A DNA stretch of 64,000 nt from positions 2,969,765-3,033,764 of the forward strand of contig NZ_BEYR01000001.1 in NCBI RefSeq assembly GCF_002933815.1. Direction: 5' to 3'. Of the stretch, positions 1 to 64,000 are shown piece by piece; within the stretch, counting starts at the first letter, position 1, and the number at the start of each line of letters is the position of its first letter. The notes beneath the pieces were generated by a model, which made no database searches, had not been told where the DNA came from, and saw only the letters and a program-made list of their open reading frames with translations. Source of the DNA: Sphingobacterium sp. HMA12 (GTDB lineage Bacteria; Bacteroidota; Bacteroidia; Sphingobacteriales; Sphingobacteriaceae). The position numbers and the translations under genes are program-made.

Positions 1-7
1 TATACTA

Positions 8-15
8 TACCTTTG
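8..15 (+). promoter_or_regulatory. -7 promoter element of the YceI gene
   Basis: The octamer TACCTTTG matches the Bacteroidota -7 consensus TAnnTTTG. It lies about 80 bases before the ATG of the YceI lipoprotein, leaving a leader of roughly 75 bases. Any -33 element is cut off by the window edge. Confidence 0.5.
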
Positions 16-96
16 TATTGATAATTGAAATGGCATGATTGATGCCGGCTAGGTATAATAATGCAAACATCATAATAAAAATAAAACGATTAAAAA

Positions 97-780
97 ATGA
101 AAAAACAATTAATCTCGGGTTTAGCTCTTATTTTGTTATTCGCATCTTGTCAGAATACAGGTGGCGACAAAGCTAAGACAACATCAGCACAAGAAGTGAC
201 TGAACAAAAAGGACAGACTTATACTGTAGACGCAGACAAAAGTACACTAAAATGGACAGGTTACCACAAAGGTGGCTTGAATCCAAGATATGGTGTTTTA
301 AAAAGCGAAGGGACTCTTTCCGCTGAAAACGATGCGATAACAGGTGGTACTTTCACAATTGATGTCAATTCGATCGTAACGGATAGCGCTTCGGTGGATC
401 CAACAACTGCCGGTGGTAAAAAGTCAACAGATTTGGATGCACATTTGAAAAGTGCTGATTTCTTTGATACAGCAAAATACCCAACAGCTAAATTTGAAAT
501 CACTAAAGTTGCTCCATTTGATGCTGCTCAAGGAAAAAGTGTCGTTGCTGATGCGACAAATACGGTCAGCGGTAACTTGACAATCAAAGACAAAACAGTA
601 AACGTAACATTTCCTGCAAAAATCACTTTCAACGGTAATGAAGTTACGTTCTATTCTAAATTTACGATTCAAAGACAAGATTGGGGACTTACCTATGGTA
701 CTGAAGGTAATCCTCAAGATTGGATGATCGCACAAAATGTTGACATTGAACTTAATGTTACAGCGAATAATACAAAATAG
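97..780 (+). CDS. YceI family lipoprotein
   Basis: This 227-residue protein starts with a lipoprotein signal peptide whose lipobox ends FASC (Cys18), so the mature form should be lipid-anchored in the envelope. Residues about 40-225 form a YceI-like domain: YTVDADKSTLKWTGYH at the start, LKSADFFDTAKYPTAKF in the middle and a final beta strand ending VDIELNVTA. YceI proteins are lipocalin-like barrels that bind isoprenoid-type lipids; the ligand here cannot be told from sequence. It is a single gene with its own promoter and a strong hairpin terminator. Confidence 0.93.
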   Translation: MKKQLISGLALILLFASCQNTGGDKAKTTSAQEVTEQKGQTYTVDADKSTLKWTGYHKGGLNPRYGVLKSEGTLSAENDAITGGTFTIDVNSIVTDSASVDPTTAGGKKSTDLDAHLKSADFFDTAKYPTAKFEITKVAPFDAAQGKSVVADATNTVSGNLTIKDKTVNVTFPAKITFNGNEVTFYSKFTIQRQDWGLTYGTEGNPQDWMIAQNVDIELNVTANNTK

Positions 781-820
781 GTTTCTAATAGCTACGACAG
801 CTTCCTAAGATCCTAAATAT

Positions 821-870
821 AAACAAGTAGGCTCTTCACTGAGCTTGCTTGTTTATTGCCTTTGCGCAAT
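821..870 (+). terminator. Tandem hairpin terminator after the YceI gene
   Basis: The first hairpin (821-854) has a 14-bp stem, AAACAAG outside and GCTC/GAGC inside with two G-U wobbles, around the loop TTCACT. A second small hairpin, ATTGC/GCAAT (855-870), follows and leads into a run of eight T. It sits between the YceI stop and the convergent gene ending at 900, so it may serve both. Confidence 0.75.
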
Positions 871-899
871 AATTATTTTTTTTCTATTGTTTATAATAA

Positions 900-2666
900 T
901 CAGCTTGAAATGGTGCGATCGATAGGGATTGATTGCTGATCTTGCGCCCCCATTTTTTTCTTTAGACGTTGTTTTGCCTTTTTGATTGCTTCTATTGAAA
1001 CACAAAGAAGTTCACTCATGCTGCTATTATTTAGATCTAATTTTTGAAGAGCAAGTATACGCAAATCATTATCTGTTATTTTTGTGTAGTTTTTCTTCAT
1101 TTGTGACAGGTAGCCCGGATAGACTTTATCAAAAACATGTTTAAATTTAAACCATCTTTCATCAGTCATAATATGGGTTTGCAACATAGCATTTAGGCTA
1201 TCGGAAACCTGGGCCATATAGGCAGGATTTTGCTCGGAAACTTTAATAATTTCTTGCCTTAGCTGTTGAATAGTTATACCATTTTGCTTAATCGTATCAG
1301 TAAATTCACTGAGGGAATCTTTTAAAATCACAAGTTCTTGATCAAGTAATTGTTTCTCATACGCCAGAGTGAGCTGATCCTTCTCCAGCAGAGTATTTCT
1401 CATTTTTATCTTTGTTTTTGATTTATTTATTAGCAGCAATATGATCGTGAAGACCAAAATCAAGAAAGCCCCGATAAATTGATATATACGCTTACTGTGA
1501 AGTCTTCTTTCTTCAGTAGATTGAATAGTTCGATTATATCTTTCTGTCTCCCGTTGCCACATAATCTTTTGTATCTCCTTATCATTTATCCTTTTTTCTA
1601 ACGAGTCTTTCAAGGCAAGATAGACATGCAATTGCTTAAGTTCTTCTTCTTTATGATTCAACCCATGAGCAATGTCGGATAGCAATTTTGATGCATCCAT
1701 CTTATATTTCAAAAAGTAAGGTTTTTCTTCCATCAAATTGATGCCCGATACAACGTGTTGCTGGGCCAATTTCCATTCTTTAAGAGCTAGATACCAGCTT
1801 GCTAAATTCAGATGTGCCCGCATGGCATCCTTTCGCTCATCATATCGCATAGAAAGCTCTATATTCTTCCGAACCAAAGCAATTGCTTTTTGCCTGTCGC
1901 CCGATTTCCATGCCTGATCAGCAAGATTGCCTGAAATAATACCAATCCATACAGAATCTTTAGCCAATTTTGCTTCTTCCATCGCACGATTTAGATAAAT
2001 TAGCGCTTGATGATTAAGCGAATCCTTTGCGAGATAAACGGCAATGGCATTTGTCAGATCAACACGCTCTCTGGAGGGACTTTTCGAAAAAGGCAATGCT
2101 TCCTGTAAGTAAGTAACTGCACTACCCTGATCTCCAATGTAACTATAAAAATTAGCGACGAATTGATAGTGTTTGACGACCAATGGCATTTTTCGGATAT
2201 CAATTTTTGACTTCAAATCGTTTGCCCGCAAAAAGAATGGAAAAGCATCCTTTACTTTCCTATACACAAAGTTATAGTATCCCTGCCGCGCATAGCCAGT
2301 CATTTCCAATTCAATATTATGATGCTTTTGGAGCAATTCTTCTGCAAGGAGATAATATTGATCTGAAATACCATTCGTTCGATCAAATGCAATGGAATAC
2401 CCGTCTGCCATACGCATGTAATATCCCCACTTCAATATAAAGTTATTTTTCTCGTTGGCGATTTCTAATACAGGCTGTAGTGATTTTTTTAATGCCAAGG
2501 TATCCTTCCCAAAATTGACGGGAAGTTGCAAAACAGCTTCAAGCTGACGAAGGGGGTCTTCCATACGCACTATTTTTTCTATAGACTGTCCAACAGCTAT
2601 ATGCGTATTTTTAATGGTCAGGATGGTTAGAAAAAACAGTAAAAGCAAATAAATTCTCATTCTCAA
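900..2666 (-). CDS. TPR protein with one membrane segment and C-terminal HTH
   Basis: This 588-residue protein has an N-terminal signal or anchor (residues about 5-25) and a helical-repeat region of TPR type up to about 360, with phrases such as AYLAKDSLNHQALIYLNRAMEEAKL. A single transmembrane helix follows (about 395-415, FIGAFLILVFTIILLLI), then a coiled coil and a C-terminal LuxR-like helix-turn-helix (about 535-575, LRILALQKLDLNNSSMSELLCVSIEAIKKAKQRLKKK split over two helices). The layout fits Bacteroidota membrane-bound TPR regulators: periplasmic repeats sense and the cytoplasmic HTH may bind DNA. No receiver or kinase domain is visible. The target is unknown. Confidence 0.8.
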   Translation of the reverse strand: MRMRIYLLLLFFLTILTIKNTHIAVGQSIEKIVRMEDPLRQLEAVLQLPVNFGKDTLALKKSLQPVLEIANEKNNFILKWGYYMRMADGYSIAFDRTNGISDQYYLLAEELLQKHHNIELEMTGYARQGYYNFVYRKVKDAFPFFLRANDLKSKIDIRKMPLVVKHYQFVANFYSYIGDQGSAVTYLQEALPFSKSPSRERVDLTNAIAVYLAKDSLNHQALIYLNRAMEEAKLAKDSVWIGIISGNLADQAWKSGDRQKAIALVRKNIELSMRYDERKDAMRAHLNLASWYLALKEWKLAQQHVVSGINLMEEKPYFLKYKMDASKLLSDIAHGLNHKEEELKQLHVYLALKDSLEKRINDKEIQKIMWQRETERYNRTIQSTEERRLHSKRIYQFIGAFLILVFTIILLLINKSKTKIKMRNTLLEKDQLTLAYEKQLLDQELVILKDSLSEFTDTIKQNGITIQQLRQEIIKVSEQNPAYMAQVSDSLNAMLQTHIMTDERWFKFKHVFDKVYPGYLSQMKKNYTKITDNDLRILALQKLDLNNSSMSELLCVSIEAIKKAKQRLKKKMGAQDQQSIPIDRTISS

Positions 2667-3048
2667 AAGGTCATTTTTTGTATAAATGGCGAGCTAATAA
2701 TGTGTCAACTCTCAATAGATCGCAATAATAAATACGGCATAATCAAAATTTGACAAGCTGATTTTACCGGTAGGATTCCCCAGCCGCTATCAGAATAATT
2801 TTTTAATGATTTAGCAAAATGGCTAATATTGACTCATAAAACGAGGTTGTTGTTCCTCGTTCACTGTTGTAAATATACAATTTATCTGTGGAAGAGATCG
2901 GGCAGATATATTAAAAAATTGTTAGCACAGACAATGTAAAAAATATAGATTTATTATTTTTATATCATTTATTCAAATGAATATATTTTATAATTACAAG
3001 GTGCAAAAGACCTTTTAAAATCATAAAGGTATTATAATATCAGGGAAA
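2667..3048. other. Intergenic 382 bases, no gene seen
   Basis: I see no coding frame. The stretch separates two genes that both read leftward. It contains a small hairpin at 2840-2861 (AACGAGG, loop TTGTTGTT, CCTCGTT) which, read on the minus strand, is followed by TTTAT and may be a weak terminator for the DUF2931 gene. Confidence 0.5.
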
Positions 3049-4578
3049 TCAAAACTTCTTACCATATTCAATGATGTTGGTTTCCATAAGTAAAAGCTGG
3101 TGTTCACCACTTTTCAATTGTGCCGTTCCCTTGCCATTTTGGATATCTACGGTAATTTCCATTTTGGCCTCTATATTTTTATCGCGATCAAAAAAAGCAT
3201 TGAATTTTTTAAAAATATCCGCTTCATTAAATTCAAAATTTACAGCGCAACGATTTTGATTTTGATCATACCATTTGATATATATATTCTGTGGAATTCC
3301 CCTTTTTTCAACTGTTATATTTTGTATTCTTTCATCGAAAGCAAAACGTTCACCATTAAAATACTGAAAAATAACATCATACGCTTTTATTTCTGGAGCG
3401 CTCACAACCCTTGGACACCATGTATAAGCCATTCCTATTTTATTCCAGTAATCATCAGGAACAGGTTGCCCTTTTTTTGCCATCTGTATTGCCAATGGAA
3501 CGATCAAGGTATCCGTCAATACCTTGTTGCGCCACTCCTGATTGAATAAATCACCATACACCATTTCCTTACTGTCAGAAACCTTCTGATCAACACTAAT
3601 TTTCTTCGCCTGATATCGACCAATTTCGATCTGACGATAACCCGTTCCAGCAGCCCATATTACCAGCCTCCCACCTGGGGCAAACCCAAAAATAATCTTG
3701 TCATAATGCTCTTCAACGTCGCTAGCTGCTCTTCGTTCTATATAAGAATGTTTAAAAAGATTGAGCAATTTGTTGTAGTCTATTGCGTCATGGAATTGGT
3801 AAAAAGCATTCTCTGAGAACGAATACCAGGTAATATTAATAGCTTTTGGCAATGACATCATCCGTTTATAGGTTTCAGCACCCGCCTCGCCCCATTTAGC
3901 ATGATAATTTACGGTATTTCCCTCGCTAAATGTGAACTCATAATTTTCATCTTTCGGAAAGATGAACGTCCCCTTATATAGTTGTACTGGATAGCCTGCA
4001 GGATTACTCATTGCGCCAGCCCATTCAAATCGTCCCTCTTTTAAATTATCTGCTTGATCTCTCCGCTCCCGTTCAGCTTCCTTAATCTCACGACCAACAG
4101 TAGAAAAAATAGATACGATCACACTGAAAAAAATATAGGCCAAAAAAGTTAGTATCAAAGCTTTCCACGATCGTAGGCCCCAAACGAATGTGATGCTACT
4201 GAATAAGCTTAAAAAAACACTCAAAATTAAAATTAAAGGGAACATTTCTGAAATTACTCCGCCTAGATCAGCGTATATCCTGTGCTCATGTTCGTCGCCT
4301 AGCGTACTGAAAAATAGTAGCACAGGTAACAATGTGGAAAATATAAAGTAAAATATAAAACTGTAAATGCCTTCAAAAACAATACTTGGCTTGTCAAATA
4401 CATTGAATTTTTTTCGAAGGTTATTGAAATGAAAATAAATAATGGTAATTAAAAGAAAATAGGGTGAAATACAAAATGCTGCATAAACCAAATTCATATC
4501 AGCATCTTGCGTTAACAACATGGCCAATAATCCCAAAAGAGTAATAACAAAGGCTGAGATTGTAGCTTTAAGAACCAT
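3049..4578 (-). CDS. Multi-TM membrane protein with DUF2931 domain
   Basis: The protein has 509 residues. About five hydrophobic helices lie in residues 1-165, including MVLKATISAFVITLLGLLAM and LILTFLAYIFFSVIVSIF. The soluble remainder begins FEWAGAMSNPAGYPVQLYKG and carries the DUF2931-like signatures KIIFGFAPGGRLVIWAAGTG (about 305-325), EWRNKVLTDTL and AYTWCPRVVSAPEI. DUF2931 proteins are mostly short lipoproteins of unknown function, and the membrane-domain fusion is the longer architecture. Function is unknown. It is monocistronic. Confidence 0.75.
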   Translation of the reverse strand: MVLKATISAFVITLLGLLAMLLTQDADMNLVYAAFCISPYFLLITIIYFHFNNLRKKFNVFDKPSIVFEGIYSFIFYFIFSTLLPVLLFFSTLGDEHEHRIYADLGGVISEMFPLILILSVFLSLFSSITFVWGLRSWKALILTFLAYIFFSVIVSIFSTVGREIKEAERERRDQADNLKEGRFEWAGAMSNPAGYPVQLYKGTFIFPKDENYEFTFSEGNTVNYHAKWGEAGAETYKRMMSLPKAINITWYSFSENAFYQFHDAIDYNKLLNLFKHSYIERRAASDVEEHYDKIIFGFAPGGRLVIWAAGTGYRQIEIGRYQAKKISVDQKVSDSKEMVYGDLFNQEWRNKVLTDTLIVPLAIQMAKKGQPVPDDYWNKIGMAYTWCPRVVSAPEIKAYDVIFQYFNGERFAFDERIQNITVEKRGIPQNIYIKWYDQNQNRCAVNFEFNEADIFKKFNAFFDRDKNIEAKMEITVDIQNGKGTAQLKSGEHQLLLMETNIIEYGKKF

Positions 4579-5034
4579 ATATGGATTTTATTATTTATTG
4601 ATAAATATATAGCGGTCCTTTGTCTACATTTCGCTCCAAATTCCAAATTTGACAAACAAGAACAACTTTACCCAAAAGTAATAAGAAATGGAATTATAAG
4701 TACAGAACAATTCATATTCAATGGAATTCAATACATATTCGCTCTTTTTTTGCAAATCACTTAAACGGTCGATGATCACAACTGTATCCTCCTTATGTCA
4801 GATCGGAATGGATAGGTCATAAACCGGATATAGTTTACAAAAAAACCGATAAAGGTTACGACAAACCGGGTGCCCCTACCGGTTAAGCTTCTGCAAAGCA
4901 CGGCCCTTCAATAAATTCGTCAAAATAGAAGATAGCACAGGCTGCCGAATGTTTAAGTTATAAATATCACAAGGATTAATATAAAAAATATAAAAAAGAA
5001 CTTCTTAAAATCCCTTATTTTTGCTCAGATCAAC
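4579..5034. other. Divergent intergenic region, 456 bases
   Basis: The stretch separates the DUF2931 gene (-) from the HPP gene (+) and holds no convincing reading frame. It has an inverted repeat AACCGG at 4864-4869 and CCGGTT at 4879-4884 around a GC-rich 9-base centre, and two copies of AATGGAATT near 4688 and 4720. The HPP promoter element lies at its right end. Confidence 0.5.
5016..5023 (+). promoter_or_regulatory. -7 promoter element of the HPP gene
   Basis: TATTTTTG matches TAnnTTTG exactly and ends 11 bases before the ATG at 5035. The leader would therefore be very short. Confidence 0.55.
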
Positions 5035-5586
5035 ATGAAAAATCAACTTCATCGGCAACTCCGTATTTACAGATATGTTATCTATCGGGAAACATTAATA
5101 GATCCCTGGGAACATTTTTGGTCTTTTATTGGTGCATTTGTGGGCATATTTATCATCGCTTTTATTCAATCACTTCATTTCCCTCCATTGGAGAATGTTT
5201 TTCTGATCGGATCATTTGGCGCCTCCTCTGTTTTGGTTTATGGAGCCATACAAAGTCCGCTTGCGCAGCCCCGAATTCTAATCGGCGGACACGCAGTGTC
5301 AGCAATAGCTGGAGTTACTGTAGCACAGCTACTACCCGATATCATTTGGCTCACCGCCCCCTTTGCTGTAGCCCTGTCTATAGTATGCATGCAATATACC
5401 CGCACATTACACCCCCCGGGAGGAGCGACAGCGCTAATCGCTGTAAGTAGCGGAACCAAAATTTCCTCTTTAGGATATTGGTATGTATTGAGTCCCGTAC
5501 TCTCCGGTTGCCTGATTTTATTTATTGTAGCACTTATTTTTAATAATATCACTAAAAATCGACACTACCCTGTTAAAAGATCATGA
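5035..5586 (+). CDS. HPP family integral membrane protein
   Basis: This 183-residue protein has about four membrane helices. It carries the family's defining HPPGG motif (residues 126-130, followed by ATALIAV), with GSFGASSVLVYG (59-70) and QPRILIGGH (78-86) before it. HPP proteins are inner-membrane proteins; some plant and cyanobacterial members take part in nitrite transport. No CBS domain follows, so this is the short form. The substrate cannot be inferred, since the neighbours are unrelated. The start is fixed by the promoter 11 bases upstream. Confidence 0.88.
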   Translation: MKNQLHRQLRIYRYVIYRETLIDPWEHFWSFIGAFVGIFIIAFIQSLHFPPLENVFLIGSFGASSVLVYGAIQSPLAQPRILIGGHAVSAIAGVTVAQLLPDIIWLTAPFAVALSIVCMQYTRTLHPPGGATALIAVSSGTKISSLGYWYVLSPVLSGCLILFIVALIFNNITKNRHYPVKRS

Positions 5587-5704
5587 TTACGTCGTTCACG
5601 GCGACAACATTTAAAATCACGATTTGAACGAACCAAAGGGACTTCAGTCTAATTCAAATGATCCAATCTCCTTGGTTACCATGTGAGCTCTCTTATTTTC
5701 GTCG

Positions 5705-6109
5705 TTAAGCACCCGGAAATTTGCTCATATCCATATAAAATATCTCCCAGGTATGGCCATCATAATCTTCCACCTTTCTTAATTGCATAAAACCATGATC
5801 CATCATTGGCATAGGCTCTATTCCTCCTGCTGCTAGTCCTTTTTCAACAATTTCATTTACCCGCTCCACACTCTCCACCGAAAGTGCAAATAGTGCGGCA
5901 ATGTGACTTTTTGTATCCGCTATAGGCTTATTGGTAAAGGATTTAAATTTATCATGTGTCATGATCATTACAAAAATATGCTCACTCCATACCATACATT
6001 TAGAATCATCATCGCAAAATTGTTGATTTACCTCAAAACCCATTTGAGTATAAAAATCCATTGATTTGTTTACATCTGCTACAGCGAGATTAATAAATAC
6101 CTGTTTCAT
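5705..6109 (-). CDS. VOC (glyoxalase/bleomycin-resistance fold) protein
   Basis: A 134-residue single-module vicinal-oxygen-chelate protein. The first beta-alpha-beta unit is FINLAVADVNKSMDFYTQMGF, and the end, VEDYDGHTWEIFYMDMSKF, is typical of the extradiol/glyoxalase-like subgroup that works as a dimer. In these proteins the metal ligands are His and Glu; the final HTWEIF pair fits one ligand set, but no substrate can be assigned. It is cytoplasmic and has no signal peptide. The ATG gives the usual family N terminus. Confidence 0.85.
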   Translation of the reverse strand: MKQVFINLAVADVNKSMDFYTQMGFEVNQQFCDDDSKCMVWSEHIFVMIMTHDKFKSFTNKPIADTKSHIAALFALSVESVERVNEIVEKGLAAGGIEPMPMMDHGFMQLRKVEDYDGHTWEIFYMDMSKFPGA

Positions 6110-6227
6110 CTTTTAAATTTTTAATTGCTATTGATAACACAAAATTGCGCATTATGGTTTACAAAAATCTTGGCCTATGCCAAGATTTAAAGATTCTATA
6201 AACATGCTCTGCATTGAGATTCTTGTT

Positions 6228-6656
6228 TTAATACTTTTCTAATTTAAGTGTAATAAATTGTTCCCAATCACCATTTTCTGCTTGCATATACCAATTCCCC
6301 ACAAGTATCGAACAGTTATTATTCATTCGCCCATTAAACTTTATTCCATCCCCCTCAATAGTAAAAATGCTATTGGTCAAATTCCCGGTCATTACTCCGC
6401 TTTCCCCCCTCGAATTTGCATATTGCATCTTCACTTTATCTCCTGGTAGCATGGTGATCATTTCAAATGTTTCACTACGTTCGTCTCCTATGTTAACATT
6501 CGCTTTGTGTAAAATACAGTTTTGATCGAGTATAAACTCATAAGAATCAACACCGACTAAAGATACGGTTTTTGCACCTACCCGTACTTCTCCTGATGTT
6601 TTCCAGATACCAATAAATGTGCGATAATTGCTATCTCTAATTTTGTCCATTGTCAT
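6228..6656 (-). CDS. Small hypothetical beta-rich protein
   Basis: This 142-residue protein has no signal peptide or membrane segment. The pattern FIGIWKTSGEVRVG, then DSYEFILDQNCILHKANVNIGDERSETFEMI in pieces, and a terminal WYMQAENGDWEQFITLKLEK resembles small calycin or DUF1579-like barrels that start with a GxW motif; the likeness is weak and I do not assign a function. The first ATG is used, and Met3 (6650) is an alternative. It may be co-transcribed with the downstream VOC gene 118 bases away. Confidence 0.65.
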   Translation of the reverse strand: MTMDKIRDSNYRTFIGIWKTSGEVRVGAKTVSLVGVDSYEFILDQNCILHKANVNIGDERSETFEMITMLPGDKVKMQYANSRGESGVMTGNLTNSIFTIEGDGIKFNGRMNNNCSILVGNWYMQAENGDWEQFITLKLEKY

Positions 6657-6983
6657 AAGATTTAAGACTTTAATCTACGCTATTTATACAAAAATAATCT
6701 TCACATAACTATAAACACCTCGCATAAGACAATAAAATTCGCAGCTAATTGAAGTCCCCTGTCAATTGGCAAAAGATGCTACAAAAGCTATATTTATCGA
6801 AGTATTGAGGTCATTAGATTCTTAAACAGGAGATCATAATAACTTTGGGAGTTATTTTGCGTTCGAGTGCAAAGAATTTAAGTAGTATTGATCCAAACAA
6901 AATATCTTTCCGTCAGAAGCATTATCATTGATCTGTAGGTATCATAGTCATTCATCACAAAAACCTCTATTGGCTTAAATCAG
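6657..6983. other. Intergenic 327 bases, nothing recognised
   Basis: There is no credible frame on either strand and no strong hairpin. The sequence is AT-rich and lies between two genes that both read leftward. Confidence 0.4.
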
Positions 6984-7505
6984 TTATTTGGAAAGTTCGG
7001 CGAGTTCGGTCTGGGAGAATATATGCTCCCCCTTGAGATAACTATTCGCATCCTTCAGGTAGATATAAATTATTTTTCTGGCTTCTGGATTAGGCAACTT
7101 ATATAGGTTATGTACCAAAAACTGTTTATCCCGCAACCGGTCCTTATTGTAGTTCAAAAAAGATGGCGCATGTGTCTGTACACTCCAACGGATAAAACGT
7201 AAATCAATATTGTCAGGATATTTAATGATAACCGATTCCAATAATTTCTTACCTTTTTTAAACTGCCCCAACTTCGAAAAGGGATTCCCCATATGCTTTG
7301 CCCAAAGGATCTCATAAGCGGCAAGATACCCCTTCTCTGTTGCTGTATTTGCTGTAGCTTCCAGTGTTTTCAAATTGGTCTCACAGAGTTTTTTATCTTT
7401 AACTGCTGCAGCATAATCGGCCCGCATTTTGTCTACATTTATTTGACCAAAACAATAAACTGTGCTTAATATAAAAGAGAAAAAAACAAAAAATCGTATT
7501 ACCAT
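6984..7505 (-). CDS. Exported hypothetical protein, TPR-like
   Basis: This 173-residue protein has a signal peptide of about 21 residues ending VYCFGQ. The mature part is alpha-helical, with a TPR-like pattern (ILWAKHMGNPFSKLGQFKKG, KKLLESVIIKYPDNIDLRFIRW) and a tail with paired helices. Similar exported proteins of this size occur in Sphingobacteria without known function. It looks monocistronic. I do not recognise a specific family. Confidence 0.7.
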   Translation of the reverse strand: MVIRFFVFFSFILSTVYCFGQINVDKMRADYAAAVKDKKLCETNLKTLEATANTATEKGYLAAYEILWAKHMGNPFSKLGQFKKGKKLLESVIIKYPDNIDLRFIRWSVQTHAPSFLNYNKDRLRDKQFLVHNLYKLPNPEARKIIYIYLKDANSYLKGEHIFSQTELAELSK

Positions 7506-7854
7506 CCCAAATTCAATTAAATAAAATCATGCATTATCGATGCTGAATTTAAACATAAAATGTATTTCCTATCAACCAAACAAATCGTTGTGTTAACCTC
7601 AAATTCATCTGTAGTCTTATTCTAGTTCATATAACAATGGATTAAGCGCAAGAGTTTTCTTATTTTTTTCTTTGATCAGAAACCGCTTTCGCATTCGCCC
7701 GCCCAAGGCCCATGGCAAACTGACTGTCTCTTTTTAAGCTTCAATGCACACCTATTCATCAAACATTTTTGCATCATAACTTTTGATCACAAAGCCGCCA
7801 TGCAAGTATTTTGCTTTTCTTGTTACAAGTAAGCATGATAACAGGAGAAAGTTT
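7506..7854. other. Intergenic 349 bases, possible decayed coding end
   Basis: No supported gene. On the minus strand, bases 7752-7857 stay open and end in a plausible C terminus (AKYLHGGFVIKSYDAKMFDE), but the frame enters from inside the DUF6882 gene and has no start of its own. It could be the tail of a lost gene or chance. Confidence 0.35.
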
Positions 7855-8658
7855 CTACCCGTTGAGATTAGAAAGACGCGATAACTCATCAAAGTCCGCG
7901 GTGATCGTGTTCCCTCCTTTTGTTGCTGTAAGCCTTGATCCCTGTTCCGATATTTTATACCCTTTTTCATTTAGATACTGCTGCAAAACTATCTTATGAT
8001 CCATTTCAAATTGGGAAATTAACTTCGGAAAGACAGACATTATCCGCAGATGATCATCTTGACGCTGACGGTCTATAAGATCGCTTTTGATCGTCACCAG
8101 CATTGCTCCCTGTCCATAATCAGCAATGTAATAAGCACTTGCATCGAACATTCCCGAAGCGATTAAACCAATGCGGTGCAACTCGTCTTTGGAAAAATCA
8201 AAGCTACTCCTACTGAGCAGATCAATCCCTTGATCTTCGCCATATTTTTTCAGTTGAAGAGCCTGTTGCATAATATGTTCAGAAAGACCAGATTTGGTAT
8301 TTGCCCATGCCCAAAGCCAAGTTGCGGACGAATGCGAGAAAGTCCCTAAGACCTGAATCGGAAAATCAAGGTTTGGACCAAAACTGATCTCTTCTTTGGT
8401 CATATCTATATTCCAATTATTTTGACCGATGACCGTTGCAAAGTCATACTGTTTATCAAAGGCAATTCCACCAAACCGTTCAATCAGTTCCTGTTCTGTA
8501 CGATAGGGTAAGCTATCATCGGGCTTCTCTGTAGGCGCAACCTGTTCCACTTTAGCTGCAGGTTCCGCTCCAGTAATAACTTGCTCTACCTTAGCTTCTG
8601 CTTCGGTACTCTGACCTGTTTTAGTTCCCTTTCCAAAAAGCTTGTTTAAAAATCCCAT
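7855..8658 (-). CDS. DUF6882 family protein
   Basis: This 267-residue cytoplasmic protein has a low-complexity, Lys- and Glu-rich linker in residues 10-50. A DUF6882-like domain follows (about 65-200), with NWNIDMTKEEISFGPNLDFP, SATWLWAWANTKSGL and LKKYGEDQGIDLL. The C-terminal part (KIVLQQYLNEKGYKISEQGS) resembles a small extra domain. The function of the family is unknown. The gene lies 10 bases after the leucine-rich-repeat gene on the same strand, so the two probably form an operon and may act together. Confidence 0.75.
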   Translation of the reverse strand: MGFLNKLFGKGTKTGQSTEAEAKVEQVITGAEPAAKVEQVAPTEKPDDSLPYRTEQELIERFGGIAFDKQYDFATVIGQNNWNIDMTKEEISFGPNLDFPIQVLGTFSHSSATWLWAWANTKSGLSEHIMQQALQLKKYGEDQGIDLLSRSSFDFSKDELHRIGLIASGMFDASAYYIADYGQGAMLVTIKSDLIDRQRQDDHLRIMSVFPKLISQFEMDHKIVLQQYLNEKGYKISEQGSRLTATKGGNTITADFDELSRLSNLNG

Positions 8659-8668
8659 AATTGTTTCT

Positions 8669-9376
8669 CTATTTTTTTAATTCAGCCAACAATTCAACTT
8701 TTCTGCTGCTCTCCCCATTAATTGTCAGAACGATTTCATCAATCTGGTTTAAATCAGCTACTATTTTAAGCAACTCGGCTTTTTTATCTACTTTGATTTT
8801 CCTATTAATATAAAATTCATGAATATAAAGCGTTTTCAGTTTTGGAATTGTCTTTAGTTCGGCCAGATCTTTCAACTGAAACATATTCGTTAACCGTAAT
8901 TCACTTAATTGATCCAATTTAGCAAAATCGAATAATTTTTTTGAATTGAGTTCAAACAAAGCAATGCGTTCCAATCCCGAGAAATCACGCAAGAAAGATA
9001 AATCCCCCATCTTTGATACCGAGGAAATTTCGAGATTCCGTAATGAGGGCAGATGAGGAACGCTTAAATGATCAATTTTAGAAGTAAAACCTTCCAGTCG
9101 CAACGACACTAGCTCCATTCCCTGTACAAAATCCAATGTATTTACAGCTCCCCTATTACTAATAGACAGTAGCTGAAGTGATTGACAATTGGCTAGCGGG
9201 GATAAATCCTTAACACTTCCCGCAATTGATAAGCAGCGCAGATTCCTAATTTTTTCAATAAATTTCAGTGAAATGTTCGTATAAAAAAACAGTTCCAATT
9301 TCTCAATCTGATCGATGGGTTGATCTTTAAGAAAATCCAAATCTTTCGCACTATTGATCTCGATTGTTAATTCCAT
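8669..9376 (-). CDS. Leucine-rich repeat protein
   Basis: From the ATG at 9376 the protein is 235 residues with about seven irregular leucine-rich repeats, for example LRCLSIAGSVKDLSPLANC, LQLLSIS, LVSLRLEGF and LRNLEISSVSKMGDLSFLRD. There is no signal peptide from this start, so it is probably cytoplasmic and protein-binding. An in-frame upstream Met at 9451 would add a hydrophobic stretch, but a promoter element lies inside that extension, so I prefer 9376. It is first in an operon with the DUF6882 gene. Confidence 0.75.
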   Translation of the reverse strand: MELTIEINSAKDLDFLKDQPIDQIEKLELFFYTNISLKFIEKIRNLRCLSIAGSVKDLSPLANCQSLQLLSISNRGAVNTLDFVQGMELVSLRLEGFTSKIDHLSVPHLPSLRNLEISSVSKMGDLSFLRDFSGLERIALFELNSKKLFDFAKLDQLSELRLTNMFQLKDLAELKTIPKLKTLYIHEFYINRKIKVDKKAELLKIVADLNQIDEIVLTINGESSRKVELLAELKK

Positions 9377-9399
9377 GCTACTTATTTTTATGCCTAACT

Positions 9400-9407
9400 C
9401 AAATATA
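9400..9407 (-). promoter_or_regulatory. -7 promoter element of the LRR/DUF6882 operon
   Basis: Read on the minus strand this is TATATTTG, a perfect TAnnTTTG, ending 23 bases before the ATG at 9376. Its position argues against the longer start at 9451. Confidence 0.5.
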
Positions 9408-9591
9408 AAGAATACGATAACCAACGAGGTTAGGTATTTACAATCCGTCAAAATCGTTTATGATCCGTGGAACAAATAAATATTAAAGCTGGGTGGTCTG
9501 TATCACAGATTGAAAAAAATCGCACAAATTGTAAATGAATAAGATTTTTTTACTCGCAATTATTATTTTTACCGAACAGAATAATAAAAAA

Positions 9592-10335
9592 ATGATAACA
9601 GTAGCGATAATAGAAGATGAACCCGCTGTTCGTAAAGAAATTAGTTACCTCATACAAGAGGAAACCGATACAGAACTAATCGGTTGGAGTGACAGCGTCC
9701 GAACTGCTGTAAAACTAATTGAAGAAAAGCAGCCCGATGTGATTATGATGGATATTCAGCTTAAGGATGGTACAGCTTTCGATCTTCTAAAAAAACTCAA
9801 TGTTATCCCACAGAACGTCATATTCATTACAGCATATAATCATTTTGCCATCAAAGCGATCAAGTACGGAGCTTTGGACTACTTGTTAAAACCAGTTGAC
9901 CAAACTGAATTAAAAGAAGCATTAGAACGCTACCGCCGTCGTAGTGATAATAATCCACAATGGATGCAACAGTTAAATATGGCACAGCATGCAATGCACC
10001 ATGGCGATTTACCAGAAAGTATTGCTTTGACATCCATTCATAATGTGCGTATTGTTGGTGTTCATGACATCGTCTATTGTAAAGGTGATGGCCCATATAC
10101 TTTTTTCTTTCTGAGTGACGGTTCCAAAGAACTTATATCCAAACCGCTGAAATATTATGAGGAACTATTACCCGCTCCATATTTCCTACGTACCCATCAG
10201 TCCTACTTGGTAAATCGCAAGTATATAACTGGCGTTAACCGTTCCGAGTATATCGTATTAAAAAACAAAGAAGAAATACCTATTTCATCACGACGGAGAA
10301 ATATAATTTTAACCCAGCTTTTCCCAGAGAAATGA
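9592..10335 (+). CDS. LytTR-type response regulator
   Basis: From the ATG at 9592 the protein has 247 residues. The receiver domain (1-118) has the acidic pair E8/D9, phospho-acceptor D54 (VIMMDIQL), T in FITAYN and K in LLKPVD. The LytTR DNA-binding domain (about 145-245) shows VRIVGVHDIVYCKGDGPYT and FLRTHQSYLVNRKYI. An upstream TTG-like start would only add a hydrophobic tail with no place in the family. The stop overlaps the start of the kinase gene, so the pair forms one two-component operon. Confidence 0.92.
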   Translation: MITVAIIEDEPAVRKEISYLIQEETDTELIGWSDSVRTAVKLIEEKQPDVIMMDIQLKDGTAFDLLKKLNVIPQNVIFITAYNHFAIKAIKYGALDYLLKPVDQTELKEALERYRRRSDNNPQWMQQLNMAQHAMHHGDLPESIALTSIHNVRIVGVHDIVYCKGDGPYTFFFLSDGSKELISKPLKYYEELLPAPYFLRTHQSYLVNRKYITGVNRSEYIVLKNKEEIPISSRRRNIILTQLFPEK

Positions 10336-12251
10336 GGCATCTGTTACGAAGTATTTTCTTTTTGCTACTTATTTTACATATTGTAGCTTGCGACAAAAGA
10401 CCGACTTTTTCTTCCCAAAAACATGACGCTGTTTTAGCACAGCTCAAGGAGCTCGAAGACAAAAAGTTGACTCCCACAAACGGTGACTCACTCAAAAGCG
10501 CGTGGCGGCAGCTTGGCGAAAATCCTGATGTAAAAAATGATACTGTAATCTTCGCAAAAGTTAAATACAATACGGCTCGGCTATATGCCATGCTTCAGCA
10601 AGATTCCGCAGGTTTTTTTGTGGAGCAGGCACTTGAATTGATCGAACCTACCACTGGTAATCTAAAGTATAAGGCACTTATCTATAACGGCATTGGCAAT
10701 ATCCGCAGTGCCGAAGCGAAGGAACGAGAAGCAGGCTATTACTACAATAAAGCAGCTGCGATTGTTCTCTCAGACAGCACCACAGGACTTTCTGCGGAAG
10801 CGAAGTCGGCCATATTGCTCTCTGCTGCACAAAATAATCTGAGCTCCTTTCAGTACAATCTTGCCGAAAAAATGAATCGCGCCGCTCTAGCGCTTTCAGA
10901 TTCGCTTCCAAAGGAGCATATCAATCGTCAACGTGTATTCGTGCAGATGATTTATACACTAAATTCGTTGCAGAGGCCTGCCAAAGAAATAGCGCCATAC
11001 CTCCACAAACTAGAGCAACTCCACCGACTATTTCCCGATAAGTATAACATCAGTTTTTTATACGATTCGAAAATACAGTACTTTGAAACGAAACAACAAC
11101 CAGATTCGCTATTACATTATCAGTTACTGAAAATAAAAATTGATGAGCAGCTAGGCAATATTAAGGAGTCCGCTGTGCTGATGAATAATCTATTTGTAAA
11201 TTACTGTAATGTCGCATCAATTTATGTACTCTTTAAAAAGCCCGTACAAGCAGTGAAATATATAGTAAAAGCCAAACAGCTTAGAACACAATTCCCTAAA
11301 TTGATCTTCCCACACAATGAAATACTCTTTCAAAAAAGCCTAGCCGAACTGTATCGTTTACAGGGAAAAAAAGAAACAGCAATTAACGTCTTAGACAACA
11401 TTGTTCAATTACAGAAAGGTGTTTATCATTCGGAAAACACACAGGCTATTGCCGAAATGAATGCATTGTATCAACTACAGTCCAAAGATCAGTCCATTCG
11501 CACATTGAATGAAAGCATTAAGATCAATAAATTACAACTACAGCAAAATCGTCTGTGGCTGGTCATATCCTCTTTGGGTCTAATTTTATTGATTATTATT
11601 TTATTCTTTCTATACTATAGTTTCCGTCAGCGACGCCTAAGCGAGGAGAAAGAAAAAATCCTGTTGCAACAGCAATTGCTACGCACACAGATGGAACCAC
11701 ATTTTATTTTCAACACCTTAGCAGCAGTACAAAGTTTTGTACGATTAGATAAGAAAGAAAGTGCCATTAAGTATCTCAATCGCTTTAGTCGTTTGTTGCG
11801 GAGCAATCTAGAGCTAAGTCGAGAGAATCTAGTGCCATTACATGAAGAGATCGAAACACTGGAAAACTATCTGATCTTACAGCAAATGCGTTTTGAAGAT
11901 GCTTTTACCTATCACATTACACTGCCAGACGAACAGGATTTGAGTGCCATCATGTTACCTCCAATGTTGATACAGCCTTATGTTGAGAATGCCCTACTAC
12001 ACGGTATTGACCTCGAAACCTGTCAAGGCAATATCGATATTCATTTTCAGTTGGATGAAGATATTTTAGCTGTGGACATCCTTGATAGTGGCAAGTCTGA
12101 ACCAAATATCCAAGAAACTCCACATCGCTCGCTGTCTGGAACAATCAGCCACGAACGCATGCAACTCCTAGGCAGAAAGGCGAGCATAAAAATCTTAAAA
12201 AATCCCGCAGGAGGGACACTTGTCAAATTGCAAATACCTGTTACATCTTGA
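10332..12251 (+). CDS. TPR sensor histidine kinase of YehU/LytS type
   Basis: The 639 residues start with a hydrophobic signal ending LHIVAC (Cys20), which fits a lipobox. A periplasmic helical-repeat region runs to about 400, then one membrane helix (about 408-430, LWLVISSLGLILLIIILFFLYY) and a short coiled coil. The His_kinase domain has the phospho-His in MEPHFIFNTL (His457) and an ATPase core with PPMLIQPYVENALLHG. It overlaps the response-regulator gene by 4 bases. Such kinases phosphorylate LytTR partners; the signal is unknown. A lipobox followed by a membrane helix is unusual and could mean dual anchoring. Confidence 0.9.
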   Translation: MRHLLRSIFFLLLILHIVACDKRPTFSSQKHDAVLAQLKELEDKKLTPTNGDSLKSAWRQLGENPDVKNDTVIFAKVKYNTARLYAMLQQDSAGFFVEQALELIEPTTGNLKYKALIYNGIGNIRSAEAKEREAGYYYNKAAAIVLSDSTTGLSAEAKSAILLSAAQNNLSSFQYNLAEKMNRAALALSDSLPKEHINRQRVFVQMIYTLNSLQRPAKEIAPYLHKLEQLHRLFPDKYNISFLYDSKIQYFETKQQPDSLLHYQLLKIKIDEQLGNIKESAVLMNNLFVNYCNVASIYVLFKKPVQAVKYIVKAKQLRTQFPKLIFPHNEILFQKSLAELYRLQGKKETAINVLDNIVQLQKGVYHSENTQAIAEMNALYQLQSKDQSIRTLNESIKINKLQLQQNRLWLVISSLGLILLIIILFFLYYSFRQRRLSEEKEKILLQQQLLRTQMEPHFIFNTLAAVQSFVRLDKKESAIKYLNRFSRLLRSNLELSRENLVPLHEEIETLENYLILQQMRFEDAFTYHITLPDEQDLSAIMLPPMLIQPYVENALLHGIDLETCQGNIDIHFQLDEDILAVDILDSGKSEPNIQETPHRSLSGTISHERMQLLGRKASIKILKNPAGGTLVKLQIPVTS

Positions 12252-12346
12252 TTATCTGTGATCAGGCAATGGTTTGCTTATTGATACAATTGGTTTATCT
12301 CAACAAATAGGTATATAGACCACGTGTCTAATCTGTAAGAATGATA

Positions 12347-12379
12347 TTACGAATCATAAAAACTATTTACGATTCGTAA
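12347..12379. repeat. Inverted repeat TTACGAATC / GATTCGTAA
   Basis: The 9-base arms match perfectly (12347-12355 and 12371-12379) around a 15-base centre, and flanking GATA/TATC extend the symmetry with a one-base shift. It lies about 95 bases after the kinase stop. There is no T run, so an operator is as likely as a terminator. Confidence 0.5.
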
Positions 12380-13092
12380 ATATCACTGTTGTAGCAGGTA
12401 TTCCTTTCGTAGCTTCGCTAAATCAGCAATGGTATGTACATGAAAATACATTCTTCAATATCGCATGCATTAGACAAATCATAAGTTGCACAATCCTTAT
12501 TCTTTTAACTAAAAATATTATGGCACAAGAAGTCAATCGTTATCATCCAACCGGCAAAGATAGAACCAAGACGATCTGCGGACAGTACGGTGACCTCAGT
12601 GGCATCCAAAGTTGACCCGACGCAAAAACGCTGGTTTGAAATATTAGCAATGAAAAATGAATATAATTGTGCAGGAGGCATTGTACCGACTGTAATATTT
12701 CCAATACAGCAAGTCCGAAGAGGATAATGACAAAAAGAGGGATCAGGATGATCACTATATGCGTCAATATACCAAACAGCCGTTAGTATCGAAGCAAGAT
12801 AAGTTTGGCAGCAAAGCTGTTTCCTCCGCAAGTTTATTTTTTACCAGCTGCAACCAACCTGACGAATCATGCAATCACATTATCTACCATGCGTATCCTG
12901 AGACGAGTGACCCTATTAATTATATCCATGTTTCATCATATCGTTGTCTATGGGTAGCAGTGTACGATCAAACGATCGTAGATCAAGTAGATACAAGCAC
13001 TTTTATTTTTATATCATCAAAATTGACGAACAATAGTGATTAATAATTATAGATTTTGCCAGCGCTGACTGTAACGTATAATTGTCCGCATC

Positions 13093-13120
13093 TGAACAAA
13101 AACATGTTCGAATATGAACA
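13093..13120. promoter_or_regulatory. TGAACA/TGTTC inverted repeats
   Basis: TGAACA (13093-13098), TGTTC (13105-13109) and TGAACA (13115-13120) alternate in orientation. The second pair is a near-perfect palindrome around GAATA. It lies about 120 bases before the ABC permease ATG, so it is a possible regulator site. Confidence 0.35.
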
Positions 13121-13173
13121 GTCCCTCCATACAACAACAAAACATAAATAATTAAAAATCAAAACATTAAAAC

Positions 13174-13194
13174 AATGGCAAATCAATTGCCATT
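13174..13194. promoter_or_regulatory. 21-base palindrome upstream of the ABC permease
   Basis: Arms AATGGCAA and TTGCCATT are perfectly complementary around the 5-base centre ATCAA. The site ends 44 bases before the ATG at 13239. Size and placement fit a dimeric repressor operator. A TATAATTG-like -7 element lies between it and the gene (around 13221). Confidence 0.5.
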
Positions 13195-13238
13195 CTATTT
13201 AAACATAAAATATTCATCTATTTATAATTGATACCGTT

Positions 13239-15686
13239 ATGTTAAAAAACTATATAAAAACTGCTTGGAGAAGCTTAAAAAATCAACGCTTCTTCTCGGT
13301 AATAAAAATAGGCGGGTTTGCCTTTAGCATAGCGATCTGTATGCTTATTGTTTTATATGTAAAGCATGAGTTGAGTTATGATAAATTTTACAAAGATGCT
13401 AACCTACTTTTCAGGGTAGTAGGCGTCATCAATAAAGACAATACTGTTCTAAAAGGGTTATCGCTACCTGCTCCAGCGGGCGCTACTTTAAAAGAAGAAT
13501 TTCCAGAAATTATTGGCTCCGGAAGATTATTAACAAACCCTCTTTTTGGTGCTGGAACCAATCAAGTCGCCACAACTGGCAATGCTGAACTATTTTCCGA
13601 AGAAGGCTTCTGTTTTGCAGATCAAGCGATCATGGATTTCTTCCCAACCAAAACAATCTTTGGTTCATTAAGCCATGCGCTCGACAATCCAAAGACTATT
13701 GTAATCACCAAGCGGAAAGCAGCGAAACTCTTTAACGGAAATCCGATCGGAAAACGCATCTATCTAAATAATGATAAATCAAATGAATATTCCATTACAG
13801 CAGTCATCGATGATATTCCCACAAACTCCAATCTATATGGATTTGATTTCTTTATGACTTTAAGGGGTTATGAGCCTTATGAAGGGGAACAATTAAATTG
13901 GTTAGCCTCCAACTATACAACCTATTTTAAAGTCAGAGAAGGTACCGATATACAACAATTAGAAAAGAAAATCACAAAATCTTACATTCAGGACCATTAC
14001 AAACCCGCCGTGATTAAAGCAGGTATGACGGTCAATGAAGAGGTTTGGAATACTGCAAGAATGACCTTACAGCCCTTGGAAAAGATTCATCTATATTCCA
14101 ATGATGTCCAAACTCATAAGATTGAAAGCCAAAATCGTGGTGATATTCGATTGGTCTATATTTTTGGTGGAATAGCGACATTTATATTAATCATCGCAAT
14201 GATCAACTTTATCAACCTGTCTACTGCCAATGCTGCTACACGTGCAAAAGAAGTTGGTGTTCGGAAGACAATCGGTTCCGGTCGAAAGGCCCTCATTATA
14301 CAGTTCATGACGGAGTCTTTTTTATACAGTGGAATCTCGATCGCATTTGCCTTATTTTTCGCTGTGCTTCTACTTCCCTTTTTCAATCAGATTGCCGGAA
14401 AATCCTTAGTTTTTCCTTGGACGACCTGGTATTTTATCCCAGTCCTTGTCGTCTTCGCTTTATTGATAGCTATTGTATCTGGAATTTACCCTGCAATGTA
14501 TCTTTCTAAATTTAAACCAATTGCTGTTTTAAAAGGAAACATAAATCTAAAATCTAGCCGCAACTGGTTTCGAAATGGACTTGTTATCTTTCAGTTCGCA
14601 ACATCTATCATCCTGATCATTGGCACCTTAGTCATCAACCAACAGATAAAATATATTTTAAATAGAGACCTAGGGTTCAACAAAGAACAGGTGCTCATAT
14701 TAAGAGGAACGGGCACGTTGGATGGAAAGCAAAGGTTACTAAAAAACGAATTAAAGGAATTGTCCAGTGTGGCTTCTGTATCTATTGGTGATTACCTACC
14801 AGTTACGATGGACGGTGTAAAACGTAACGGAAATTCATTTTGGAACGATGGTAGACAAAATCAAGATGTAGGTGTAGGCGGCCAAAACTGGATTGTTGAT
14901 GATGATTATATCTCCACCTTTGGGATCAAAATCCTCGAGGGCCGTAATTTCAACATGAACATGCCAACCGATTCCGCAGCGATAATAGTCAATCAGAAGA
15001 TGGTAAAAGAGTTGAACATCAAAAATCCGATCGGTGCAAAAATTCGAAATTATGCAACTTATACAATCATTGCTGTGGTCGAAGATTTTATCTTTGGAAA
15101 CATGCGCAATGAGGATGTTAAACCGTTGGCATTGGTTATTGGTGGTAGCCCGAATATGATATCCATCAGACTTAAATCGGACAAAATGGAGCAGAGCATT
15201 CAGGAAATTACCAACGTTTGGAACAAATTCTCTCCAAATCAAAAGATCCAATACACCTTCTTGGATGATGGCTTCGCCATGTTATATGCAGATGTACAAC
15301 GGACTCAGATTATTGTCTCAACCTTTGCAGGTTTGGCTATATTTATTGCCTGTTTGGGTTTATTTGGACTTGCCGCATTTGTGACCCAGCAACGGACAAA
15401 AGAGATCGGCATCCGGAAGGTTCTTGGCGCTAGTTTGCCAGAAATTATAAAATTGTTATCCGCTGATTTTATAAAACTTATTTTCATAGCCATTCTAATC
15501 GCCTGTCCTATTGGCTGGTGGGCAATGAACACTTGGTTACAGGACTTCAATTACAGAATCAGTATCCAGGCTTGGATATTTATACTCGCAGGAACCGCCA
15601 GCATGGTGATTGCATTTGGAACCATATTTTACCACGCGCTAAAAATAGGACGAATAAATCCGGTCAATAGCTTAAAAGACGAATAA
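13239..15686 (+). CDS. ABC transporter permease, MacB/FtsX type
   Basis: This 815-residue protein has two tandem permease units. The first membrane helix (about 20-42) is followed by a MacB periplasmic core domain and an FtsX block of three helices (about 290-410, containing FINLSTANAATRAKEVGVRKTIGS in pieces). The second unit has a helix at about 440-460 (FQFATSIILIIGTLVI), another periplasmic domain and a second FtsX block (about 690-810, with TKEIGIRKVLGAS). Such Bacteroidota permeases need an ATPase encoded elsewhere; none is adjacent here. They act in mechanotransmission, export or lipoprotein handling, and the substrate is unknown. Confidence 0.9.
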   Translation: MLKNYIKTAWRSLKNQRFFSVIKIGGFAFSIAICMLIVLYVKHELSYDKFYKDANLLFRVVGVINKDNTVLKGLSLPAPAGATLKEEFPEIIGSGRLLTNPLFGAGTNQVATTGNAELFSEEGFCFADQAIMDFFPTKTIFGSLSHALDNPKTIVITKRKAAKLFNGNPIGKRIYLNNDKSNEYSITAVIDDIPTNSNLYGFDFFMTLRGYEPYEGEQLNWLASNYTTYFKVREGTDIQQLEKKITKSYIQDHYKPAVIKAGMTVNEEVWNTARMTLQPLEKIHLYSNDVQTHKIESQNRGDIRLVYIFGGIATFILIIAMINFINLSTANAATRAKEVGVRKTIGSGRKALIIQFMTESFLYSGISIAFALFFAVLLLPFFNQIAGKSLVFPWTTWYFIPVLVVFALLIAIVSGIYPAMYLSKFKPIAVLKGNINLKSSRNWFRNGLVIFQFATSIILIIGTLVINQQIKYILNRDLGFNKEQVLILRGTGTLDGKQRLLKNELKELSSVASVSIGDYLPVTMDGVKRNGNSFWNDGRQNQDVGVGGQNWIVDDDYISTFGIKILEGRNFNMNMPTDSAAIIVNQKMVKELNIKNPIGAKIRNYATYTIIAVVEDFIFGNMRNEDVKPLALVIGGSPNMISIRLKSDKMEQSIQEITNVWNKFSPNQKIQYTFLDDGFAMLYADVQRTQIIVSTFAGLAIFIACLGLFGLAAFVTQQRTKEIGIRKVLGASLPEIIKLLSADFIKLIFIAILIACPIGWWAMNTWLQDFNYRISIQAWIFILAGTASMVIAFGTIFYHALKIGRINPVNSLKDE

Positions 15687-15700
15687 ATCCCACTCATACG

Positions 15701-15740
15701 TTTCACCGGCACAGCGTATTTCATATTGCTGTCGGTGAAA
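15701..15740 (+). terminator. Terminator of the ABC permease gene
   Basis: TTTCACCG and CGGTGAAA form the outer stem and ACAGC/GCTGT the inner one, with a two-base bulge and a 12-base loop. TGTTGTTTTT follows. It starts 14 bases after the stop codon. Confidence 0.75.
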
Positions 15741-16061
15741 TGTTGTTTTTACAAAACCTCTCTTAGTAATTTCAATTAAATTACTTAACTTAGTTTATAG
15801 ACCAAACGATTACGTTTTGAACACAATTCTTAAATTTATAGTTGCTTAATTAGCCTCACAAACCACAGGCTAATCATTCTTTTATTTGGGTAATCCTATC
15901 CAAACAGGCTTTCATTTGATTTTATTATTCACCCAACTGTTATAGCAAATAGTTCTTTTTTGCTACGCAAGCTGCTATCCATACCCTCGTGTTGCAATAG
16001 CAGAAACATCGTGAATAATATCAAAAAAATTAACAAAGAATATTAAGCACGACTATAAATA
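15741..16061. other. Intergenic 321 bases with a short inverted repeat
   Basis: No gene is seen. An 8-base inverted repeat, ATTAGCCT (15849-15856) and AGGCTAAT (15867-15874), encloses a 10-base centre and is followed by CATTCTTTTATTT. It may be an operator or weak terminator before the DUF1062 gene. Confidence 0.4.
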
Positions 16062-16688
16062 ATGCAAAAGGAATATACATGGGCTGTCAGTCCAAACAAT
16101 ACACCACTATTAAAGAAATCATGTAGCCACTGCGATAGTAAACAATTTTATTGCAGTGAAAAATTCAGGATAAATGCACAGAAAAAAAACATCGATGTCT
16201 GGTTGATTTACCGATGTGTTAAATGTGACAGCACATACAATTTAACCATATTTTCACGTACCCGACCAACTGCAATAGACAGTATATTGTTCAACAAATT
16301 TCAAAATAACGATACGGAACTGGCTTGGAGATATGCATTTTCCGAAGAAATGAGAAGAAAGAATAAAGTTGAAGCCGATTTAGCTACAGTAACCTATGTT
16401 TTACAATATGATCAGATTTCAAGCGATGAATTGCTGTCTTTGAATGAAAGGATCTTAACATTTGAGGTTGATTATCCCTTTGACTTTCAACTTAGGTTAT
16501 CATCCCTCATTCGTACCTGTCTCAACCTCTCCTCAAGACAGCTCGATCAACTAATCACGCAAGAAGCAATCATGGTAACTCGAAAATATTTACAGAAAAA
16601 GCATAAGATAAAAGACAAAGATCACATTGAAATTGATTGTAAAAAACTTAAAATTATACTGTGTAACAAGCCCCAAAGTATACGGTAA
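16062..16688 (+). CDS. DUF1062 family protein
   Basis: The 208 residues begin WAVSPNNTPLLKKSCSHCDS. Next come FYCSEKFRINAQKKNIDVWL in pieces and YRCVKCDSTYNL, so two CxxC pairs suggest a zinc-ribbon module, as is typical of DUF1062. The rest is helical and ends in a basic segment that may bind nucleic acid (KYLQKKHKIKDKDHIEIDCKKLKI in pieces). Function is unknown; the protein is cytoplasmic. It is monocistronic and shares a terminator with the convergent gene downstream. Confidence 0.85.
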   Translation: MQKEYTWAVSPNNTPLLKKSCSHCDSKQFYCSEKFRINAQKKNIDVWLIYRCVKCDSTYNLTIFSRTRPTAIDSILFNKFQNNDTELAWRYAFSEEMRRKNKVEADLATVTYVLQYDQISSDELLSLNERILTFEVDYPFDFQLRLSSLIRTCLNLSSRQLDQLITQEAIMVTRKYLQKKHKIKDKDHIEIDCKKLKIILCNKPQSIR

Positions 16689-16778
16689 CGGATTGATCTG
16701 ATCCTCGATTATCTGAAAACAGATAGCCTCAATTTCTGGAATTGTTTTTTTATTAGAAAGCCATAGTCTATCACAAAA

Positions 16779-16800
16779 AAGGGAACCCGTTGGTTCCCTT
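16779..16800. terminator. Bidirectional terminator between convergent genes
   Basis: AAGGGAACC and GGTTCCCTT form a perfect 9-bp stem around the tetraloop CGTT. There are A's on the left and T-rich sequence on the right, so it can work for both the DUF1062 gene (+) and the glutaminase-family gene (-). Confidence 0.85.
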
Positions 16801-16853
16801 AATTTTTCATATTATAATGAAATACTTTTTATAAGGTATTCATATATCTATTT

Positions 16854-19313
16854 TTACTGAAGTTTATCCGATAGCATCTTCATATAAAAACCGCCTACAA
16901 CACTACGCGCCTTAAAATTCTCACGTATCCCCGTATTCGCATCGTAAAAATCATTTAGTGGAACACGCGATTCTGTTTGGATCGCATGATTGTAAACCGG
17001 GTGCACCAAAGCTTCGAATTCTTCTCTTGTCGGCGCGAAAGTTGCAGTCCACAAAATCCAGTCATTTTTGGTATATGCTTTTCGGCTATCCAATGGAATT
17101 CCAAATCTACTTTGTTTGGTAAGGTAATACTTGATCTCCGTGTTGTAGACTTTCTGTGGAAATAGATTTAGTCCCAGCACCTTGTCCCAAATCAGATTAT
17201 ATTTTTGGCTCCAGGTGTTTTTATTGTCAAATGTCAGCGCGTAATGGTCTCCGGCATCTGACATTTCCATCCATTTTGGCACCATCTCCTCCGCTATGGC
17301 ACGATATTTCTTCGCCGTTTCAGTTTCACCGATCGCTTCAGCCATTTGCGCATAACAGGCAATCCCCACAATAGCCTTTACCGATAAGTTTACGTTACGG
17401 GCGAGATGGCCCGCAAAATCATCTGTACATAATTGCGTTTTAGGGTCAAAACCATCTTTTACAAGATAGTCTACCCAAGTGGTAAGCGTCTTCCAGTGCT
17501 TCTTTGCATAGCTCACATCCCCCTGCACTTTCGAAATCGCCGCCGTTAAAATAATCATATTTCCAGACTCTTCAACAGGCATCGGTTCGCCATAAGTCTG
17601 CCCGTTGGCCAATGGATATGTCCCCAAATCATGTGCTGCCCACGGGTGAGGATATTTACCACTTTCACTAAAGTAAAAGATACCAGTCAACATCCCCTTC
17701 AACAATTCCGGATTATAGATCAAGTATAAGGGCGCAGATGGGTAAGTGACATCGACCGTATTAATAAAACCGCCGCTGTTGTTTTCCTTAGACAACCACA
17801 ACAATTCACCCTGTGGACTTTTTACCAGTGTATGGGCAGCAATACTTTGCCGATAAGCCAATGTTGTTAAATGGGCATATTCCTTGCCTCCTGATTTCAA
17901 TGCATCTGCATAGACTTCCTTGTCGAAAGCCATACACCTATCCATCACGGAGCGATACTCATTGGCCGCTAATGTGAGCTGATTTTCGATGGTTTCCTTC
18001 CCGGAGTTATTCCACCAAGGCCGCAGATCTTTTTCGAAATATTGGATAGCATAAATTTCATCATAGCCAAGTTCAACAAAACGTTCGACTTCTTTGTTGC
18101 CCACTGTCCCAAAAGGAATGATTGTATTCAATGATAATGCTGTTCCCCTTGTACTTGTTGACTTGGTACGCCCTTTTCTAAAATCGTCCACTGCCGTTGC
18201 CATTGGACTTAAAAACTGCCAGGCCTGGTCCTTTTTTGGTGACGCAATATAGAAATAGCCCCAGTCGATGCGCATATCATCAGCTCCTTTTTGCAAAATA
18301 GGCTGTTCGACTGTCCCTGTTTTCAAAATAGCTAAATGATCAGTCTCATATTTTTCAGCAGTGACCTCCTGTGAAGGTTTATACACTGCGATATTGGATG
18401 CCGCGCTTAAAAACACTTTAACAGCATGTTGCTTTCCATCATTTGCCTTTACCTGATAAGTAATGTAGGATACAGGTCTAGCCAATAGATTGAGATCATC
18501 CATTAATAGCGGCGATGTAAACGTAAGTTTCAGATCAACGTTGCCCGCCTGGAAGTTGTATATGGTACGTGTCGCTGTTACCTCCACATCCTTCTGTACG
18601 GCAGTCTGTATTTTAGGCCCGCTCTCTTTAAGCCGATCTACCAAGCCAAAATCAAGATAACGGCCGCCAGCAGTATTTCTTAGGTGGATGGCGATCTGAT
18701 TCTGTCCGGCTTTAAGATCAGACTTATTTATGGGCAGGTACTGAAAGCTATTTGTCCAACCTGCCTTTTCATAAACTTTTTTTCCATTTAAAAATACCAC
18801 CACGTTATCATCATGGTTCAATTTTAAGAATAGTTCGTTGATGCGTTGCGGGTCGGTCACATTGAAGGCTCGTCGCACCCATATATCATCCGATTTCCAT
18901 AGCGTCTTGACATGTCTTTGGTCATCTCCTATGGGAGCAGCGCCTGATTTCCAGTCACTGGCTTTATAAGAAGTTGACTGCCAGTCTCCTGCAGGTTTAG
19001 ACTCCGTATATTGTACAGTAAATGGCTGATCTTCTGCTGTAGGAAGAATAGTTTTATAACTGGGTTCCTCTTTACCAAGAAAACGATAGATATTACCATC
19101 AACATTGATCAGTCCGAGCAGTGAATGGTCAGCTTCCGTCCAGTGTTTGGTCGTCGATGCATTCAGCTGATCCGTCATTGACCAGATACTAAAGTTTGGA
19201 TTGTGGGTAATCAATGGATAGGCTGGAGCTTTTCTTTGTTGTGCCTGCACATCAAAAAAACTTGATATACAAGCCAGCAAGCAACAAAAACTCACTTTTC
19301 CGAGTTTGTTCAT
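16854..19313 (-). CDS. Exported glutaminase-family protein (DUF4964/5127/4965/1793)
   Basis: From the ATG at 19313 the protein has 819 residues, with a signal peptide ending SFFDVQAQ. Domains in order: DUF4964 (about 25-85, YPLITHNPNFSIWS), an inserted galactose-binding-like beta domain (about 105-235, IWVRRAFNVTDPQRINELFL and VVVFLNGKKVYEKAGW), DUF5127, DUF4965 (about 480-660, LLWLSKENNSGGFINTVDVT and YPHPWAAHDLGTYP) and a C-terminal DUF1793 helical barrel (LCTDDFAGHLARNVNLSVKA). Fungal relatives are called glutaminase GtaA, but bacterial members lack proof of activity and may be glycosidases. The longer start at 19346 would put a basic tail before the signal. Confidence 0.88.
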   Translation of the reverse strand: MNKLGKVSFCCLLACISSFFDVQAQQRKAPAYPLITHNPNFSIWSMTDQLNASTTKHWTEADHSLLGLINVDGNIYRFLGKEEPSYKTILPTAEDQPFTVQYTESKPAGDWQSTSYKASDWKSGAAPIGDDQRHVKTLWKSDDIWVRRAFNVTDPQRINELFLKLNHDDNVVVFLNGKKVYEKAGWTNSFQYLPINKSDLKAGQNQIAIHLRNTAGGRYLDFGLVDRLKESGPKIQTAVQKDVEVTATRTIYNFQAGNVDLKLTFTSPLLMDDLNLLARPVSYITYQVKANDGKQHAVKVFLSAASNIAVYKPSQEVTAEKYETDHLAILKTGTVEQPILQKGADDMRIDWGYFYIASPKKDQAWQFLSPMATAVDDFRKGRTKSTSTRGTALSLNTIIPFGTVGNKEVERFVELGYDEIYAIQYFEKDLRPWWNNSGKETIENQLTLAANEYRSVMDRCMAFDKEVYADALKSGGKEYAHLTTLAYRQSIAAHTLVKSPQGELLWLSKENNSGGFINTVDVTYPSAPLYLIYNPELLKGMLTGIFYFSESGKYPHPWAAHDLGTYPLANGQTYGEPMPVEESGNMIILTAAISKVQGDVSYAKKHWKTLTTWVDYLVKDGFDPKTQLCTDDFAGHLARNVNLSVKAIVGIACYAQMAEAIGETETAKKYRAIAEEMVPKWMEMSDAGDHYALTFDNKNTWSQKYNLIWDKVLGLNLFPQKVYNTEIKYYLTKQSRFGIPLDSRKAYTKNDWILWTATFAPTREEFEALVHPVYNHAIQTESRVPLNDFYDANTGIRENFKARSVVGGFYMKMLSDKLQ

Positions 19314-19663
19314 CTTAAAAATAGGTTTTTTAAAGGGTTTAATCATATATTTTGATAAAATTAGCGACTTAGTTGTTTTCAGGCATAAAAAAAAATCATT
19401 AAAAATGCATGAAAAGAAATATTATGCTTAACAACAAATAACGTTGGAATAACTGACATTCAGCAGCCTCTTCGTATCAATTTATATGCAATTTATATCA
19501 AATTGCAGCCGGTTCCCCATAGATTAGACGATAAAAAGACGATCGGAAAAGATTGAGACATCCGATAACGGGGTTCCACAAAAAACATTATTATCTTTGG
19601 CTATCAGATCAGGATCAGACTGGTTAGGCTAATAGATCTGGAATCAATTTTACCCTGGAGAAT
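19314..19663. other. Divergent intergenic region with MscS promoter
   Basis: No gene is visible in these 350 bases. The plus strand has TATCTTTG at 19592-19599, an exact TAnnTTTG, 65 bases before the MscS ATG. Confidence 0.5.
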
Positions 19664-21469
19664 ATGAGAAGATTTTACATTTTTTTCTTTGCGATTATAC
19701 TATTTTTTTGTTCAAGCGTTGGGCTTTATGCACAAGAAGCCGATTCAATCAATAAAAAAGAACTTGGTTTAAGCACCTTGTTAAATGACATCCGACAACA
19801 ACAGATCAACGATTCACTCGAACGTCAGAAGCTACAGAATGAAATCGCCAGTCTCAAAAGTCAAAATAGTCCCAAGAAAGAAAATCTAAAACAACAGCTC
19901 AATAACTTTGACGAAGAAAACAACCTGCGCAAGCAACAGTTAAAAATCAAAGTCGATTCAATCAAAAAAAACACCAAACGTTATGCCGTCGCGCCGTTTA
20001 ATGATACCCTCTTTTATATCTATAATAAATTGGGATCATCCCTGGCCAAAGATCGCGCCTATAATGTGGTCAACAGAATTGAAAGTCTCTATGAAGATGA
20101 TTTTGTAAAAGTAGATTCCTTCAAAATCGAGAACAACGAAATCAGCGCCGACATCGTCTACAAAGACCTGGTCATCACGTCCGTTACGGAACTTGACGCC
20201 CTACTGGAGGGTAAAAGCAAAGAAGAGATTGCCAACCAATACCTCAAGCGTATCCAAAGGGCCATCAGTCAGGAAAGAGCAGATAATAGCGTAACCAAAC
20301 TGCTGATCCGCACAGGGCTTGTCCTCCTTATCCTCATCATCTTTTCAATTTTGGTATTTTTTATCAATAGACTAAAAAAGTATGGCACGAACCGCCTGCT
20401 AGCCGAACGTATAGAGCGGATCAAGGATGTGAAAATAAAAAATTATGTATTGGTCACCTCTGTCCAGAAAACCCGCATATTCATTAACGCAATCAATATT
20501 GCCCGTTGGGGAATGATTGTGTTGATCGCTTTCATCATGCTTCCCATTGTTTTCAGTGTCTTTCCCTTTACACAAAGCTGGGCCTCCAATCTGATCGGAC
20601 TTTTTACCAAACCCCTAAAAAAAGCGGTCATCGCCATTTGGGATTATATTCCAAATCTGATCACCGTTTTTGTCATTCTATTTGTCATGCGTTACGCGGT
20701 ACGGTTTGTAAAATATATTTTTAACGAGATTGATAAAGGTAAATTGGAGATCAATGGCTTTCACCGCGAGTTTGCCATGCCTACATTTACCATTGTCAGG
20801 TTTCTGCTACAGGCCTTTACATTGGTACTTGTATTCCCCTATCTTCCGGGCGCCAATTCGGACATCTTCAAAGGGATATCTGTTTTTATTGGAGTACTAT
20901 TCTCTTTGGGATCATCATCAGCTATTTCAAATATTATTGCGGGTCTTGTCATTACCTATATGCGCCCTTTCCGTATCGGTGACCGGATCACAATTGCGGA
21001 TAAGACAGGGGTTGTCATTGAAAAATCACCCTTGGTAACGCGGCTACGGACAATTAAAAATGAGGAAATCACCATTCCGAATTCCTCCATCCTATCAGGT
21101 AATACGATCAATTATTCTACCTTTTCAGAAGAAGGAATATGTTTTCAGGTTGAACTCACAGTGGGCTATGAAGAACCTTGGCAACGTATACACGAATTGC
21201 TCTTAAATATTCCCCCACGTATAGCACGTGTCAATCAACTTCCGGCACCATTTGTATTACAAAAAAAACTAGACGACTTTTATGTCCTCTACGAACTGAA
21301 TATCTATATTTCCAAATCCGGGGAAATTGAGCTGGCCAAATCCGAAATTTATCAACATATTCTAAATGACTTTCTGGCCGCAGGCATTGAAATGAATGGC
21401 CCACACCTATTTGCAAAAGTGGATCATGTACCACAATACCAGCACAAAAACCCGGAGAAACAGCATTAA
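19664..21469 (+). CDS. Mechanosensitive channel of the MscS family
   Basis: This 601-residue protein has a signal peptide (1-23), a periplasmic coiled coil (about 35-100, with RQQQINDSLERQKLQNEIASL) and further soluble sequence to about 205. At least four membrane helices follow, from residue about 215 (LLIRTGLVLLILIIFSILVF). The MscS pore helix and beta domain are clear: FSLGSSSAISNIIAGLVITY then MRPFRIGDRITI and GVVIEKSPLVTRLRTIKNEEI in pieces (about 410-490). The channel opens on membrane tension to release solutes. Its stop overlaps the convergent MocR stop by 4 bases. Confidence 0.93.
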   Translation: MRRFYIFFFAIILFFCSSVGLYAQEADSINKKELGLSTLLNDIRQQQINDSLERQKLQNEIASLKSQNSPKKENLKQQLNNFDEENNLRKQQLKIKVDSIKKNTKRYAVAPFNDTLFYIYNKLGSSLAKDRAYNVVNRIESLYEDDFVKVDSFKIENNEISADIVYKDLVITSVTELDALLEGKSKEEIANQYLKRIQRAISQERADNSVTKLLIRTGLVLLILIIFSILVFFINRLKKYGTNRLLAERIERIKDVKIKNYVLVTSVQKTRIFINAINIARWGMIVLIAFIMLPIVFSVFPFTQSWASNLIGLFTKPLKKAVIAIWDYIPNLITVFVILFVMRYAVRFVKYIFNEIDKGKLEINGFHREFAMPTFTIVRFLLQAFTLVLVFPYLPGANSDIFKGISVFIGVLFSLGSSSAISNIIAGLVITYMRPFRIGDRITIADKTGVVIEKSPLVTRLRTIKNEEITIPNSSILSGNTINYSTFSEEGICFQVELTVGYEEPWQRIHELLLNIPPRIARVNQLPAPFVLQKKLDDFYVLYELNIYISKSGEIELAKSEIYQHILNDFLAAGIEMNGPHLFAKVDHVPQYQHKNPEKQH

Positions 21470-22920
21470 GATCCGTGATCTATTTCTGGATCAGTTTTAT
21501 CGGCATGTAGCATCATTTTGGCCAGATTTCCCAACTGTACCAGCGCAAAACGTAGTTCATCTGTCCAGGGTAGCCCTAAGCAGAGGCGCATACAATTTTG
21601 AAATTGATTTTGCAGGGTGAACATTCTCCCTGGAGCAATACTTATTTTCTTTTTTAATCCATAGTTGTAAAGCTTTGTTGTGTCAATGCGTTTTGGCAGC
21701 TCAACCCAGAGTGCTAGTCCACCCTGGGGTCTACTGATCCGCGTTCCTTCCGGAAAAGATTCCGCGATCACATTGGCAAACCGTTGATAGTTTTCCAGCA
21801 ATGTTTTCCGAAGATTATAGAGATGATGGTCATATCTTCCGGTCATTAAGAAATTACCCACTGCCTCGTGAATTAATGTTGTGGACGACAGGGCATGGAT
21901 TAATTTCAGGCGGAGAATCCGGTCCTTGTATTTACCCGCAGCGACCCAGCCCACGCGGTAGCCCGGGGCCAATGTTTTTGAGACCGAGCCACACCATAGC
22001 ACATTACCGTCTTCGTCAAATGTTTTGCAACATTTGGGTCTTTCGCCCCCAAAATAGATATCGCCATAGGTATCATCTTCAATCAGCGGAATAGCATACT
22101 TAGCAAGTAATCTGACCACTTCCTTTTTATTTTTATCGGGCATACAATAGCCCAATGGGGTATTGAAATTGGGCACAAGCAGACAAACATTGATTTCGGG
22201 CAATAGACGTTCAAGCGTATGGATATCAATTCCTGATATTGGATCGCAGGTCAATTCAATAACCTTTAATCCCAAACTCAGAACCAACTGCAAAATACCG
22301 GGGTAGCAGGGACTTTCCAACGCAATGGTATCTCCCGGTTTGGTCAATGCCATCAGACAAAGCGACAAAGCATGCATACAGCCATTCGTTGTGATGACAT
22401 CATCCGCTGTCAATCGACCATCCCAGCCCAGGGAACGGGCTGCCACCATCCTATGCAATTTCAAATTTCCCTGTAAAGACTCATATTCAGCTCCACCAGC
22501 ATCTAATTCTCGGGTTGCAAGTACGATTTCCTTTTTTAATTTCGCCAAAGGCAGTAAATCCCCTGAGGGAACACCAATGGAAAACAGGGTTAGGTCTTTA
22601 CGGCCCATATTCGCGTACACGCTACTGATCAGCTCATTGGGCTCCACACTATCCGCCATAAGCTTTATTTGACCTGTTTCGGGCAGTTGCAATTTATGCT
22701 GATTCAATGCGTTAACAAAATACCCTGACTGCGGTCTCGAATAAATTAGTGATTGCGCTTCCAAAGCGAGGAATACCCGCTTAGCTGTATTCATACTGAT
22801 ACCATGTTCTTTACTCAACATACGCACTGATGGCAGCCGTTCATTGGGCCTGAGAACACCATTTTTTATTTTACTTGCTATATTTTGAGCCAAAACACTG
22901 TACAGAAAGTCTTTTCCCAT
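21466..22920 (-). CDS. MocR-type regulator (GntR HTH fused to aminotransferase)
   Basis: From the ATG at 22920 the protein has 484 residues. The N-terminal GntR winged helix (about 5-75, ASKIKNGVLRPNERLPSVRM) is joined by a linker to a class I aminotransferase-like domain. The PLP lysine lies in SVSKTLAPGYRVGW, and ESPCYPGILQL and NFNTPLGYCM also fit. Members such as PdxR and GabR sense PLP or a PLP-amine adduct and usually regulate a divergent neighbour; the EamA gene here is divergent. The 19 extra codons from 22977 overlap the repeat operator, so I reject that start. Confidence 0.92.
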   Translation of the reverse strand: MGKDFLYSVLAQNIASKIKNGVLRPNERLPSVRMLSKEHGISMNTAKRVFLALEAQSLIYSRPQSGYFVNALNQHKLQLPETGQIKLMADSVEPNELISSVYANMGRKDLTLFSIGVPSGDLLPLAKLKKEIVLATRELDAGGAEYESLQGNLKLHRMVAARSLGWDGRLTADDVITTNGCMHALSLCLMALTKPGDTIALESPCYPGILQLVLSLGLKVIELTCDPISGIDIHTLERLLPEINVCLLVPNFNTPLGYCMPDKNKKEVVRLLAKYAIPLIEDDTYGDIYFGGERPKCCKTFDEDGNVLWCGSVSKTLAPGYRVGWVAAGKYKDRILRLKLIHALSSTTLIHEAVGNFLMTGRYDHHLYNLRKTLLENYQRFANVIAESFPEGTRISRPQGGLALWVELPKRIDTTKLYNYGLKKKISIAPGRMFTLQNQFQNCMRLCLGLPWTDELRFALVQLGNLAKMMLHADKTDPEIDHGS

Positions 22921-22931
22921 TTTGTAAATAT

Positions 22932-22977
22932 AACTGTATCCATCAATTAAACAAAAACTGTAACTGTACTCATCCAT
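22932..22977. promoter_or_regulatory. Direct repeats, likely MocR operator
   Basis: AACTGTA occurs at 22932-22938, 22956-22962 and 22962-22968. The first and third extend to 16-base copies (AACTGTATCCATCAAT and AACTGTACTCATCCAT, 13 of 16 identical) exactly 30 bases apart, on one face of the helix. The repeats lie directly before the MocR ATG and between it and the divergent EamA gene. GabR- and PdxR-type proteins bind direct repeats in such places. Confidence 0.6.
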
Positions 22978-23019
22978 AACTATTCACGAGTTTTGTATCA
23001 AAATTTAGATAATCTGACA

Positions 23020-23901
23020 ATGCGCATCAATACAAAAGTAACGGAATCATCAAATGGCTGGCTAAACGGTTTACTGGGCGTCATTATATTTAGTGGATCA
23101 TTGCCGGCAACACGGATCGCCGTCTTAGATTTGGATCCATTCTTTGTGACCGTAGCCCGCGCTACTATCGCAGGTATACTCGCGCTTATCGTATTGTTGA
23201 TCAACAAGGAAAAATTCCCTCAAAAAAAACAGTTTTTATCCCTTGGTATTGTCGCGTTGGGCGTAGTCATTGGTTTTCCCTTATTGAGTGCCTTGGCCCT
23301 ACGCTATGTGACTTCCGCACACTCCATTGTCTTTGTAGGTATACTTCCTGTATCAACAGCAGTTTTTGGTATCATTCGTGGTGGCGAGCGTCCTCGCCCG
23401 GTGTTCTGGATCTTTTCGATATTGGGCAGTCTTTTGGTAGTTGGGTATGCGCTCAGCCAAGGAATATCCTCCTCCCCCGCCGGAGATATTCTGATGTTAT
23501 TTTCCGTTATTCTTTGTGGACTGGGGTATGCCGAAGGCGGCAAGCTTTCAAAGACATTGGGGGGCTGGCAAGTAATTTCCTGGGCATTGGTATTTTCATT
23601 ACCAGTAGCTCTGCCCTTGACTTATATTTTTCTTCCAACTACGGTGGCAAACGTAGGTATTGGAGCATGGACAAGTCTTGCCTACGTTTCCCTCTTTAGC
23701 ATGTTTATTGGTTTTATCTTTTGGTATAAAGGATTAGCCCAAGGTGGTATCGCCTCGATTGGACAGCTACAGCTTCTTCAACCCTTCTTTGGTCTAATCT
23801 TAGCTGCTAGCCTACTTCATGAAGACGTGAATATCGGCATGCTATTCGTTACCATTGGTGTCATACTCTGTGTGGGTGGCGCTAAAAAATTTGCCAAATA
23901 A
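23020..23901 (+). CDS. EamA/DMT family transporter
   Basis: From the ATG at 23020 this is a 293-residue protein with about ten membrane helices in two EamA repeats. The first begins GLLGVIIFSGSLPATRIAVL, and the second ends around IASIGQLQLLQPFFGLILAASLLHEDV. DMT proteins export or import small metabolites such as amino acids. The divergent MocR regulator suggests an amine, amino acid or vitamin B6 substrate, but that is inference. An upstream TTG (22993) could add nine residues. It may lead a co-directional set with PaiB, GNAT, YggS and the amidotransferase. Confidence 0.9.
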   Translation: MRINTKVTESSNGWLNGLLGVIIFSGSLPATRIAVLDLDPFFVTVARATIAGILALIVLLINKEKFPQKKQFLSLGIVALGVVIGFPLLSALALRYVTSAHSIVFVGILPVSTAVFGIIRGGERPRPVFWIFSILGSLLVVGYALSQGISSSPAGDILMLFSVILCGLGYAEGGKLSKTLGGWQVISWALVFSLPVALPLTYIFLPTTVANVGIGAWTSLAYVSLFSMFIGFIFWYKGLAQGGIASIGQLQLLQPFFGLILAASLLHEDVNIGMLFVTIGVILCVGGAKKFAK

Positions 23902-24076
23902 CAAGGAATGAAATACAACAGACCTTGTCAGCTGGCAATTATAAAACCAATACATTCATCAGTTCAGCAGCTATCGTACTATCCGGCCATTCGACCTCAC
24001 GGGAATGTGTATAGGTATTGTCACTGGACCAGCCACTTTCTTGGATTTGGACCATTTACTCCAATCACTTTAGCCC

Positions 24077-24084
24077 TATTTTTG
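24077..24084 (+). promoter_or_regulatory. -7 promoter element of the PaiB-YggS set
   Basis: TATTTTTG matches TAnnTTTG and ends 24 bases before the PaiB ATG. A separate promoter here means the set downstream can be made without EamA. Confidence 0.55.
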
Positions 24085-24108
24085 TTGTGATCACAAAAAC
24101 ACCTTTGT

Positions 24109-24720
24109 ATGTACGTACCCAAACATTTTCAATTTGAAGACTACAGGGAACAGCTCGCATTTATGAAAGAATTTAGTTTTGCAACGATTGTATCCATTAA
24201 AAACAATATTCCGATAGCGACGCAGCTTCCTTTTCAGATTAACGAACATGCTGATAAGCTCTTTTTAAGCTCGCATTTTGCTGTTGCAAATGAGCAAGCC
24301 AATTATATTGTAGAAAACACTTCATTGGTTATTTTTTCGGAACCACATGCCTACATATCCCCGATGCATTACGACAAAGAGGAAAGCGTCCCAACCTGGG
24401 ACTATATCGCTGTACATGCCTACGGAACAGCACGGATTATAAACAATGAGGACGAAAAAATAGCAGGGCTTGAACAGATGATCAAGACCTACGACAGTGC
24501 TTATTTAAACCAATGGCAAGGACTGTCAGATCGTTTTAAAAAAGGCATGATGCGAGGTATTGTTGCCTTCGAGTTGGAAGTAACGGATCTACAAGGACAA
24601 AAAAAGATTAGTCAGAACAAAGCACCCGCCGAAAGGGAACGTATCGCTACACATTTAGAGAAAGGGGGCAATTCTGTCGAAAAGAGCATCGCTAAATCTA
24701 TCAGAAACTTACAGTCTTAA
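24109..24720 (+). CDS. PaiB-like FMN-binding protein
   Basis: This 203-residue protein of the FMN-binding split-barrel (PNPOx-like) fold belongs to the PaiB group. Signatures are MYVPKHFQFEDYREQLAFM, FLSSHFAVANEQANYI, VIFSEPHAYISPMHYDKEE and VPTWDYIAVHAYGTARI. Bacillus PaiB is called a negative regulator of sporulation and degradative enzymes and is paired with the polyamine acetyltransferase PaiA; here too a GNAT gene follows, 18 bases on. It has no HTH, so direct DNA control is doubtful, and a flavin or heme-type enzymatic role is possible. Confidence 0.9.
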   Translation: MYVPKHFQFEDYREQLAFMKEFSFATIVSIKNNIPIATQLPFQINEHADKLFLSSHFAVANEQANYIVENTSLVIFSEPHAYISPMHYDKEESVPTWDYIAVHAYGTARIINNEDEKIAGLEQMIKTYDSAYLNQWQGLSDRFKKGMMRGIVAFELEVTDLQGQKKISQNKAPAERERIATHLEKGGNSVEKSIAKSIRNLQS

Positions 24721-24738
24721 TTTATTACACACAGCCAC

Positions 24739-25278
24739 ATGGACAAAAATTCAATAAACATAAAAATTCTCAAAGTGAAAATGACTGATATTGATCTATT
24801 GCAGAATATAAGTCAGCAAACCTTCATCGAGGCATTTTCCGAAGCCAATGCAGCAGCTAATATGGCAAAATATATGGCGGAAAAATTCTCGAAGGAAACA
24901 CTATTGGCTGAATTAAGCAATCAAGGGTCGGAGTTTTATTTTGCGCGACTCGACAATAGAGTCATTGGCTATCTCAAAATAAACAGTGAAAAGGCACAAA
25001 CTGAATTACAACATGAGCATGCACTGGAAATAGAACGTATCTATGTACTACAAGAATTTCATGGAAAAAAAGTAGGGCAGCTTCTTTATGAAAAAGCATT
25101 GGATATCGCCAGGTTAAAAAATGTCGGGTTTATCTGGCTGGGGGTATGGGAGGAAAATCTTCGTGCAATCAGTTTTTATCAAAAAAATGGTTTTGTCGCC
25201 TTCGATAAACATATTTTCAAATTGGGTGATGATGAACAAACCGATATTATGATGAAAAAAAATTGGACCAACAATTAA
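24739..25278 (+). CDS. GNAT N-acetyltransferase, PaiA-like
   Basis: The 179 residues form one GNAT domain. The acetyl-CoA loop is VLQEFHGKKVGQLLYEKAL (Q/RxxGxG/A variant), with NVGFIWLGVWEENLRAISFYQKNGF as the C-terminal motif, in pieces. The N-terminal LLQNISQQTFIEAFSEANAA also fits PaiA-like enzymes, which acetylate spermidine and spermine in Bacillus. Its position directly after PaiB reproduces the paiA/paiB pairing in reverse order. Substrate unproven. Confidence 0.87.
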   Translation: MDKNSINIKILKVKMTDIDLLQNISQQTFIEAFSEANAAANMAKYMAEKFSKETLLAELSNQGSEFYFARLDNRVIGYLKINSEKAQTELQHEHALEIERIYVLQEFHGKKVGQLLYEKALDIARLKNVGFIWLGVWEENLRAISFYQKNGFVAFDKHIFKLGDDEQTDIMMKKNWTNN

Positions 25279-25287
25279 TTCAGAAAC

Positions 25288-26022
25288 ATGAATTCAACTA
25301 TTATCGACAATATAAATGTTGTACGACGCCGGATCAAAGAAGCTTGCCAAAACAACGGCAGAGATCCACAAGAAGTAAAATTATTACTCGCAACAAAAAC
25401 CGTAACAGCAGAGCGAATTAAAATAGCTCTACAAGCTGGACAGACCTTAATTGCCGAAAACAAGGTGCAGGAACTAAAGGAGAAATACGAAGATTTGAAG
25501 GAGCTTCCACACTGCAATCATTTTATTGGACACTTGCAAACCAATAAAATCAAAGAAATCCTTAAATATAATGTTTCCTGTGTGCATTCTATAGATCGCT
25601 TCGATTTAGCTCAAAAGCTCCACCAGCGACTCACAGCTGAAAATAAAACAATAGATATACTCATTCAAGTAAACACATCTTACGAGGAGAGTAAATATGG
25701 TGTTGCTCCGGATCAGGTCATTGATCTTGTCAGACAGATTTCGGTTTTCCATACCTTACACATAAAGGGCTTGATGACGATCGCTCTTCTGAGTGCCGAG
25801 GCTGAACGAGTGCGCAAGTGTTTCCAGTTGCTCAAACAGATTCAGCAAAAAATTATCAGACTCAACATCCCGAACGTGACAATGCAAGAATTATCCATGG
25901 GAATGAGTGGGGATCTGGAAATAGCAATTGCCGAAGGCGCAACTATTGTGCGGGTAGGCACAGCAATATTCGGACAGCGAAATACACCCGATAATTACTA
26001 TTGGAACGAGAATATGATGTAA
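25288..26022 (+). CDS. YggS/PLPBP-family PLP homeostasis protein
   Basis: This 244-residue TIM-barrel protein belongs to the alanine-racemase N-terminal family. The PLP lysine lies in LLLATKTVTAERI. The family hallmark HFIGHLQTNKIKEIL is present, as are IQVNTSYEESKYGV and LSMGMSGDLEIAIAEGATIVR in pieces. These proteins bind and carry PLP without a known reaction and keep the B6 pool in balance. It starts 9 bases after the GNAT gene and lies in the MocR-flanked block, which supports a B6 link. Most Bacteroidota keep a separate housekeeping copy, so this may be an accessory paralogue. Confidence 0.9.
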   Translation: MNSTIIDNINVVRRRIKEACQNNGRDPQEVKLLLATKTVTAERIKIALQAGQTLIAENKVQELKEKYEDLKELPHCNHFIGHLQTNKIKEILKYNVSCVHSIDRFDLAQKLHQRLTAENKTIDILIQVNTSYEESKYGVAPDQVIDLVRQISVFHTLHIKGLMTIALLSAEAERVRKCFQLLKQIQQKIIRLNIPNVTMQELSMGMSGDLEIAIAEGATIVRVGTAIFGQRNTPDNYYWNENMM

Positions 26023-26049
26023 TAGAAATCTGATCTATAAATATAACTT

Positions 26050-26775
26050 ATGAATGTGCATTTTATCCAACATGAAGATTTTGAAGCTCCAGGAGCCTAT
26101 TTACAATGGGCCTTATCACAACAACATAAAACGAGTTTCTCTAGGGTATATCAAAATGAAACTCTACCACAAGATAGCGTGATGATAGACTTATTGGTTA
26201 TTATGGGTGGTCCCCAAAGTCCAGATTCGTCGCAACAAGAATATCCCTATTATGATGCAGCTGCTGAAATTGCACTGATTAAACAATGTATCCATGCTGG
26301 AAAAGCCGTCGTCGGCGTTTGTCTGGGAGCACAATTGATCGGTGAGGCGCTAGGAGTAAGATACGAACCGAGTCCGGAGAAAGAAATAGGCGTCTTTGCG
26401 ATCCAACTGACTGAAGATGGTTTACAAGACGAGAAAATACAGCATTTTGGCAAGTCCCTTCCTGTCGGTCACTGGCATAATGATATGCCGGGACTTAGCG
26501 CAGCCAGTCAAGTTCTTGCAGTCAGTGCAGGTTGCCCAAGACAGATCGTAAGGTACACCGAACTAGTTTACGGCTTTCAATGCCATATCGAACTCAATTC
26601 AGAAGTTGTTGAACTGCTGATCAAAGCGGAAAAAGATCTTTTGCACAAAAGCCAAGTGCACAGGTTTGTTCAGCCCCCAGATCAAATCCGCGGTTACGAC
26701 TATACCGAAATGAACAATAAGCTATTTCAATTTCTTGATCATCTTGAAGCTACATATCTATACAAGAAAAAATAG
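26050..26775 (+). CDS. Class I glutamine amidotransferase-like protein
   Basis: The 241-residue protein has VVGVCLGAQLIGEALGV with the nucleophile Cys in GVCLGAQ, and GFQCHIELNSE with the catalytic His and Glu. It also has LLVIMGGPQSPDSSQQEYPY near the start. It resembles stand-alone GMP-synthase-like amidotransferases, some of which hydrolyse gamma-glutamyl compounds. It is 27 bases after YggS and is the last gene of the block. In vivo substrate unknown; the polyamine-gamma-glutamyl link to the PaiA/PaiB neighbours is speculative. Confidence 0.88.
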   Translation: MNVHFIQHEDFEAPGAYLQWALSQQHKTSFSRVYQNETLPQDSVMIDLLVIMGGPQSPDSSQQEYPYYDAAAEIALIKQCIHAGKAVVGVCLGAQLIGEALGVRYEPSPEKEIGVFAIQLTEDGLQDEKIQHFGKSLPVGHWHNDMPGLSAASQVLAVSAGCPRQIVRYTELVYGFQCHIELNSEVVELLIKAEKDLLHKSQVHRFVQPPDQIRGYDYTEMNNKLFQFLDHLEATYLYKKK

Positions 26776-26954
26776 CTTTAAAAAAAGACCGTACACGTAA
26801 AGAGCCCAACCATGCAATAGACATCAACTGGAATCTGTTTTCACCTCGTTGACTTAATACCTCGTAGACATTGATAATGTATCAAACATCAGATTTATAC
26901 TATATTTTAGCGCCGAGGTAAAGAAAAAAATGTAGATTTAGTTTATCAAACAAC

Positions 26955-27278
26955 ATGCAGATGGATTTTAAACTTAGGTATCTTTTGAGCAGAAGCATCT
27001 TATTAATCGTAGGTCTTATGCTATTTTCCTGTTCTGTCAAAAAGAATGATGATAATCTGATTTGGTATGAAAATCAGGTTATTGAACAGGTTGTCCCTGA
27101 TCAGGATTCAGTTTACAGGATACAGATCGGTATGATGGCCACTTCTTTTTGGTTGGACACCAAAAATGGTGAACGAAAAGATGAGTTAAATCTTTTACAA
27201 AAAAGTCTGAATCAACGAAATATGCTGACCGTCGGCGTAGAAAAAGGGACCAATAGAATCATTCGTGTTGATAAATAG
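26955..27278 (+). CDS. Small hypothetical lipoprotein
   Basis: A 107-residue protein with a basic N terminus, a hydrophobic core and the lipobox LMLFSC, so it should be lipid-anchored. The mature part (about 80 residues) has no known motif; it contains YRIQIGMMATSFWLDTKNGE and ends in GVEKGTNRIIRVDK. Met3 (26961) is an equally good start. It stands alone between a co-directional block and a convergent pair. Confidence 0.6.
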   Translation: MQMDFKLRYLLSRSILLIVGLMLFSCSVKKNDDNLIWYENQVIEQVVPDQDSVYRIQIGMMATSFWLDTKNGERKDELNLLQKSLNQRNMLTVGVEKGTNRIIRVDK

Positions 27279-27375
27279 CAGCTTGTCGCTGACAACGCAA
27301 ACACGAATGATCCGAATATTTTTAATAATAGCCCATTTTATCCTTCACTCGGTCCCCTGACTTTACAAAATAGTA

Positions 27376-27666
27376 TCAGGCTATTCTTTCCATTAAATAA
27401 ATCTGCGGCACCTCTTGTAACTTCTCCCCGGCCATTCGTCCAAAAACCTGGATATAAGGCTGCTGATTATGGGCATCCAGCCCAGAACGGCCTGTCCAGA
27501 TTTCATAAAAGATAAACTGATTCTCATCGTCCATCGTTTGATGTAGGTCATATTGAATACAAGCGGCTTCTTTGCGACTCTCTTCGACCATCTGCAGCAA
27601 TACTGCCATGACTTCCTCCCGATAGATGGGGTTTACCTTCAATATAGCGGTTATATAAATTTTCAT
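27376..27666 (-). CDS. Antibiotic-biosynthesis-monooxygenase (YgiN-like) protein
   Basis: This 96-residue ferredoxin-like ABM domain protein shows ITAILKVNPIYREEVMAVLL, EAACIQYDLHQTMDDENQFI and FYEIWTGRSGLDAHNQQPYI. It resembles E. coli YgiN, a quinol monooxygenase paired with MdaB. Here too the upstream partner is an MdaB-like quinone reductase, and the genes overlap by 4 bases. The pair probably handles quinones or redox-cycling compounds in the cytoplasm. Confidence 0.88.
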   Translation of the reverse strand: MKIYITAILKVNPIYREEVMAVLLQMVEESRKEAACIQYDLHQTMDDENQFIFYEIWTGRSGLDAHNQQPYIQVFGRMAGEKLQEVPQIYLMERIA

Positions 27667-28274
27667 GACAATTGGCTCTCAAAATAAAATACTTCTTCCA
27701 GATATTCTTTATACTCTTTTTCGTAATTGTCCACACGTTCCTGTGTTGCACCCTTCTCCATATCATGAAAATGAAAACTTCCGATACTTTCCAGTCCCGC
27801 AAATTGATTCATCTTATGGAAACCAAAAAGAACCCCCTCGTCAACAGAATGTTGGTCAAAAAACTCGCCCTCCATGGTAAATGCAGTATCTGGCGCGTTC
27901 CAACTTGAGGTTAAAAAATACTTTTTCCCATGCATCAATCCACCGGTACCATAATTGATTGCAGGGTTCTTACGCGAACGGCCATCACTCCGATAGATTC
28001 CATTATTGTGTCCAGCTGTAAACACTTCATCTATATAAAGTTTTAGACGATTAGGCACCTGAAACCACCATACAGGAAAATGATACACAATGATATCCGC
28101 CCATTTAAAATTTTCAGCTTCGACCATCGCGTCAAACGCATCATTTACATTGGTCACACGGGTTTCAAATCCATTCTTAACCAAAGTTTGCTCCGTCCAA
28201 TTTGTAATTGTGGTATTAAAAGAGCCACCTGAGTGTGCGAACTCCTGTCCGCCGTTGATAATAAATATATTCAT
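27663..28274 (-). CDS. NAD(P)H quinone oxidoreductase, MdaB-like
   Basis: From the ATG at 28274 this is a 203-residue flavodoxin-fold enzyme. It starts MNIFIINGGQEFAHSGG and carries the flavin-site stretch IIVYHFPVWWFQVPNRLKLY, then GRSRKNPAINYGTGGLMHGK. MdaB-type enzymes make a two-electron NADPH reduction of quinones, avoiding radical semiquinones. It overlaps the YgiN-like gene by 4 bases. The nine extra codons from 28301 look non-family. A divergent LysR gene probably controls the pair. Confidence 0.9.
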   Translation of the reverse strand: MNIFIINGGQEFAHSGGSFNTTITNWTEQTLVKNGFETRVTNVNDAFDAMVEAENFKWADIIVYHFPVWWFQVPNRLKLYIDEVFTAGHNNGIYRSDGRSRKNPAINYGTGGLMHGKKYFLTSSWNAPDTAFTMEGEFFDQHSVDEGVLFGFHKMNQFAGLESIGSFHFHDMEKGATQERVDNYEKEYKEYLEEVFYFESQLS

Positions 28275-28306
28275 CTCTATTATTTTTATTATTGATAACA
28301 CAAATT

Positions 28307-28323
28307 TCTATCATTATTATAGA
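28307..28323. promoter_or_regulatory. LysR-type T-N11-A box
   Basis: TCTAT (28307-28311) and ATAGA (28319-28323) are perfect complements around a 7-base centre. This gives the T-N11-A symmetry of LysR sites, and the outer ATT/AAT bases extend it. It lies midway between the divergent quinone-reductase and LysR genes, next to both promoters. Confidence 0.55.
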
Positions 28324-28344
28324 TAATACAAATAATTTAAATTG

Positions 28345-28352
28345 TATATTTG
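28345..28352 (+). promoter_or_regulatory. -7 promoter element of the LysR gene
   Basis: TATATTTG matches TAnnTTTG and ends 19 bases before the ATG at 28372. It overlaps the reading frame of the alternative upstream start at 28342, which argues against that start. Confidence 0.5.
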
Positions 28353-28371
28353 TATCATTAAAATAATAGAT

Positions 28372-29268
28372 ATGAAATGGAACTTAGAATGGCTTCGTAC
28401 TTTTAAGGCGATTTATGAGACCGGTACACTGTCTGCAGCTGCACAGGAATTGTTTATCTCACAGCCCGGTGTGAGCCTGCACCTCAACTCTTTGGAGGCA
28501 TTTACTGGCCACAAACTATTCGATCGGTCAGCACGCCGGATGGTACCGACAGAGAAAGGAAAAATTTTATATAATTATATTATTGATCCGCTTAAAAAGC
28601 TAGAAATAGGCGAACAACATTTTCACAATCGTGCCCTGGATGAACGTATTACCATCAGCGTTGGTATGTGTTTTGAAACCTTTCAATACACTCTTGAGGA
28701 GCATATTGCCCAGCTTCCCTTTAACCTAATTATTAAATTCGGCGAATATCCACAGATGCAACAGGATCTGGACAATGGATTACTCGACTTAATTATTACA
28801 CCGCAAAAAGGCAATCAGCAGAATTTAGTCTATCAGCCCTTTTCAAAAGAGCGTATCGTGCTGATCGCAGGTTGCCAAACAGATACAACCGAATTGGAAT
28901 CTTTATTGCATAGCAATAAGATCAAAGAAGCTTCCGAGCTATTAAAAAAACAGCTATGGTACAGCACTGCCGCAGATATGGATCACCTCAGGAATTTCTG
29001 GTCAACACATTTTGGCGAACATCCGGATTTCAGTCCCAATTACATTGTACCCAATATCAGCTCTATTATACGATGCCTTAGCAATAACAAGGGCTTTTCC
29101 ATTGTTCCTGATTTTTTATGTGCGGAGGCTATTGCTTCCGGTAAAATAAAACTGGTCTGGGAAGGACAATCTCCTGTGGAGAATACCCTTTATTTTGGAA
29201 CACGCAAGAAAACAATGTATCAGCAGGAAATCAGTCAATTGGAAACATTGCTACAGGAAAAGTGGTAA
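28372..29268 (+). CDS. LysR family regulator
   Basis: From the ATG at 28372 the protein has 298 residues. The winged-helix HTH is at about 3-62 (MKWNLEWLRTFKAIYETGTL, AAQELFISQPGVSLHLNSLE). A periplasmic-binding-like effector domain follows (about 85-295), containing LDLIITPQKGNQQNLVYQPF and ISSIIRCLSNNKGFSIVPDF. The gene is divergent from the MdaB/YgiN pair with a T-N11-A box between them, so control of that pair is likely. Redox-active quinones are the natural guess for the effector. Confidence 0.9.
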   Translation: MKWNLEWLRTFKAIYETGTLSAAAQELFISQPGVSLHLNSLEAFTGHKLFDRSARRMVPTEKGKILYNYIIDPLKKLEIGEQHFHNRALDERITISVGMCFETFQYTLEEHIAQLPFNLIIKFGEYPQMQQDLDNGLLDLIITPQKGNQQNLVYQPFSKERIVLIAGCQTDTTELESLLHSNKIKEASELLKKQLWYSTAADMDHLRNFWSTHFGEHPDFSPNYIVPNISSIIRCLSNNKGFSIVPDFLCAEAIASGKIKLVWEGQSPVENTLYFGTRKKTMYQQEISQLETLLQEKW

Positions 29269-29274
29269 CTGCAT

Positions 29275-29844
29275 TTATTGATTCAGCATCTTACTTAAGA
29301 ATTCGGGGGTCACGCCAATATAGGCTGCAACCTGCTTTTGGGGCAGGCAGGCGATCAAGCTAGGGTATCGGGTGCAAAATCTTTCATAACGTTCCTTAGC
29401 AGTCAAACGTAAGTTTTCCATCGCACGGCTTTGGTAATATACCAGGGCATTTTCAGCCAGTATCCTAAAATAGATATTCAACTGCGGGATTTCTTGGTAC
29501 AGCCTATTCAGATCCGCTTTTGCAATCATGGCGATTTCAGAATCGAATATGGCATCCACAACAAGATGCCCCGGCTTGCCTGTGATAAGGCTATACATAT
29601 CCCCAATCCACCAGCCTTCGGGAGCAAATTGCTGAATATAAGGATTGCCATTTTCATCCACACAATAACTACGCAAACAGCCCGAAACAACGAATAGCGC
29701 ATAGCGGCTCACATCTCCTTCCAACAATAAAACCTGTTTTTTCTTGACCTTTTTCAATTTGACAAAAGAAAAGAAAAGCTCCTTCTCTTGGGCGTTAAGA
29801 TCAATTTGATTCTGGATGCTCTCCGCTAATAGATGTTGCTCCAT
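29275..29844 (-). CDS. Crp/Fnr family regulator
   Basis: From the ATG at 29844 this 189-residue protein has a cyclic-nucleotide-binding-like barrel (LLEGDVSRYALFVVSGCLRSYCVD and PEGWWIGDMYSLITGKPGHL in pieces) and a C-terminal HTH (KQVAAYIGVTPEFLSKMLNQ). The barrel lacks the Arg/Ser pair of cAMP binders. This short, common Bacteroidota type has no known effector. Its promoter lies over the alternative start at 29871, so I take Met 29844. The gene converges on the LysR gene with a 6-base gap. Confidence 0.88.
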   Translation of the reverse strand: MEQHLLAESIQNQIDLNAQEKELFFSFVKLKKVKKKQVLLLEGDVSRYALFVVSGCLRSYCVDENGNPYIQQFAPEGWWIGDMYSLITGKPGHLVVDAIFDSEIAMIAKADLNRLYQEIPQLNIYFRILAENALVYYQSRAMENLRLTAKERYERFCTRYPSLIACLPQKQVAAYIGVTPEFLSKMLNQ

Positions 29845-29868
29845 AGGATAATGCTGATTGATATACAG

Positions 29869-29876
29869 CAAATATA
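29869..29876 (-). promoter_or_regulatory. -7 promoter element of the Crp/Fnr gene
   Basis: On the minus strand this is TATATTTG (exact TAnnTTTG). The ATG at 29844 lies 24 bases downstream, while the alternative start at 29871 falls inside the element. Confidence 0.5.
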
Positions 29877-29965
29877 GTTTATCCCTAAATCCGAACCAAG
29901 GTTTCCGTCAATTGTTTATTGTTTGCAGAAAGTCACCCATATGACCCTCTGCAAATCAAATACAG

Positions 29966-31369
29966 CTAAATATTGACCGATGGTCGCCCCGATGCTATGG
30001 TATGCGCTTCCTTCATGACTTCGGAGTAGGTTGGGTGAGCGTAAGAGATCCGGGCCATGCTATCCGCCGTAATTTCATATTCCAGCCCCACGACTGCCTG
30101 TGCAATAAGATCCGCCGCCCTGGCGCCGAGCACATGTACCCCCAAAAGTTCACCATAGACCGGATCCGCCAAAACTTTCACAAAACCCTGCGTATCCATT
30201 CCTGCGCGTGCACGCGCATTGGCAGAAAACGGGAAGCTACCGACGCGATATTTTATTCCTCTGGCTTTGAGCTCCTCTTCACTGAGACCTACAGAGGCTA
30301 CTTCAGGCCAGGTATAAACAACGGCAGGTATCCGGTCATAATGTATTTTTGGTTTTTGACCGTTGATCTGTTCGACAACAAATACCGCTTCCTCCTCCGC
30401 TTTGTGGGCCAACATCGCCCCACCGATCACATCACCGATGGCATAGATATCGGGCGCAGCGGTCTGCAATTGACTATTTACCACAATCGTTCCCTTAGCA
30501 TCCAACTGAACATCCGTATTTTCCAGCCCCAATCCTTCCGTATAAGGTTTGCGACCGACGGCCACCAAAACATAATCCGCCTTTATTTCCTGCTCCTGCC
30601 CAGAACGGTCTTTGAACCAAACTTTTGCCTCATTTCCGAGATGCTCAGTTTTATAAACAGCCTGCTGAAGCAGTATACGAATCCCTTCTTTCGACAGGAT
30701 CTTTTTGAGCCCATCTCCCAGTTCATGATCCATATTCGCAAGGAGATGATCGGCATATTCGATGATCGTAACTTCAGTTCCCAATCTATTGAATATAGAA
30801 GCCATCTCCACCCCAATGACACCGCCACCAATAATAACCATGGTTTTCGGTTGTGCTTTGAGGGATAAAGCCTCCGTTGACGTGATGATTCTCTCCTTAT
30901 CTATTGTCACTCCGGGAATAGTAGCCGGTTTCGATCCTGTCGCAATAATGATTTTATTTCCCCGAATAAGTTCACTTTCGTTGTCTTCTTTGATAACGCG
31001 TAGTGTTGAATTATCCACAAAAGAGGCTGTACCATGAACTACCGTTATCTTATTTTTCCGCATAAGAAAATTAAGACCCTGGGTATTCTGTAGTACCACC
31101 TGATCCTTACGCGCATACAGCCGTCCAAAGTCTACTGACAAGCCATCGGCCGTAATTCCATGTGCCGCAAAATGATGCACGGCATCGTGATAATGGTGGG
31201 TACTGTCCAAAATAGCCTTTGTCGGAATACAACCAACATTGGTACACGTCCCGCCCAATGTGTTGTATTTTTCGATCAATACGGTTTTATACCCCAATTG
31301 AGCGCCACGAATGGCGGCTACATAACCACCAGGTCCAGAACCAATAATAACTAGATCATACTGTTCCAT
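29966..31369 (-). CDS. lpdA: Dihydrolipoyl dehydrogenase (E3)
   Basis: This 467-residue FAD disulfide reductase has the FAD site VIIGSGPGGYVAAIRGAQLG, the redox-active cysteines in GGTCTNVGCIPTKA (the usual Leu after TC is Thr) and the NAD site IIGGGVIGVEMASIFNRLG. It also has YAIGDVIGG and the C-terminal active-site HPTYSE. It oxidises dihydrolipoamide in 2-oxoacid dehydrogenase and glycine-cleavage complexes. No E1, E2 or gcv genes are near, so it is an unlinked E3, as is common in this phylum. Length is normal. Confidence 0.95.
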   Translation of the reverse strand: MEQYDLVIIGSGPGGYVAAIRGAQLGYKTVLIEKYNTLGGTCTNVGCIPTKAILDSTHHYHDAVHHFAAHGITADGLSVDFGRLYARKDQVVLQNTQGLNFLMRKNKITVVHGTASFVDNSTLRVIKEDNESELIRGNKIIIATGSKPATIPGVTIDKERIITSTEALSLKAQPKTMVIIGGGVIGVEMASIFNRLGTEVTIIEYADHLLANMDHELGDGLKKILSKEGIRILLQQAVYKTEHLGNEAKVWFKDRSGQEQEIKADYVLVAVGRKPYTEGLGLENTDVQLDAKGTIVVNSQLQTAAPDIYAIGDVIGGAMLAHKAEEEAVFVVEQINGQKPKIHYDRIPAVVYTWPEVASVGLSEEELKARGIKYRVGSFPFSANARARAGMDTQGFVKVLADPVYGELLGVHVLGARAADLIAQAVVGLEYEITADSMARISYAHPTYSEVMKEAHTIASGRPSVNI

Positions 31370-31722
31370 ATTTCAAATTATTTAATGCACTTATTAACTA
31401 TCATTCCACTCAAATTCCAACCGTATTATTTCAACATAATACGCTATTACTTTAAATACCAATCAGTATATTAAAATAAAACAAAAACATAAAAAAAAGA
31501 AGGAATATTAATTTTAAAAACTAATAACACAAGACAAATATATAAAATAAAATACCATTTAGTATATTTTTATTATTACCCAAAAGAAGGCTAAGGAAGT
31601 CCGCTCGGATAAGAGGATCGCCAACACCGGCGCAACTCCACGGACGATCGGATTTTATTGAAAATATGTTTCGGATATTTTATAACTTCATAGCGGATTA
31701 GCTATTAAAAATATATTCATCG
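31370..31722. other. AT-rich divergent region with a duplicated operator-like site
   Basis: No gene. Two 19-base sites, AAATACCAATCAGTATATT (31454-31472) and AAATACCATTTAGTATATT (31550-31568), share 16 positions. Each has the dyad ATAC-N6-GTAT, a TetR-like layout. They lie 96 bases apart, between lpdA (-) and the OsmC gene (+). No TetR gene is in the window. Confidence 0.5.
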
Positions 31723-32193
31723 ATGAAAGAACATCAATATAAAGCGACTGTCGAATGGACTGGCAATTTGGGTAGTGGTACAGATCATTACAACAATTAT
31801 GAAAGAAGCCATCTGATCTGTGTAAAAGATAAAGTTATTATCCAAGGCTCATCCGATCCGGCATTTCGTGGGGATCCCAGCAAACACAATCCCGAAGATC
31901 TGCTCCTTGCTTCATTATCCTCCTGTCATATGCTCTGGTATCTCCATTTCTGTTCGGTCAACAATATTGTTGTTGAAGAGTATATCGACCATGCCACAGG
32001 GACAATGATCGAGGAAGAGAGTGGCAAAGGCTTCTTTAAAGAGGTTATACTTAGCCCTTCTATTCGTGTCCAGCGAACGGAAATGATCGACAAAGCAATA
32101 GCACTCCACAAAAAGGCCAGTGAATATTGCTTTATTGCAAACTCAATGAATTTCCCGGTACTCCATCAGCCTCATGTTCGATCTGAAGTGTAA
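31723..32193 (+). CDS. OsmC family peroxiredoxin-like protein
   Basis: A 156-residue OsmC-fold protein with SDPAFRGDPSKHNPEDLLLA followed by SLSSCHMLWYLHFC, which includes a catalytic-type Cys in the ASLSSCHMLWYL helix. The second Cys is in HKKASEYCFIANSMNFPV. OsmC/Ohr proteins reduce organic hydroperoxides; this OsmC-like branch is not clearly Ohr. Single gene; it converges on the LytTR regulator with a 2-base gap. Confidence 0.9.
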   Translation: MKEHQYKATVEWTGNLGSGTDHYNNYERSHLICVKDKVIIQGSSDPAFRGDPSKHNPEDLLLASLSSCHMLWYLHFCSVNNIVVEEYIDHATGTMIEEESGKGFFKEVILSPSIRVQRTEMIDKAIALHKKASEYCFIANSMNFPVLHQPHVRSEV

Positions 32194-32195
32194 TC

Positions 32196-32891
32196 TTATC
32201 TGTTGCCGAGGCGTTCTTGTAATTCCCTTCTAAAAGTAATCCCCACAGGCAGGTTTATATCATTGATCTGCACCATACCATGCTCATACTTACTGACCTT
32301 ATTGATCGAAGCGATATAGGATTTATGGATGCGGACAAATTTGGAAGCAGGTACTTGTTTTAAAATCTGTTGGGTAGTACTGGCTGTAAGGTATGTCTGG
32401 GCAGGTGTCACAATTTTTACATAATTACCAAAACTTTGAATAAAGTCGATTTGCGCAAGTTTCACCTCAATCAATCGCCCATCCATGCGAATACTAATTG
32501 CTTTTGGTTCCTCCTCTTGTGGCACCAGACTATTTGTGTAGGAAAGAAAACGTTGTACAGCCTTAAAAAAACGGGGGAAAGATATGGGCTTCAATAAATA
32601 ATCAACAACCCCATAATCATAGCTTTCCAGTGCGTACTCCGAGTAGGCAGTGGTCAATATTGTTTTGGGTGGATTGTCCAGCATTTTCAGAAACTCCATT
32701 CCAGTGATTTCGGGCATATCAATATCCAGAAAAATCAGGTCGACCCTATTATTTCGCAGATATTCCAATGCTTCAAATGCATTGTAACATTGGGCAGCCA
32801 ATTCCAGATCAGCGCTTCTTTCGATATAATTCACCAATACATAATGTGCAGCTGGTTCGTCGTCAACCACAATACAGCGATTTTTCTCCAT
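32196..32891 (-). CDS. LytTR-type response regulator
   Basis: The 231 residues comprise a receiver (1-118; D10/D11 pair, phospho-acceptor D56 in LIFLDIDMPEITG, TAYSEYALESYDYGV, LLKPISF) and a LytTR domain (about 130-230; IDFIQSFGNYVKIVT, FVRIHKSYIASINKV). Its start lies 2 bases after the kinase stop, so the two form an operon. The divergent TolC-RND-adaptor operon, whose promoter carries a direct repeat, is the likely target. Confidence 0.92.
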   Translation of the reverse strand: MEKNRCIVVDDEPAAHYVLVNYIERSADLELAAQCYNAFEALEYLRNNRVDLIFLDIDMPEITGMEFLKMLDNPPKTILTTAYSEYALESYDYGVVDYLLKPISFPRFFKAVQRFLSYTNSLVPQEEEPKAISIRMDGRLIEVKLAQIDFIQSFGNYVKIVTPAQTYLTASTTQQILKQVPASKFVRIHKSYIASINKVSKYEHGMVQINDINLPVGITFRRELQERLGNR

Positions 32892-32893
32892 AG

Positions 32894-33904
32894 CTAAAGA
32901 TTTATGACTAAAGATACCTCAAACTCCTCTTTACTGGCGTTTGTATTTAACTGATACCGGTTGGGATATAACAATTTCAATCGTGCTACCGTATTTTCCA
33001 AACCTATTTTTGCCGAAAAAACGTTCCTTTTTTTTACGGGAACGGAATTTCGTACATGCAAATATAAGTTCCCTTTTTCAATCCTGATGGAAATCCCTAC
33101 GTAACAATCTTCTATACTACAGGTACCATGCTTAAAGGCGTTTTCAACAAACGTAATCAGTAGCATCGGCGCAATCTGGTAGTTGACTCCCTCCTCCCGC
33201 TGATAATCAAAATCTATCTTCGTACGATAACCAAGACGTTCACGTTCCAATTCAATATAACTCGATATAAAGTCAATTTCATCATCCATTGACACAAATT
33301 CCCTATCGCTACTTTCCATTTGATAACGTAGCAATTGAGACACCTTGATAATCAGTTCAGAAGTACGTTCCGGAAATTTGAGGCTGATACCATAGATGGT
33401 GTTCAATGTATTGAACAAAAAATGAGGGTTCAGCTGTTTTTTTAAATTGGACAATTGGGTCTGGTTGGAAAGCAATTCTCTGCGTGTTTTCAATCGCTGG
33501 AAGCGATAGAATTCGATAAATTGGATACTGCCCAAAATACAGATTAACGAGCCTAATAATACCCCCAATTGGTAATGGAATGTTTTCTGAGCAAGATTTT
33601 TGTACAGAAAACAATTTTTGTAGATTACATTTTCCGTTATTTCTTTTAGAATGAGGGCAAAAACCAGCAGTATTGCGATGGAAGAAAGCGCATACAATAT
33701 GGCTTTATTCTTTTTTAGCAGCAGCGGCAGCAGAAAAAAACGATTCACCTGCGCATGAACGTATAAGATCAGAAAATAGATCACCCCCATTAAAAAACCC
33801 TTCCAGCTTAAAATCAGGATCCAGTCATTCAACGTAAAGAGGATAAACGAAAAGATCAATAATGTAATTTCCTGTATGATCTTATTCTCCAGCACCTTTC
33901 TCAT
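32894..33904 (-). CDS. Sensor histidine kinase of YehU/LytS type
   Basis: From the ATG at 33904 this is a 336-residue membrane kinase. Four membrane helices fill about residues 10-135 (EITLLIFSFILFTLNDWILI, ALSSIAILLVFALILKEIT, LGVLLGSLICILGSIQFIEF). The His_kinase domain has LNPHFLFNTL with the phospho-acceptor His161, and the ATPase core has APMLLITFVENAFKHGT. It lacks a periplasmic sensor, so the signal is likely sensed within the membrane, which fits control of a nearby efflux pump. Confidence 0.9.
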   Translation of the reverse strand: MRKVLENKIIQEITLLIFSFILFTLNDWILILSWKGFLMGVIYFLILYVHAQVNRFFLLPLLLKKNKAILYALSSIAILLVFALILKEITENVIYKNCFLYKNLAQKTFHYQLGVLLGSLICILGSIQFIEFYRFQRLKTRRELLSNQTQLSNLKKQLNPHFLFNTLNTIYGISLKFPERTSELIIKVSQLLRYQMESSDREFVSMDDEIDFISSYIELERERLGYRTKIDFDYQREEGVNYQIAPMLLITFVENAFKHGTCSIEDCYVGISIRIEKGNLYLHVRNSVPVKKRNVFSAKIGLENTVARLKLLYPNRYQLNTNASKEEFEVSLVINL

Positions 33905-33992
33905 AATCCCTTGTTTTGTTAAAAATCTGTTACAAAGTAAAAGTATTAAGTTTATAACCACCGAAAAATAAATGACGAATTAAATTGGTCAC

Positions 33993-34020
33993 TTTTAAAC
34001 GCTATAGATCATTTTAAACG
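33993..34020. promoter_or_regulatory. Direct repeat upstream of the efflux operon
   Basis: TTTTAAACG occurs at 33993-34001 and 34012-34020, 19 bases start to start (10-base gap). On the other strand the repeats read CGTTTAAAA, close to LytTR half-sites, which usually have a gap of 12-13 bases. A -7-like TATCTTCG follows at 34044-34051, so the repeats sit where an activator would. Confidence 0.5.
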
Positions 34021-34075
34021 GACTTTACAGCAGACATGCTCCTTATCTTCGTCTCCATAAAATGATATATAACCT

Positions 34076-35464
34076 ATGCTGAAATTGAATTTAGTGTTGT
34101 CATTGGCTGTATCACTTGCGACCTCAACCTTATTTGCCCAAAAGCTTACCATTCGTGATGCTGTAGACCAAGGTCTGGCAAATTATGGAATTATCAAGGC
34201 GAAAGCGTATTATTTCCAATCTTCACTACAGACCAACGAACAGGTAAAACGTGACTTCTGGCCCAATTTGACCGTTGTAGCGCAACAAGATTATGGTACC
34301 ATCAACGGACAGAATGGCCCATTGTATGGATTTGGTGGACTCGGTGTCGCTTCCTCGGGTGCGGCACTACCGGAGCAAAATTGGAATTCCGCTTTTGGAG
34401 CGCTTTATCTTGCCAACATCAATTGGGATATCTACACCTTTGGCCGCAAAAAAGAGCGCATCGAATTGAGCAAAGCGGACAGCAAACGATTGGAAATTGA
34501 CCTTCAACAAGAACAATTCCAACATAAGATCAAAATTGCCGCAGCCTACCTGAATCTTCTGGCGAGCCAACGTCTCCAAAAAAATCAACAGAAAAACCTG
34601 GATCGTGCATTAGTTTTCTTTAACATCGCTGCGACGAAAGCCAAAAATGGGATTTTACCGGGTGTCGATTCAACATTGGCTTCGGCAGAGGTATCCCGTG
34701 CCAAGATCAGCCTGAATCAAGCGGGGGAAAATGTGAAGGAACAAAACAACAAATTGACGGTATTGATGGGAATCAATTCGATAGACCTTCAGATTGACAC
34801 TGCCCTAGTAACAAAAACACCGGCTCAACTGCTAAGCACTGACCCGGCTTTGGTAGACAACAACCCGGTACTTCAATATTACAAAAGCCGGATTGAAGTG
34901 GGCGAACAACAGCTGAAGCTTTCAAACAAGGAATTTTTACCAACCCTCTCCGCTTTCGGAGTTTTTCAGGCAAGGGGTTCCGGTTTCAAAAGCGATTACA
35001 CCACAGACCTTCAAGCTTTTACAAGAAATTATTGGGAGGGTATTCGTCCCAACCGACAAAACTATCTTTTGGGTCTAGGGATCAACTGGAATATCACCTC
35101 GATCGCACGTATCAACAAAAAAATCAGTGCACAGCGATACACCAACGATGCCTTGCGGGAGGAATATCAAACTACTGCGGCGCAATTTGTCGCACAGCTC
35201 GATGCCGCTGATGTTAAAATCAAGTTAGCTCAGCAGAGCGATATCGAAGCACCAAGACAGGTGTCAGCTGCCCTACAGGCCTACAATCAGAAGATGGCCA
35301 TGTACAAAAACGGCCTGGCAACACTTGTAGATATCACCCAGACCTTATATACCCTGAATAGAGCCGAAACAGATCGCGAAATCGTCCATATCAACCTGTG
35401 GCAGTCACTTTTACTAAAAGCTGCTGCAGCTGGAGATTTCGATATTTTCAACAAAGAATTATAA
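34076..35464 (+). CDS. TolC-family outer-membrane efflux protein
   Basis: This 462-residue protein has a signal peptide ending TLFAQ and the two helical-barrel halves of the TolC family (KIKIAAAYLNLLASQRLQKN; VDSTLASAEVSRAKISLNQAGE in pieces; AALQAYNQKMAMYKNGLATLVDITQTLYTLNRAE in pieces at the C-terminal duct). It forms the outer-membrane channel for the RND pump encoded 10 bases downstream. The order TolC-RND-adaptor is seen in many Bacteroidota operons. Confidence 0.92.
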   Translation: MLKLNLVLSLAVSLATSTLFAQKLTIRDAVDQGLANYGIIKAKAYYFQSSLQTNEQVKRDFWPNLTVVAQQDYGTINGQNGPLYGFGGLGVASSGAALPEQNWNSAFGALYLANINWDIYTFGRKKERIELSKADSKRLEIDLQQEQFQHKIKIAAAYLNLLASQRLQKNQQKNLDRALVFFNIAATKAKNGILPGVDSTLASAEVSRAKISLNQAGENVKEQNNKLTVLMGINSIDLQIDTALVTKTPAQLLSTDPALVDNNPVLQYYKSRIEVGEQQLKLSNKEFLPTLSAFGVFQARGSGFKSDYTTDLQAFTRNYWEGIRPNRQNYLLGLGINWNITSIARINKKISAQRYTNDALREEYQTTAAQFVAQLDAADVKIKLAQQSDIEAPRQVSAALQAYNQKMAMYKNGLATLVDITQTLYTLNRAETDREIVHINLWQSLLLKAAAAGDFDIFNKEL

Positions 35465-35474
35465 ATAACACCGC

Positions 35475-38400
35475 ATGAATTTAATACGTTTTGCCTTACG
35501 TAAGCCGATATCCATTCTTGTACTGGTCATGGGACTTATTGTATTTGGAATTGGCGCAGTACGCACGATCAAGGTCGACATTTTACCCAAAATGAACCTT
35601 CCTGTTATTTATATTGCGCACCCCTTTGGGGGTTATTCTCCAGATCAGATGGAGTCTTATTTTGCGAAAAACTACGTCAATATCCTGCTTTTTGCCAACG
35701 GCGTCAAATCCATTGAGACCAAAAACATCCAGGGGTTAACCTTAATGAAGATCTCCTACTACGAAGACACCAACATGGCCCAAGCGGCAGCCGAATTGAG
35801 TGCATTGGCTAATCGTATCCAGGCCTCCTTTCCACCGGGGTCACAACCGCCTTTTATTATCCGGTTTGACGCATCTTCGCTTCCTGTTGGTCAATTGGTA
35901 CTTAGCAGCGATAAACGGTCTAACAACGAATTACAGGATCTGGCCAATGTGTATGTTCGGGCTTCATTTACTTCCATACCGGGATTACTTTCCCCGCCAC
36001 CATTTGGAGGGAGCCCCCGTACCATCGAGGTCAATGTGGATCCCGACCTCATGCGCAGTCACAACATGACCCCCGATCAGGTCGTCGAAGCATTAAAACT
36101 CAACAACCAGACCGCACCTGCCGGAAATGTCCGTATAAAAGACAAAAACTATATTACGCCCACCAATAACACCATTCGGGATGTAAAAGATTTTGAGAAA
36201 ATCCCGCTTTTTAAAGGCGGTGTTCAAAATCTCTATCTGGGTGATATTGCCACAGTGAAAGACGGCGCCGATGTTACCGCAGGTTATGCACTCGTCAATG
36301 GCAAACGATCGGTCTACGTCAGTATTGCCAAGGCCGGTGATGCTTCCACTTGGGAAGTCGTACAAAACCTGAAGGCCGCACTTCCAAAAATACAGAATAC
36401 CTTGCCCGAAGATGTCAAGTTATCCTATGAGTTTGACCAATCCGTCTATGTCATCAACTCCGTCAAAAGTTTGATTACCGAAGGCGCTATCGGTGCAATC
36501 CTCACCGGTTTAATGGTTTTACTCTTTTTAGGTGACCGTAGAGCTGCCTTAATCGTTATCCTAACGATTCCGATCTCGGTTATTTCGGGTGTACTCTTCC
36601 TGAAACTATTTGGCCAGACCATCAATCTGATGTCCCTGAGCGGATTGGCACTGGCAATCGGTATCCTCGTTGACGAAAGTACAGTTACGATAGAGAATAT
36701 ACACCAGCACCTGGATATGGGCAAGCCCAAAGCATTGGCAATCTGGGATGCCTGTAAGGAAATTGCCCTGCCAAAGCTGTTGATTCTATTGTGTATCCTC
36801 GCCGTATTCGCTCCAGCTTTTACAATGACAGGTATTCCCGGATCCTTATTCCTACCGCTGGCCCTGTCGATCGGATTTTCGATGATCATCTCCTTTCTGT
36901 TGTCACAGACTTTCGTACCGATCATGGCCAATTGGCTCATGAAAGATCACCACAAAACCGGTGCACATAAAATAAATCCAAAAGGCCTGAATGCCGATGA
37001 AGTCCAATTTGCCGAAACAGGTCTTTCGGTCGAATCCGAACAAGATACCCTGAATCAAAAGAAACTTCTTGTCGAACGGGAAGATTTTAATAACGATGGT
37101 AAAATCAGCCTGTTTGAACGATTCAGAAATCGGTTTATGAAAATGATCGATCGACTGTTCAAACAGAAGAAAATTATCACCGTCGTCTACCTAGTGGGTG
37201 CAATAAGCCTGGTACTCGTTTTGCTCAATACGATTGGACAGGACGTATTTCCAAAGGTCAACTCAAGTCAATTTCAGATGCGACTCCGCGCCGTCGAAGG
37301 CACCCGCATTGAACGTACGGAAGAAAAGGCCAAACGGGCATTAGCTGAACTTGAACAACTGGTAGGTAAAGAACATATTAGCATATCGTCTGTTTATATT
37401 GGTCAACACCCTGGGCAGTTCTCCGTATCACCGATCTACCTGTTTATGGCAGGTCCCCATGAAGCTGTTTTTCAAATCGCCCTCAAAGATTATCACCACG
37501 ATATGGACAGTTTCCGCGATGAATACAGAAAACGCCTCAAAGCCGCTCTTCCTGATGTGCAAGTTTCTTTTGAACCAATCGAACTCACCGACAAAGTCCT
37601 GAGCCAAGGTTCGCCGACACCTATCGAGGTACGGATAGCGGGTAAGAACAAAAAGAATAATGAAAAATACGCCGGCAAATTAATTGAAGAACTAAAGGCC
37701 ATTCCGTATTTCAGGGATGTACAACTCGCACAATCGATCAAATACCCGTCCTATGACATCAATATTGACCGGGTACGTGCTGCCCAGCTTGGTATTGACC
37801 TCGCTGAAGTGACCCGCTCATTGATTGCTGCAACATCCTCTTCCCGTTACACAGAAAAAAATACCTGGATTGATGAAAAAGCCGGACTCTCTTATAATGT
37901 GCAGGTACAGGTTCCCATTGATAAAATGAAAGACGAGAAAGAGATCGGTGAAATTCCGCTGTTAAAAAATTCGTCACGGCCGATCCTGAGTGACATCGCG
38001 ACCATTACACCTTCCTTTACTTATGGCGAAAACGACAACTTAGGTGCTATGCCTTACATTTCTGTCACGGCCAATATTGATCATACCGATCTAAAAACAG
38101 CCTCTAAAGATGTACAACGCAGCATTAAGGAGTTAGGTGAATTACCCCGCGGTCTTTCGGTGGAGCAAATCGGATTAGGAAAAGTGCTGAGCGAAACAAT
38201 GGACAGTTTGCAGGCTGGATTAGCTGTAGCGATTATCGTGATATTTCTGATGCTTTCGGCCAACTTTCAGTCATTTAAAGTTTCCATGGTCGTCCTCACC
38301 ACTGTTCCAGCCGTTGTCCTTGGGTCCCTGCTGATGCTTTTATTGACCGGTTCAACGCTTAACCTACAGTCTTATATGGGTATTATCATGTCCGTTGGTG

Positions 38401-38765
38401 TATCCATCGCTAATGCAGTGCTGCTGATTACCAATGCCGAACATATCCGCAAGCACAATCAAAACGCCTTGGCTGCCGCACGCGAAGCAGCCTCACTACG
38501 TCTACGCCCTATTATTATGACCAGTTTGGCCATGATTGTCGGGATGTTGCCCATGGCTATAGGCCATGGCGAAGGCGGTGAACAGGTATCTCCTTTGGGG
38601 CGTGCCGTTATCGGAGGCTTACTATTCTCTACTTTTGCCGTACTGGTGATTTTACCGCTGATATTTGCCTGGGCACAAGAGAAAAGCAGCACCCAATCCA
38701 TTTCGCTAGATCCCGAAGATGAAGAAAGTAAACATTATATTGCAGCATTAAAACCTTTATCATGA
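35475..38765 (+). CDS. RND efflux permease with EF-hand-like loop
   Basis: This 1096-residue HAE/AcrB-type permease has 12 membrane helices and two porter domains. TM4 has D400 followed by E401 (GILVDEST, TIENIHQHL) where drug pumps have two Asp. The cytoplasmic linker between TM6 and TM7 is enlarged (about 500-570) and carries a 12-residue EF-hand-type loop at 537-548 (DFNNDGKISLFE), with Ca-ligand positions 1, 3, 5, 12 and Gly6 all standard. The substrate is unknown. It overlaps the adaptor by 4 bases and probably works with the TolC and adaptor genes as one pump. Confidence 0.93.
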   Translation: MNLIRFALRKPISILVLVMGLIVFGIGAVRTIKVDILPKMNLPVIYIAHPFGGYSPDQMESYFAKNYVNILLFANGVKSIETKNIQGLTLMKISYYEDTNMAQAAAELSALANRIQASFPPGSQPPFIIRFDASSLPVGQLVLSSDKRSNNELQDLANVYVRASFTSIPGLLSPPPFGGSPRTIEVNVDPDLMRSHNMTPDQVVEALKLNNQTAPAGNVRIKDKNYITPTNNTIRDVKDFEKIPLFKGGVQNLYLGDIATVKDGADVTAGYALVNGKRSVYVSIAKAGDASTWEVVQNLKAALPKIQNTLPEDVKLSYEFDQSVYVINSVKSLITEGAIGAILTGLMVLLFLGDRRAALIVILTIPISVISGVLFLKLFGQTINLMSLSGLALAIGILVDESTVTIENIHQHLDMGKPKALAIWDACKEIALPKLLILLCILAVFAPAFTMTGIPGSLFLPLALSIGFSMIISFLLSQTFVPIMANWLMKDHHKTGAHKINPKGLNADEVQFAETGLSVESEQDTLNQKKLLVEREDFNNDGKISLFERFRNRFMKMIDRLFKQKKIITVVYLVGAISLVLVLLNTIGQDVFPKVNSSQFQMRLRAVEGTRIERTEEKAKRALAELEQLVGKEHISISSVYIGQHPGQFSVSPIYLFMAGPHEAVFQIALKDYHHDMDSFRDEYRKRLKAALPDVQVSFEPIELTDKVLSQGSPTPIEVRIAGKNKKNNEKYAGKLIEELKAIPYFRDVQLAQSIKYPSYDINIDRVRAAQLGIDLAEVTRSLIAATSSSRYTEKNTWIDEKAGLSYNVQVQVPIDKMKDEKEIGEIPLLKNSSRPILSDIATITPSFTYGENDNLGAMPYISVTANIDHTDLKTASKDVQRSIKELGELPRGLSVEQIGLGKVLSETMDSLQAGLAVAIIVIFLMLSANFQSFKVSMVVLTTVPAVVLGSLLMLLLTGSTLNLQSYMGIIMSVGVSIANAVLLITNAEHIRKHNQNALAAAREAASLRLRPIIMTSLAMIVGMLPMAIGHGEGGEQVSPLGRAVIGGLLFSTFAVLVILPLIFAWAQEKSSTQSISLDPEDEESKHYIAALKPLS

Positions 38766-39856
38766 AACAGAATTTCTTAAAAATATTATCCGCAGCCGGC
38801 CTACTTGTCTACTTAACCGGATGTCAGTCCGCTGCTGAAGAAAATGGCAAAAAAGCAGCAGAGACAACCAGTCCGGCATTGGAAACATTTGTACCGTCCA
38901 AACAGAAGCTAACAAACAAGATGCAAATACCCGGCGAGATCAGCGGGTTTCAGCAGGTGGAAATTTACGCCAAAGTGAGCAGCTATGTGCGGGCGTTAAA
39001 AGTTGATATCGGTAGTCGGGTTCAGGCCGGACAACTATTAGCTGTCCTAGAAGCACCGGAATTAAGCTCACAGTTGTCGGCAGCAAAATCAAGGCTAAAG
39101 TCACAGGAAGCAATTTACATGGCGACCAAAAGTACCTACGACAGATTATTTGAAACCAGTAAAGTCGAAGGTACCGTTGCCCGGTTGGATCTTGAGGTCG
39201 CCGAAGCGAAAAAGAACGCTGATTTTGCCCAATTTCAGGCCGCAAAATCGGCCTATGCGGAAGTACAGAACTTGTTGAACTATCTCGAAATACGCGCACC
39301 ATTTGACGGCGTTATCGCCACGCGGAATGTCAATCAGGGGGCTTATGTCGGGCCGGCCGGAAGAGGATCGGAAATGCCGATCATGACGATCCAACAGCAG
39401 AGCAAGCTCCGCTTGGCTGTTGCTGTACCCGAACAATATGCCGGCTTCCTGGCCACAGATCAACCGCTACAATTTACCGTAAAATCCTTGCCGGGCCAAC
39501 AGTTTTCAGGCAAGATCGCACGTAAATCGGGGGCACTGGATAGCAGATTTCGATCCGAAAGAGTTGAAATCGACATTACCAATACAAACAATAAGCTCCT
39601 TCCGGGCATGGTTGCCGAAGTCGAATTACCTTTGACTTCTCAGGATAGCACTTTTGTTGTTCCCAAAACAGCGGTCTTTACCTCCGGTGAAGGAAGTTTT
39701 GTCATCGCCGTTGTAGACAATAAAACAAACCGTGTTCCGGTGCAAAAAGGGCGTAGCATTGACGGCCAGGTAGAAGTCTTTGGCAACCTTAGTCCGACCA
39801 TGCGCCTAGTCAGCAAAGCCGATGAAGAAATCGCGGACGGCACTACGGTTAAATAA
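38762..39856 (+). CDS. RND periplasmic adaptor (membrane fusion) lipoprotein
   Basis: The 364 residues begin with a lipobox signal (LVYLTGC). HlyD/AcrA-type domains follow: the barrel-sandwich halves around VEIYAKVSSYVRALKVDIGS and EIRAPFDGVIATRNVNQGAY, a hairpin of two helices (AAKSRLKSQEAIYMATKSTYD), a beta barrel, and the membrane-proximal end. It links the pump to the TolC channel. It overlaps the permease gene by 4 bases. Confidence 0.92.
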   Translation: MKQNFLKILSAAGLLVYLTGCQSAAEENGKKAAETTSPALETFVPSKQKLTNKMQIPGEISGFQQVEIYAKVSSYVRALKVDIGSRVQAGQLLAVLEAPELSSQLSAAKSRLKSQEAIYMATKSTYDRLFETSKVEGTVARLDLEVAEAKKNADFAQFQAAKSAYAEVQNLLNYLEIRAPFDGVIATRNVNQGAYVGPAGRGSEMPIMTIQQQSKLRLAVAVPEQYAGFLATDQPLQFTVKSLPGQQFSGKIARKSGALDSRFRSERVEIDITNTNNKLLPGMVAEVELPLTSQDSTFVVPKTAVFTSGEGSFVIAVVDNKTNRVPVQKGRSIDGQVEVFGNLSPTMRLVSKADEEIADGTTVK

Positions 39857-39937
39857 AAAGCGGGGTAAGTTATTCTATACCTAAAAGCATTCCTGAGAAT
39901 TGAGTATTTGAAAAAAAGACCGCAGGAAATGCCAATA

Positions 39938-39986
39938 AAAAAGCAAATGGGACGTCCAAAAATATCGGGCACCCCATTTGCTTTTT
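39938..39986. terminator. Bidirectional terminator after the efflux operon
   Basis: A perfect 14-bp stem AAAAAGCAAATGGG/CCCATTTGCTTTTT continues past an AC/AC internal loop into GTCC/GGGC. It separates the adaptor gene (+) from the amide-hydrolase gene (-) and has A/T tracts on both sides. Confidence 0.88.
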
Positions 39987-40003
39987 ATATTTCCAGTCGG
40001 CTA

Positions 40004-41041
40004 CTATATACCCATAAATTTAAAGGCGTTGGCAGATTTAAATAGCCCATTTGAGATCCCATTAATTGCTACTCCTTGTTTTAAATCCAACTTCATTGTA
40101 GGAGCCCCCTTCTTCAAATCAAATTTAGTAAGATCCACCCATAAAGTTCCCGGAGTCAACACATTCTCAAAATAATAGACTTTGTGCTTTTGATCCGCGA
40201 CAGACCGCCATCGGGTAGAAGAAATATTGGGTTCAGTTTCCGAGCTGATACCAAATGGGACGGAACAATTACGAATGACGCTAAATACACTCGCGACAGC
40301 GGTTCGTGTATCCGCTGTTTGTGGGATGGCATTTATATAATACGAAGCACGCACAAAACGATCTGCAGCCCGATTGGTACCCGGAAGCATAATTGTCCCC
40401 GGAATTCCCTGCCAGTATCTGTTTAAAGCGAGCTGCTCCTCAAATACCGGTGAATTTGTCATCACGGTATATGCCGCATTGTGGTGAATAACCAATTTTC
40501 CATTAATGTATTCAAAGATCGCATTGTCACCCGTTGCATCCGAGAGGGACAGGTGTACCGTTGTAAACTTTTCGGTTCCCGGAATATAATCACTCACAAT
40601 GACAAAAGGTTCGTCCTGCAATACCTTCACCGCCTCAGCCACCGTCGCAAAATTGTCAAGTACATATTGTGCCCAGGCCGAGATTGCTAGCCCTTTTCTG
40701 GCCCCCGCAGGATCAAATTTGGGGTAAGCAGATTCGACTAGCCATAGTACGTTAGCGACTAATCCCTTTTCGTTCAATCCATCCACCGTGGCAATATCCC
40801 AAGCACTGGAAATCACGCTACCGTATTGAGAAGTCCAGGTCAGCGATTGCGGACCAACCTCACCACTTCGCTGTATACCGCTGGGAAACACCCAAATATT
40901 AGCGGCAATATCATCCTTCCAGTCCATGCTTCGTGCTGTAATCACTGTCTGGTTCGGTCCTTTATAGACCACCCGGGTACAGGCATCAGTCTTACCTTGC
41001 AAGAGCACTACAATTAAAATAATCGAAAAAAGATACTTCAT
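40004..41041 (-). CDS. Ntn hydrolase of the choloylglycine / penicillin V acylase family
   Basis: This 345-residue enzyme has a signal peptide (1-20) followed directly by Cys21 (ACTRVVYKG), which becomes the N-terminal nucleophile. The family motifs ITARSMDWKDD (Arg/Asp pair) and YTVMTNSPVFEEQLALNRYW are present. It cleaves linear amides; bile-salt hydrolases and penicillin acylases are relatives, and a secreted environmental form may act on N-acyl lactones or lipids. It is single, with two palindromes close upstream. Confidence 0.9.
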   Translation of the reverse strand: MKYLFSIILIVVLLQGKTDACTRVVYKGPNQTVITARSMDWKDDIAANIWVFPSGIQRSGEVGPQSLTWTSQYGSVISSAWDIATVDGLNEKGLVANVLWLVESAYPKFDPAGARKGLAISAWAQYVLDNFATVAEAVKVLQDEPFVIVSDYIPGTEKFTTVHLSLSDATGDNAIFEYINGKLVIHHNAAYTVMTNSPVFEEQLALNRYWQGIPGTIMLPGTNRAADRFVRASYYINAIPQTADTRTAVASVFSVIRNCSVPFGISSETEPNISSTRWRSVADQKHKVYYFENVLTPGTLWVDLTKFDLKKGAPTMKLDLKQGVAINGISNGLFKSANAFKFMGI

Positions 41042-41071
41042 AAAATAGTTGTTTCGTATATTAACAAATAC

Positions 41072-41101
41072 TTAATAGTTTTGTTTAAACAAAACTATTA
41101 A
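41072..41101. repeat. Perfect 30-base palindrome
   Basis: Arms TTAATAGTTTTGTTT and AAACAAAACTATTAA are fully complementary with no spacer. It lies 31 bases upstream of the amide-hydrolase ATG. Perfect symmetry over 15 bp is most easily an operator or a hairpin-prone site; it also contains a TTTG-rich promoter-like half. Confidence 0.65.
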
Positions 41102-41111
41102 TAAAAAATAC

Positions 41112-41146
41112 CATTAAAAGTATTCCCCCCATAAATACTTTTAATG
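41112..41146. repeat. Stem-loop with 13-bp perfect stem
   Basis: CATTAAAAGTATT (41112-41124) and AATACTTTTAATG (41134-41146) enclose the loop CCCCCCATA. It stands 10 bases from the 30-base palindrome. Read on the minus strand it is followed by a run of T, so a terminator for a lost gene is one option. Confidence 0.55.
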
Positions 41147-41299
41147 TTTCATTCTTTGAAAGACTTTATTCTCCGAAACTTCGTTATATCATTTTTTTGA
41201 CTTAGCAGGAGTCTTTTAGTTGTTAACCTTATTTTTTCCTATTTTCAACCTATGTAGCGACGGTGAGTCATTTAACTAAAAAATCAATTGCTAAAGGAT

Positions 41300-41700
41300 A
41301 TGTTGAAGATCATTAAATCAGGAATGAAGCTTGGGCTTACTTATTTCTGATCCAAAGTATATTGATTTGCATCGATGGCTTACATGACAAAAAGACCAAG
41401 GCGTCTATCGGTATTGTCCTACATAATAACATCAACCCCGACGGCAGTCCCTCGGAAAGGCTGCAGGAACGACTTAACAAAAGTATCCAGCTATACAGGG
41501 CAAACCGGATTCGTACGATCCTTGTTAGTGGTGGTTACCATCTCCCAATATTTCCATCAGACACGCAAAAAAGCGCTCTTTCCTATTCCATCTTTCGGGA
41601 GTTTGTTGCTTACTACAAAGAGGCCTTATAGCGCCCATCAAAAGGAGCCGCTTAAATTATAACACCGCATCCGTTAAAAATTTAATCGACCCGAAGGTAC
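41300..41700 (+). pseudogene. Decayed YdcF/ElyC (DUF218) family gene
   Basis: Conserved DUF218 motifs (IGIVLHNNINPDGSPSERLQ, RLNKSIQLYRANRIRTILVSGG) lie in one frame, open from 41317 to 41630 without an ATG. An ATG at 41300 opens 16 codons in another frame that reach this block (MLKIIKSGMKLGLTY, then LIQSILICIDG after a frameshift). A third frame after 41631 shows SRLNYNTASVKNLID, like the SRNTYEN end motif. At least two frameshifts break the gene. The intact family are inner-membrane proteins with a periplasmic domain. Confidence 0.7.
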
Positions 41701-41782
41701 CCTCAGGCGGTTCTTCGGTCGAAAAAAGAGGTTTGTTTTATCATCAAAGCAGATTATATTTACACTACACTAAACCAATCAA

Positions 41783-42568
41783 ATGAAAGAGAAATTTATT
41801 GACAGAAAAGACCAACAGGCAAATAAAATATTTGAAAGACGAACATTAGCAAATGACTATCGGACTATCCTTCCCTTGTTAAAACCCGATTTAGCTATCC
41901 TCGATGTGGGCTGTGGCACGGGAACACTAACAAATGAAGCCGCATCGCTTATTGCTGGCGGAACGGCCATTGGTTTAGACAACACCCAATCGTTTATTGA
42001 TATGGGAAATAAACAGTATGGTGACACAGCCAATCTTAGCCTGGTGTGTGATAATATTTTCAGTTATGAGCCTCCACATCAGTTTGACCTGATTATGACT
42101 GCTAGAACAGTGCAATGGCTAAGTGATATTCCTGCGGCCTTAAAACGCTTCAAGTCCTGGCTAAAACCAGGAGGACAGCTATCGATCCTAGATTATAACC
42201 ATATTGCAATCGAGTGGAGTCCGGTACCTCCGGCCAGTATGCTGGAGTTTTATCAAACTTTTCTGAATTGGCGTACCGATGCGGGCATGAACAATCGTGT
42301 AGCAGATGAAATCACTACTTTACTCCAACAACAGGGATTTACAGGTATTGAAACGATCAACGCCGATCAGACCTATACCAAGGGCGACGATGATTTTCAA
42401 ACCAATCTTGGGATCTGGATCAAGGTTGCCCAATCACGACAAATGGTAATAGAAGGATATATTACAGATGAGCTACGTTTAAAAGCGATTGAAGAGTACA
42501 GCGACTGGGTCGAAACAGAAGCCTTGTCAATGACACTCAAAATGAATGACGTAAGAGCTAAGATTTAA
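41783..42568 (+). CDS. Class I SAM-dependent methyltransferase
   Basis: This 261-residue Rossmann methyltransferase has motif I LAILDVGCGTGTLTNEAASL, the acidic residue after beta2 in AIGLDNT and PHQFDLIMTARTVQWLSDI as motif IV. The later WLKPGGQLSILDYNHI fits small-molecule enzymes like trans-aconitate or ubiquinone methyltransferases. No substrate is evident. The alpha/beta hydrolase gene follows after 10 bases, so the two may be co-transcribed. Confidence 0.87.
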   Translation: MKEKFIDRKDQQANKIFERRTLANDYRTILPLLKPDLAILDVGCGTGTLTNEAASLIAGGTAIGLDNTQSFIDMGNKQYGDTANLSLVCDNIFSYEPPHQFDLIMTARTVQWLSDIPAALKRFKSWLKPGGQLSILDYNHIAIEWSPVPPASMLEFYQTFLNWRTDAGMNNRVADEITTLLQQQGFTGIETINADQTYTKGDDDFQTNLGIWIKVAQSRQMVIEGYITDELRLKAIEEYSDWVETEALSMTLKMNDVRAKI

Positions 42569-42578
42569 TGAATTCAAT

Positions 42579-43394
42579 ATGATCCGCATACGCCCAGCTT
42601 TCTTTTCTATTTTCCTGTTATTATCCGCTTTTGACTTGTTTGCCCAATCCAAAGATACGACGATCAGCGTTGGTCAGCATAGCTTACATTTTAATATTAC
42701 GGAAGGGCAAGGTGTTCCCATCATCTTTGAATCAGGAGCTGGAAACGATGCCTCTGTATGGCAGCAGCTATTAGCGCCGCTATCAGCCAGATTAAGTGTA
42801 CCATTAATCACCTACGATCGGGCGGGTTTCGGAAAAAGTGGTATAGATACTGTAAATGTCAATCTATCGACTGAAGTCGCTGATCTAAAAAGGGCGCTAA
42901 ATAAATTGGGGTATAACGACCAATATTTCTTTGTTGCACATTCCTTTGGCGGTAATTATACGCTGAAATTTGCCGATGAAAACAAGGGTCAGGTACTTGG
43001 GGCAGTGATGATAGATATTGTCTCGCCTTATTTTATGACAATGGAGCGTGGAAAATCATTAAAGATAGAATATGCCGACCGACTTCAGGAGATCAAAAAA
43101 GAGAGTTTGGGATTCTATCATTTGACGATGAATTATGAGAATTCAACAGCCATTTTACATGAAGTAGCGCCACATGCGACTATACCAATGACAATTATTG
43201 GCTCAGGCATTACCCCTTTTGAAGAACCGGATAGAAGTAAATGTGTTGCCGCATTAAAAAAGTTTGCAGACGAAAAGGGCAACAGAAAGTATATCTTGGA
43301 GCCGAACGCCCAACATCACATCTTTTACGATAATCCGGCTTTAGTGATCGAAGAAATCCAGTCATTATACAAAAAAACAACCTCAGCAGAATAA
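42579..43394 (+). CDS. Exported alpha/beta hydrolase
   Basis: The 271 residues have a signal peptide ending DLFAQ. The alpha/beta hydrolase core shows the nucleophile elbow VAHSFGGNYTL with Ser as catalytic residue, oxyanion-side ESGAGND, and a late His in NAQHHIFYDNP. The substrate class (ester, lactone or amide) cannot be told. Start 10 bases after the methyltransferase stop. Confidence 0.88.
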   Translation: MIRIRPAFFSIFLLLSAFDLFAQSKDTTISVGQHSLHFNITEGQGVPIIFESGAGNDASVWQQLLAPLSARLSVPLITYDRAGFGKSGIDTVNVNLSTEVADLKRALNKLGYNDQYFFVAHSFGGNYTLKFADENKGQVLGAVMIDIVSPYFMTMERGKSLKIEYADRLQEIKKESLGFYHLTMNYENSTAILHEVAPHATIPMTIIGSGITPFEEPDRSKCVAALKKFADEKGNRKYILEPNAQHHIFYDNPALVIEEIQSLYKKTTSAE

Positions 43395-43455
43395 TTAGAA
43401 ATAATTTTATTTGTAGCTTAGTCCTATTGACAATGTCGTATCAACACAATATTTT

Positions 43456-44379
43456 ATGAACAATCAAGCACAGAATGTTATCGATTCACCAAGCAACAAT
43501 ACCGTTTTTATGGTATGGAATTTTCATGAAAATAAAGAACTGGAATCAACGTTTCAACGGATATGTGCTTTGGTGATCAACCTGAATAATTCAGCCCAGG
43601 TACGTTCAAAAGCCATAAAAGCGAGTGTCGTTATGGGAATCAGTTACCACGCTTGGAAAAAATTAGCGTTACAGGAGCCATTACCAAAAGAATTGGTTCC
43701 TTTTGAGCCCATTGTGGGACAAAAACATGTCGCTGTAGCGACCCCAGGTGACCTCCATTTTCATATTCGAGCTGATGACCAAAGCTACTGCATCGATATG
43801 GCCGCTGAAATTTCCAATGCCCTGGCGTCAGTTGCCGAGTGCAAGGAAGAAATCCACGGCTTTCGCTATTGGGACGGAAGAAGTATCTTAGGTTTTGTCG
43901 ACGGCACCGAAAACCCGACAGGTGAAGACCGTGCTTTCTTTGGTATCATTGGCGATGAAGATCAAGCCTATAAAGGTGGCAGCTATCTTTTTGTTCAAAA
44001 GTACATCCATGACATCAACAGTTGGCGGGCCTTACCAGTATCCGAACAAGAAAAAGTTATTGGGCGAAGTAAAACCAACGATATTGAAATGACCGATGAT
44101 GTCAAACCGGCCAATTCGCATTCAGCCTTAGCCAATGTAGGCGACGAACTTAAAATCGTCAGGGACAATATGCCTTTTGGCAATATCGCCAATAATCAGA
44201 TGGGCACCTACTTTATTGCTTATGCCAGCAAATTCAGTACCGTGACACAGATGTTAAAGCGCATGTTTATAGGTGAACCTGAAGGTAATTATGACCGTAT
44301 CCTGGACTTTAGTACAGCCCAGAGCGGAACACTGTACTTCTGTCCATCCATCGATATGCTGAAAGATTTTGCCGGATAA
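43456..44379 (+). CDS. Dyp-type heme peroxidase
   Basis: This 307-residue protein is a dye-decolourising peroxidase. It has the GxxDG motif in ILGFVDGTENPTGED (Asp149), the proximal His region KPANSHSALANVGDEL and the distal Arg in EIHGFRYWDGRS. The family reacts with H2O2 using a b-type heme. There is no Tat or Sec signal, so it is probably cytoplasmic, unlike many relatives. Monocistronic, with its own start after 61 bases of spacer. Confidence 0.93.
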   Translation: MNNQAQNVIDSPSNNTVFMVWNFHENKELESTFQRICALVINLNNSAQVRSKAIKASVVMGISYHAWKKLALQEPLPKELVPFEPIVGQKHVAVATPGDLHFHIRADDQSYCIDMAAEISNALASVAECKEEIHGFRYWDGRSILGFVDGTENPTGEDRAFFGIIGDEDQAYKGGSYLFVQKYIHDINSWRALPVSEQEKVIGRSKTNDIEMTDDVKPANSHSALANVGDELKIVRDNMPFGNIANNQMGTYFIAYASKFSTVTQMLKRMFIGEPEGNYDRILDFSTAQSGTLYFCPSIDMLKDFAG

Positions 44380-44450
44380 GCATAGTCCAATGATCTATTT
44401 CAATCCGTCTATCGGACTAGAACATGCACAATCACTATTTCAAAAAAAAC

Positions 44451-44813
44451 ATGAAAATCGACATTTTTAAAATAAACGATCAACATATTGCTGAGGTAAA
44501 AGACTCGAGCATACTTATCAACAATCTCGATGACGGCTTACAGATTATGATCGACTGTGCTGCACAAGAAGCATATAAAGCGATCTTATACCAAGAAAAT
44601 ATTTCGGCTGATTTTTTTGAACTCAAAACCAAGCTGGCCGGGGATATTCTTCAAAAATATACGCAGTACGATTTTGACATCGCTATTGTTGGCGATTTCT
44701 CTGTCTATAACAGTAAGAGTCTAAATGATTTCATCTATGAAAGCAATAAGGGACGTAAGATCAACTTTGTTGCCTCCCGTGACGAAGCCATTGCCAGATT
44801 ATCAAAATATTAA
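44451..44813 (+). CDS. DUF4180 family protein
   Basis: From the ATG at 44451 this is a 120-residue cytoplasmic protein. It matches DUF4180 throughout: ENISADFFELKTKLAGDILQ, YDFDIAIVGDFSVYNSKSLN and FIYESNKGRKINFVASRDEA. Function is unknown. An upstream ATG (44424) adds nine residues outside the family pattern. It is followed by a strong bidirectional terminator. Confidence 0.88.
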   Translation: MKIDIFKINDQHIAEVKDSSILINNLDDGLQIMIDCAAQEAYKAILYQENISADFFELKTKLAGDILQKYTQYDFDIAIVGDFSVYNSKSLNDFIYESNKGRKINFVASRDEAIARLSKY

Positions 44814-44861
44814 CTACGAATCCTGATCCATTCAAGACCGTCCAGTGAACAGTTGCTTCGT

Positions 44862-44898
44862 AAAAAATAAGCGGCAAGTAAATAGCCGCTTATTTTTT
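44862..44898. terminator. Bidirectional terminator (DUF4180 / VOC)
   Basis: AAAAAATAAGCGGC and GCCGCTTATTTTTT form a perfect 14-bp stem around a 9-base loop. It lies between convergent genes ending at 44813 and 44910. Confidence 0.88.
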
Positions 44899-44909
44899 TA
44901 CCGCTGCTT

Positions 44910-45347
44910 TTACCACTCCTCATAAGACATTACGCCCAGTTCTGCGCGCCCCTCCCCTTCCAGTAGGGCAATAAATTCGAGCTGGTTTCCATCAGGATCG
45001 TTAAAATAAATTGCTAGCGCTGGCATCCAGCCAAATACCATCGGTTTTTCAACCCCATCTTTCAAAAAATTATAAGGCTGTAAATCCCGTTCCTTGAGAT
45101 AGTCTATTGCGTAATTCAAGATATCTTCTTTACTGGCTCTAAAAGCAAAATGCCGCGGTTGAAAATTTGCTTCCTCCTGCCAAAGTCCCAACATATACTC
45201 CTTACCTGTACCAACCCACAAAAAGACGATAGGTCGATTGGGATCACGGTGTGCAATCCGCAGGCCAAGTACCTTCGTATAAAAATTGACAGACTCCTCC
45301 AGATTACGTACCTGAATATGGGTTTCATATAATCCTGCTATCTTCAT
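44910..45347 (-). CDS. VOC (glyoxalase-fold) protein
   Basis: From the ATG at 45347 the protein has 145 residues. It has THIQVRNLEESVNFYTKVLG at the start, FAFRASKEDILNYAIDYLKE and the metal-ligand end IYFNDPDGNQLEFIALLEG. The pattern is like fosfomycin-resistance or dioxygenase-type VOC proteins, but no substrate can be called. The extra 11 codons from 45380 are not family-like. Confidence 0.87.
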   Translation of the reverse strand: MKIAGLYETHIQVRNLEESVNFYTKVLGLRIAHRDPNRPIVFLWVGTGKEYMLGLWQEEANFQPRHFAFRASKEDILNYAIDYLKERDLQPYNFLKDGVEKPMVFGWMPALAIYFNDPDGNQLEFIALLEGEGRAELGVMSYEEW

Positions 45348-45562
45348 TGTTTCTCGAATTAAATATGTTCCTGTTTGCATTGATTATTCCAACCTATTAT
45401 TGGAAATAAATTTCTGTATTTATTGCGTAATGACAATGTAGCTTAAATTCCGATAGCTTAATCGGGGCAATCACAAATTAGACATAAAAATGATGATTTG
45501 AACCGAAACAGTTTGATTTAATAGAAAAACAACCTTATCTTGTGTACAACGACACATTAGCC

Positions 45563-46054
45563 ATGTACAGCACACTAGAATTCAAAAAATATACCCCTGA
45601 AGATTTCACGTTATTTAAAGAACTTGTCAAAGAGGATGAGATCATGAAATATATTTCAGGTAAAGGACTAACGCCCAAAAAAGCCGAAAAAAAATTCACT
45701 TCTATCCTCGACATCAATACAGATCCATTGTTGGGTTATTTTAAGGTGATCGATTCCGAGAGCCAATTATTTTTAGGCGACTGCAAATTGGTCAATTATA
45801 AAAAAGATCCAACAGTTTTTGAAATCGGCTATTTGCTTCAAAAGGAATTTTGGCGCAAGGGCCTCGGCACGAAAATCTGCGAATCTATGCTGGCAATGGC
45901 TAAACATATCGATGCAAATAAAGATGTTGTGGGTATAATTGATCCGAACAATGTTGCTTCCAGGCAATTACTGATAAAATTTGGATTTCAACGTTACTTC
46001 ATTGGTATAGAAAATGATATAGCCACGGAAAAACTCATTTTGAAACGGTCGTAG
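45563..46054 (+). CDS. GNAT N-acetyltransferase
   Basis: From the ATG at 45563 the protein has 163 residues, with the RimJ/RimL-type start MYSTLEFKKYTPEDFTLFKE. The acetyl-CoA loop is QKEFWRKGLGTKICESMLAM, and DVVGIIDPNNVASRQLLIKF is the C-terminal conserved block. An upstream GTG (45542) gives seven more residues; a TATCTTG-like -7 element overlaps it, so the ATG is preferred. Target unknown. Confidence 0.85.
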   Translation: MYSTLEFKKYTPEDFTLFKELVKEDEIMKYISGKGLTPKKAEKKFTSILDINTDPLLGYFKVIDSESQLFLGDCKLVNYKKDPTVFEIGYLLQKEFWRKGLGTKICESMLAMAKHIDANKDVVGIIDPNNVASRQLLIKFGFQRYFIGIENDIATEKLILKRS

Positions 46055-46110
46055 CCACTATTTCATTTCCTTGAAAGGACAGAAACCAATGCACATCAAA
46101 ATACACGTAT

Positions 46111-47007
46111 ATGAAGTTTCGCATCAAGATCAATTCAAATACCCACGATAGTCTGCAGGATACCCTATCTTTCTTTGGTGTAGATTGTAATCGTCCCTAT
46201 TATATCTCCTCTGGCAATCCGCTTTTTGAGTACCCCAGAAATTCATTTCGTATCGATTTTTATGCTATATGCATTTGTACTGCCGGGACAATTAAAGTAG
46301 AAATAGACAATCAGGAACATACATTAGCCCAGCATAGCTTACTTGTTTCAGCCCCATCCACTATCATTAAATTCACAGCGGTCAGTAAGGATTTCAGAAT
46401 GAAACTGCTTTTCTTTGACAAGTTATTTCTACTAAAAAATATTGCCAATCCGTTTTTCATCGAAAAACTGGGGTTGTTCAATAAATCGACCTTTGCCATT
46501 ATCCCCAGGACGGCAAAACTAGTCGAAAAACTATTAAAGCTTCTCGAATACCTGAGCGAGGTAACCCTCCGGACAACACGTTTTACCCCTGACATTATTC
46601 GCACCATAATATTTAATCTACTGCTCGAAATAGCTGATGTTCTGGCTGTGGAGGATCAAGATGCTGTTGAGACAATTCAGGAAGCAAACAGTCTTTTTTT
46701 TAAGTTCACAGAACTGGTACAGTTGCATTGCAGTCAATACAAAGATGTTAAATATTACGCTGACCGGTTATTTATTTCAAACAAATACTTGATTAGTATT
46801 GTTAAGAAAGCATCTGGGAAGACCCCGCATGAAATCATAGACGAAAATTTACTCAAAGAAGCCTATGCACTACTTGGAAATCCTGAAAAGACCATTTCCG
46901 ATATTGCCTACACAATAGGTTTCAATTCGATCTCTGCTTTTGGCCGGTTTTTCAAGAAATACTCCATGTTATCGCCTTCTGAATATCGGAAAAGACAAAA
47001 TATGTAA
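46111..47007 (+). CDS. AraC family regulator
   Basis: The 298-residue protein has a cupin-like N-terminal sensing half (ICTAGTIKVEIDNQEHTLAQ) and a C-terminal AraC domain (about 200-297; YYADRLFISNKYLISIVKKA; TISDIAYTIGFNSISAFGRF; FKKYSMLSPSEYRKRQNM). It lies 57 bases (to the first ATG) before the oleate-hydratase gene on the same strand, so regulation of fatty-acid hydration genes is likely. The effector may be a fatty acid, which is unproven. Confidence 0.9.
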   Translation: MKFRIKINSNTHDSLQDTLSFFGVDCNRPYYISSGNPLFEYPRNSFRIDFYAICICTAGTIKVEIDNQEHTLAQHSLLVSAPSTIIKFTAVSKDFRMKLLFFDKLFLLKNIANPFFIEKLGLFNKSTFAIIPRTAKLVEKLLKLLEYLSEVTLRTTRFTPDIIRTIIFNLLLEIADVLAVEDQDAVETIQEANSLFFKFTELVQLHCSQYKDVKYYADRLFISNKYLISIVKKASGKTPHEIIDENLLKEAYALLGNPEKTISDIAYTIGFNSISAFGRFFKKYSMLSPSEYRKRQNM

Positions 47008-47103
47008 AAAAAGGAAATTCGGTAGAACAATGGCGAATTTGAGGGCATAAATGATCTAAGGAGTATGACTAACTTTACTCAAGAATTAAAAACAATAAGA
47101 ATC

Positions 47104-49044
47104 ATGAAAGAAATCACCTCAAAATTCGACAAAGTATTAAATGCATCTGCTGAATATGGAAATGTAAATCATGAACCCGATTCAAGTACAGAACAACAAC
47201 GCAATACCCCCAAAAAGGCTATGCCTTTTTCAGATCAAATAGGAAACTATCAACGTAACAAGGGAATCCCGACCAAATCCTATAAGGACAGTAAAATCTA
47301 CATAGTCGGTAGTGGGATCGCCGGCATGTCAGCTGCATACTATTTCATCCGTGACGGACATGTGCCAGCTGAAAATATCACCTTTTTGGAGCAATTACAT
47401 GTTGAAGGTGGATCCCTGGATGGCGCTGGCAATGCTAAAGATGGCTATGTCATTCGGGGTGGACGTGAAATGGACATGACCTATGAAAATCTATGGGATA
47501 TGTTTCAGGATATTCCAGCCTTGGAAATGCCCGCTCCTTATACTGTACTCGACGAATATAGATTGATCAACGACAACGATTCCAACTATTCAAAAGCACG
47601 GCTTATCCACAATCTTGGTGAAATAAAAGATTTCAGCAAATTTGGACTGGCCAAAAAAGATCAACTGGCGATCATCAAGCTCCTACTGAAAAAGAAAGAA
47701 GAATTGGATGACCTGACGATTGAAGATTATTTCAGTGAATCTTTCTTAAGCAGTAATTTCTGGACTTTTTGGCGCACCATGTTTGCTTTTGAAAACTGGC
47801 ATAGCTTACTGGAATTGAAACTATACATGCATCGTTTCCTTCATGCGATCGATGGATTAAATGACCTTTCATCCCTTGTATTTCCAAAATACAATCAATA
47901 TGATACTTTCGTCACCCCATTGCGTCGCGTGTTACAAGATAAAGGCGTTAAAATTCAGTTCAATGTGCTGGTAAAGGATCTCGACATACAGAGCAATACT
48001 GAGGGAAAAACCGTTGAAGGTATCATTACCGAACAAGATGGCAAGGAAGTACGCATTCCCCTCAGTTCAAATGACTTTGTAATTGTCACAACCGGCTCAA
48101 TGACCGAAGATACCTTCTATGGTGATAATGTCAAAGCACCGATCATTGGTATCGACAATAGCACAAGCGGACAAAGTGCCGGCTGGAAACTTTGGAAAAA
48201 TCTGGCCGCCAAGTCAGCTATTTTCGGTAAGCCAGAAAAATTCTGTAGCAATATTGAAAAATCAGCATGGGAATCTGCTACGCTGACTTGTAAACCTTCA
48301 GCATTAATCGAAAAATTGAAAGGATATTCGGTCAATGACCCTTACTCTGGAAAAACAGTCACTGGTGGTATTATCACAATTACAGATTCCAATTGGCTAA
48401 TGAGTTTCACCTGCAACAGACAACCCCACTTCCCCGGTCAGCCCGACGATGTTCTTGTACTTTGGGTCTATGCACTATTTATGGACAAGCAAGGAAATTA
48501 TGTTAAAAAGACCATGCCCCAATGTACCGGAAATGAAATTTTAGCGGAACTATGTCATCACCTTGGAATAATAGACCAATTGGATGATGTCATCAAAAAC
48601 ACGATTGTTCGTACCACTTTTATGCCTTATATCACCTCCATGTTTATGCCGCGTGCGAAAGGTGACCGCCCAAGAGTAGTGCCTGAAGGCTGTAAAAATC
48701 TTGGTCTCGTTGGACAGTTCGTCGAAACCAACAACGACGTCGTCTTCACCATGGAAAGCTCCGTCAGAACCGCACGCATTGCCGTGTACGAACTCTTGAA
48801 TCTCAACAAACAAGTACCAGATATCAATCCTTTACAATATGATATCCGTCACTTGCTAAAAGCAGCACGGACATTGAACGACGACAAACCATTCATAGGA
48901 GAAGGTTTATTGCGTAAAATCCTGAAAGGATCTTATTTTGAACATATTCTTCCCGGAGCGGACGAAGAAAATGAAGATCATGAATCTTTTATCGCTGAGC
49001 AGGTTGGCAAATTTAGAGATTGGTTAAAAGGGATTAAAGGATAG
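47104..49044 (+). CDS. ohyA: Oleate hydratase
   Basis: From the ATG at 47104 the protein is 646 residues, the length I recall for Elizabethkingia OhyA, and it looks closely similar to it throughout. FAD motif [40 protein letters not shown] and [20 protein letters not shown] are characteristic of the MCRA/oleate-hydratase family, as is [20 protein letters not shown]. The enzyme adds water to the cis-9 double bond of oleic acid to give 10-hydroxystearic acid; FAD has a structural role. A dehydrogenase follows 47 bases on. Confidence 0.96.
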
Positions 49045-49091
49045 TTAGCCTCCTGGACAGTAAACAATTAAGTTTTATAAAAAAGAATAAC

Positions 49092-49988
49092 ATGAATTTT
49101 AAAAATATAACGATTGCAGGAAGTGGGTTGTTAGGCTATCAGATTGCTTTTCAGACCGCCTTCCATGGATATCAGGTGACTGTGTACGATATCAATGAGG
49201 AAGTGCTCGAAAAGGCTAAATCCAAATTTGGGATGCTGGAGAAAGCTTTCCGACAAGATCTCCATGCAACAGATGAACAGCTGGAAGCGACTTTCAAACG
49301 TTTATCCTATACATCGGATTTAGCGCAAGCAGTACAAGACAGTGACTTATTGATTGAAGCTGTCCCCGAAAATCCGGCCATTAAAATTGCTTTCTATAAG
49401 GAGCTCGCGAAGGTCGCCCCCGAGAAGACCATTTTTGCGACCAACTCTTCGACCCTGCTGCCCAGTCAGTTTGCGCAGGATACTGAAAGACCATCAAAAT
49501 TTCTGGCCCTGCATTTTGCAAATGAAATCTGGAAACATAATACAGCAGAGATCATGGGGCATCCCGGCACAGATCCCCAGATATTCGATGCAGTAGTTGA
49601 TTTTGCGAAGTCAATCGGCATGGTGGCCCTTCCATTGAATAAAGAACAACCGGGTTATATCGTCAACTCCTTGTTGGTCCCTTTACTTTCGGCCGCTACA
49701 GACCTCTTGGTCAATGAAGTGGCAGACGTGGAGACGATAGATAAAACTTGGATGGTGGCCACAGGAGCACCTACAGGACCATTCGGCATCTTAGATATCG
49801 TCGGGATCACCACCGCATACAACATCAACAAGATGTCCGCCGAGGCCACAGAAGACCCTCTAAAAATAAAGACTGTAGCGTACCTCAAGGAACATTTTAT
49901 TGATAAGAATAAATTGGGGGTTGCGACCGGAGAAGGGTTTTATACTTACCCCAATCCAGCCTATCAAGCTCCGGACTTTTTGAAATAG
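49092..49988 (+). CDS. 3-hydroxyacyl-CoA dehydrogenase
   Basis: The 298 residues contain the NAD site ITIAGSGLLGYQIAFQTAFH (GxGxxG), the DLLIEAVPENPAIKIAFYKE segment and FATNSSTLLPSQFA. The C-terminal domain has EQPGYIVNSLLVPLLSAATD and GAPTGPFGILDIVGITT. It resembles 3-hydroxybutyryl-CoA dehydrogenase, which oxidises 3-hydroxyacyl-CoA with NAD. Its place behind oleate hydratase suggests it works on hydroxy-fatty-acid degradation or on a related hydroxy acid, not on the C10 hydroxyl directly. Confidence 0.9.
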   Translation: MNFKNITIAGSGLLGYQIAFQTAFHGYQVTVYDINEEVLEKAKSKFGMLEKAFRQDLHATDEQLEATFKRLSYTSDLAQAVQDSDLLIEAVPENPAIKIAFYKELAKVAPEKTIFATNSSTLLPSQFAQDTERPSKFLALHFANEIWKHNTAEIMGHPGTDPQIFDAVVDFAKSIGMVALPLNKEQPGYIVNSLLVPLLSAATDLLVNEVADVETIDKTWMVATGAPTGPFGILDIVGITTAYNINKMSAEATEDPLKIKTVAYLKEHFIDKNKLGVATGEGFYTYPNPAYQAPDFLK

Positions 49989-50013
49989 CAGGCACTTTAA
50001 CAGCCTTAATAGC

Positions 50014-50048
50014 AGATCGCCTATTCCTTCAAAAAGGATAGGCGGTCT
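50014..50048. terminator. Terminator between convergent genes
   Basis: AGATCGCCTATTCC and GGATAGGCGGTCT pair over 13 bases with one wobble and one bulge, and TGCTTTTTC follows. It ends the oleate-hydratase/dehydrogenase unit and faces the convergent serine hydrolase. Confidence 0.8.
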
Positions 50049-50071
50049 TGCTTTTTCAGCAAGAAGATAGG

Positions 50072-51211
50072 TTAATTCGCATATACCGCATTGAGCCAGC
50101 CAAAAACCGGTTCATTTTGTCCACTTTCATCCATTGGTTTACGCAGTTTCATCTCCTCCAACAGGGCGTCAAATGCTTCTGCAATCCGAAGATCATCACG
50201 ATTGCTAAATAAGGTGACAACAAGCTCTTTTCGTTTGTCTAAATAAACGATATTATGGAAGCCCGTTGATTCACCAGAATGGAAGAATACCGTATTTTGA
50301 TCGAAAGGATAGATAAACCAGCCCAAATTGTAGGAAACACCATCTTTTACCTGAAAGCGCTCTTTTTCCAACAAATCCCGTATACCGGCCTGCTGAAAAC
50401 GCTTATGAAGTAAAAAATTGGCCCATTGATGATATTCGATTGCCGATAAGTAGGCACCTCCATCGCCTTGCGTGGCACTGGTCACACTCTGATCTGCAAA
50501 CACAAAGGTATCCTCCTTAGGATGATAGCCCAAAGCCCGATTGGGGATGTCCGCATCAGCCGTATAGATGGTTCCTTCCACAATACCATTCGGCTGAAAT
50601 AAATTCTTTTTCACAAAAGTTGTAAATGATTCCTTCGCCACCTGTTCCACAATCAATGCCAGTAGGCAATAACCTGTATTGCTATATCTGAATTGGCTCC
50701 CTATTGGGAAATAGAGCGTATCTGTCTGCCGGATATACTCCAGTACATCCTGATCTGACACTTGTGCTGTTCGATCTTCGGGTATCAATGCCTCATAGTC
50801 CATGATCCCAGATCGGTGCTGGAGTAATTGAGCAACGGTTATACCCCGCAGAGCCATCGGTAAATTATTAAAAAAAAGTCCTAATTGATCCGTTGGATGT
50901 AATTTCCCCTGGTCAAATAGGCTACAAATCGCCTGCGCTGTCACCTGCTTACTGACAGAAGCCATCCGAAAATGGGTCTTTTCCGTGATCTTTTGATTCC
51001 TTTTCAAATCTGCCATTCCTACTGCATATTTGTAACGGATCTCTCCGTGCTGACTGATTGCGACAACGATTCCCGGTTCATTTCCATTGGGATAATAGTT
51101 GGACAGGGTTTTATCCAATAAGGACTTATTGATTTTTTGTCCCATCGCACCGCTTGTTACACACATAAAAAATAAGACGAGTTTTAGGTTCTTGATGTTA
51201 AAGTGCTGCAT
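50072..51211 (-). CDS. Exported serine hydrolase, beta-lactamase class C type
   Basis: The 379 residues have a signal peptide ending GAMGQ. The SxxK motif is S85-V-S-K88 (RMASVSKQVTAQA), the YxN motif is YSNTGY, and the third motif is HSG in FFHSGESTGF. The family includes DD-peptidases, esterases and class C beta-lactamases, which cannot be separated here. Likely periplasmic. Single gene. Confidence 0.9.
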   Translation of the reverse strand: MQHFNIKNLKLVLFFMCVTSGAMGQKINKSLLDKTLSNYYPNGNEPGIVVAISQHGEIRYKYAVGMADLKRNQKITEKTHFRMASVSKQVTAQAICSLFDQGKLHPTDQLGLFFNNLPMALRGITVAQLLQHRSGIMDYEALIPEDRTAQVSDQDVLEYIRQTDTLYFPIGSQFRYSNTGYCLLALIVEQVAKESFTTFVKKNLFQPNGIVEGTIYTADADIPNRALGYHPKEDTFVFADQSVTSATQGDGGAYLSAIEYHQWANFLLHKRFQQAGIRDLLEKERFQVKDGVSYNLGWFIYPFDQNTVFFHSGESTGFHNIVYLDKRKELVVTLFSNRDDLRIAEAFDALLEEMKLRKPMDESGQNEPVFGWLNAVYAN

Positions 51212-51330
51212 TTCTATTTGTTTTTATGTCAAAAACATCGTTTTAAAAGGTTTCAATTTACCCATTTTTTAGGCAATACTCAAATCTCCGTTTTAAGTTC
51301 CTACTTTTTCCAGTTTTCTATTTTTTCTTT

Positions 51331-51338
51331 TAAATTTG
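51331..51338 (+). promoter_or_regulatory. -7 promoter element of the hypothetical TM gene
   Basis: TAAATTTG is an exact TAnnTTTG, 79 bases before the ATG at 51418. The region between is T-rich with no other strong feature. Confidence 0.45.
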
Positions 51339-51417
51339 CCATCCACCTTTATCTCAAAAGGTTTTTGTTAGGACAGCAGCCTATCCTGCTGTTTCATTTG
51401 CTTAAATCACAACAACT

Positions 51418-52167
51418 ATGTTATTTATTTACAGTATCTACGACTTTGTACTAGCCGAAAAGACGGTGACAACGACCTTAAAGAATGAAAGTTCAGTCCG
51501 AACTTTTACTTTACAGATTATTACGCCTGCACGTAAATTCCTTGGCCTTCCCTTTGGTGGTGGTCTTGTCAAGATCTCACGGTTATATGATGAACGCGGC
51601 CAACTCATTCATGCCCGCAATTACTCCGACGAACTAAAAGCAGAGATCAAGACTTATAAAAAGGGATATCCGATCCCTTATTTTCAGTTATGGAAAGGTT
51701 TTATTTTCGTATTTGCGGCTATCTTGATCTGGGCCGCCATTTATGGCGTAAAAAACAAAATCGCTGGCCAACAACGTGAAAATGAAAAGGAAAAATTATT
51801 CAGTAATCTACAGCATCTGGAAGCCGGCCAACTGTATGGTGTAACGTTTTTTACCAACAGCAGCGGTGGGAATATTAACGGATTACCTTCGGGCTGGATA
51901 AAAATTAATAAGATTGTCGCTGACACAATATTTATTCAACGTTCCAAACAACTTGAAACGAGTAAAGCGCTTTTTGAGATGGACAATATCAGTTCCATCA
52001 AACCGAAATCCGAAACAGATTGGGAAGAAAAAATAGAGCGGATGAACTATAAACTATTTCTGGAACAACTCAAAGAACCGAATAAAAAAAGTGTCGACCT
52101 GCTTTATATAGGTTCTGATCACGATAACTATTCCGGCGTGATCTTCACCATCAAAGGCAGTGAATAA
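51418..52167 (+). CDS. Hypothetical protein with one membrane helix
   Basis: This 249-residue protein has a beta-rich N-terminal part (RTFTLQIITPARKFLGLPFG, LVKISRLYDERGQLIHARNY), one membrane helix (about 103-122, GFIFVFAAILIWAAIYGV) and a C-terminal soluble part (LEAGQLYGVTFFTNSSGG; GWIKINKIVADTIFIQ). It resembles nothing I recognise by name. It could be an inner-membrane protein with soluble parts on both sides; no signal peptide is clear. It is flanked by its own promoter and a terminator. Confidence 0.6.
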   Translation: MLFIYSIYDFVLAEKTVTTTLKNESSVRTFTLQIITPARKFLGLPFGGGLVKISRLYDERGQLIHARNYSDELKAEIKTYKKGYPIPYFQLWKGFIFVFAAILIWAAIYGVKNKIAGQQRENEKEKLFSNLQHLEAGQLYGVTFFTNSSGGNINGLPSGWIKINKIVADTIFIQRSKQLETSKALFEMDNISSIKPKSETDWEEKIERMNYKLFLEQLKEPNKKSVDLLYIGSDHDNYSGVIFTIKGSE

Positions 52168-52177
52168 CGCAGCCATT

Positions 52178-52220
52178 CATCCAGTCTTCTGAGCAACATC
52201 TATTTTCAGAAGACTGGATG
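52178..52220. terminator. Bidirectional terminator with 15-bp perfect stem
   Basis: CATCCAGTCTTCTGA and TCAGAAGACTGGATG pair completely around a 13-base loop, with GATCTTTT after. It separates the hypothetical TM gene (+) and the Crp/Fnr gene (-). Confidence 0.8.
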
Positions 52221-52235
52221 GATCTTTTCCCATAA

Positions 52236-52814
52236 TTACAGTAATTTCTTGAGCTCCCTATTGAGGCTTCTGACTGAAATACCTAGATAAGCAGCCATAT
52301 CCTCTTTCTGAATTGCAATATTCTGTCGTGATTGTATTTCCAATAAACGGCGCAAACTATGTTCCAGGCTGTATAACTGCTGGTAAGACGCACGGCTCGA
52401 GGTATGCACAATACGTTGTGCCATAACATCCAGTAACATATTGCTCCATGTAATATCGCTTTCCAATAGTATCCTAAAATATGCTTTGGAAAATGCATAC
52501 ACAGTCAGATCGGTCATCGCCTGTATACTGCACAGGCTGGGTATAGGACGAATGCATTCGATCTCACCAATAATTTCTCCGGCTGAAAGAAACTCAACGA
52601 TATATTCCTTGTCGTTGGCTTCGGTAAAATAACACTTCGTTATCCCTTCACTAATGACCATGACTTTGGTAGATACGATCCCTTGATGATATACGTTTTG
52701 CCCCTTGATATATTTTCTGATCACAATATCTTCCTGCCGCTGTTGCTGCCTGTAAAGCGCTGTCGTACGATCCAAAAACGATTGATTTGTTCTTAACATA
52801 ACGATCTGGGACAA
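52236..52814 (-). CDS. Crp/Fnr family regulator
   Basis: This 192-residue protein has a cyclic-nucleotide-binding-type barrel (VMVISEGITKCYFTEANDKE, FLSAGEIIGEIECIRPIPSL) and a short C-terminal HTH (QKEDMAAYLGISVRSLNREL). Effector-binding Arg/Ser residues of CRP are not visible, so the ligand is unknown. Met6 (52799) is a possible start. Monocistronic; no clear target in its surroundings. Confidence 0.85.
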   Translation of the reverse strand: MSQIVMLRTNQSFLDRTTALYRQQQRQEDIVIRKYIKGQNVYHQGIVSTKVMVISEGITKCYFTEANDKEYIVEFLSAGEIIGEIECIRPIPSLCSIQAMTDLTVYAFSKAYFRILLESDITWSNMLLDVMAQRIVHTSSRASYQQLYSLEHSLRRLLEIQSRQNIAIQKEDMAAYLGISVRSLNRELKKLL

Positions 52815-53088
52815 ATGTCCTTTTAATAGTGATTTGCTTTTGAGAAATTAGCTTCATAAAAATACAAAAGTATGGCTGAATCCAGCATGATTTATTCAGG
52901 CTGAGACGTGTATACGAATGGATGCCACGAATAACAAGCAGAAAAAGAAGTCCATCAGTGGATAAGCTAGCGCACAGAATCAGGGATACCGTTTAAAAAA
53001 AAGATGACAAACAAATAGCTATACAGTTAAATGAACCGATTTCGAAGTGTTCAAATGAATATTTCGAAATTGACAAATAATTACACAA

Positions 53089-53292
53089 ATGAAAAATAAG
53101 ATAACAACCATCGCTTTTGATGCAGACGATACCCTCAAATCTGATATCCTTCCCGTGCTCGAACTCGGCGGTTTTGGGGTACACATTCCCTATCACGTCA
53201 CATGGACACATGAACAGCATGAGATTAATTTAGAACACGAGCGGTTTATTGCCCTCCAACGTATGGATGAGATTCTGACACATCTCAGCTAA
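53089..53292 (+). pseudogene. HAD-family phosphatase gene with a large internal deletion
   Basis: The 67-residue frame has an intact HAD start (MKNKITTIAFDADDTL, motif I DxD) that jumps directly to the family's C terminus (KSDILPVLELGGFGVHIPYH, then WTHEQHEINLEHERF). Relatives are about 230 residues, so roughly 160-170 residues, holding the cap domain and motifs II-III, are missing while start, frame and stop remain. The fusion point is in DDTL/KSD. It cannot be an active phosphatase. Either a recent deletion or a remnant micro-protein. Confidence 0.72.
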
Positions 53293-53301
53293 AAAACGGT
53301 T

Positions 53302-53350
53302 AACAGCCTAAGCGAAGCACAGTCTTCACGAAACGTTCACTTAGGCTGTT
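53302..53350. terminator. Terminator between the HAD remnant and DinB gene
   Basis: AACAGCCTAAG (53302-53312) and CTTAGGCTGTT (53340-53350) form a perfect 11-bp stem with a long loop, between two convergent genes. Confidence 0.7.
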
Positions 53351-53356
53351 TCATTC

Positions 53357-53881
53357 CTAATAGGTCATATTTTCATTCATCTCGTATTTCATGCCCGGAT
53401 AATTGAATATACGCCGCATCAATGCCATCTGGCCGCAGAGATAATCCTGCCGTCCAATGCACATCCCCACAAAGTTGAGCTTATTCTCCTCGACAAAAGG
53501 AATGTTCATGTCAATTTTAAAAATTTCTGCCAATTCCGCATCGTCCACTTCTAATAGACGCTGGTAAACTTTGGGTGAAATGGCATAAAAACTATCTTTC
53601 AATTCTTGTAAACTTGGATAATTAAACTTTTCGTCCAAAGTTTTTCCCATAAAAAATAAGTCGTGGTAGGGATCTTCATCCTGAAGCCCCAAGACGTATC
53701 CCATCCCATAACGTACATTGACAAAATTACCGGCCATCCACACCATGTGGTTGGTCTGCCCGTTGATACGTTGACGTGCATGCTCCTCCGTGATACCATC
53801 CAGAACATTGATAAAATTCTGACTGTGCATCCGATACGCAGGAATAATGACTTCTAATTTTGCTGATTTTGGTTTATCCAT
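53357..53881 (-). CDS. DinB-like (YfiT fold) protein
   Basis: The 174 residues form a four-helix DinB-type domain. The metal-site His is likely in QTNHMVWMAGNFVNVRYGMG, and other His are less clear: HDLFFMGK and PSLQELKDSFYAISPKVYQR complete the pattern. CIGRQDYLCGQMALMRRIFN replaces the usual H-x-x-x-H end (His absent), so metal binding may be reduced. Role unknown; some relatives are thiol transferases. Confidence 0.78.
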   Translation of the reverse strand: MDKPKSAKLEVIIPAYRMHSQNFINVLDGITEEHARQRINGQTNHMVWMAGNFVNVRYGMGYVLGLQDEDPYHDLFFMGKTLDEKFNYPSLQELKDSFYAISPKVYQRLLEVDDAELAEIFKIDMNIPFVEENKLNFVGMCIGRQDYLCGQMALMRRIFNYPGMKYEMNENMTY

Positions 53882-54036
53882 CGCTCATTGATCTATAGGT
53901 GCTGGGCACCTGGTTATATTTCAAAGTTAGCTGATTTAGCGTATGTTAGGCTTGCCTTATGACAAGAATATGAAAAGTGATGGATTTCCCCTATCATTGC
54001 ATATAAAGTTGAATTTATGTAGGTTTAAAGGATAAA

Positions 54037-54071
54037 TTCTAAATTTCTTCAAATTTCAACGCTTATCTTAG
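54037..54071 (+). promoter_or_regulatory. 11-bp phased repeats and promoter before RR1
   Basis: TTCTAA (54037-54042) and TTCAAA (54048-54053) are spaced 11 bases and are followed by the -7-like TATCTTAG (54064-54071), just before the ATG at 54076. OmpR-family regulators bind direct repeats of this spacing; related sets lie upstream of two other units to the right. Confidence 0.5.
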
Positions 54072-54075
54072 CATC

Positions 54076-54768
54076 ATGAAGATACTGATCATCGAAGACG
54101 AGGAAGAACTGGCCGAAGGTATAGCAACATACCTCTGTGAGCAACAGTATTTATGTGAGTTTGCCAGCACCCTGCACGATGCATTGGATAAAATCCAGCT
54201 GTTTCAGTACGACTGCATCCTACTCGATATCGGCCTACCCGATGGCAATGGTTTGCGCCTGTTGGAAGAACTGAAAAAAGACAACAAGCAAGATGGTGTC
54301 ATTATTATCTCGGCAAAAAATGCCTTAGATGATAAAATTGCCGGACTCCAGCTCGGCGCTGACGATTATCTTACCAAACCATTTCACCTTTCAGAACTTG
54401 CCGCAAGGATCTATTCCTTGATGCGACGGAAACAATTCAACAACTCCAATATTGTCAATATCAATGAAATACAGATTAACCTGCTAGCGAAAACAGTACT
54501 TGCAAACAACCATCCTGTGATCTTGACAAAAAAAGAGTTTGATCTGCTGATGTTTTTTATCGGAAACAAAAACCGGGTCATCTCCAAAAGCACCTTGGCC
54601 GAACACTTATCGGGCGATATTGCCGATATGCTGGATAATCACGACTTCGTCTATGCCCATGTCAAAAACCTCAAAAAAAAACTGCAGGATGCCGGAACCT
54701 ATCCGTATATAAAAACGGTATACGGTACAGGGTACAAATGGGAACATCAAAGTGATACCAGCATATGA
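54076..54768 (+). CDS. OmpR/PhoB-type response regulator (first)
   Basis: The 230 residues form a receiver (E7/D8 acidic pair, phospho-acceptor D51 in CILLDIGLPDGNG, K in DDYLTKPFHL) and a winged-helix DNA-binding domain (about 130-225, ILTKKEFDLLMFFIGNKNRV; YPYIKTVYGTGYKWEH). It overlaps the kinase gene by 4 bases, forming a two-component operon. The likely targets are the units with repeats at 54.0, 56.1 and 61.7 kb. Confidence 0.93.
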   Translation: MKILIIEDEEELAEGIATYLCEQQYLCEFASTLHDALDKIQLFQYDCILLDIGLPDGNGLRLLEELKKDNKQDGVIIISAKNALDDKIAGLQLGADDYLTKPFHLSELAARIYSLMRRKQFNNSNIVNINEIQINLLAKTVLANNHPVILTKKEFDLLMFFIGNKNRVISKSTLAEHLSGDIADMLDNHDFVYAHVKNLKKKLQDAGTYPYIKTVYGTGYKWEHQSDTSI

Positions 54769-56051
54769 AGCCACTGCTCAGGAAAATAACCAATCCCTTT
54801 CTAATCTATGTGTTGATCGTACTTGGCATTAGCGTCCCCGTTTACTATGTTGTTATCGACGGCATCTGGAAAAGCGAGCTAGATGAACACAATAAAATTA
54901 TTGTTGAAAAGACGGCATTCGAACTAAACAGCCTACGGCTTTCCGACGAAAAATTGCAGCATAGCATCACCATCTGGAATAGCATACAGCCCAGCACAGA
55001 TATCCGTAAGCCCGGGGCAAACGATTCAGGCAAAGACAGTATTTACACGATAGAAAAACAAAAATCTTATGTTTCGCATGAAAATATAGATCGTTTCCGA
55101 TGTCTCTCCACGGTGGTGCAGATCAATGGTGCCCCCTATCGTTTTACTGTCGAAACCAATATTGAAGAGTCCATAGAGACGATCGCCGCAATTGCAGCGA
55201 CCACACTCTTTTTCTTTATTATGCTTGTTTTGGGGCTACTGATCCTTTCAAGAAGGATATCGACAAAAGTTTGGGCCCCCTTTCGGGATACTGTCGAAAA
55301 ATTAAAATCGTTTAACCTCAACAGTCAACATCATATAACCTTTCAACAGACCGATACCATCGAGTTCCATGAGCTGAATCAATCTTTGGAAAAATTGCTC
55401 AAAAAAAATGTAGCTGTTTACCGCTCCCAAAAAGAATTTACGGAAAACGCCTCCCATGAATTGCAGACTCCTCTGGCTATCCTCAAAAATAAACTTGATA
55501 TCCTACTACAGTCACCCAACCTAACTACAGAACAATACCTACAAATTGAAGATATGCACAAGGCACTGAGCCGGAGTGCACGTATTAACCGAAATCTCCT
55601 TTTGCTGGCAAAAATCGACAATAGTCAATTTGAGCATTCAGAGATACTGCGGCTGGACAGCCTGTTATTACAGTCCATTGCGACCATGCTCGAACATTTT
55701 GAACAAAAACAGCTTACAGTTGAAAAACAGATTCAGCCGGATGTACTCTCTACCGGCAATAGCAGCCTGACCGAGATCCTGATCAACAATTTATTGTTGA
55801 ATGCCATTCGTTATAGCCCATCAAATAACTTGATCGCCATCCAACTGAACAAAACCCATTTAGAAATCAGCAATCCGGGAGAAGTCGCCCTCGACTCGGA
55901 CATGCTATTCAAACGCTTCTCCAAGCTTTCAAAAAACAAACTGGGAAGCGGACTGGGACTGGCGATTGTGCTGGAAATCGCTCAATATCAAGGATGGACG
56001 GTCCAATATCGTTTCGACAACAAAAGACACATTTTTTCTGTCCAATTCTAA
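54765..56051 (+). CDS. Sensor histidine kinase (first)
   Basis: The 428-residue kinase has two membrane helices (about 12-32 and 140-160) framing a periplasmic segment of some 105 residues. HisKA contains ENASHELQTPLAILKNKL with His231 as phospho-acceptor, and HATPase_c has TEILINNLLLNAIRYSP and SGLGLAIVLEIAQYQGW. No clear HAMP domain is visible between TM2 and HisKA, only a short coiled linker. The short periplasmic part suggests direct sensing of a small ligand or envelope state. Confidence 0.92.
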   Translation: MKPLLRKITNPFLIYVLIVLGISVPVYYVVIDGIWKSELDEHNKIIVEKTAFELNSLRLSDEKLQHSITIWNSIQPSTDIRKPGANDSGKDSIYTIEKQKSYVSHENIDRFRCLSTVVQINGAPYRFTVETNIEESIETIAAIAATTLFFFIMLVLGLLILSRRISTKVWAPFRDTVEKLKSFNLNSQHHITFQQTDTIEFHELNQSLEKLLKKNVAVYRSQKEFTENASHELQTPLAILKNKLDILLQSPNLTTEQYLQIEDMHKALSRSARINRNLLLLAKIDNSQFEHSEILRLDSLLLQSIATMLEHFEQKQLTVEKQIQPDVLSTGNSSLTEILINNLLLNAIRYSPSNNLIAIQLNKTHLEISNPGEVALDSDMLFKRFSKLSKNKLGSGLGLAIVLEIAQYQGWTVQYRFDNKRHIFSVQF

Positions 56052-56054
56052 AAA

Positions 56055-56082
56055 TTCCAAATATCTTCTAAATTGCTTCGCA
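56055..56082 (+). promoter_or_regulatory. 11-bp phased repeats before the outer-membrane receptor
   Basis: TTCCAA (56055), TTCTAA (56066) and TTCGCA (56077) lie exactly 11 bases apart. A further TTCTAA (56046-56051) overlaps the stop of the kinase gene. The ATG of the receptor is at 56114. Confidence 0.5.
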
Positions 56083-56113
56083 GCTTTACGCCGTACTATT
56101 TAAGAAGAAAGCT

Positions 56114-58549
56114 ATGAAATCCACTACGCGCACAAGACCGCAACTTTGTTTATTTCTCTTCATATTACTGTGTTTGGTAGGATCCCTGCCGACGACAGCA
56201 CAGGTGAACAAAGCCACGATTTCGGGCATCGTCAAAAGCCAAGTAGCCAACAGCCCGCTACCTTATGTCAACCTTGTCCTCAAACAGACAGCAGACAGCA
56301 GCTTCGTGACCGGAACAGTTAGCGACGATGCAGGGCGGTATAAACTTAGTAGTGTCGCCAGTGGCCATTATACGCTGGAAGTTTCCTATACAGGATTCAA
56401 AACCGTCAAACAGTCCGTTTTTGTCGGAACACTTTCTCCTTTTCTTGAACTGCCCACAATCGTTTTATCGGAGACTGCTACACAATTGGAAACCGTCGAA
56501 GTAAATGCACCACGCAGTGGAATTAGCCAACAATTGGATAAAAAAACCTACACTGTCGCTGACAACATCAGTCAAAGTGGTGGTTCGGCGCTGCAACAGA
56601 TGCAAGCGCTGCCCGGAGTCACTGTTCAGGACGGCAAAGTACTGTTACGCGGAAATGAAAAAGTCGCTATTTTAATTGACGGCAGACAGACTGCCATGAC
56701 TGGGTTTGGTAGTCAGACAGGGCTCGACAATTTACCTTCCTCCGCTATCGAAAAAATTGAAATTATCAATAACCCCTCAGCAAAATACGATGCCAATGGA
56801 AATGCCGGAATTATCAATATTATTTTGAAGAAAAACAAACAGCTGGGATTCAATGGTAAGGTAGGCTTCACTACCGGGCTGGGCTCCCTCTGGGAGAGAA
56901 AGGAAAACCTGCCAACCATCCGGCCACAGTATACCCTGACTCCAAAAATCAACCCCACTCTTTCCCTGAATTATCGAAAAGATAAAGTCAACATCTTTGT
57001 CCAGGCGGACAACCTGTATACACATACGTTAAACAAGAATGAATACGTGACACGTACCTACGATGATGGCACCCTGATCAAATCGCAGTTAAAACGTAAC
57101 AGAAATACCAATTTTCTGACCACAAAAGCCGGAGTAGACTGGACCATAGATGCGCAAAATAGCCTAACCATCTCAGGCATGTATGGTAGCGAAAAAATTA
57201 TAGATCGTGGTGATCAACCTTTTTTTAATGGTGATTTATCCCAGCGCAACCGCCTTTGGCAGTTTTTGGAAGACGAGCTAAAAACGACAGCAATGGCGAC
57301 AGCCTCTTTCCAGCATAAATTTAAAGAAGCGGGCCATCTGCTCAATGCAGGTTTTAATTATACCTTCCATCGCGAAGACGAAAAGTATTTCTACGATAAC
57401 TACCTCCCCAATAGTACCGGAAAAGACGCATTCAAGCTGCTCTCTGACGAACAAGTATATGATTTTAACCTCGATTACATCAAACCTCTGAAATATGGAC
57501 GGATAGAAACCGGAATCAAATTGCGTGACAGAAAAATACCTACCAATATGCAGTTTATTCCCGGCACAAATTCCGTATTGGATAGCAATGCAGGTGGTTG
57601 GGCCACTTATAAAGAGTTGATCCCTGCCTGGTACGGAAACTACATTTATGAAAATGAGAAATGGGAAGCCGAATTGGGCATAAGGCTTGAATACGTGCGG
57701 ATCCAATATGATGTCAATCCCAACCATCCTACGTATAAAAGCGATGGATACAATTACACACAGCCCTTTCCGAATGTACGTCTGGCATACAAAATGGATG
57801 ACAACAATAAGCTTTCCATCTTCTATAACCGTCGTGTAGACAGGCCCAATGAGGTCGATATCCGTATATTCCCAAAGTATGATGATGCCGAAATTATCAA
57901 GGTCGGAAACCCAGCCTTAAGGCCTCAGTTTACCAATTCCATCGAACTTGGATACAAACGCAACTGGACCAAAGGCTACCTATACACAGCGCTTTTCCAC
58001 CGCTTTGCCGATGGAACAATCAGTAGAATCTCCACGACAAGTCCAGGTAGCAATTGGATTTACGCCGTATTCCAAAATGCCGGTCGCAGCTACAATACCG
58101 GTATGGAAGCAATCTGGAACCAAAAGGTCAGTGATAGCTATTCTTTTAATATCAACGGTAATCTCTACCGCAATCAGATCAATGCCTTTACGGTGGAAAA
58201 CCTATATCCCCAACCCAGTCTATTTTCGGCAGAGAAACAGACCCTGATTTCCGGTAACCTAAAGTGGAACAATACCTTTCACCTCAAATCCGGCTGGGAT
58301 GCCCAATTGACAGCGATCTACCTTGCCCCCGACCTGATCCCACAAGGCAAGTTGCTTGCACGGTTTTCCATCGATGCCGGAGTCAAAAAAAGTATACAGC
58401 ACAACAAAGGAGAAATATTCCTAAATGCCACAGACCTTCTCAATACGATGGTCAACAAACGCGAAATACAGGGAATGGGCTTCCGCTATACCAGTGCCGA
58501 CTATTACGAAACTCAGGTTATCCGCATCGGTTACAATTACAAATTTTAG
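56114..58549 (+). CDS. TonB-dependent-receptor-like outer-membrane beta-barrel protein
   Basis: This 811-residue protein has a signal peptide ending TTAQ, then a carboxypeptidase-regulatory-like domain (about 35-115, ISGIVKSQVANSPLPYVNLV). A plug-like domain follows (about 130-240, QMQALPGVTVQDGKVLLRGN; GNAGIINIILKKNKQLGFNG), then a C-terminal OMP_b-brl_3-like barrel ending in an aromatic residue (IGYNYKF). The family is common in Bacteroidota and is not SusC-type. Its substrate is unknown. It starts 62 bases after the kinase stop and is followed by a PAP2 gene. Confidence 0.9.
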   Translation: MKSTTRTRPQLCLFLFILLCLVGSLPTTAQVNKATISGIVKSQVANSPLPYVNLVLKQTADSSFVTGTVSDDAGRYKLSSVASGHYTLEVSYTGFKTVKQSVFVGTLSPFLELPTIVLSETATQLETVEVNAPRSGISQQLDKKTYTVADNISQSGGSALQQMQALPGVTVQDGKVLLRGNEKVAILIDGRQTAMTGFGSQTGLDNLPSSAIEKIEIINNPSAKYDANGNAGIINIILKKNKQLGFNGKVGFTTGLGSLWERKENLPTIRPQYTLTPKINPTLSLNYRKDKVNIFVQADNLYTHTLNKNEYVTRTYDDGTLIKSQLKRNRNTNFLTTKAGVDWTIDAQNSLTISGMYGSEKIIDRGDQPFFNGDLSQRNRLWQFLEDELKTTAMATASFQHKFKEAGHLLNAGFNYTFHREDEKYFYDNYLPNSTGKDAFKLLSDEQVYDFNLDYIKPLKYGRIETGIKLRDRKIPTNMQFIPGTNSVLDSNAGGWATYKELIPAWYGNYIYENEKWEAELGIRLEYVRIQYDVNPNHPTYKSDGYNYTQPFPNVRLAYKMDDNNKLSIFYNRRVDRPNEVDIRIFPKYDDAEIIKVGNPALRPQFTNSIELGYKRNWTKGYLYTALFHRFADGTISRISTTSPGSNWIYAVFQNAGRSYNTGMEAIWNQKVSDSYSFNINGNLYRNQINAFTVENLYPQPSLFSAEKQTLISGNLKWNNTFHLKSGWDAQLTAIYLAPDLIPQGKLLARFSIDAGVKKSIQHNKGEIFLNATDLLNTMVNKREIQGMGFRYTSADYYETQVIRIGYNYKF

Positions 58550-58570
58550 GATCAATTAAACACTTTATCT

Positions 58571-59491
58571 ATGATCAAACCGGCCTTATTGTTGCTTGTG
58601 GCAGCATTCTTCCCATTTAACAGTGCTATCACTCAAATATTAAAAGAGCCCAAAACGACGATTATCGAACAACCTGGAGATACGTTGGCATTGGTCAAAG
58701 CCCCCCGTTACGTAAATACGGTCAACGATTTTCACCCCTATGTCCCCTTCCGGAAAAATAAATCAAACGCGAATTTATGGCCAAGACAGGGCGATAGCAT
58801 AGTCAATAATGCGTCAAAGATGCCTACGAATTCGTTCTATCAACCCCGATACACGAATTTTATTGTCCCGGCCGTCTTCATCGGGTTTGGTGTAGCCAGT
58901 TTAGGCAGCGATGCCCTTAAAAAGCTAAATTCGTCCACCAAAGATGAGATTGCCGAACATCGATTGAGCCATCTGACCTTGGATAATTATAGCCAATATG
59001 TCCCGGCACTTATGGTCTACGGACTCAATGCATTTGGTGTAAAAGGTAAAAACAATTTTAAAGACAGAACGGTAATTTACCTCACCTCACAATTGATTTC
59101 CGGAGCGATGGTGATTCCGTTAAAACACCTGGTAAAAGAAGTTCGTCCAGACAGTTCCGATGCACTATCTTTTCCCTCGGGACATACAGCTACAGCATTC
59201 TCTTCCGCTCAATTTATGTATCACGAATATCGAGACACAAACTTTTGGCTGAGTATATCGGGCTATCCTTTCGCTTTATTTACAGGTATTTACCGAACCA
59301 TCAATAACCGTCACTGGGTAGGTGACGTTGTCGCTGGGGCCGGCTTCGGCATATTATCGACCGAACTCGCCTATTGGCTCCATCCCAAAATCAATCAGCT
59401 GCTGTTCAAAGATAAAACGAACTCCTCTTCCATGGTCATGCCTTTTTATCAGAACCGGCAATTTGGGTTAAGTTATACGCGGCAATTTTAA
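58571..59491 (+). CDS. PAP2-family phosphatase
   Basis: This 306-residue protein has an N-terminal signal and the complete PAP2 motifs: LKHLVKEVRPDSS (KxxxxxxRP), SFPSGHTATAF (PSGH) and YRTINNRHWVGDVVAGAGFG (SRxxxxxHxxxD-like, with Arg, His and Asp). It probably dephosphorylates lipid pyrophosphates or lipid A-type substrates at the periplasmic side. It sits 21 bases after the receptor gene, so the two are likely one operon, as seen in other Bacteroidota. Confidence 0.92.
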   Translation: MIKPALLLLVAAFFPFNSAITQILKEPKTTIIEQPGDTLALVKAPRYVNTVNDFHPYVPFRKNKSNANLWPRQGDSIVNNASKMPTNSFYQPRYTNFIVPAVFIGFGVASLGSDALKKLNSSTKDEIAEHRLSHLTLDNYSQYVPALMVYGLNAFGVKGKNNFKDRTVIYLTSQLISGAMVIPLKHLVKEVRPDSSDALSFPSGHTATAFSSAQFMYHEYRDTNFWLSISGYPFALFTGIYRTINNRHWVGDVVAGAGFGILSTELAYWLHPKINQLLFKDKTNSSSMVMPFYQNRQFGLSYTRQF

Positions 59492-59544
59492 AGAATTCTA
59501 CTCCGGGGTAACAAAAGAGTAGTCGTCAAATAACGAAACCAAGG

Positions 59545-59561
59545 TAAATTTGATAACTTTG
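59545..59561 (+). promoter_or_regulatory. Two overlapping -7 candidates before RR2
   Basis: TAAATTTG (59545-59552) and TAACTTTG (59554-59561) both match TAnnTTTG, 84 and 75 bases before the ATG at 59636. A TTG-started longer frame from 59564 overlaps this promoter region and is rejected. Confidence 0.5.
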
Positions 59562-59635
59562 TCTTGCACGGCCCATATCTTGTGGTCGAAGTCACTACTG
59601 AGGTTGAGGTATTAACGAATAATCTTTCGCTTTGT

Positions 59636-60316
59636 ATGAAAATTCTTTTAGTCGAAGATGATGTCCGTGTCGCAGGACTAATAAAACGCGGCCTGGATGA
59701 GAATGAATTTAAGACCGAAATTGCCTATGATGGGATTTCCGGGAAGAAAATGGCCTTACAGCACCACTTCGACCTGATCATTACCGACATTGTATTACCC
59801 AAGATGGATGGCCTCGATCTCTGCAAGGAAATCCGCCATATCAAACCCGACCTGCCCATTATCATGCTTACCGCACTCGGTACCACAGATGATAAAATCG
59901 AGGGTTTTGATGCCGGAGCGGACGATTATCTGGTCAAACCTTTTGAAATGCGTGAGCTATTGGCCCGAATACGGGTGCTGCTCAAACGCTATCAGAAACA
60001 AGAAAGCACCACGGGAACCATACTGCGTTATGCAGATCTTGAAATGAATCTGCATACCAAAGATGTAAGGCGTAATAAGACTGAAATCAGTCTGACCCCC
60101 AAAGAATTCAAACTACTCCACTACCTGTTACTGCACCCCGAACGTGTACTGTCAAGAATGGAGATTGCCGAAAAAGTTTGGGAGACCCATTTTGATACCG
60201 GTACCAATTTTATTGATGTCTATATCAATTACCTCCGAAAAAAAATAGATAGAGATTTTGATAAAAAATATATCCATACCAAATCTGGAATGGGCTTTAT
60301 TTTAAAACAGGACTAA
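59636..60316 (+). CDS. OmpR/PhoB-type response regulator (second)
   Basis: From the ATG at 59636 the protein has 226 residues: a receiver with D8/D9, phospho-acceptor D51 (LIITDIVLPKMDG), K in DDYLVKPFEM, and a winged helix (about 130-225; SLTPKEFKLLHYLLLHPERV; YIHTKSGMGFILKQD). Its TAA stop shares one base with the ATG of the next gene (60316). The likely targets are the adaptor/pump genes downstream, or its own operon. Confidence 0.93.
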   Translation: MKILLVEDDVRVAGLIKRGLDENEFKTEIAYDGISGKKMALQHHFDLIITDIVLPKMDGLDLCKEIRHIKPDLPIIMLTALGTTDDKIEGFDAGADDYLVKPFEMRELLARIRVLLKRYQKQESTTGTILRYADLEMNLHTKDVRRNKTEISLTPKEFKLLHYLLLHPERVLSRMEIAEKVWETHFDTGTNFIDVYINYLRKKIDRDFDKKYIHTKSGMGFILKQD

Positions 60317-61692
60317 TGCAAATCAGAACGCGAATTACCATACTGTTTACAGTCGTCACGGCGACCATCCTGATGGTATTTGCCTGCACGGTCTATTTTT
60401 CTGCCGTAGAGAATAGGGAAAACGAATTTTATGCCCTGCTAAAAAAAGAAGCCTATACCAAAGCAAATCTTTTTTTAAATGCACGGGTCGACAAAAAAAC
60501 ACTAGAAGATATTTACCACAACAACCGAAAAATCCTCAATGAGGTCGAAGTAGCAATCTATGACACCAGTTTTAAGCTATTGTATCACGATGCTGTAGAC
60601 ATTGATTTTGTCAAGGAGACACCTACCATGCTGCGGGATATTGTTAAAAAAAAGGAAATTGGATTTTATCAGGACAAATGGCAAGTGATCGGCATCACCT
60701 ATGCGTACAACAACACGAATTTTATCATCACCGCAGCTGCTTATGATCAATATGGGTATAACAAACTTCAAAACTTGTTATCGACCATCATTATTGTTTT
60801 TATTTTTGCGGTCTTTTTAAGCTATGCCGCCGGAATATTTTTCTCAAAAAAAGTATTTCGCCCCATTCAGGAAATGACACGAAAAGTCAAAAATATATCG
60901 GCCAACAGCCTAGATGCAAGACTTCACAGCACAGGCAATAAAGATGAACTATCCGAGCTGGCCAACACCTTTAACGATATGCTGAACCGCCTTGAAAACT
61001 CCTTCGACGCGCAAAAGCATTTTGTCTCCAATATTTCACATGAACTGCGTACCCCCTTGGCCGCAATGATAACCGAACTCGAAATTTCCACGAATAAAGA
61101 CCGCAGCACAGCTGAATATAAAGCCATCATTGACAACATTTTAAACGACGCCCAAAAACTCAAAAAACTATTCAACAGCTTACTGGATTTTGCCAAGGCA
61201 AGTTACGATAGCTCAGAAATTTCCTTCAAGCCCCTACGTGTGGATGAAATTCTGCTCGACGCCTGTCAACAAATATTGCAGGCCAATCCAAATTATAAGC
61301 TCGATATTTTTGTTGATCCGGTATTGGAGGACGAGCACATGATTTCGACTGTCGGTAATGAATACCTGCTCCAGGTCGCTTTTGTGAATTTAATTGAAAA
61401 TGCCTGTAAATTTTCCGACAACCAAAAATGTTCCATAGCGATTAAATCCAGTGGAACGTCCATACAGCTGGAATTTAAAGATGACGGCATAGGCATCGAA
61501 CCTGACGATCTTGAACGTATATTCACCCCCTTCTATCGGGGCAACAACAAAGCGTACAGCGAAGGAAACGGGATCGGCCTCTCGCTGACCAAAAAGATTA
61601 TTCTACTTCATCAAGGCGAAGTCCTTGTCCGTTCAACAAAACATATCGGTAGCGTCTTTCGGATCAACCTCCCCCATTCATCAGCACGCTAA
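60316..61692 (+). CDS. Sensor histidine kinase (second), with HAMP
   Basis: The 458-residue kinase has two membrane helices (about 7-29 and 155-178) around a periplasmic domain of some 125 residues. A HAMP domain (about 180-232, FRPIQEMTRKVKNISANSLD) comes next. HisKA contains HFVSNISHELRTPLAAM with His242, and HATPase_c has EYLLQVAFVNLIENACKFSD and NGIGLSLTKKIILLHQG. This is a standard EnvZ-like layout, distinct from the first kinase. The signal is unknown. Confidence 0.93.
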   Translation: MQIRTRITILFTVVTATILMVFACTVYFSAVENRENEFYALLKKEAYTKANLFLNARVDKKTLEDIYHNNRKILNEVEVAIYDTSFKLLYHDAVDIDFVKETPTMLRDIVKKKEIGFYQDKWQVIGITYAYNNTNFIITAAAYDQYGYNKLQNLLSTIIIVFIFAVFLSYAAGIFFSKKVFRPIQEMTRKVKNISANSLDARLHSTGNKDELSELANTFNDMLNRLENSFDAQKHFVSNISHELRTPLAAMITELEISTNKDRSTAEYKAIIDNILNDAQKLKKLFNSLLDFAKASYDSSEISFKPLRVDEILLDACQQILQANPNYKLDIFVDPVLEDEHMISTVGNEYLLQVAFVNLIENACKFSDNQKCSIAIKSSGTSIQLEFKDDGIGIEPDDLERIFTPFYRGNNKAYSEGNGIGLSLTKKIILLHQGEVLVRSTKHIGSVFRINLPHSSAR

Positions 61693-61697
61693 TAAAA

Positions 61698-61756
61698 TTC
61701 TAATATTTTTCTAAAGCCTCTCTAACGGCCTTCCAGCAAAGGCATGAATAGCTTTG
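61698..61756 (+). promoter_or_regulatory. Three 11-bp phased repeats plus promoter before the RND adaptor
   Basis: TTCTAA (61698), TTCTAA (61709) and CTCTAA (61720) are exactly 11 bases apart. A -7 element, TAGCTTTG (61749-61756, exact TAnnTTTG), lies 24 bases beyond the last one. This is the clearest of the three repeat sets in this part of the window. Confidence 0.6.
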
Positions 61757-61832
61757 CACCATATTTTTTTAGAAACAGAAACGCCGGTCATCTACTACCC
61801 TTCCGAATGAACGACTCGTAAGCAGGTAGACG

Positions 61833-62999
61833 ATGGCCTTTAGAAAAAAAACAATGGTTAACCGTGCTATCAAAATTCCTATCCGCCCCCTTAGATCTAT
61901 GGGTTGGATCACTGTCCTCATGATCATGCAAGCATGCAATCCACAGTCAACAGTGCCTGCAGAAGATTCTGCTGCCCTGCATTTTGCGGGAGATACCCTG
62001 ACAATCAATGCGCAAGCGCCACTACTGTCTAAGATTAAGTGTACTGCTGTCGTCCAGCAAGCACATCAATTGAAGTTTAAAACTGCTGCCATGGTCAAAA
62101 TCATTCCCAACAGTTATGTTGAAATCCCCATGCCTTTTGCGGGGCGGGTTGTCAAATCCTATGTCAATCTTGGACAGGAGGTAGCTGTCAATACAGCGTT
62201 ATTTTCGATCAGTTCTTCCGATTATTTCGAAGCACAACGGGCCTACCTCGATGCCAAGCAGACCTATACTCTGGCGGCAAGTGTCTTAAAACGACAAAAA
62301 GATTTGCTCAGTCATGGTGTCGGTATTCAAAAGGAACTTGAGGAAGCGGAAACCAATTTTGCCATCAGCAACACAACGCTCAATAATGCAGCTGCTGCCT
62401 TAAGAATATATGACAACAACCCTGCACAGGCTATACTTGGCCAGCCCTTACTTGTCCGTTCACCCATTCGGGGGGAAATCTTAAGCAATACGATCGTGCT
62501 AGGCCAATACAATAAAGAAGATGCCCCCGCTTTACTCCGAATTGCAGAGCTTTCAAAAGTATGGGTTTCAGCCTACATCAAAGAAAAAGATCTGAGTGCC
62601 ATAGATCAGATCCGCACTGTGGAAGTCCACATTGACAGTCAACCCGCCAAAAAGCGGCAAGGAAAAATTGTCCATATCAATCAGTTTGTAGACGAAGCAA
62701 ACCGCAATATCGAAGTGCTGGTTGAATGTGACAATAAAGACCGGCTACTCAAACCCGGGATGTATGTCAATACACAATTTGAGCAGGCAGCAAGAGCCAG
62801 TATATTTATTCCCGCCAAAGCCGTACTCCAATATAACGACAAAAGCTTCGTCTGGGTACGCCTGGCACCCCATAGATTTATAAAGCGTTATGTACAGACC
62901 GGTGTGACCGAAAATGAGCAGATTCAGATTGTACAGGGATTGTCCGAAGACGAACAGATCATCAGTGAGGGTGCATTTTATCTGCTGGCAAACAACTAA
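61833..62999 (+). CDS. RND periplasmic adaptor lipoprotein (CusB/CzcB type)
   Basis: The 388 residues carry a lipobox (LMIMQAC) after about 35 residues, so the true start may be Met8 (61854) or Met23. The mature protein has barrel-sandwich parts (VEIPMPFAGRVVKSYVNLGQ, VRSPIRGEILSNTIVLGQYN), a helical hairpin (SDYFEAQRAYLDAKQTYTLA) and a beta barrel ending GLSEDEQIISEGAFYLL. It links a CusA-type pump, encoded 25 bases on, to an outer-membrane channel. Confidence 0.9.
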   Translation: MAFRKKTMVNRAIKIPIRPLRSMGWITVLMIMQACNPQSTVPAEDSAALHFAGDTLTINAQAPLLSKIKCTAVVQQAHQLKFKTAAMVKIIPNSYVEIPMPFAGRVVKSYVNLGQEVAVNTALFSISSSDYFEAQRAYLDAKQTYTLAASVLKRQKDLLSHGVGIQKELEEAETNFAISNTTLNNAAAALRIYDNNPAQAILGQPLLVRSPIRGEILSNTIVLGQYNKEDAPALLRIAELSKVWVSAYIKEKDLSAIDQIRTVEVHIDSQPAKKRQGKIVHINQFVDEANRNIEVLVECDNKDRLLKPGMYVNTQFEQAARASIFIPAKAVLQYNDKSFVWVRLAPHRFIKRYVQTGVTENEQIQIVQGLSEDEQIISEGAFYLLANN

Positions 63000-63024
63000 A
63001 TCCTTATCCAAAAATCGTATCATA

Positions 63025-64000
63025 ATGAAACAACTTGTAAGCCAGATCATCGCCAAGAGATGGATTATCGCCGCCGCTTTTCTCCTTATTGCATTTTTCG
63101 GCTATTATGCATGGAAACAGCTTTCAGTTGAGGCCTATCCCGATATTGCAGACGTGTCCTCACAAATCGTCACCCAGGTGCCGGGCCTGGCCGCCGAAGA
63201 AATGGAACAACAGATAACAATTCCCATTGAGCAGGCCATCAATGGTCTGCCCGGAATGGAAGTCATGCGCAGCAAAACTACATTTGGACTATCCATGGTC
63301 ACCATTGTATTTAAAGACGGGGTTGACGACTATTGGGCCAGGGCCCGCATACAGGAGCGCCTTGCGGATCTGAGCCTCCCCTGCGGTGCGGCACCGGGCC
63401 TAGATCCCCTTACCTCGCCGACGGGTGAAATCTTTCGGTACATTCTTGAAAGCAATACCCAAGATCTTCGGAAATTGACCGAACTTCAAAACTTTGTCAT
63501 TATCCCCAAAATCAAACAGGTGGCAGGGGTTGCCGATGTAACCAATTTTGGGGGTATCACAACACAGTTTCAGGTCGAACTGGATCCTAAAAAACTCGAT
63601 CAATATGAAGTTTCTCTAAGCGAAGTAACCGCAAAAATAGAAGCCAATAATGCCAATGCCGGCGGAAGCATGATGAACCGGGGCGACCAATCGTATGTGA
63701 TCCGGGGCATCGGCCTTGTCAAATCATTGGATGACCTCGCTAATATTGTTGTCAAATCGGTCAATGGAAATCGCATTTACATGCGGGATCTGGGTCGGGT
63801 AAAACTCGGCAATCTTGCCCGCAAAGGAGCCTTAGGCTACAGCGACAAACGGGGAGCTAATTATTCCGATAATATTGAAGGGATTGTCCTGCTGTTAAAG
63901 CATGAAAATCCCTCCACCGTACTCGCAGGTGTAAATACTGCCGTCGATGAGCTTAACAGTAAAATCCTCCCCAAAGATGTCAAAATACACGTCGTCTTAG
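63025..64000 (+). CDS. CusA/CzcA-type RND permease, cut off by the window end
   Basis: The frame is open from the ATG at 63025 to the last base (325 codons and one base). It begins MKQLVSQIIAKRWIIAAAFL (TM1), then the heavy-metal-efflux-type PGLAAEEMEQQITIPIEQAI and GMEVMRSKTTFGLSMVTIVF, and YWARARIQERLADLSL. In CusA proteins these segments belong to the first porter domain. No channel gene is seen in the window, so the matching TolC may be downstream. Metal or drug substrate is open. Confidence 0.92.
   Translation, partial: MKQLVSQIIAKRWIIAAAFLLIAFFGYYAWKQLSVEAYPDIADVSSQIVTQVPGLAAEEMEQQITIPIEQAINGLPGMEVMRSKTTFGLSMVTIVFKDGVDDYWARARIQERLADLSLPCGAAPGLDPLTSPTGEIFRYILESNTQDLRKLTELQNFVIIPKIKQVAGVADVTNFGGITTQFQVELDPKKLDQYEVSLSEVTAKIEANNANAGGSMMNRGDQSYVIRGIGLVKSLDDLANIVVKSVNGNRIYMRDLGRVKLGNLARKGALGYSDKRGANYSDNIEGIVLLLKHENPSTVLAGVNTAVDELNSKILPKDVKIHVVL

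Follow-up and report, generated by a model that had tools for sequence, protein, structure and literature searches.

We describe here two neighbouring two-component systems of Sphingobacterium sp. HMA12, encoded within a window of 64,000 nucleotides (contig NZ_BEYR01000001.1; all coordinates below are those of the window), that with a probability of about 0.8 represent two adjacent, separately wired regulons with look-alike half-sites. The first, RR1-HK1, is accompanied by a two-unit motif (site B, AAATTCnAAATTTCTTCnAAATTG) and the second, RR2-HK2, by a four-unit, 11-bp phased array before an RND efflux operon (site A, consensus YTCTAATnnnn x4; Table 1). The motifs, the rigid spacing to the -7 box, the phylogenetic partners and the common recognition helix are read from sequence, and binding, activation (not repression) and the signal are what we infer. 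A previous, sequence-only reading of the same DNA had joined the outer-membrane receptor, the PAP2 phosphatase, the pump and both two-component systems into a single circuit, a proposal from which we depart because the motifs, the unit counts, the gap to the -7 box and the phylogenetic partners all differ.

Table 1. Features of the two regulons in the window
Feature	Position	Strand	Evidence
Site B copy 1, two-unit motif AAATTCTAAATTTCTTCAAATTTC before RR1	54034..54057	+	19.7 bits, model R2 (itself a training sequence)
-7-like box TATCTTAG	54064..54071	+	16 nt after unit 2 start; 5/6 consensus letters
RR1, OmpR/PhoB-family response regulator, PmrA-like below PmrA cut-off	54076..54768	+	Pfam Response_reg + Trans_reg_C
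HK1, NCBIfam PorY-family sensor kinase	54765..56051	+	NF052314 407 bits, cut-off 350
Site B copy 2, AAATTCCAAATATCTTCTAAATTG before receptor/PAP2 unit	56052..56075	+	19.1 bits, model R2 (itself a training sequence)
Outer-membrane beta-barrel protein (CarboxypepD_reg + Plug + OMP_b-brl_3)	56114..58549	+	Pfam
PAP2-family phosphatase	58571..59491	+	Pfam PAP2 58 bits
RR2, OmpR/PhoB-family response regulator (CzcR/CopR-like), proposed site A binder	59639..60316	+	Pfam; TIGR01387 226.8 bits, cut-off 279.2
HK2, HAMP/HisKA/HATPase sensor kinase, PDC/PAS-type periplasmic sensor	60316..61692	+	Pfam; predicted structure
Site A, four-unit 11-bp phased array CGCTAATAAAA TTCTAATATTT TTCTAAAGCCT CTCTAACGGCC	61687..61730	+	genome-wide E 3e-13; kept in congeners and across Bacteroidota
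-7 box TAGCTTTG (TAnnTTTG)	61749..61756	+	29 nt from start of array unit 4
RND periplasmic adaptor (CzcB/CusB-like)	61833..62999	+	Pfam HlyD_D23; TIGR01730 above cut-off
RND pump, CusA/CzcA heavy-metal type	63025..64000, runs off window; complete in L003	+	homologue scores

Direct reading of the sequence located the phased repeats at all three places where they had been claimed: before RR1 at 54037 (TTCTAA) and 54048 (TTCAAA), at the receptor site at 56055 (TTCCAA), 56066 (TTCTAA) and 56077 (TTCGCA), and in the pump array at 61698 (TTCTAA), 61709 (TTCTAA) and 61720 (CTCTAA), preceded there by a fourth unit, CGCTAA at 61687, that was absent from the earlier list. With four units at site A and two at site B, these repeats resemble the approximately 11-bp direct-repeat operators of OmpR/PhoB systems and are probably of that kind, as had been suggested; phylogenetic footprinting upstream of the corresponding loci in related genomes backs all three sites, with the exception of the third receptor-site hexamer (56077), which is not conserved in those genomes. 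Comparison of repeat density with background yielded a divided result: three-unit arrays are enriched (5 observed vs 0.17 expected, a level reached in 0 of 100 shuffles), this pattern having been picked post hoc, after the data were seen, whereas two-unit pairs occur at background level, both as TTCTAA-N5-TTCTAA with up to two mismatches in the window (15 observed vs 13.5 expected) and as exact pairs genome-wide (2 sites vs 4 for the reversed control). The density of the two-unit pattern was discarded as an uninformative test. That the repeats are functionless products of chance or AT-rich composition, as two-unit matches no commoner than in shuffled sequence and the unenriched exact pairs might suggest, is scarcely credible, and for site A is already contradicted by an array conserved almost base for base across Bacteroidota at a fixed promoter distance. 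The pump array (profile score 52.4 bits; E 3e-15 in the window) is real beyond doubt; for the RR1 and receptor sites, density alone is insufficient and the support comes from conservation in related genomes.

The spacing of 29 nt between the start of unit 4 and the -7 box is identical at 76 of 82 array sites, against a control value of 0.37 per position. Across the 6.47-Mb genome, the array profile identifies exactly two strong sites (E about 1e-13; next best, E 0.31), one before the pump and the other, about 153 kb away, before mgtC-mgtA, the product of mgtA scoring 1276 bits against TIGR01524 (cut-off 611). These two genes, the main partners of the pump array, lay outside the view of the sequence-only reading. 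A scan of GTDB genomes detected the array across the phylum Bacteroidota, where 63 of 67 non-tandem arrays lie beside a two-component pair like RR2-HK2, beside genes for MgtC, MgtA or the CzcBA pump, or beside both, whereas none of the 13 control matches does. Hits that fell outside Bacteroidota or within simple tandem repeats (TTCTAATCTCG and the like), none with partner genes, were set aside as chance. Arrays precede mgtC in 8 species and follow HK2 in 13 congeners as well as in other families, and at several loci in Bacteroides, Prevotella, Muribaculaceae and others mgtA is immediately downstream. One genome (G033) carries RR2-HK2-array-mgtC-mgtA-MFP-RND as a single unit, and another (G009) has one array before mgtCA and a second before MFP-RND.

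Within the genus, HK2 is present in 14 of 15 array-bearing congeners (36 congeners compared; Fisher p 4e-7, in a test that ignores genome relatedness), and HK1 is also, weakly, correlated with the array in the same comparison under the same limitation (p 0.013). The pump array is retained in 9 congeners that lack an RR1-HK1 orthologue, in one of which (G015) it is an orphan, HK2 being absent too; in a further congener (G032), HK2 is present and the array is not detectable. In two congeners with a frameshifted RR2, both the pump and its array are gone. Because the array is kept without RR1-HK1 and tracks RR2-HK2, RR1 is rejected as the regulator of the pump. Furthermore, the recognition helix FDTGTNFIDVYINYLRKKID, near-invariant in 36 array-adjacent regulators, is one that RR2 shares with such regulators across the phylum, and it differs from that of RR1.

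Site B is distinct from site A and follows RR1-HK1, HK1 having orthologues in 6 congeners and also in other families. Its first copy is kept before RR1 in four related loci (L035-L038), with variants in two others (L040, L041), and the motif lies directly 3' of HK1 in L038-L042. The best matches beyond the training sequences are found upstream of another PAP2 gene, of PepSY+OMP genes and of an RND operon, several of them with -7-like boxes 15 nt away; the motif is short, however, its best genome-wide E is about 0.01 here, and the evidence is partly circular. RR1 would bind this motif upstream of both its own operon and the receptor/PAP2 unit and would drive an envelope-modification response. 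The rr1 transcript is predicted to be leaderless. Both two-component pairs carry Pfam domains above gathering scores for an OmpR/PhoB regulator with a HisKA/HATPase kinase, and more specific assignments fall short, with RR1 at 169 bits against NCBIfam PmrA (cut-off 330) and 129.5 bits against PhoP NF008078 (cut-off 336), HK1 at 51.7 bits against PhoQ (cut-off 497), and the PAP2 phosphatase only weakly similar to LpxE (26 bits, cut-off 177). HK1 resembles PorY of the Porphyromonas gingivalis PorX/PorY system in matching the NCBIfam family model but, unlike PorY, is encoded beside an OmpR/PhoB-type regulator, and site B has PAP2, OMP, PepSY and RND genes as its neighbours, not genes for type IX secretion.

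Control of all three units by one OmpR-type regulator, RR1 or RR2, through TTCTAA-like repeats would account for the common half-site core TTCnAA, the equal 11-bp step, the adjacency of the genes and the weak score of the site B model on the pump array (11.5 bits). It is nonetheless improbable, given that within the window the site A model matches neither the RR1 nor the receptor site, that site A is retained in the congeners without RR1-HK1, that site B persists before RR1 where RR2 is broken (G016, G005), and that the -7 box lies at 29 nt from site A vs 15-16 nt from site B, under regulators with unlike recognition helices. Sites A and B are therefore separate motifs with partners of their own, which leaves the one-circuit idea unsupported and argues for two parallel regulons. 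The likeness of the half-sites, reflected in that 11.5-bit score, means that cross-binding is possible, and TTCTAAT repeats behind paralogous kinase genes indicate a half-site common to a clade of regulators; Garber et al. 2018 reportedly describe look-alike motifs common to several metal-responsive systems. Partial cross-talk, with RR1 and RR2 each preferring its own sites, each able to bind those of the other, and the two serving an overlapping envelope/metal response, is accordingly conceivable but unlikely, as the unequal spacing and unit number would restrict productive cross-activation.

Under the preferred reading of two separate regulons, phosphorylated RR2 would occupy the four units of the array as a tandem pair of dimers, placed at -33 of a Bacteroidota promoter, and would activate the genes of the CzcBA-type efflux pump as well as, from the second array, mgtC-mgtA (Mg2+ P-type ATPase). 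The PDC-type periplasmic sensor of HK2 would most likely read divalent-cation status, whether a shortage of Mg2+ or an excess of competing metal, or else damage to the envelope. Its predicted structure (pLDDT 85) resembles the sensors of PhoQ (Z 9.8 over 97 residues, rmsd 3.1), WalK and CusS (Z 7.5), with PDC-fold similarity at Z 7-10 identifying no ligand, and conserved residues include H91, D92, D97, E101 and D144; a Pfam search of this domain gave no convincing family besides HAMP. PhoP and PhoQ were not among the best 25 family models listed for RR2/HK2, and RprY was rejected as the identity of RR2 (155 bits vs cut-off 370).

The PhoP box of enterobacteria is (T/G)GTTTA-N5-(T/G)GTTTA x2. 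RR2-HK2 resembles PhoP/PhoQ in its OmpR-family regulator, in direct repeats with an 11-bp step, in the presence of mgtC and a Mg2+ P-type ATPase behind the box (putatively controlled by RR2) and in the predicted PDC-type sensor fold, but differs in that regulator and kinase fall outside the family models, in the YTCTAAT x4 site on a Bacteroidota -7 promoter, and in the heavy-metal RND pump as probable co-target. With CusRS, CopRS and CzcRS it shares the best family-model scores and an adjoining CusA/CzcA-type RND pump, its HME-type MFP and pump genes lying directly downstream behind the array that presumably controls them, as well as a PDC-like sensor (predicted in HK2) with CusS. Unlike CusRS/CzcRS, however, the pair stays under the TIGR01387 and TIGR01386 cut-offs (211.3 bits for HK2, cut-off 292.55) and mgtC-mgtA would be co-regulated. 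Site A also differs, as an array of phased direct repeats, from the CusR/CopR boxes known from Proteobacteria.

These comparisons bear on a variant within the two-regulon reading, in which the RR2 array is an operator for heavy-metal (Cu/Zn/Cd-type) excess, mgtCA being induced secondarily against metal-Mg2+ competition, and not a Mg2+-shortage operator. The CzcR/CzcS and CopR models are the best-scoring for RR2/HK2, the pump is of the CusA/CzcA type (930 and 906 bits against TIGR00914, cut-off 701, for its homologues in L038 and L156 respectively) and the sensor also matches CusS, but all such regulator and kinase scores are under the family cut-offs, mgtA stands directly behind the array in Bacteroides, Prevotella, Muribaculaceae and others, and PhoQ is the better sensor match, so that we regard this variant as plausible at somewhat under even odds.

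Little is known of the sites bound by regulators in Bacteroidota, a phylum to which major gut commensals (Bacteroides, Prevotella) as well as opportunists (Elizabethkingia, Chryseobacterium) belong. A literature search that covered few subscription papers found this motif or regulon nowhere described, and the RR2 regulon is apparently an undescribed Mg2+/metal regulon across most of the phylum, PhoPQ-like in its targets. We tentatively suggest, at close to even odds, that RR2-HK2 and the four-unit array constitute an ancestral, phylum-wide divalent-cation regulator, a functional counterpart of PhoPQ from the CusR/CzcR lineage, that links the uptake of Mg2+ (MgtA/MgtC) with CzcA-type export and works with a fixed operator geometry on the -7 promoter particular to the phylum. 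The nearly base-resolved operator, its fixed promoter distance and the two-target regulon offer a direct handle on Mg2+ and toxic-metal handling in Bacteroidota and make a regulon predictable from sequence alone. PhoPR of Riemerella anatipestifer, also a Bacteroidota two-component system, has been studied genome-wide, with many membrane targets and mgtC mentioned only in discussing Salmonella (PMC9603813). It was rejected as the known regulator of this array, its PhoP motif having the DAP-seq core TTTAACA (PMC9603813), as opposed to TTCTAAT at site A.

The TTCTAA-like hexamers that the sequence-only reading had placed at 11-base steps before the first OmpR/PhoB-type regulator gene (RR1, paired with the kinase HK1), the receptor/PAP2 unit, and the RND adaptor (MFP) and pump were borne out by direct reading of the window sequence, and the pump array (site A) proved to contain one more unit, CGCTAA at 61687. 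The single envelope circuit proposed from these repeats is not supported, given that site A and the site before RR1 and the receptor/PAP2 unit (site B) differ in motif, unit number, -7 spacing, and partners. The evidence is best read as two two-component regulons running in parallel on similar-looking half-sites, in which RR1-HK1 would serve the receptor/PAP2 unit, and the second regulator-kinase pair, RR2-HK2, would serve the metal-efflux pump plus mgtC-mgtA. Two-unit matches are no commoner in the window than in shuffled sequence, nor are they enriched across the whole genome; three-unit arrays lie far above chance (5 versus 0.17 expected), for a pattern chosen post hoc, after the data had been seen. 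Outside this finding, one three-unit match in the window (Table) is recognised by neither the A nor the B profile.

In exact form, TTCTAA-N5-TTCTAA occurs at only one other place in the 6.47-Mb genome, inside a four-unit array before genes for an MgtC protein (Pfam MgtC) and then a Mg2+ P-type ATPase (TIGR01524, 1276 bits; cut-off 611). An array profile (A1; R1) built from 17 sites, the pump and mgtC arrays among them, matched exactly these two in the genome (E about 1e-13); since both were training sites, the informative part is the absence of any comparable third match genome-wide (next best E 0.31).

The same array recurs in congeners immediately 3' of HK2 or immediately 5' of mgtC, and the gene order around it differs while the partner genes remain constant. 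Among 36 congeners, this genome counted, 14 have HK2 with a strong array and 19 have neither (Fisher p 4e-7, uncorrected for relatedness); HK2 occurs without a strong array in G016 (RR2 frameshifted) and G032 (incomplete assembly), and an array without HK2 in G015. The RR1-HK1 orthologue is absent from nine array-bearing congeners. In the related G016 and G005, RR2 is frameshifted 5' of the DNA-binding helix (L035, L036; about L035:9766-10444) and neither the pump nor its array is present, though G005 retains the mgtC array; at these loci, the PAP2 gene after HK1 is a remnant only. The G015 array, adjoining genes that in this genome adjoin mgtC, in a genome with no close mgtC or RR2-HK2 orthologue, is apparently a fossil operator.

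Scanning GTDB representative genomes for the exact four-unit pattern yielded at least 120 stretches. Among the 80 loci listed, 67 were non-simple-tandem arrays of Bacteroidota, 63 of which were preceded within 3 kb by an RR2/HK2-like pair and/or followed by homologues of mgtC, mgtA, MFP, RND, or OMF; the 13 listed matches that were tandem repeats or came from outside Bacteroidota all lacked such partners. Downstream genes among the listed matches included mgtA (30), mgtC (29), MFP (24), and RND (19), in hosts such as Bacteroides, Phocaeicola, Prevotella, Dysgonomonas, Chryseobacterium, Elizabethkingia, Flavobacterium, Myroides, Pedobacter, Mucilaginibacter, Chitinophaga, Hymenobacter, Flectobacillus, and Thermoflexibacter. 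Array-adjacent regulators share the segment FDTGTNFIDVYINYLRKKID almost unchanged, from which the RR1 recognition helix differs. The predicted RR2-HK2 pump/mgtC-mgtA regulon is best read as conserved across Bacteroidota; no description of it was found in the literature searched, as far as accessible.

TAnnTTTG is the -7 element of Bacteroidota promoters. It starts exactly 29 nt past the unit 4 start at 76 of 82 array sites (at least 5/6 letters); a control stretch gave 0.37 sites per position. A -33 element would then coincide with unit 4 or follow it immediately, a geometry that fits a class II activator, activation being presumed.

Site B, AAATTCnAAATTTCTTCnAAATTG, is a distinct two-unit motif found before RR1 and directly 3' of HK1, with a -7-like box 15-16 nt past the unit 2 start. 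In the window, the A model matched neither the RR1 nor the receptor site, which the B model scored at 19.7 and 19.1 bits (pump array, 11.5). The further copies tabulated lie outside the training set, and the second PAP2/NIPSNAP-domain locus is a candidate RR1 regulon member; in G016, the OMP gene is gone from the RR1 locus. Site B is well supported at RR1 and the receptor unit, and moderately so across the wider regulon. Only about 4 nt separate the end of the -7 box from the ATG at RR1 and, in L037/L038, at MFP, a spacing that predicts leaderless or nearly leaderless transcripts.

Coordinates and gene context of the sites
Feature	Location	Context
Site A, pump array	window, unit starts 61687, 61698, 61709, 61720	four units
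-7 box of site A, TAGCTTTG	window 61749-61756	
-7 box region before RR1, through the ATG	window 54064-54078	
-7 box region before MFP	L037/L038; L037 about 5920-5937	
Three-unit TTCTAA-like match, TTTTAATACTTTTCTAATTTAAGTGTAA	window 6226-6253	3 mismatches
Array	G003, G009	RR2-HK2-array-mgtC-mgtA
Array	G033	RR2-HK2-array-mgtC-mgtA-MFP-RND, single run
Array	G006, G010, G011, G028	RR2-HK2-array-MFP-RND
Extra array	G009	before separate MFP-RND
Orphan four-unit array	L150, G015:C4:104848, - strand	21/24 letters
Third site-B copy, this genome	G000:C1:2880463 (L145:1961-1984)	before second PAP2 gene and NIPSNAP-domain gene
Site B	G016, G036	before PepSY-like and OMP genes
Site B	G056	before DUF347 and PepSY-like genes
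Site B	G021	before outer-membrane-factor/MFP/RND operon

At other two-component loci of the genus (L285-L297), weak array matches lie directly 3' of paralogous kinase genes, reading TTCTAATCAAA TTCTAATCTAA and then poorer units, with TAnnTTTG mostly 17 nt (not 29) from the fourth-register start. These repeats suggest a family of related operators separated by spacing; the TTCTAAT half-site thus seems to be shared by a clade of regulators in Bacteroidota, with individual systems distinguished by unit count and spacing, which is why one motif was perceived at three promoters.

Structure prediction gives the HK2 N-terminal region, including the periplasmic domain, a PDC/PAS-type fold at fair confidence (pLDDT 85, pTM 0.68). 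Its closest structures and models include a WalK model (Z 13.5), the sensor of PhoQ (Z 9.8 over 97 residues at 3.1 A rmsd), WalK sensors (Z 9.1-9.4), and CusS (Z 7.5). The modelled fold, together with H91, D92, D97, E101, and D144, conserved throughout the phylum, is compatible with cation sensing.
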